From a virus: a stretch of DNA of 21,640 nt. Location: the IMG/VR virus record IMGVR_UViG_3300044636_000004, positions 1 to 21,640 of that record. One strand, given 5' to 3'. The position numbers and the translations under genes are program-made. The stretch's first letter is position 1; each line of letters begins with the position of its first letter. Under the pieces are notes generated by a model that worked only from the letters and a program-made list of their open reading frames with translations, did not search any database and was not told the DNA's origin. Below, piece by piece: positions 1 to 21,640 of the stretch.

Positions 1-2057
1 GATGAAAACTGTGTAAACGTTAAGTTAGTTGTGCCGATGATCAACGGGTTTGCGGTCGTTAAGACATACGACTCCCCTGCACCTGTACTACCTTCTTGAA
101 CGAAGAAGTAGTCCCCCTGACCCAAACCTGTAGTGCTTTCAGGTCTAAAGGTGTCTGTATCCGTTGATCTCGTCAAAACCCAGTTTGTACCACCCGGATC
201 CGGCGTTCCTACCGTCGTAACGGTATAAACACCATTCTCATAAGCGTTTGTCTGGTTATATACCAAGACTCTGTTACTAACAGAAAGATTTACTCCATCA
301 ATCTGTAACGCCGCTTTAGTGCCTGCATTCGTTAGCGTCGCACCAACACCTGCGTTCACCGTTCCTGAAATCGTCAACCCCGTGCCACTTGTCAGAGTCG
401 TGATCTCTGGACCGTTGTAGCTCAAGGAAAGAGTAACTTGATTACCGGCAGGAACTGAGAACACATAGTACGCAGTGCCTGATGTAATCCCATTAGCCGT
501 TGAAGAAAAGACAATCTGGTCATTTACAGACAGACTCGGAGACGTACTGAAGGTGAGGGTTTTATTACCACTGATCGTTGTTACCGTTACCCCCGTTCCT
601 CCAGAGGTATAGGTAGCATTCAAAGCAGTTGGAGTTTCTACTCTTACAGGAGTGTGAATATCAATCCCTGTAGATACAGCGTCGTCTACATACTGCTTTG
701 TGGCTAACTGTAACGCACTTGTAGGAGGCTGAGTAACCGCTACCGAGGTCAACCCACCCAACGTTAGAGAAGTAGCCCCCAGAGAGATTGATGTCGTCCC
801 AATCGTGACCGCACTGTTCTGAAGGGATGAATTCGGGATGTTGGACAAAGATAGAGCGTTAGAGCTTCCCAACGCTACAGAAGCCGATCCCGAGATGCCA
901 CCAGAATAAGTAAACGAAATGGAAGAGTTCGTCAGCGAACCATTCCCGATGTTTGACAACGTATTCGTTGAGCCACTAATTGACTTGTTAGTCAGTGTCT
1001 GCGATCCAGTAAGCGTAGCTACAGTCGAATCTATAGCTATCGTGACAGGGCTGGATCCGTTGTAACTTGTCCCCGATAGTCCCGTTCCAATCGTTAGCGC
1101 ATTCGGGTTGACAGCCGTTACCGTTACTGACCCGCCAAGGCTTACAGACGATCCGTTGATCGTAATCGAACTATTAGTGAGGCTTGCGTTAGCAATGTTT
1201 GACAGTGTGTTGTTAGAACCGCTGATAGTCTTGTTCGTAAGAATCTGAGAACCCGTCAGCGTCACAACGGTTGAATCTATGGAGATAGTCCCTGTCGTAG
1301 TAATAGGCCCACCAGTAAGCCCTGTACCCGTGTTTATTAGAGTTACAGCGCCCGCAGGGAGATTTGCCCAAGAACCGTTCTCATAGACCTCAAAAGCGTT
1401 GGCGTCAGTGTTGTACCTCAACCAACCATCTTGTCCCGCCGGTCGCTCTGCTGTCGTTCCTTGAGGAATCCTGATTCCAGCATTTCCGGGGATTACAGGA
1501 TTGTTAGCTATTGAGAAAACAGGATCTGCTAAACCTGTAGGATTCGTAATCGTAATCTGATCGGTCGTGCCGTATAACGTCCTTGCGTTAACAGAACCCC
1601 CGCCAATTGAGAGCATCCCTGTAGAAGCAAGATTGGCAAGACTTAAAACAGCCCCCGTCAGCTCTAACAACGGATTCCCAGCGACACCGTTTCCGTTCGT
1701 TATGTTTAGCCCAGAACCTACCGTGAACGTTCTCGCAACTACGGTGCTGGAATCCGTCTTAGCAATGATGCCCGTCAGAGCGACTTCCAGACTCCCAGAA
1801 GCTCCGTTTAGGGTCAGTCTGTAATACGACTGCGCTCCGTTGTCCTGAAGCCCTAGACCTGTTCCTGTTGATAGATACCTGCTCTGAGGAAGGGTAGGCT
1901 CCTGAACAATCGTCAGAAAGGTCTGCTGAAGATTCGGGGCGTTAGCTATCGCTCCCGTGGTGGTTTGCCGAGTCTGCCCACCTTGGACAATTGCTACCGA
2001 TTCCGTCCCGTTTAGTGGCGTAGCCTGCGGGAGTTGTGTAATCGTGACATTCGGCAT
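1..2057 (-). CDS. Phage tail fibre / virion fibre protein, N-terminal part (runs off left edge)
   Basis: I read an open frame on the minus strand from ATG at 2055-2057 to the window edge with no stop (685 codons visible, C-terminus missing). The N-terminus begins MPNVTITQLPQATPL, a style I know from fibre proteins of environmental phages. The chain is rich in Ser, Thr, Gly and Asn. It contains a diverged internal repeat (about residues 258-312 and 340-395) with the phrase TLTGSQxLTNKxISGSxNTLSNI, and later LATKQYVDDAVSTGIDIHTP, a segment common in phage fibres just before a host-contact region. No enzymatic motif is visible. It is the last gene visible in the block and starts 1 nt after the Cys-rich small gene. 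Virion location and host attachment are inferred from composition and position. The receptor-binding end lies outside the window. Confidence 0.8.
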   Translation of the reverse strand, partial: MPNVTITQLPQATPLNGTESVAIVQGGQTRQTTTGAIANAPNLQQTFLTIVQEPTLPQSRYLSTGTGLGLQDNGAQSYYRLTLNGASGSLEVALTGIIAKTDSSTVVARTFTVGSGLNITNGNGVAGNPLLELTGAVLSLANLASTGMLSIGGGSVNARTLYGTTDQITITNPTGLADPVFSIANNPVIPGNAGIRIPQGTTAERPAGQDGWLRYNTDANAFEVYENGSWANLPAGAVTLINTGTGLTGGPITTTGTISIDSTVVTLTGSQILTNKTISGSNNTLSNIANASLTNSSITINGSSVSLGGSVTVTAVNPNALTIGTGLSGTSYNGSSPVTIAIDSTVATLTGSQTLTNKSISGSTNTLSNIGNGSLTNSSISFTYSGGISGSASVALGSSNALSLSNIPNSSLQNSAVTIGTTSISLGATSLTLGGLTSVAVTQPPTSALQLATKQYVDDAVSTGIDIHTPVRVETPTALNATYTSGGTGVTVTTISGNKTLTFSTSPSLSVNDQIVFSSTANGITSGTAYYVFSVPAGNQVTLSLSYNGPEITTLTSGTGLTISGTVNAGVGATLTNAGTKAALQIDGVNLSVSNRVLVYNQTNAYENGVYTVTTVGTPDPGGTNWVLTRSTDTDTFRPESTTGLGQGDYFFVQEGSTGAGESYVLTTANPLIIGTTNLTFTQFS
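925..1281 (-). repeat. Two diverged coding repeats inside the fibre gene (period about 246 bp)
   Basis: The stretches around 925-1035 and 1171-1281 encode nearly the same peptide (DSTVxTLTGSQxLTNKxISGSxNTLSNI followed by SLTNSSI), offset by 82 codons. The DNA copies differ at many third positions, so this is an old duplication kept at protein level rather than a fresh tandem repeat. Confidence 0.7.
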
Positions 2058-2058
2058 T

Positions 2059-2400
2059 TTATGGCTGCGTGTTCAAACCATCGACGTTACCATCACCCTC
2101 GGGAGTTTGAGAGCTTTCTTGGGTGGAGATGACGTATCCACCGTATCCCGTGGTGATTATGTTGTTCGGGTCTACCGCTACGCTGACATCCGGCCTTGGA
2201 AAACGAATCGTAATCCTCTCAGTCTTTCTAGCGGGGAGCCTGTAAGGATCAAACTCATCTGCACACCCCTGATCACATACCTGCAAACCCGGAAAGTTTG
2301 GGTCTGGCCTCATTACAGAATGCGCTCGCTTCATCTTGCAGCGGTCACAAACTGCAATTGCAATATCAGAGTACCCAAGGGTGTCAAGAAACTTAGGCAT
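2059..2400 (-). CDS. Small Cys-rich (zinc-binding-like) conserved phage protein
   Basis: A protein of 113 residues with no certain function. Residues 18-21 form CDRC and residues 42-46 form CDQGC, a four-cysteine pair spacing that suggests a zinc knuckle. The following part (DPYRLPARKTERITIRFPRPDV, residues 51-72) is a segment I have seen next to fibre or adaptor genes in other environmental podoviruses. The start ATG lies 3 nt after the stop of the adaptor gene, with AAGGTAG as a Shine-Dalgarno-like sequence inside the end of that gene, so translation is probably coupled. The C-terminal 30 residues are polar and look disordered. It may be a tail-assembly or minor virion protein; that is a guess from position. 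Confidence 0.7.
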   Translation of the reverse strand: MPKFLDTLGYSDIAIAVCDRCKMKRAHSVMRPDPNFPGLQVCDQGCADEFDPYRLPARKTERITIRFPRPDVSVAVDPNNIITTGYGGYVISTQESSQTPEGDGNVDGLNTQP

Positions 2401-2402
2401 GA

Positions 2403-3476
2403 CTACCTTGAATAGACAGATATGTTCGGGGCCAAGTAAATCGGAGACTTGTCGCGCTCTTCATTCTCAGCAAGAGTCAGATACTTCTCTGCTTGACCCT
2501 CAAGATACTGCGCCCTAGCAAGATCAACCCCCGGCAGTTCTAGAGCCATCTGATGAGCCAACATATTCTGAATTGCCAGATACCACCTCTGAGGGATTTC
2601 TAGCTCTCCTGACAAGGCTCCAACGTCCATGATCTGTCTGGAGTACCAAACAGTCATCTGAATGAAGGGATCACTTGGAACCGGCCACAAGGTGATCTCT
2701 GCCTGTGGGATCGTCCTGTTGAACCAATACTGATACGGCTGGTTTGCAGTGAAGTTCTTGTTCGGCAAACTGGTGTAATCGTCCCGATTCAACCTAGCCA
2801 TCGGGATTTCGGTTGAGTTGTTACCGAAAAACAGCTCCCTGACACTGATAGTCCCCCCTCCGGTCATTCTCATACGGTAATACTGCACCGTTTGACCGGG
2901 TTCAATGTCGTGCCAGATCCATTCGTTGTTTACCCAAACCTCTGCACCGGGGTCATACAACGTACTCCAAGTAATTCCATCTGCGGAATACTCGTAAATG
3001 ACCGAAAACGTGCCCGAAACACCCGGCAAAACACCAATAGAACCCAAATAAACAGGATTGTCAGTCCCGTAATCTACTGCAATGTTGCCGTTTGCAGAGG
3101 TCTGCGTACAAAAAGTATTAATGTTGCCGTCAAAAGCGTTCTCTACGACACCTCCGGCGCTACTGGTGTACCCCCCAGTATCGTTAGGAGTCGGCCTGTT
3201 CATCTGCCGGTACATTACATTCAGTACGTCGTTACCTCCAATTGGAAGTTTGTAGATATACTGATCGGCTTTCAGACCGTAAACCTTTTTCTCAATGGCC
3301 CAATACTGGATGCCAATGTTGATCAGGTTTGACAAAAGAAAAAACAGACTCTCTTTTGCAGTGAGAATCTGTTCTGCGGTCAACTCTTCAGCTAACTTCC
3401 CACAGCGCCTAGCACCGTGATCTATGAGCTTCTGAGTGTTGATTACGGTTGTGCCGACTGTTCCTGAATAGGCCAT
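2403..3476 (-). CDS. Tail adaptor / head-tail connector protein with an inserted F5/8 type C-like domain
   Basis: A protein of 357 residues. The N-terminal 90 residues (helical, with Leu/Ile-rich segments and QYWAIEKKVYGL) and the C-terminal part from about residue 222 (LNRDDYTSLPNKNF, QAEITLWPVPSD, then a long helix with MLAHQMALELPG) look like the adaptor proteins that sit under the portal in podoviruses (P22 gp4 / tail-tubular A role). Between them, residues about 100-220 read as a discoidin-like jellyroll: AFDGNINT at 114-121, IAVDYG at 132-137, YEYSADGITW at 161-170, YYRMRM at 199-204 and ISVRELFF at 210-217. That module usually binds carbohydrate or lipid surfaces. The stop of the upstream gene touches the ATG (TAGATG), with GGTGG as ribosome binding site. 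Adaptor role: moderately sure. Domain insert: fairly sure. Confidence 0.7.
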   Translation of the reverse strand: MAYSGTVGTTVINTQKLIDHGARRCGKLAEELTAEQILTAKESLFFLLSNLINIGIQYWAIEKKVYGLKADQYIYKLPIGGNDVLNVMYRQMNRPTPNDTGGYTSSAGGVVENAFDGNINTFCTQTSANGNIAVDYGTDNPVYLGSIGVLPGVSGTFSVIYEYSADGITWSTLYDPGAEVWVNNEWIWHDIEPGQTVQYYRMRMTGGGTISVRELFFGNNSTEIPMARLNRDDYTSLPNKNFTANQPYQYWFNRTIPQAEITLWPVPSDPFIQMTVWYSRQIMDVGALSGELEIPQRWYLAIQNMLAHQMALELPGVDLARAQYLEGQAEKYLTLAENEERDKSPIYLAPNISVYSR

Positions 3477-3995
3477 CTACCACCCCGAACAAGCCCAACG
3501 TTTCATGGAAGCCCTTGCTCTTGAACCCTTTTCACTGGCCCGAGCAATAGGACCCATTCTGGCACAAAACGAGTCTTTTCGCTTCCCGCCTTCCGGCTGT
3601 GGAGGCTTTAGATTTGACCCCGTTTCTCGGTTGTACTTCTCGCGCCCCTTGGCCGTCAAGCCAGCACCCTTCTCAACAGGCAACTTTTCACCGCGACCGA
3701 CAGCAAGAGACACCCCGCCGCTCTTCATTTTTTTCTCAGAAAACATCTTCTCAACCATGCCCAACCGTTGAGGCTTAGTCGTCACATCGTTGACGATTTT
3801 CAATCGCTCAGATTTGCTTTTGGACGGCTCATAAAAACCCGCTTTTTTCAAGGATTGAGCTACGCCGCCATCTTTCATTTTTTTGTCGGCCTTGACAAAT
3901 TCTTTGCCGACCTTTTGTGGCACACCACCAAAGCCGCCCTTGGTGTGGGCGGCGGCTTGCATCAAACGATGTTGGGCTGGTGATTTGCTTGGCAT
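3477..3995 (-). CDS. Basic conserved phage protein, DUF6321-like C-terminus, with K-x-G-G motifs
   Basis: A strongly basic protein of 172 residues. The N-terminus (SPAQHRLMQAAAHTKGGFGG, then VPQKVGKEFVKAD) is a segment found in many environmental phage proteins. The C-terminal part from about residue 113 (LTAKGREKYNRETGSNLKPP, then DSFCARMGPI and KGSRARASMKRWACSGW) resembles the DUF6321 family, which has no known function. In between are two copies of KKMKxGGV, the same motif that is repeated in the larger basic protein encoded at 4823-5875. The high Lys/Arg content would suit contact with DNA or an acidic partner inside the virion; this is inference. No ribosome binding site is visible: ATG lies 3 nt after the previous stop, so coupled translation is likely. 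Confidence 0.65.
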   Translation of the reverse strand: MPSKSPAQHRLMQAAAHTKGGFGGVPQKVGKEFVKADKKMKDGGVAQSLKKAGFYEPSKSKSERLKIVNDVTTKPQRLGMVEKMFSEKKMKSGGVSLAVGRGEKLPVEKGAGLTAKGREKYNRETGSNLKPPQPEGGKRKDSFCARMGPIARASEKGSRARASMKRWACSGW

Positions 3996-3997
3996 GA

Positions 3998-4777
3998 TTA
4001 GTCAGGGTTCTTAATGTAGATTCCTTCAAACTCAGCAGATACGTTTGAAGCTCCGGCTGAAGCAACTGCCCTAAGTTCAATGTCAGTTTTTTCAGCAAAA
4101 GCAACAGGCGTATGCAAATCAAGAATAAAACTGCCGTTACCAGAAACCCGAGAAGAACTTTGCTGCCTAAATACACCACCCAATGGTCTCTGAATCAACT
4201 GAAAATTTGTGGATGCATTTGCGTTTGTGTTCGCAGATGTGTAGTACACGCCATTCAAGTAGAAAGTGTATCCTGCTGGCACAGTCCAAAAAGCCATCTG
4301 GGTTTGATTCGCACCAATAGCAACCATGCCGAAGATGTTTGCAGGCACACCAGAGGTAACAGTACCCGTTCCTGCGTAGATAGTGCCTACAGCAGTTGCA
4401 CCAGAGCCAGCGGTAACAACAAACATACGAAAAATTCGCAGAAAACTGTTAGTTGTGTTAACTTCGGTTTGACCGTTCAAGGTCACTGTTTCGTTGATCT
4501 CGTTGTAATCAGCATTAAGACCAAAAATTGCAATAGTTCTTGCGCCAGTTCCAGCAGCCGCGTCATCCACGCTGGAACTAGAAATTTTCATAACAGTTGC
4601 GGCAGCAGGATACGCATATGTTCCGCCTTGCGCCCAAATTGTTTCAACAGATGTACCAACATCACCATTGATGCCAAATTGGAACAAGGTTTTGTGGCCA
4701 TCAACTTGGCCTCGCGCCACTTGCAACTCAAACGGCTCATACGCGCCCTGACGGGTCGCGGAAGAATATGTTCCCAT
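3998..4777 (-). CDS. Putative virion structural protein
   Basis: A protein of 259 residues, rich in Ala, Thr, Gly and Asn, with a predicted all-beta character. It begins MGTYSSATRQGAYEPFELQV and contains TVTLNGQTEVNTTNSFLRIF and GTIYAGTGTVTSGVPANIFG. I recognise this pattern from virion proteins of marine and freshwater phages, but the exact role (decoration, head fibre or tail part) is not established. No catalytic motif, signal peptide or membrane segment is seen. GAGG about 7 nt before the ATG (near 4785) is the likely ribosome binding site. A very stable hairpin separates it from the preceding gene, which may set its expression level independently. Confidence 0.6.
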   Translation of the reverse strand: MGTYSSATRQGAYEPFELQVARGQVDGHKTLFQFGINGDVGTSVETIWAQGGTYAYPAAATVMKISSSSVDDAAAGTGARTIAIFGLNADYNEINETVTLNGQTEVNTTNSFLRIFRMFVVTAGSGATAVGTIYAGTGTVTSGVPANIFGMVAIGANQTQMAFWTVPAGYTFYLNGVYYTSANTNANASTNFQLIQRPLGGVFRQQSSSRVSGNGSFILDLHTPVAFAEKTDIELRAVASAGASNVSAEFEGIYIKNPD

Positions 4778-4798
4778 TTTTCAATCCTCAAGGAAAGC

Positions 4799-4814
4799 GG
4801 GGGCCGAAGCCCCC
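4799..4814 (-). terminator. G/C hairpin with UUCG tetraloop between structural genes
   Basis: On the minus strand GGGGGC-TTCG-GCCCCC forms a perfect 6-bp stem with an extra-stable UUCG loop. It lies 9 nt after the stop of the Lys/Gly-repeat gene. The sequence after it (GCTTTCCTT) has only a weak T-run, so it may be a leaky terminator or a 3'-end stabiliser of the upstream message. Confidence 0.6.
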
Positions 4815-4822
4815 ACCTTGTT

Positions 4823-5875
4823 TCAGCACTTCGCTAGACCGCCGCGCTTCTTCTCTGGCATTACCGTGACAGACTTTTCAGTCTTGGTAACCGCCCCCGG
4901 CTTTTTAAAGTAATCCTTACCCTTCTGGTATAGCTCTTTCACTATACCAAGAGGGTTCAGAGCATCCTCAACACCTCGACGCGCTTGTGCGGCTGTTGCT
5001 TGAGGATCTTTAACAGTCAGACGGTCTTGTTCCATCGCTCGCTTTTCAGCTTCCGATAGACCACCCTCTTTCATCTTACGACCGTACTTGCTGTAGACCT
5101 CATTACTGTAAGCCTTCGCCTGCCGCATTGCAGTTGCATTCTCCGCTTTGTTCGCTTTTAGTAGACGAGCTTCAGCAGGAGTTACAGAACCACCTTTTTT
5201 GAAGGTTCCTGACAACTCATTAATGCTCACAGGAGCAGAGGGCTTTTTGCGGCCTTGGGGCATCGCTACGGGGGCACCGCTATCAACAACTCCCCCCGTA
5301 GCGTAGGCTTTTTTTGCCATGCCACCTTTCTTGTAACCGCCAGCGTTAGCCTTTGCTACACCGCCCGTCTTATACCCACCCGCATTACCCATCTTCACCC
5401 CACCCGTTTTCGCGGGCGAATGATCAGGCTTTGCAGTGTCCATCTTGGTGTTGCGGTACTTGCCGCCTTGACCTTCCGTGTTAATGATGCCGCCGTCTTT
5501 GTAACCGCCTTGGCCCATCACTACACCACCCGTTTTCAGACCCTTGTGAGCCTTACTAGCAGGTTTAGAAGCGTGTTCCTTCATCTCCTTGGACATGGCC
5601 TTCCCGCCCTCTTTCATCATGCGACCCGCCATACCTACCGGAGCAGCCGGAGCCGCAGCAGCAGGCATAGCCATCATCGCACGACGACGAGCAGCCATCG
5701 AAGGACGCCGAGGAGCCATGGCCGGAGCCATTCCACCACGAGCAGGCATTGCTGCTGTGGTGGTCCCCATGCCGGGCATACCGCCGGCTTGCATCTTCTT
5801 GACCTTGCCGCCCTTTTTGAGTTTTAGCTCAATAGAAGGCTCGGTGGTCATCATCTTAACCATCGGCTTGAACAT
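4823..5875 (-). CDS. Lys/Gly-rich basic protein with repeated K-x-G-G motifs
   Basis: A low-complexity protein of 350 residues that I cannot assign a function. About ten copies of K-x-G-G are spread along it (for example KKGGK, MKEGGK, LKTGGV, YKDGGI, YKKGGM, FKKGGS, MKEGGL). Three sit in a GGYKxGG context in the middle. The chain ends EKKRGGLAKC. An Ala/Met/Arg-rich stretch (about residues 35-90) and a more normal, possibly helical part (about 225-335, with AENATAMRQAKAYSNEVYSK) interrupt the repeats. The total charge is strongly positive. Expected location is the virion or procapsid, because it lies between capsid-associated genes. Binding packaged DNA is a reasonable guess but not shown. 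AAGGAG 6-7 nt before the ATG (5882-5887) is a good ribosome binding site. Confidence 0.7.
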   Translation of the reverse strand: MFKPMVKMMTTEPSIELKLKKGGKVKKMQAGGMPGMGTTTAAMPARGGMAPAMAPRRPSMAARRRAMMAMPAAAAPAAPVGMAGRMMKEGGKAMSKEMKEHASKPASKAHKGLKTGGVVMGQGGYKDGGIINTEGQGGKYRNTKMDTAKPDHSPAKTGGVKMGNAGGYKTGGVAKANAGGYKKGGMAKKAYATGGVVDSGAPVAMPQGRKKPSAPVSINELSGTFKKGGSVTPAEARLLKANKAENATAMRQAKAYSNEVYSKYGRKMKEGGLSEAEKRAMEQDRLTVKDPQATAAQARRGVEDALNPLGIVKELYQKGKDYFKKPGAVTKTEKSVTVMPEKKRGGLAKC

Positions 5876-5890
5876 TTCTCGCTCCTTAAA

Positions 5891-5906
5891 CGGGGGTTTC
5901 CCCCCG
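5891..5906 (-). terminator. G/C hairpin with GAAA tetraloop after the beta-helix gene
   Basis: On the minus strand CGGGGG-GAAA-CCCCCG is a 6-bp stem capped by a GNRA-type loop, starting 6 nt after a stop codon. It is followed by GTTTAAGG, which already contains the ribosome binding site of the next gene. With so short a T-run, stabilisation of the upstream mRNA end or partial termination is more likely than full termination. Confidence 0.6.
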
Positions 5907-5912
5907 AGTCAG

Positions 5913-6944
5913 TTAGGACGGATTCACGCCGATACCACCGGCGCTAGCAGACGGCGCAGGCATATCGACATAAATTTGTCCAAGCGACGAAGCATCGGAG
6001 CCGAACTCGGTAATGCCGACCATCATCGAATTCTTGATTACAACTTGACCACCAGCCGATGCCACCAGAGTAGCCAGCGCCGAAAGAGTAGTCGAGGTCG
6101 AACCAATATTGTTGATGAAGGAGCAGCCCTTGAACAGCGCATACCGATCCATGCCCGAAGCAGCACCGACCTTGATACCAATCGGAGTCGCCGCAGACGC
6201 TTGGAACGGAAGAGTGCAGTCAATGAACGAGTTACGAGCCGTGCCGCCAGCAAACTCAATGGTTGCATTCGCTGCACTGCGAGCTACGGTGTCACCACCG
6301 AGCGTACAGTTCATGAACGTATGCTCACCACCACCATTGAGCTTCAGCGTCCGAGCGTTCGCACCACCAGCAGAAGCTGCATCAGCCATGCCATAGATGC
6401 TTACATTGCTGTAAGCATTGCGAGAACCAGAATCAGTCCAAGCAATCATGCTGGCCGATCCCGTGGAAAATCCACAGAACACGGACAGATTGGCAAAGTA
6501 ACAACCCGAGGCAGTGACATTGATGAACGCATCACTGTTGAACGTCGTTGCAGTGTAAGTGCCGGTCGGAGGGGCAATACGAGCACGCTGGGCTACCGTC
6601 GTCGGAGCGCAAACACCAATCAGATGAGTCGCGTTCTTATTCCAGTTCAAAGTACCAGCGGTAGCAGCCGAATTGATGGACTGAGCCAGCGCGGTACTAA
6701 GACGGGCAGAACCCGTCGAAGACCCGTCGCCAACCAGAACAACAACATCGTTGTTACCAGCAGTGCACTTTGCCAGAGCACCGTAAAGCGTTTTCAGAGG
6801 CAGTTCAGGCGTACCGTCGTTACCATCAGCACCATTCACCGGATCTACAAAATAGTAGTTACCCGTGAACGGAAGCCCACCAATGGTTCCCAAAACCGGC
6901 ACCCCGAAACTAGTAATCCCATTCGGGAAATTAGTCAGGGACAT
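5913..6944 (-). CDS. Parallel beta-helix virion protein (decoration or spike-like)
   Basis: A protein of 343 residues. After a short N-terminus comes YYFVDPVNGADGNDGTPELP (about residues 30-49), the usual opening of phage and bacterial right-handed beta-helix proteins. It is followed by rungs such as DAFINVTASGCYFANLSVF, AYSNVSIYGMAD, HTFMNCTLGGD, NSFIDCTLPF and ALFKGCSFINN, spaced about 25-30 residues apart as in pectate-lyase-like folds. No clear acidic catalytic pair can be named, so enzyme activity is uncertain. The gene lies directly after the major capsid gene with its own ribosome binding site (AGGAG near 6952). A head decoration or fibre-like role is likely; tailspike with glycan cleavage is the alternative. 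Confidence 0.7.
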   Translation of the reverse strand: MSLTNFPNGITSFGVPVLGTIGGLPFTGNYYFVDPVNGADGNDGTPELPLKTLYGALAKCTAGNNDVVVLVGDGSSTGSARLSTALAQSINSAATAGTLNWNKNATHLIGVCAPTTVAQRARIAPPTGTYTATTFNSDAFINVTASGCYFANLSVFCGFSTGSASMIAWTDSGSRNAYSNVSIYGMADAASAGGANARTLKLNGGGEHTFMNCTLGGDTVARSAANATIEFAGGTARNSFIDCTLPFQASAATPIGIKVGAASGMDRYALFKGCSFINNIGSTSTTLSALATLVASAGGQVVIKNSMMVGITEFGSDASSLGQIYVDMPAPSASAGGIGVNPS

Positions 6945-6999
6945 TTGATTCTCCTAAAGATTCGTATGAGGATTAGTAATCAGTAGCGGTTGTTGGATT

Positions 7000-7024
7000 C
7001 CCCAAGAATTTAGAACCCTTGGGG
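7000..7024 (-). terminator. Hairpin in the gap after the major capsid gene
   Basis: In the 106-bp gap between the capsid and beta-helix genes, CCCCAAG and CTTGGGG form a 7-bp perfect stem around an 11-nt loop. No T-run follows (AATCCAAC), so an mRNA-stabilising or processing element fits better than a classical terminator. The rest of the gap shows no start-worthy frame or promoter. Confidence 0.45.
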
Positions 7025-7050
7025 TTTACCAGTCACCGTTACTGTTTACG

Positions 7051-7965
7051 TCATGCCCCCGGAGTGCCGTAAATAGCGCGTGGATCCGTGAACCCGACGT
7101 CGTAACGCTCTGTCGCCTTGTAGCGCATGGTGTCGGTTTCAAAGTCACCTTCCATGGTTTTCTCAAGGCGGCGGCGCATGAGGAGTTTCATGCCTTCGGG
7201 CGCATCGGTCTGAACCCACCATGCAGTCGGGGAAGTCAAACGCGACAGAACAGCGGCACCTTCGTCGAGCAAGCCAATTGACTTGATCGGGTTGATGTCG
7301 TTGTTAGCGTTACCCGAACGCAGGACGGACTTCAGGAGAACCTCGGCTTGGAAGACGTTGCCCGGAGCCACAACCAACTGACGGGGCACCAGACGAATCT
7401 TCTTGCCGTTGTTGTCTACCGCTTGACGGATCTGGATCAGCATCTGTTCCAGCGAAGTCTGCGAGAGAACCGCAGCAGTCGTCAGAAGGTTGCTGAACGT
7501 ACCGTTAACGATAGGATGAGCGTTGCTGTTCAGAGCAACACCGTCACCGCCGGGATATGAGGCGTTGAAGGCGCGGTTCAGAACATTGGCACTCAGCGTC
7601 TCTTTGGTCTCAATCAGCGATTGAGCCAGATGACGGGCGTAAACCTGACCGATACGGATATGGTCGCCGTCCTCAACAAGCACTTTCGTCAGAGCAAAGG
7701 CCAGACCATAGACCTTGTAGACGTAACGCTTGAGGAACAGCACTCCACCCTGCTGATAGGTCACCGGAGTGCCATCAGGAAGCTGCGGAGCCGCGCCAAA
7801 ACCGTACAGAACGGGTTCTTCGTGGTAGTTACGGGGAATACCCTCAGACTCGCGGAACACTCGGCTCCACTCGTCAGTGCGCTGATCGTAAACACCATCA
7901 AAGCACTCGTTGAGGATAGGTTCGACAATTGACCGAAAATCGGTACTACGCATCGGGGCTGCCAT
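7051..7965 (-). CDS. Major capsid protein
   Basis: A protein of 304 residues that forms the shell of the head. It opens with MRSTDFRSIVEPILNECFDG and continues with a region matching the style of Mu/HK97-fold capsid proteins: VTYQQGGVLFLKRYVYKVYG (about 90-109), a long helix (VYARHLAQSLIETKETLSAN), NSNAHPIVNGTFSN, RLVPRQLVVAPGNVFQAEVL, then AAVLSRLTSPTAWWVQTDAP and a C-terminus ending with MRYKATERYDVGFTDPRAIY. These segments are typical of Mu gpT-like major heads of environmental phages. The strongest ribosome binding site of the block (AAGGAGG, 7974-7980) and the hairpins downstream fit high expression. Assembly partners are the portal, scaffold and probably the GroES-like protein. Confidence 0.88.
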   Translation of the reverse strand: MAAPMRSTDFRSIVEPILNECFDGVYDQRTDEWSRVFRESEGIPRNYHEEPVLYGFGAAPQLPDGTPVTYQQGGVLFLKRYVYKVYGLAFALTKVLVEDGDHIRIGQVYARHLAQSLIETKETLSANVLNRAFNASYPGGDGVALNSNAHPIVNGTFSNLLTTAAVLSQTSLEQMLIQIRQAVDNNGKKIRLVPRQLVVAPGNVFQAEVLLKSVLRSGNANNDINPIKSIGLLDEGAAVLSRLTSPTAWWVQTDAPEGMKLLMRRRLEKTMEGDFETDTMRYKATERYDVGFTDPRAIYGTPGA

Positions 7966-7978
7966 GATCTAGCCCTCC

Positions 7979-8602
7979 TTATACGGCAATCGGCGTGAAA
8001 TTCGCGCCGGAGACACGAATTTGGCCGTACTGATGTTGAGAAATCGTGGCGCGAACAATAACGAAGTTGTCACCCCAGTCATTGTCGGGATACGGCGCAA
8101 TATCAACGATCCGCATCTGAGCTTCACCGTTTGCACCAACCAAACTGATGCTCAAAGTGGCTTGGCTAAGACCCGTGGTCGTAGAACCCGCAGTGGTGTT
8201 GCTCAAATCAGCCTCATCGCCAATCGAGGTCTGAGCAAGCGTACCGTCAGCCTGAATTTCATAAACAATGTTGGGATCATCATAGAAATACGCGACTACC
8301 GAACCAACCTGAAAACTTTCGTTAGCAGGCCAGTAATTTGAAACACGACGCCGACCCGTGGCATCCGTCCACTCGACACCCGCAAAGGCACCAAGGAACG
8401 CATCGCCAGCAGCAGCGACAACAATATAACCACCAGTATCCATCTTGACCGGCTGGCCCTTCAGGATGGTAGTGGCATAACCCGCCGAGACGTTTCCGCT
8501 CGTCGAGACCGCTTGAATTCCGTTAGCAAGAGCCTGAGCACGATCCAGACCACTGGGGTGAAATGCAGGCCGCAAGCCGAACGGAGCACTAGTTGCAGAC
8601 AT
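7979..8602 (-). CDS. Putative capsid-associated structural protein
   Basis: A protein of 207 residues directly before the major capsid gene. It begins MSATSAPFGLRPAFHPSGLD, a start often seen in head-associated proteins of environmental phages. It then shows beta-rich segments (ATTILKGQPVKMDTGGYIVV, DAFLGAFAGVEWTDATGRRR, SVVAYFYDDPNIVYEIQADG). The middle has the look of decoration or head-stabilising proteins, but no family can be named with certainty. AGGAG 9 nt before the ATG is the ribosome binding site. Its stop falls within the ribosome binding site of the capsid gene, so the two are probably made together. Confidence 0.6.
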   Translation of the reverse strand: MSATSAPFGLRPAFHPSGLDRAQALANGIQAVSTSGNVSAGYATTILKGQPVKMDTGGYIVVAAAGDAFLGAFAGVEWTDATGRRRVSNYWPANESFQVGSVVAYFYDDPNIVYEIQADGTLAQTSIGDEADLSNTTAGSTTTGLSQATLSISLVGANGEAQMRIVDIAPYPDNDWGDNFVIVRATISQHQYGQIRVSGANFTPIAV

Positions 8603-8614
8603 AGTAAGCTCCTG

Positions 8615-9148
8615 TTAACCCGAAAATACGGGAGTTTTGACTGGTTCATCCAGCATTCCAAAGCCCTCACCCTCAACCTGCCCGAGAGACCTCCCTCGGC
8701 TATCTCGACCCTGAGCTTGTTCAGCTTGATACCGAACCTTCTCAGCCTCTTCCATAGGAAGATGATGGTGCATATGCAACATGACATCCTGATACACATC
8801 CATTGGGATCTTGTACAAGACCATCTCGTTGCATGAGATAAAACCAGTGTTTTCTCCAGCCTTTACACGGTAATTTTCAAACCCCGGTAACTCATCTGAC
8901 TTAACAGGTACATACCCGAGTCGCATCCGCTTATCAATGCTGTCGTATCCATTGGTGGTTGAAAGCCAGCACAAATGCCATCCCGGAACATCCGGGGTCT
9001 TTGGAAGTGCTGATTGGGTCCACTCATCGCTCCACATCTTGCGACGTTCCTGCGTGGAATGGAGAGAATCGTCTGAACGGGTTACGTCCTCGCTTGCGCG
9101 AGTTTCGCGTCCGCCAGCGTTAAGAGACTTTTTTAGGCGAGAATCCAT
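8615..9148 (-). CDS. Conserved phage protein of unknown function
   Basis: A protein of 177 residues that I do not recognise functionally. The N-terminus is basic and polar (MDSRLKKSLNAGGRETRASE). The middle is compact, with several aromatic and Cys residues (TPDVPGWHLCWLSTTNGYDS, LGYVPVKSDELPGFENYRVK, FISCNEMVLYKIPMDVYQDV). A His cluster MLHMHHHLPMEEAE (about 128-141) and a long charged helix follow. Position between the scaffold-like and capsid-associated genes suggests a role in head assembly. Its ribosome binding site (GGAG) overlaps the stop of the scaffold-like gene 5 nt upstream, implying coupled translation. Confidence 0.65.
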   Translation of the reverse strand: MDSRLKKSLNAGGRETRASEDVTRSDDSLHSTQERRKMWSDEWTQSALPKTPDVPGWHLCWLSTTNGYDSIDKRMRLGYVPVKSDELPGFENYRVKAGENTGFISCNEMVLYKIPMDVYQDVMLHMHHHLPMEEAEKVRYQAEQAQGRDSRGRSLGQVEGEGFGMLDEPVKTPVFSG

Positions 9149-9152
9149 GGTT

Positions 9153-10079
9153 TTAGCTCCGTCGTGCGTCTTGGGCGTATCGTTTAATCATTTTGGCGCG
9201 TTTCTCTGGGTCTTCCCAAAATCCCGCATCCTTCATCGCTCGGACTTGCTCGGGACTCAATACAAATTGCGCCCCTCCTCGCGGTGCTGATTCACGACCA
9301 GATCCCGTTACTACACTTCTGGGCTTCCTCCTTGGCTCGTCTGACTGATTGTACCTATGTGGGAGTCGTTTTTGCAAGCGATCATTTAATTCGTCCCAAT
9401 ACTCTTCCGTATTAGGATCCCACCCTTCTTTATGAAGTCGTTGGTCAATGATCTTCGCAATCTGACTATCTTCGTCATTACCGGCAGGGTCATACCACGG
9501 GTTTGTTTCCATCCACTGATTTGCATGACGCATCAGTTGAGGATTTACCGCGCCCGATTCCTGCGTCTGAGATTTTGCCGCCTGCTCTTTGGCTCGCCTC
9601 AACGCCTCTACACGGCCCCGAGTTTCATACCAAAGCTCTTGCGCTTTAGCCATCTCAGCGCCGTTAGAACGATTTCCCGCATCACTGAGTTTTGCCATGG
9701 CATACTGAAGACGCAGTTCTTCGTCCTCAATAGCCTTGTCTAACCTTGCCAAGTCTGAACTGTGAGTTTTCTTCTCTACTACAGACAGACGCTCCATAAG
9801 GTCTTGATTCTGCCTCTGGAGCAATTCAAGACGACGATCCTTCTCTTCGTTCGTGCGCTTGATTAAATCCTTCTTGGCCCTGCGCCTAGCTCGTCTGGCA
9901 GACCGTACAGCCTCGGTATCGTCTGGATGATCTTCATCATCAACTTCGCCGCCTTCGGCCTTCTCTACAGGCGCGTCTTCTTCTTCCTTTGGGGTCAAAT
10001 CTTCAGGAAGTTCTACAACGGCTGAACCGTCAACTTCCTCTTTGATATTTAGCTCTTCTTTTACTTTGGGATCGTTCAT
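9153..10079 (-). CDS. Scaffold-like head assembly protein
   Basis: A protein of 308 residues with the features expected of an internal scaffold. It has a very acidic N-terminus (residues 1-56), then a basic stretch (ARRARRRAKKDLIKR, 61-75) leading into a predicted long coiled coil (about 76-170). A linker with NPWYDP (193-198) follows, then a helix (AKIIDQRLHKEGWDPNTEEY) and a basic C-terminus. It starts with an ATGA overlap on the GroES-like gene and lies between portal and capsid, the usual scaffold position. Residues 17-26 (DGSAVVELPE) nearly match portal residues 46-55. Scaffold function is inferred from composition and position, since such proteins share little sequence. Confidence 0.65.
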   Translation of the reverse strand: MNDPKVKEELNIKEEVDGSAVVELPEDLTPKEEEDAPVEKAEGGEVDDEDHPDDTEAVRSARRARRRAKKDLIKRTNEEKDRRLELLQRQNQDLMERLSVVEKKTHSSDLARLDKAIEDEELRLQYAMAKLSDAGNRSNGAEMAKAQELWYETRGRVEALRRAKEQAAKSQTQESGAVNPQLMRHANQWMETNPWYDPAGNDEDSQIAKIIDQRLHKEGWDPNTEEYWDELNDRLQKRLPHRYNQSDEPRRKPRSVVTGSGRESAPRGGAQFVLSPEQVRAMKDAGFWEDPEKRAKMIKRYAQDARRS

Positions 10080-10510
10080 ACAAATGCTCGCATCGACAAG
10101 GGATCAGTCGTCACTTTTGCAATGACTTCGTGATCGTTAAAGATTGCAAAGAGCACTGGCTCTTCATCCTCTTTTTCTCCGGGTACTTTGACTTCCCAAC
10201 GATCCCCGCCCCACTTGGGAACCCGAATGAAGTCTCCAGCAACACACCATGAACCTTCCGGCCATGGATTCATGCTGTCCCGATGTCGATAAGCTAGTGG
10301 ACCAATCGCTATGACTTTAGCAATCATGTTTTGCCACTTTTCTGCCTCTTTCGTCTCTGAAACCAGAATCAAACCACTCTGGGTTTTCTTTTTGGTGCGG
10401 CGCAGTTGTACGAGAATCCGCCCACCAAGAGGAGTAGCACCGGGATTTACACTCGGGAATGCCCAAGCAAGCTCAGCTTCGTTAGAAGCTACCGGCTCAT
10501 TCATGTTCAT
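10076..10510 (-). CDS. GroES-like (Cpn10) co-chaperonin
   Basis: A protein of 144 residues, longer than bacterial GroES (about 97). After a 25-residue extension, TPLGGRILVQLRR (26-38) matches the first Cpn10 strand. KTQSGLILVSETKEAEK (42-58) lines up with the GroES mobile loop, with LIL at 47-49 in the place of the IVL tripeptide that docks on GroEL. MIAKVIAIGP (62-71), VAGDFIRVPKWGG (90-102) and FAIFNDHEVIAKV (121-133) match the remaining strands. Known phage counterparts (T4 gp31, a functional analogue) help the host GroEL fold the major capsid protein. Here the gene sits between portal and scaffold genes, which fits that role. It overlaps the previous gene by 14 nt; no GroEL gene is in the window. 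Confidence 0.75.
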   Translation of the reverse strand: MNMNEPVASNEAELAWAFPSVNPGATPLGGRILVQLRRTKKKTQSGLILVSETKEAEKWQNMIAKVIAIGPLAYRHRDSMNPWPEGSWCVAGDFIRVPKWGGDRWEVKVPGEKEDEEPVLFAIFNDHEVIAKVTTDPLSMRAFV

Positions 10511-10682
10511 CTTCGTCTCTTAAAAGGTTATTGAGAATATCAAGCGATTCCTGTAATCCTTGATATGTTCCAACCATGCGGTGATACGCCTCCCATGTCT
10601 GCGCTTTTCCCAGCGCAAGGGCCAGAGATATTTCACTCTGTGAGGCTTTGATACCGCCGATCAGATCACTGACTGTCTTCAT
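10497..10682 (-). CDS. Small conserved phage protein of unknown function
   Basis: A 61-residue protein, probably mostly helical (MKTVSDLIGGIKASQSEISL, then a Leu/Ala-rich helix and an acidic end). Its ATG overlaps the stop of the 44-codon gene before it (ATGA) and its end overlaps the GroES-like gene, so it belongs to one translationally coupled string. I see no motif that names a function. Similar short helical proteins occur next to portals in other environmental phages. Confidence 0.55.
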   Translation of the reverse strand: MKTVSDLIGGIKASQSEISLALALGKAQTWEAYHRMVGTYQGLQESLDILNNLLRDEDEHE

Positions 10683-10813
10683 TTGCGTTTAAGCAGCTTT
10701 GCCTCCTGTTTTTGCGGTTGTTTGGGTTCCATGGACTGTCCGTTCAGCGGGACGCCCATTGCAAGCCTTTTATGCTGTGGAACATTCACACTCTTTTGGT
10801 CTTTGTCGCTCAT
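10679..10813 (-). CDS. Very small basic protein, 44 residues
   Basis: A short gene fills the otherwise empty 140 bp between the portal gene and the 61-residue gene. It runs from ATG at 10811-10813 to TGA at 10679-10681. The product starts MSDKDQKSVNVPQHKRLAMG and ends EAKLLKRK; it is Lys/Gln-rich and probably unfolded. Support: AGGAG six nt before the ATG (a second ATG directly upstream is too close to it), and an ATGA overlap with the following gene. Function unknown. Confidence 0.55.
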   Translation of the reverse strand: MSDKDQKSVNVPQHKRLAMGVPLNGQSMEPKQPQKQEAKLLKRK

Positions 10814-10822
10814 CATCAACTC

Positions 10823-13345
10823 CTATTGGATTGTGTAATCAATAATTGTTTTATCTTGATCTAGTTTCAACCTAGCAGCGTCTCTTGTCAATCTGGCGGT
10901 TTCTATACGCTCCTTGGTTTCCTGATCTCCAACTGCAATCGCCATTCTCAACTGCAAATCTTCCATCTCCATTTGCTGTTTCTGTTGTAGCTCCAGCATC
11001 TGAAGTTCAAGTTTCTGCTGCATCTCCTGCCCTTTAAGCTGGAGTTCTGCCTTGTCACGCTCAGTCCTTCTTTGAGTCTCAGCCATGCTCGTCTGTAGCA
11101 GAACCTGTCCGTCAGGCGTCAAATCAGGCTTCGGCTTGAACTGTTGCGCCTGCTGGACCATCTGTTGAATGATCGGCATGATCCCTTGCAGGGTTTCCTG
11201 AGCATCCATGTCAACGTGCTGAGAAGCCGCCCCAAACATCTTGTCTACAGGCTTGGGATCGGTGATTAGCTCGTAATCCTCCAACTTCTGACCCAAAGAC
11301 TGATGAATATAGCCTTCCATACGGTTCAGATACCACAAAGCTATGTGCTGTTTGATGTGCTCCATCGCTTTCGGAAGGAAGCTCGGAGCAATCAACGGAT
11401 TCCCACCCAATACCGGGTTCTTTGCATAGTCCAAATGCGCCTGAATATGCCCCAGATGGTCCTGTTCAGGGTAAGCAAAGGCAGACTGACCAATGCTCAT
11501 GGCTACGTTCTCATTAGCAGGATCCTGCTTCTGAGGCCCCGGCATATCGGTCATCAGTTCATTGATCGCCGGTACTTTAAGCTGCTTCAGGAAGCGTGAT
11601 ATGACCACTCTTCGATTAAAGAGGTCCGGGTTCTTCTCTGCGATTGACATGACCGCTTGAGATTGGGCCATTCGCTGAGTTTCAGAGAAGATGTGAGGAT
11701 CACTGACAGGAACAACGTCCGATACTTTTGCAAAGTCTTCCCTCTTAATGTCTAAATCAACCATATCGTCGGATCTAGCCATGTCATCTAGATACCAACG
11801 GTTGATCCGTTGCAGAATCTTCAGAACCCTCGTCTGACTCTTGTGAAGCCTCGCGTGAATACTCGAAAAGACCGCCGCTCCCTGTTCAATAAGGGCTTGT
11901 GTAGTCCCCACAGGAGCATTAGCAGTCACATCTGCGATCTTTTCCTCTGCTGTCGTTACAACCCCCTTAGCAGCGGTCGTCAGGAACCCCAAAAGTTGAA
12001 ACAAAACCGGACTCGGGGGGTTAAATGGCATCGGCATCGCAATTTTCCGAATGTCATCTACCCCCGGAGCTGCTTCCAACTCGGCAACTTGGGTCACTTC
12101 GACCTGCTGAGACTGCCCCGACAGCTTCGCTCCCTTGAGTTTCAGCATCGTTGCTGCATTGTTGATGTGGGCAGAGTCCAAAAGTGCCCTCAGAGAGCCT
12201 GTAAGGGCCGCAGAAAGCCCTCCAATCAGGTGCGGAAGGCCAATAGCGTAAGCACCACGCCAAGGAATGAACTTAAACTCGACAATCCAATCGAGTTTCG
12301 TCATCGTTTCCTCGCCTTCCTCCCAATTTCGGTACAAACCGACGACTTCCGTCTCCAGTTCGTCAATCATCAGGATGTAAGGCGCTAGATCTCCCTTCGT
12401 ATAGCTATCACTTTCCAGTTCCAGCCATGTATAAACGTGGTAAACACGCCGTACACCGTCTTCGTTGTCGTTATCTGACCTTCCCTCTACCTTGTCATTG
12501 GCCTTTTGTGGGCCTGTAGGCTCAGGAGCCATCGTTGCACGAATGTATGACGTATCCCGATACAAGCCAGAACGGATTCGTTGCTTGTATTCGTAGTTGG
12601 AAATGTCGTGAACTTCCGTGACCCGCTGACTGTTGTAGAAGTTCGTCGCCGCAAACGGCAGAATCACGTTGTCAATCGGCAGAAACTCCGCACAAGGCCT
12701 CTTCTGACGCTCGTCATACCAGAGTTTTAGGTACTGACTACCTCCAAGAGGCAGTTGAGTGAGCATCTGCTCCAACTCATCCGAGAACTCTGGGATCTGT
12801 TCGGTCAACTGCCAGTTCATGAAGTCGCGTTTACGATCCGCAACCTCTGTTTTTTCCTTAGAGGTCTCCCCCAGAATCTTCGTCCGGGTCGGCCCATCAG
12901 GAGGAAACAGTTCTTTAATGGCTCTGGAAGCGAAATCTACGCATCCTTCAGCCATTACAGGATGCACGACTTTAGATGCACCGTTAAACGAAGCGCCTCC
13001 GGGAGCGTCATTCCCCAATCCGGTACGTCTGATCCCCTCTTCGTACTGCTTGTCCCGCTGTTTCCTTGCGTCTTTGTCCTTCTCGATCAGCTCGATGTAC
13101 CGCAGAGCAAAGCCTGCAACCTCCAATGAGTCGGCAGATTCAGCCAGATTCTCATAGAAGTCTGGGTTCTCTATCGGACCTTCTGGGAGAGTGACAACAG
13201 CGGAGCCATCAGGAAGCTCTTCGATCTCGGATTCAGAGAGATTGATATCCAACTCTGGTTCTGGTTCCTGCCGGAGCAGATCGCCTTGAGCGAGGCCCGG
13301 AACACTTCTTCCATAGTCCTGCTCGATGGGGAATTCGGTTGCCAT
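10823..13345 (-). CDS. Portal protein
   Basis: An 840-residue protein forming the ring at the unique head vertex through which DNA enters and leaves; long like the P22 portal (725) rather than HK97-type portals (about 400-500). Visible features: an acidic N-terminal tail with DGSAVVTLPE (46-55); RDFMNWQLTEQ (wing/stem region); LPLGGSQYLKLWYDERQKRP (about 201-220) followed by FLPIDNVILPFAATNFYNSQ, typical of the portal core; SAALTGSLRALLDSAHINNA (about 382-401), the helix often lining the channel; and a Gln/Glu/Leu/Met-rich coiled coil (about 740-830, QMLELQQKQQMEMEDLQLRM) at the C-terminus, reminiscent of a barrel. The ribosome binding site is AGGAAA. The start follows the polyvalent gene stop by 1 nt. 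Confidence 0.88.
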   Translation of the reverse strand: MATEFPIEQDYGRSVPGLAQGDLLRQEPEPELDINLSESEIEELPDGSAVVTLPEGPIENPDFYENLAESADSLEVAGFALRYIELIEKDKDARKQRDKQYEEGIRRTGLGNDAPGGASFNGASKVVHPVMAEGCVDFASRAIKELFPPDGPTRTKILGETSKEKTEVADRKRDFMNWQLTEQIPEFSDELEQMLTQLPLGGSQYLKLWYDERQKRPCAEFLPIDNVILPFAATNFYNSQRVTEVHDISNYEYKQRIRSGLYRDTSYIRATMAPEPTGPQKANDKVEGRSDNDNEDGVRRVYHVYTWLELESDSYTKGDLAPYILMIDELETEVVGLYRNWEEGEETMTKLDWIVEFKFIPWRGAYAIGLPHLIGGLSAALTGSLRALLDSAHINNAATMLKLKGAKLSGQSQQVEVTQVAELEAAPGVDDIRKIAMPMPFNPPSPVLFQLLGFLTTAAKGVVTTAEEKIADVTANAPVGTTQALIEQGAAVFSSIHARLHKSQTRVLKILQRINRWYLDDMARSDDMVDLDIKREDFAKVSDVVPVSDPHIFSETQRMAQSQAVMSIAEKNPDLFNRRVVISRFLKQLKVPAINELMTDMPGPQKQDPANENVAMSIGQSAFAYPEQDHLGHIQAHLDYAKNPVLGGNPLIAPSFLPKAMEHIKQHIALWYLNRMEGYIHQSLGQKLEDYELITDPKPVDKMFGAASQHVDMDAQETLQGIMPIIQQMVQQAQQFKPKPDLTPDGQVLLQTSMAETQRRTERDKAELQLKGQEMQQKLELQMLELQQKQQMEMEDLQLRMAIAVGDQETKERIETARLTRDAARLKLDQDKTIIDYTIQ

Positions 13346-13346
13346 C

Positions 13347-16300
13347 TTATTTCCTGTTCATGGCGGCAAGGCCACCTTTAGCTTTGCTTAATTCGGGGTT
13401 GGTAGTGTCATCCCCCAATCCTGCCATCGCCGCGCCTGTTATTGGAAACACAGATCTAAAATCCATGGACTGTCTTGGAAGCGCATCCGTCATAAGTAAA
13501 GACTCTCGATTAGCGCCAACTAGCGCATCAAACATGGGCGACCCGGCCTGCTGAAGCATTCTTTCCAGATTAGAAAGCTCTGCCATGTTTGGTTTGGATT
13601 TTGAAACATACATGGTTGCCGTAGCGTTGGCTCTTTCCAGAGAGCCTAAAAGTTGTTTAGCCACACCTGTTTGACGCAACGTCCCAACATTTATATTTGT
13701 CAATGGAATAAACGCAACAGGTTGCCTCGCGGCATTAAACAATACCAACCCTGTTTCGTCGCCAGCAATTTTTTGAGCTATATCTTTTGCTTGTGTTGGG
13801 CTTTCTACTTTTGTTGAATCCAATAAATTTGCTTTGCGAAAGGTTCGCTCCACCATATCTATTGATTTAGTTCGCGCCGCAGCAGGAATGTTGTTGTTAG
13901 CAATATCAATTGTTCCATCTGGCGAATATGCGGCAAACTTAGACTTTCCAATTGCAAGAATACCGCGCATTTCAATTCCCGTTCCCCGCGATATATTGTT
14001 AATTGCATTTGCTAGGTTTCTGTCCGCCGACGACAGTTCCGGGTTGCCGCTTGGATGATTATGGCTTATCCAAAAACTTTTTGCTTTAGGCGTGTTGGCG
14101 ATTGCACCCAACAAGGAAAACGGCTCCGCTGATGTTTGCGAAGCCAGTCCAATCGTATGCCTGATAATTTGTATGGGCCGGTCGTTTTCGTCAAGCACAA
14201 CCGCAACCAATTGTTCTTGTGGTGATTTGCGAAGACCCGCCGTAATATGTGCCGCCTGTTCGGGCGTAGATGCCTGATCAAATCCAACGGCTACATTTCT
14301 GGCTTGTTGAAAAGCGGTGCTAGTGGCAAATCTTCCGTCTGGAAGTTTGACAAATTGTACGGATTCAACAGCTCCGGCCCCGTCGTCAATGGCTGGCTCA
14401 GATTTTGCAGATGTAATACGTTGTTGACCCGGTAAGGCACCGGATCTGGCGTTAACTGCAAGCGGTTCTTCAACGGCCAATGGTTCATTTAGTTGCCTTG
14501 GAACATCAATGTTTCTTGATATGTTCGCAGGAACATTTGTCCTTGCAACGGCTTTTCCAATATCCATGGCGGTTTTGCCGCCGCCAAATAACTCTCCAAT
14601 TGTTTCTGAAATGTTTGCAGACTGTCGCCTAATTTCATCTGTTTCACTTACAGGAACCAGTGGGATGTTCAAGCCTTGGTCAAAAAACCTTCTTACGTCT
14701 TCAGTTGTTGGTAACACTGTTCGTTTCTTCATGCCTCGCAGAAACGCATCAATCCGGCTTTCTTCAGGATCTGGAGAGATTGCCGAACCAACACCTCTCG
14801 TTACTGAAATAACATCGCCCGGAAGTCCAATAGTTCCCTGAACCGCCCCCTTGCCAAGACCCGCGGGGATGTCTAGTAACATTTTACCGAAGGTTGACAA
14901 TGGAATGTTTTTGGCATCTTGTGGCAAGGTCATCATTGTTGCCGCTTCTTGCAAATCCGGTGACTCACCGTCTGCCATCTGCTTTTCATTAGCTAACTTC
15001 AGGGCTTGCATGAATGCCTTGTCTTCTGGCATCCCTTGTTCGATCAGTCTGGCTTTGATGGTGTCGGTGTTAGATACCAACCCACCTTCCTTGAACATCG
15101 GTTGGCCCTTAGATAGAGCCTCTTTCATCTTGGGAGTAATGTCGATGTAACGGACAGGCTCATCAAAGCCAGCATATAACTTATCTCTAGCTTTATCGGC
15201 ATCTCCATAACTGTCAAATCTTTTCGATACGTCTACAGTTGCTGCATCGCTTCTGCTTGGGTCTTTGCTTCTTAGCCAATACTGCTTACCGTCACTAGCA
15301 ATCTCTATTGGAAACGGCCATTCTCCCTTTGTTTGTAAAGCAGTATCCCCAACCTTAGCATCGAACTTCTTGCCGTACTTGTTTAGGAAGCCGGGGTAGA
15401 TCTCGTCGTAATACTTCTTCATCCCCTCGCCGCCGATAGATAGATTGTCTGCTGACAACCGCATCCAATCAGGACGCATCGGCCTATCCGCTGCAAGACT
15501 TTCGCCAGCATTGGCGCGAATCTTTTCGGCGATCTCTTTGCCTACCTTTTTTTGCAAGTCTTTGTATGACAGATCATCCAACTCAACCACAGGCTTGCCA
15601 TTCTTCACCCCTACTACTTCGTATCGAATCTCGCCAGCATCAGTTTTGAACGGCTCATACTCAATAGCGTCTACATTCGCCCTCAAAGCGTCTGTATAGC
15701 GATCTATCTGCCTTTTGCCTGTGGTGATACCAACCCTGTCGTATCCCTTGTCTACAGCCTCTTGTAAGGCTCTCTTTAATACTAGTTGATACCAGTCTTC
15801 TTTGAATGGAGCGTCGGGGACGCCAAGAGAACTTGAACCTGTCGCGTTAGCAATAGCCCCTTCTCTTGTTGGGCTTGCAAAACCAACTTGTGTCTTTGAT
15901 CGGTCAAACACCATGAACTCGGTGCCGATTTGCGGACCACCGCGATACCCGTATTTGGGCACCTCAACTACTTCCCATCCCGCTGGAAGTTGACCCGACT
16001 TGCTTGCGTAACCTTTCTCCCTCCCCGCCTGATGCCAGTCTGATTGAATCTCCTCAATCAATAGCATCTTCTTTCCGTCTGCATCTACTCGGTCATTGAC
16101 TCGCAGATGAGCTAGGACGTTAGGTTGATCCCAGTGGGAGGAGCGGTAATCTGTTCTATTCTCAAACAATCTACGAGACTCTTGAACAACCTCATCTTTT
16201 TCCGCTTCCGACAAAAACCGCATTTGCTTACCAAACAACTTTTGCGCTATTTGATCTGTGGTCATGCTATCCGAAGGCAACGTCAGCAGAATCTCTCGGT

Positions 16301-17378
16301 AGTTCTCGCCACCGGGAAGGGTCCATTGGGAGTGTCTGGTTGGCTCGCCTTTAGGAAGGTCATACCTTTGGTTCTCTAACTTTTCCAACATTTCTTTCAT
16401 GTTGACAATCTTGTCGTACTTTAATTGCCAATCAAATGGCAACTCATTCAACATCTTGTCATCACGAATTTCTCTAAACAGATAGCCACTGTTTTGGAAA
16501 TCTTCTTGAGCCGAAATGATCTTGTTTTGCAACTCGTCTATTTGATTAGTTAAACCCTCATAAGATCGAGTTCTGTGGCCTAACTGAACTTCACCTAGCT
16601 GTACCTTGTTTTCCGCCAAGTAGTCCTGAATCTCTTTCTTGCTGACATTCTGCTTTCCAGCAAGGAAATCTTTCAGTCCGGTGTATTCCAACTCCTCATC
16701 CTTAACACCGGCTTTTCGTAGATCACTCAGGAAGCCTTCGCCCCTTCCTTGACCTCTTTGAAGATTCAACGCCGCTTCTTCAGCAGGGCTGTACAGTTTC
16801 ATCTCATTACGGGGCGCTTCGACCCTTTGGGGGACCATGAAACTCTGCGTCCCTTGCGTCATCCCCTGAAGGATCTCAGCAGGTAACCCACCCTTTTCCA
16901 TCGTGCTGTAGACCTGCTTCTCGACAGCCTTCTCTAGACGGCCTCCAGCGGCCTGTAAAGCCCTCTGAGCCATGGCATTAACGTCTGCTGCTTTAGCACC
17001 CGCCTGAGCGACAGCAGGACCCGCTAGGATGTTTGCAGGGGAGGTGAAGGCTGTAGGCTGCATCGGGAAGGCTTCTGCAACCTTTCCTAAAGCCTCGGCA
17101 GCAACATCGAAGTATCTTTCACCCGCAGGTGTTTGCGGAGGACGGAATCTCTTGGCTTGGAACTCAGGCCCCATCTTCCCCATGAACTGGGCGGGAACAC
17201 CGTGTACTAACGCACCAAAAAGAGAAAGACCTGCATCCGCAAGTCCTTTGGCTTTATCTAGCTTCGTCTCGTCCGGACGGAAGATTGATCGAACATCACC
17301 ACCAAGAATAGGTTCTTCAACCGGAGGGATGTCTGATAAGGGTTGGGTCATCGGCAGACCCCCGAGGATTCGTTCCAT
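13347..17378 (-). CDS. Large polyvalent protein with RadC-type JAB/MPN+ metalloprotease-like domain
   Basis: A protein of 1343 residues. Residues about 234-262 (FLAGKQNVSKKEIQDYLAEN), 353-366 (PGGENYREILLTLP), 413-426 (SSHWDQPNVLAHLR), 443-457 (EIQSDWHQAGREKGY) and about 551-562 (TTGKRQIDRYTD) form a block I know from phage and plasmid polyvalent proteins. Its activity is not established. Residues about 1030-1160 form a RadC-like JAB domain: H1106-N-H1108-PSG, S1116 and D1119 complete the metal-binding HxHPSGxxxxSxxD motif, and an upstream Glu lies in SPQEQLVAVVLDEN. FKEGGL (about 755-762) and the C-terminal KAKGGLAAMNRK echo motifs of other proteins here. AAGGAGG at 17383-17389 is a strong ribosome binding site. 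Polyvalent proteins are thought to be injected with the DNA to counter host defences; a virion role here is inference. Confidence 0.75.
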   Translation of the reverse strand: MERILGGLPMTQPLSDIPPVEEPILGGDVRSIFRPDETKLDKAKGLADAGLSLFGALVHGVPAQFMGKMGPEFQAKRFRPPQTPAGERYFDVAAEALGKVAEAFPMQPTAFTSPANILAGPAVAQAGAKAADVNAMAQRALQAAGGRLEKAVEKQVYSTMEKGGLPAEILQGMTQGTQSFMVPQRVEAPRNEMKLYSPAEEAALNLQRGQGRGEGFLSDLRKAGVKDEELEYTGLKDFLAGKQNVSKKEIQDYLAENKVQLGEVQLGHRTRSYEGLTNQIDELQNKIISAQEDFQNSGYLFREIRDDKMLNELPFDWQLKYDKIVNMKEMLEKLENQRYDLPKGEPTRHSQWTLPGGENYREILLTLPSDSMTTDQIAQKLFGKQMRFLSEAEKDEVVQESRRLFENRTDYRSSHWDQPNVLAHLRVNDRVDADGKKMLLIEEIQSDWHQAGREKGYASKSGQLPAGWEVVEVPKYGYRGGPQIGTEFMVFDRSKTQVGFASPTREGAIANATGSSSLGVPDAPFKEDWYQLVLKRALQEAVDKGYDRVGITTGKRQIDRYTDALRANVDAIEYEPFKTDAGEIRYEVVGVKNGKPVVELDDLSYKDLQKKVGKEIAEKIRANAGESLAADRPMRPDWMRLSADNLSIGGEGMKKYYDEIYPGFLNKYGKKFDAKVGDTALQTKGEWPFPIEIASDGKQYWLRSKDPSRSDAATVDVSKRFDSYGDADKARDKLYAGFDEPVRYIDITPKMKEALSKGQPMFKEGGLVSNTDTIKARLIEQGMPEDKAFMQALKLANEKQMADGESPDLQEAATMMTLPQDAKNIPLSTFGKMLLDIPAGLGKGAVQGTIGLPGDVISVTRGVGSAISPDPEESRIDAFLRGMKKRTVLPTTEDVRRFFDQGLNIPLVPVSETDEIRRQSANISETIGELFGGGKTAMDIGKAVARTNVPANISRNIDVPRQLNEPLAVEEPLAVNARSGALPGQQRITSAKSEPAIDDGAGAVESVQFVKLPDGRFATSTAFQQARNVAVGFDQASTPEQAAHITAGLRKSPQEQLVAVVLDENDRPIQIIRHTIGLASQTSAEPFSLLGAIANTPKAKSFWISHNHPSGNPELSSADRNLANAINNISRGTGIEMRGILAIGKSKFAAYSPDGTIDIANNNIPAAARTKSIDMVERTFRKANLLDSTKVESPTQAKDIAQKIAGDETGLVLFNAARQPVAFIPLTNINVGTLRQTGVAKQLLGSLERANATATMYVSKSKPNMAELSNLERMLQQAGSPMFDALVGANRESLLMTDALPRQSMDFRSVFPITGAAMAGLGDDTTNPELSKAKGGLAAMNRK

Positions 17379-17414
17379 ACTTCCTCCTTACCCCATGAAT
17401 GATATACCGTATTG

Positions 17415-17612
17415 TCAGCCCCGCCTAGCAAGTTCACTGACACACAGTTTGCAGATTTTCCTCCCCGGATTCACCGTTGGGAGAACTTGCTTCGCACCCC
17501 GCCTCATTTTCTTCTGACTCAGCATCTTGCAGTAGGTATCCTTACCTCTCCAAAGATGAGCTGATGTAGTTAGATTATCGGGGTTGTAGTAAAAGGAGTA
17601 AGTTTTATTCAT
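17415..17612 (-). CDS. Small Cys/His protein, probable zinc-binding
   Basis: A 65-residue protein of unknown function. The likely metal ligands are H19, C28, C54 and C57 (SAHLWRGKDTYCKM at 17-30 and KICKLCVSEL at 52-61), a layout common in small phage zinc proteins. The rest is basic (KKMRRGAKQ). It is the first gene after the folded non-coding block and ends 36 nt before the polyvalent gene. The ATG at 17610-17612 has no clear Shine-Dalgarno sequence, and a 7-bp hairpin lies 8 nt before it, so its translation may depend on the leader fold. Could be a small regulator; not shown. Confidence 0.6.
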   Translation of the reverse strand: MNKTYSFYYNPDNLTTSAHLWRGKDTYCKMLSQKKMRRGAKQVLPTVNPGRKICKLCVSELARRG

Positions 17613-17619
17613 TGATATA

Positions 17620-17641
17620 GGTTCTATTATGTTTTAGAACC
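17620..17641 (-). promoter_or_regulatory. Inverted repeat just before the small Cys/His gene
   Basis: GGTTCTA (17620-17626) and TAGAACC (17635-17641) are perfect 7-bp complements with an 8-nt spacer. The hairpin ends 7 nt before the ATG of the next gene, exactly where a ribosome would bind, and no T-run follows. It could hide the start site or act as a protein-binding operator. Confidence 0.45.
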
Positions 17642-17793
17642 CCTTGGTGGTGAGTTTTGAGCATAGCGAAGCCTAACCGTAACTAAACAGTTTTCGCTCC
17701 GCTAGCGCGAGTTCCCCTTGTATGGAGCCGTTCGTCGCGTTCGCGTCGTCCAGACTTTTCAGTACACCACCGCACTCTAGACCTAGCCCATGC

Positions 17794-17875
17794 TTCCCGC
17801 TTTGGCTTGCTCGTGTAACGGGATAGTTTCTACAGACCCACCGACGTACCGCAATCTGTAGAGGCACACCAAAGC
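17794..17875 (-). ncRNA. Second folded RNA domain downstream of the T-run, possible pseudoknot
   Basis: On the minus strand GCTTTGG and CCAAAGC (17869-17875 and 17799-17805) form a 7-bp stem that encloses a perfect 7-bp hairpin (CTACAGA/TCTGTAG, 17830-17836 and 17855-17861). CGGGA (17795-17799) can also pair with TCCCG (17819-17823) inside the loop, which would give a pseudoknot competing at one base. It follows immediately on the T-run of the preceding domain, so read-through transcripts would carry it in the leader of the next gene. The remaining stretch 17642-17793 has no credible gene and only short palindromes such as CGCTAGCG at 17700-17707. Confidence 0.4.
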
Positions 17876-18022
17876 AAAAAACCCATTGGGTGACAGGCTT
17901 TAGGCTTGGTTTGCCGCTACATGGTTGGTCCACACCCCTTCCATGTGCTTTGACGAAGCCCGGCCCCCAATGGGTTCGGTATTCGCTGTGTGGCGCTGCT
18001 ATCGGATTACCAGCCCGACAGT
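17876..18022 (-). ncRNA. Candidate structured small RNA between terL and the polyvalent operon
   Basis: A promoter upstream points into this stretch. AACCCATTGGG (17966-17976 in transcript sense) and CCCAATGGGTT (17880-17890) form a perfect 11-bp stem that closes a domain of about 95 nt and runs straight into TTTTTT (17876-17881). Inside, GGGCTT (17956-17961) pairs with AAGCCT (17902-17907 or 17895-17900), and ACATGG (17941-17946) with CCATGT (17919-17924), giving nested helices. The 86-codon frame covering it is Cys-rich, lacks a ribosome binding site and is not convincing. No match to tmRNA, 6S, RNase P or tRNA signatures was seen. It may be a free RNA of about 145 nt or an attenuating leader. 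Confidence 0.5.
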
Positions 18023-18029
18023 GATTAGA

Positions 18030-18057
18030 ATTTTATCCACCTGATTATCTCTGTCAA
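18030..18057 (-). promoter_or_regulatory. Sigma-70-type promoter driving the non-coding block and genes after it
   Basis: In minus-strand sense TTGACA (18052-18057, perfect -35 consensus) is followed by 16 bp and TAAAAT (18030-18035, 5 of 6 to the -10 consensus). The start of the transcript is expected near 18022. It lies about 50 bp after the large terminase stop. It is the best promoter I see in the window and implies transcription by the host RNA polymerase at this point. Confidence 0.65.
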
Positions 18058-18105
18058 TACGCAACATAAAGTTAGATATTCAACCTGTAAGCAATCCTTA
18101 CCAGT

Positions 18106-19533
18106 TCAGATTGCATATGGATTCTCTCGGGTCCTTCCAGAGTCAACATAATCCTCTTCGTCCCAATCATCTCTGGGGGGAGGGTCGACTTCCAACCAGC
18201 CTGCGTCTCTTAGCCACCTTAAACCCTGTACCCCAGCGTCTACTAGGTCATCGAATGTTGACTCAGGGAACGAACATATCTGCGAGATGAATGGCTCTGC
18301 CCAGTCTTTCACAAATCCTTTCCTTCTATCGCTTTCAGGAACCCATACGCGCCCTCTGGCGATCACATGGGACACGATGTTCAGCCGCTGCATCTTGTCG
18401 GCTCTGCCGGGGTTGTACGAGGCTACAGGCAGGTGCGCCCTCATCAGATCCTGAATTAGACTGATCCCCGCAGACTTATCCTCAATCAAGATCGCATCTA
18501 CGCGCTTCTTGTCCCGCCCCTCTCCGTAAATAACCTCATAGTCATCAATGACTCTCTGCCTGAGATCAGGGTACTGCATCCGATCCTGCCAACAATCAAT
18601 GATCATCACCGACATTGGCCCATCCTGCGGTTTAAATACCCCATAAGTCACGCACGCCGTGTAGTCGTTCTGAGTCTTCTCCGACGTAGCACAATCGTAG
18701 CTTTGTAGGATGTACTCAAACTTCGGGAACTCTTTCTTTGAGGGCCAGAGCTTGAACCACTCCCTCTTTACGATTCCCCCATCCTCTGGATCGATGATCT
18801 CTGCGTGGATCTCTTGTCTACCTAACTTCGTACCTTCGTACTGGAGAATCTGCCTCTGAAAGTTCTCAGACAGGTTCTTGATGTTGGCATAGGTACTAGC
18901 TGTTGTAACCCGAACATCATCCCGATTCAGCAGATCCAGAATCAGGTCCTTAGGTCTCGGGGTTGTCGTACAGATCAGTCGGGTCGGCATATCAGGAAGT
19001 TTTAGCCGCAGACCAAACTGCATCTGATCCCACGCCTCTTGTATATAGTCCCAAGCCGCTAACTCATCAGCCCATCCACCGTTGAACTGTGGCCCCCTGA
19101 ATCGCTCGGGTTCACTAGCAGGAATCCCTTTGATGAGACTCCCGTTCGTCAGCTTTAGTTCGTGAAGAGCCTTGTTGTAGTCGGCTACCAGTATCTGAGG
19201 AATAACAGACAGCAGCCCTGAATCGCCTTCAAAGCAAGTTGCACGAACGTCAGACGACGTAGGAGCCGCTACCAACCACCGAGTCTTAGGATAGGTCCAC
19301 GCCCACCATCCGATCTGTTCTGCGGCTGTTCTGGTCTTTCCAGCACCCCTTCCTGCTAGCATCAGCCAGATCGACCAATCACCCGGAGGAAGGATTTGGT
19401 GTTTGTGAGCAGCAGACAACCAATTAGCCCTCCATGCGAAGGCTGCTTGATCCTCTTGAGACAGTAGTTCGAACTTCCTTCGTGTCTCCGGGTCTTTCAA
19501 TAGATCAAGGATGTCATCCACGTTGAAACGCAC
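18106..19533 (-). CDS. terL: Terminase large subunit (packaging ATPase and nuclease)
   Basis: A 475-residue protein that pumps DNA into the prohead and cuts it. ATPase part: GRGAGKT at 61-67 (Walker A), GGWADE at 152-157 (Walker B with D156 and catalytic E157), ICTTTP at 187-192 (coupling motif). Nuclease part of RNase H fold: D280 in SYDCATSEK, E351/D352 in AILIEDKSAG and the acidic D428-D429 with D432 in TFDDLVDAG, the three metal-binding sites expected. It begins with GTG at 19531-19533 directly behind an in-frame TGA, and overlaps the nuclease-like gene by 20 nt. No good Shine-Dalgarno is present, so coupling is likely. Length and motifs are complete. Confidence 0.95.
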   Translation of the reverse strand: MRFNVDDILDLLKDPETRRKFELLSQEDQAAFAWRANWLSAAHKHQILPPGDWSIWLMLAGRGAGKTRTAAEQIGWWAWTYPKTRWLVAAPTSSDVRATCFEGDSGLLSVIPQILVADYNKALHELKLTNGSLIKGIPASEPERFRGPQFNGGWADELAAWDYIQEAWDQMQFGLRLKLPDMPTRLICTTTPRPKDLILDLLNRDDVRVTTASTYANIKNLSENFQRQILQYEGTKLGRQEIHAEIIDPEDGGIVKREWFKLWPSKKEFPKFEYILQSYDCATSEKTQNDYTACVTYGVFKPQDGPMSVMIIDCWQDRMQYPDLRQRVIDDYEVIYGEGRDKKRVDAILIEDKSAGISLIQDLMRAHLPVASYNPGRADKMQRLNIVSHVIARGRVWVPESDRRKGFVKDWAEPFISQICSFPESTFDDLVDAGVQGLRWLRDAGWLEVDPPPRDDWDEEDYVDSGRTRENPYAI

Positions 19534-19933
19534 TCATCGGGATCAAGAGACAAGGCTCAATGTCTTGAGGGTCGTTCCTGTCGAGTCTGCCACCTAAGAC
19601 TAGTTTCTTCGACCTTTCTTTCGTCCACCATATCCCGTCAGTCAGCTTAACTATAAGAATCAGGGGAATGTTCATAGAGTCAGCAAACGTAGCTCCCATG
19701 ACCCACTTATGAGAGGAGATCATGTATCCACCCATCTGATCTATTTGGGAGTAGGAATAGGACCGACACTTGACCTCTGCAAGAGCAACGATGTCTGCAC
19801 CTTTGGTGAGGCAGTAATCGACGTTGTACTTGATAGGGAGCTTGTCGAAGTGGCACTTCCACCTTTTGGACATCTCAAGAGCCACGGCAGATTCGTTCTG
19901 GAGATCTTGGGAGGACTCATACAGGGGCCTCAA
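19514..19933 (-). CDS. PD-(D/E)XK nuclease-like small protein
   Basis: A 139-residue protein. VDYCL with D39 and AEVKCR with E53 and K55 fit the D-(E/D)-x-K core of PD-(D/E)XK nucleases. E19 in the first helix and QMGGYMISSHKWVMGATFAD, with the strand IPLILIVKLTDGIWW (89-103), complete the usual alpha-beta layout of a small holiday-junction-resolvase/VRR-NUC-like fold. The start is TTG (19931-19933), overlapping the previous stop as TTGA, with AGGTGG (19937-19942) well placed. It lies between terminase genes and overlaps terL, so a role in packaging or in clearing branched DNA before packaging is plausible. Family fit is by motif only. Confidence 0.6.
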   Translation of the reverse strand: MRPLYESSQDLQNESAVALEMSKRWKCHFDKLPIKYNVDYCLTKGADIVALAEVKCRSYSYSQIDQMGGYMISSHKWVMGATFADSMNIPLILIVKLTDGIWWTKERSKKLVLGGRLDRNDPQDIEPCLLIPMSAFQRG

Positions 19934-20571
19934 GCCGCCACCTTGTAATCGTGGAACACAGTTCCTTTACTGGGATCCCCTACCTTACAGGGCTTGACCC
20001 AGACCTTGCCCTTCGGCAGCGACCTCCAGTGCCCTCTGCGGTCATGCGCCCTCGGGGATGCGTGAGTACCGCTACCTTCTCCCTTCTGTCGGGGTTTGAC
20101 CTCTACAGTTGTCCATGAATACTGAGGAGGCTTCCCCTGAGCGATCTTTCTGCGGGAGGTGAAGGAGTCCTTCGCTTGCATCCTGAAAGCCGTCTGTGGG
20201 GCTTCTAAACGAGTCAGAAGGGTATCTAGTAGCGCCAGTGCTGCTCTGGCTGCTTGTTTCTGCTTGTCATCCGTATAGATGATCTTCAGATTGCCTTCGT
20301 GCTCGCAGTACGCAAACGGGGCTATCTGAAGCATCTTTGGGGTCAACCAGAACCCTGCTACGGCTACGTTGTCTGATCTAAAGGAGGCTCGGATACAGAA
20401 CTTGTCTGGCCCCGCAATCCCTACGAGGATGATGTCATCGAAAGGGAGGTGGAGCAGCCGTTCGGGATCGTTCTCCCAGTCAATGTGAGAACCCACATTG
20501 CCCAGATCAAACCAGTGAGACTTTTCGGGGTGGTCAATGATGCGGGACAGTTCGCGTACCAAGGGAGTCAT
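19930..20571 (-). CDS. Conserved phage protein of unknown function next to terminase
   Basis: A 213-residue protein. The first 130 residues look globular, with mixed strands (FDDIILVGIAGPDKFCIRAS, VAVAGFWLTPKML) and a helix (QAARAALALLDTLLTRLEAP). A basic, probably flexible linker follows (RQKGEGSGTHASPRAHDRRG). The end HDRRGHWRSLPKGKVWVKPC plus KGTVFHDYKV is a C-terminal signature I have met in many unrelated phage proteins without assigned function. It starts with an ATGA overlap on the small terminase gene, with AGGTGA as ribosome binding site. Its place in the packaging operon suggests a packaging or DNA-related role; nothing more can be said. Confidence 0.65.
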   Translation of the reverse strand: MTPLVRELSRIIDHPEKSHWFDLGNVGSHIDWENDPERLLHLPFDDIILVGIAGPDKFCIRASFRSDNVAVAGFWLTPKMLQIAPFAYCEHEGNLKIIYTDDKQKQAARAALALLDTLLTRLEAPQTAFRMQAKDSFTSRRKIAQGKPPQYSWTTVEVKPRQKGEGSGTHASPRAHDRRGHWRSLPKGKVWVKPCKVGDPSKGTVFHDYKVAA

Positions 20572-21113
20572 TCTTCACCTAACTGTCTACGGGTTTCCAA
20601 GTTCGTCAGGACAGCATCAAATAGCTGTCGGCTCTCTATCTTGATCGGAGCGCCGTCTTCAGCACCCGTCAGTGCTACACGGTCTCCGTATCGTTTGGGA
20701 TCCCACTTAGCCAATAGCTTTAGACGGGTCTCGATCTGTAGCTTACGGTGGCCAAGCATATCCTCCTTGCGGACAATCAGCTTCTCACCGTCATCCGTGA
20801 CGATCTCGCCGTACAGCGGGGTGTTGGCTATGGTCAGACACTCTTCCGCCATAGCAGCATAACCAGCCTCTCTAGCTCGCGCGATGGCTGCGGAAAGACC
20901 AACACCATCTTCTCCGGCTGAATCGTCTCTGTACACCCAGTCATAAACTGTGCGCCAAGCGGGCATCCCTTCCATACGACATATCTCTCGTAATGGAACG
21001 CCTTCGCTGAGTAGCTCACATATCTTTTGGGCGACCTCTGGACTGTACTTAGAGGGTCTACCAGTTTTTTTGGGTTCTACAGGCTTTTGTTTTGGGCTTT
21101 CTGCCTTTGGCAT
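20568..21113 (-). CDS. terS: Terminase small subunit (DNA recognition)
   Basis: A protein of about 181 residues that would recognise the packaging site and load the large subunit. After a Lys/Pro-rich tail, TGRPSKYSPEVAQKICELLS, then EGVPLREICRMEGMPAWRTV and YDWVYRD form a homeodomain-like helix-turn-helix of the kind found in phage small terminases. The rest is helical (REAGYAAMAEECLTIANTPL, QIETRLKLLAKWDPKRYGDR), as expected for the oligomerisation part. Start: TTG at 21123-21125 and ATG at 21117-21119 are possible, but GGAG (21120-21123) lies six nt before ATG 21111-21113, which I choose. Its end overlaps the next gene (ATGA). The folded, repeat-rich region just upstream may contain its binding site. 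Confidence 0.85.
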   Translation of the reverse strand: MPKAESPKQKPVEPKKTGRPSKYSPEVAQKICELLSEGVPLREICRMEGMPAWRTVYDWVYRDDSAGEDGVGLSAAIARAREAGYAAMAEECLTIANTPLYGEIVTDDGEKLIVRKEDMLGHRKLQIETRLKLLAKWDPKRYGDRVALTGAEDGAPIKIESRQLFDAVLTNLETRRQLGEE

Positions 21114-21153
21114 ATTCATCTCCAATACGACTGGGGGCTACATCCTCTCGCTG

Positions 21154-21165
21154 CTGTCCGGACAG
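21154..21165. promoter_or_regulatory. 12-bp perfect palindrome upstream of terS
   Basis: CTGTCCGGACAG reads the same on both strands and lies 41 bp before the chosen terS start. It could be a protein-binding operator, part of a terminase recognition site, or a short hairpin in the leader. Confidence 0.4.
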
Positions 21166-21211
21166 TGGATCGGAAAGCCTTTCGGCGTCAAAGTAGCGAC
21201 CTTCAACCAAC

Positions 21212-21415
21212 CCCCATGCGTGTTGGTCCTGCTGATCGGGCAGGAACACGGCTAGTCTTTCCTAGCTGTCATCTCAGGTCATTCGCCTAGGGCTGAGCCG
21301 CCTATGGTATTGCACCGTAAATCCGGCTTGCTGGTCGTCACCAACACGGCTGGGGACTGTACTGGGCCAGTCTGTTCACCGCCGCCGAAGCAACGGACAA
21401 TCCCCATGCGTGTTG
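21212..21415. repeat. Direct repeat of 14 bp with an inverted copy between (CCCCATGCGTGTTG)
   Basis: CCCCATGCGTGTTG occurs at 21212-21225 and again at 21402-21415 (190 bp apart). A near-complementary copy (CAACACG plus TGGGG, with GC in place of CA) lies between them at 21342-21355. Further partial copies of the AACACG element occur at 21245-21250. The middle copy can pair with either outer copy, but not both at once. Confidence 0.65.
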
Positions 21416-21640
21416 CTCCCCGTCTTTCCGGGGTGTCAGCCGGGTCACATCTCACGAAGGAGACAGATTGATGCCCCGGTTGCAGGTGTTCATCCACCTC
21501 CTGCTGGGAGCAGGTCTGGGGAGAAGCAAGCCACCAGAACCAGCAGGATCATCATAACGCTAACAAGTATCTTATCGCCCAAGCTCTCGTGCAAACTGTT
21601 TGACGATCTGTGAATCTGTTTCGGAGGCTGCATGACGGAT

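Follow-up and report, generated by a model that had tools for sequence, protein, structure and literature searches.

A candidate modular RNA gene in freshwater phages: a terminator-like tethered hairpin followed by an exchangeable 3' domain

We propose that positions 18023-17640, on the minus strand of the 21.6-kb phage record analysed here (the window, in its full length), form one noncoding RNA gene in which an attenuator-like 5' domain (A) gates an exchangeable 3' RNA cargo, a reading to which we give a probability of about 0.45. The sequences present a predicted promoter, a tethered hairpin flush with a U-tract, a pseudoknotted second domain (B) with a repeated segment X, and an exchange of A and B among loci. 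This RNA is common to hundreds of freshwater phage sequences.

The minus-strand gene order is Sf6-type terS, a 213-aa ORF, a PDDEXK protein, terL, the RNA, a 65-aa ORF, a 1343-aa protein and an 840-aa protein. The terL gene (18106-19533, minus; Terminase_6N/6C match) lies immediately upstream of the RNA, and the 65-aa ORF (17415-17612, minus), which has no Pfam match, lies downstream of it; short ORFs resembling the latter also come after the RNA in some relatives. The 1343-aa 'polyvalent' protein (13347-17378, minus) contains a RadC/JAB domain at residues 1038-1150, and the 840-aa protein beyond it, for which the Pfam search gave no match, is probably the portal. A tRNA/tmRNA search across the window found none. 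The sequence-only reading of this DNA had been unable to match the RNA to a known family, and the Rfam search of the window agreed, as it gave no match, GOLLD and ROOL included. The model of the Betaproteobacteria-1 RNA (RF02932, threshold 49.4 bits) left the window unmatched even at E 10. snoRNA matches obtained under permissive Rfam thresholds were attributed to chance, and a resemblance to RNase P or to a group I intron, seen by eye, was unsupported by Rfam.

The promoter is of the sigma70 type (TTGACA-16-TAAAAT, 18030-18057, minus) and matches the consensus at 11 of 12 positions, with TTGACA at 18057-18052, a 16-nt spacer, TAAAAT at 18035-18030 and a predicted start at about 18023. It is the single promoter-like match between 16500 and 19500, and since 2.2 matches per shuffle are expected by chance in this region, it is weak taken alone. 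The -10 box is visible at the same place in the 55-row alignment of domain A (A2), and this conserved position in relatives supports the promoter that had been postulated from the window only. In type III relatives (see below) the -10 hexamer is mostly TATAAT, and -35-like matches exceed those in shuffles, with a pattern that also caught some unrelated sites.

Domain A (17876-18023, minus; about 147 nt, type I fold) was defined by folding, alignment and covariation, and the covariance model R1, whose training set contains the window sequence (L002), matches 17876-18042(-) at 144.8 bits. It begins with the hairpin H1 (CUGUCGG/CCGAUAG, 17999-18021, minus), in which 6/6 pairs show changes on both sides. 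The 5' tether CCACAC (17988-17993, minus) then pairs with the apical loop GUGUGG (17930-17935, minus); this helix, which rests on covariation and on locus-specific complementarity, has double changes in 4/4 pairs and 70% of cells paired. In this loop-loop helix, a small hairpin, H2, contributes its loop and the long hairpin H3 (17880-17977, minus) its apical loop. H3 consists of an 11-bp closing stem, AACCCAUUGGG/CCCAAUGGGUU (17977-17967 with 17890-17880), an inner stem (17947-17940 with 17924-17917) and covarying helices 4-10. The closing stem runs straight into a terminator-like U6 tract (17876-17881, minus), two U of which take part in the stem pairing, and a U-tract is present throughout alignment A2. 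Domain A has the sequence pattern of an intrinsic terminator, i.e. a GC-rich stem followed directly by at least 5 U. The deep fold, the 11-bp stem and the six T residues described previously are all present: the MFE of 17860-18023(-) is -69.1, as compared with -55.2 +/- 4.2 for shuffled sequences (z -3.3), and 0/200 shuffles were as stable.

Domain B (17640-17864, minus) starts directly after domain A and is constituted of P1, P2, a P3/P4 pseudoknot, P6, GGCUCC-X1 and CACC-X2. The sequence-only reading was right that the 5' half is structured, and missed both this second domain (17864-17640) and the tether pairing. P3 and P4 form an H-type pseudoknot, which was included in the covariation model, and P5, a pairing of CACC with GGYGG, was omitted from it because of a C-A mismatch in 15/52 sequences. 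As the folding energy of B alone is unremarkable (z -0.9), the support for this domain is covariation. The earlier reading had proposed a covariation check, and base pairs covary in both domains: the score was 0.545 against 0.188 shuffled for type I A (55 distinct sequences) and 0.408 against 0.132 shuffled for B (52 sequences; P1, P2, P3, P4, P6), values that lean favourable since the structures were derived from the same alignments as were scored and the shuffles ignore relatedness. For type I A, double changes occurred in 30/39 pairs, 88.8% of cells were paired against 68.3% shuffled, double-change cells numbered 478 against 167, and sliding the partner by 1-3 columns lowered the score to 0.11 or less. 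Even so, a mixture of pair types at a single position (CG/GC/AU/UA for one pair of P3, for example) would be difficult to obtain otherwise. The coding frame proposed for checking, an 86-aa ORF at 17673-17933, is not maintained in relatives; it was rejected as coding since the spacing of conserved anchors changes by lengths other than multiples of 3 and stops occur in most or all frames of relatives.

The most peculiar element of domain B is the hypervariable direct repeat X, here CAAGGGG, with a first copy after GGCUCC (X1, 17714-17720, minus) and a second after the final CACC (X2, 17640-17646, minus). X is 6-9 nt long and its sequence differs widely among loci, yet X1 equals X2 within a locus: the mean longest shared word is 7.40, against 4.66 with swapped pairs (swap maximum 5.34 in 200), and further columns of both segments around X covary by identity. 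In nearly all loci no third copy was found nearby. An antisense partner was also sought and rejected, since nearly every locus lacks a full-length reverse complement of X within -350..+450; two of the exceptions have it in the U-tract region. Reverse complements of X elsewhere in the loci numbered 48 against 29.5 expected and were mostly short 6-mers, and the idea that X pairs with the U-tract of the leader was discarded by eye, as changes in X were not tracked there. In many relatives, X2 overlaps the place expected for the Shine-Dalgarno sequence of the next gene, and there it is SD-like; where the start codon is far from X2, X is mostly not SD-like (both judged by eye). An identity of X1 and X2 without RNA complement would leave, among others, template-DNA pairing, a sequence-specific protein or recombination.

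When 80 terL relatives from IMG/VR were compared with the intergenic region, the matches fell into two separate stretches, domain A and 17853-17639, the latter conserved even where A differs. A pattern scan for domain B gave at least 108 loci above the first profile score cut, with 52 distinct at 93% among the matches listed, and the motif scans for two A types likewise yielded figures that cover the matches listed. There was one match per record, at varying positions, in 12 records with the B motif and in 14 with the type I motif; the search for other A types and cargo in one-copy records was made with the type I model alone, in six records. Among 401 genomes of one bacterial family searched for prophage copies, none contained the type III A motif and none matched the single B sequence used as query, and pattern matches in bacterial genome contigs were judged to be chance. 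Two B queries found no isolated phage with domain B by blastn.

Domain A proved to occur as four folds (types I-IV), each with a 5' tether complementary to its own apical region and a stem flush with a U-tract. The mean longest tether-loop complement, own versus swapped, was 6.1/4.8 for type I, 7.3/4.7 for type II, 9.5/5.7 for type III and 8.7/6.2 for type IV. For types I-III the own values lie above every swap (swapped maxima 5.1, 5.1 and 6.1), and the type IV signal is marginal (7 sequences, swapped maximum 8.0). Among the matches listed, type I A is followed by B in 14 cases, by the D family in 23 and by other domains in 29; type II by B in 43, D in 8 and others in 7; type III by B in 76, D in 26 and the E family in 9; and type IV by B in 7, with two contig ends among all A copies. 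All 111 distinct type III copies among the matches listed (111/111) have a second structured domain directly behind them, and most A copies of the remaining types also have a structured 3' domain at once behind, with a gap within about 20 nt. The description of A as a self-contained small RNA is not supported, A being almost never alone. Copies of A lacking a recognisable cargo are rare (at least L358, followed by an apparent coding sequence, and L013, followed by an ORF). Domain B occurs without the A leader in L096 and L114, and one cargo can be retained while the A domain in front of it is replaced. These combinations show that A and B are exchangeable between phages. Because cargo families vary behind A and the cargo occurs without the leader, A would serve the cargo and not the reverse.

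The alternative cargos are themselves worth describing. The D family (downstream of A in L440, L407, L012 and L013) is about 220 nt long, comprises 40 distinct sequences and has covarying stems; a first-look covariation table makes a pseudoknot likely, its top pairs lack an X-like identity signal, and there was no Rfam match. The E family (L452:2980-3500 (+) and relatives), structured-looking and about 360-400 nt long, stands behind type III A in 12 loci and has neither an isolate match nor an Rfam match. The F group of 3' domains (L365, L323, L350, L426, L364) carries GAGGAAAGUCC-like and GGUUCAAGUCC (T-loop-like) motifs, which recall RNase P and tRNA, also with no Rfam match. Further structured-looking RNA families, RF02932 among them, are held in the class of other domains, 21 of whose 36 members were judged by eye.

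L328 and L032 have 3' domains that score 101 bits against RF02932 (permissive thresholds; gathering score 49.4), and this RNA serves as 3' domain behind type I and II A in L328, L354, L032 and the complete phage MW202545. In the latter (MW202545.1, L563:7832-8289), type II A and an RF02932-like domain are overlaid by two annotated hypothetical proteins, which are probably spurious. The order of elements in RF02932-type domains resembles that of B, with two hairpins and a GGYGGCGAAG / GGUGGGCGAA core, then CUCC-X1...CACC-X2, the latter arrangement being found by eye and from exact repeats in most of 8 members. However, profiles of RF02932 and B do not find each other convincingly and there is no detectable sequence relation between them, and the Rfam model, unlike the window RNA, ends before X1 and is without the A leader. 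RF02932 was present in 2/201 genomes of one bacterial family; in one of the two it lies in a prophage-like stretch, behind genes for helicase and primase. Acidovorax phage AP1 (OM049504.1, L562:11855-12070) carries an RF02932-like RNA, missing from its annotation, in the gap between primase and the following gene, where no A of the four types was seen, and both AP1 and the prophage-like locus thus have this cargo without the A leader. The AP1 RNA also has an X1/X2 repeat, GAGCAGA. In the literature searched, no paper devoted to RF02932 was found. The family reportedly stems from a survey of 224 candidate structured RNAs, and parts of the window RNA may be listed in the supplement of another survey, which looked for such candidates among viruses and phages.

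The placement in the packaging/head (terL/portal) junction, to which attention had been drawn, turns out to be incidental. In relatives the RNA follows a Cro-like gene where a rightward operon starts, follows primase or terL, precedes terS/terL, or separates scaffold from capsid genes (neighbour genes named by eye from sequence except where annotated). The downstream gene is on the strand of the RNA in 141/154 callable cases, a figure from crude ORF calling with no baseline. A terminator after B was found in 5/72 loci against 2.5 in shuffles, i.e. B has none of its own, so that its transcript probably continues into the next gene. The downstream genes differ and are unrelated among relatives, and promoter-like sequence was seen by eye after B in L094, L117 and L122; these two observations favour an RNA gene over a gene-specific leader. 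HNH endonuclease-like genes stand directly behind the RNA in L161, L188 and L086, a possible clue to the mobility of the element.

We hypothesize that A acts, close to the promoter, as a conditional terminator. RNA polymerase would normally stop at the U-tract and leave a stable RNA of about 147 nt, whereas readthrough of A would allow the 3' domain, the functional cargo, to be made. Pairing of the tether with the apical loop would make A more stable or serve as its switch. The cargo would work as an RNA, probably in trans; it is B in the window, and D, E, F or the Betaproteobacteria-1 RNA at other loci. The covariation of A and B, and the convergence of four A folds on tether-loop complementarity and a flush U-tract, speak for this mechanism. 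Against it, a transcript that enters the next gene without a B terminator also fits a cis leader, many relatives have X2 where the next gene would place its Shine-Dalgarno sequence, and L358 and L013 have A without cargo. Such a leader, belonging to a lytic operon and comparable to lambda PR' with its early terminator, would switch downstream genes on through readthrough of A and perhaps through an action of B on RNA polymerase. The constitutive-looking promoter combined with a terminator, the co-directional downstream genes and the lack of a terminator after B agree with it, but phage genes are mostly co-directional anyway, the downstream genes are unrelated and the element moves around the genome, and we hold this explanation to be unlikely.

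A somewhat better, still doubtful, alternative is a single continuous trans-acting ornate RNA of about 385 nt, similar to GOLLD and ROOL, in which the U-tract would be a flexible linker, A would serve at the 5' end for stability or assembly, and B would complete the fold. Both domains are elaborate, they are almost always within about 20 nt of each other, and tRNA genes stand just upstream in L048, L069 and L380; however, a linker would hardly explain why 5-6 U adjoin a GC-rich stem without a gap in A folds that are unrelated, and 3' domains also exist without A. The promoter, the compact fold and the U-tract would suit A acting alone as a separate small RNA that carries its own terminator, as was thought earlier, which is very improbable given the second structured domain almost always directly behind A and the exchange of A domains while the cargo stays. 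Equally little credit is due to a packaging or recombination site that would work at the DNA level through its hairpins and the direct repeat X: the X1/X2 repeat and the proximity of terminase genes in some phages recall such a site, but G-U tolerant covariation, pseudoknots and the promoter indicate RNA, and many copies are far from terminase.

A more speculative reading, which we consider rather unlikely, would be a 'polymorphic RNA effector' locus, in which a constant promoter-leader-terminator unit would precede exchangeable ornate RNA cargos, as in polymorphic toxins with swapped C-terminal domains. The identity of X1 and X2 in B and RF02932-type cargos would then mark a mechanism that needs identity and not complementarity, for example pairing of the X1 loop with the template DNA strand at X2. 

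The X1/X2 repeat is a sharp and testable mechanistic clue. Also, the orphan family RF02932 gains sequence context, and type I A and B are added as two unlisted RNA domains with good support, together with candidates for several more. Phage noncoding RNAs can thus be assembled from swappable leaders and cargos. Such RNA escapes protein-based phage annotation and mostly Rfam, as exemplified by MW202545 with its hypothetical proteins annotated over the RNA.

Several known phage RNAs can be compared with the window RNA. An antisense immunity like that of P4 was considered, and no seqB-like partner was seen. The phi29 pRNA is likewise a structured phage RNA near packaging genes, a position shared by some relatives, but this location is not general for the family and there was no Rfam match. 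The lambda late leader (6S RNA) has a promoter, a structured leader of about 150-200 nt and the intrinsic terminator tR', which is subject to Q antitermination. The window RNA likewise has, in a phage operon, a promoter followed by a structured leader that ends in a terminator-like element, whereas its conserved tether pairing and its second ornate domain are without lambda counterpart and it is not tied to late genes. tRNA genes stand just upstream of the RNA at L048:5590-5663, L069:2914-2987 and L380:3478-3549, as in GOLLD and ROOL. These two are large ornate phage noncoding RNAs of unknown function, often near tRNA genes (PMC12286853); unlike them, the window RNA is smaller and both its halves are swapped as modules.
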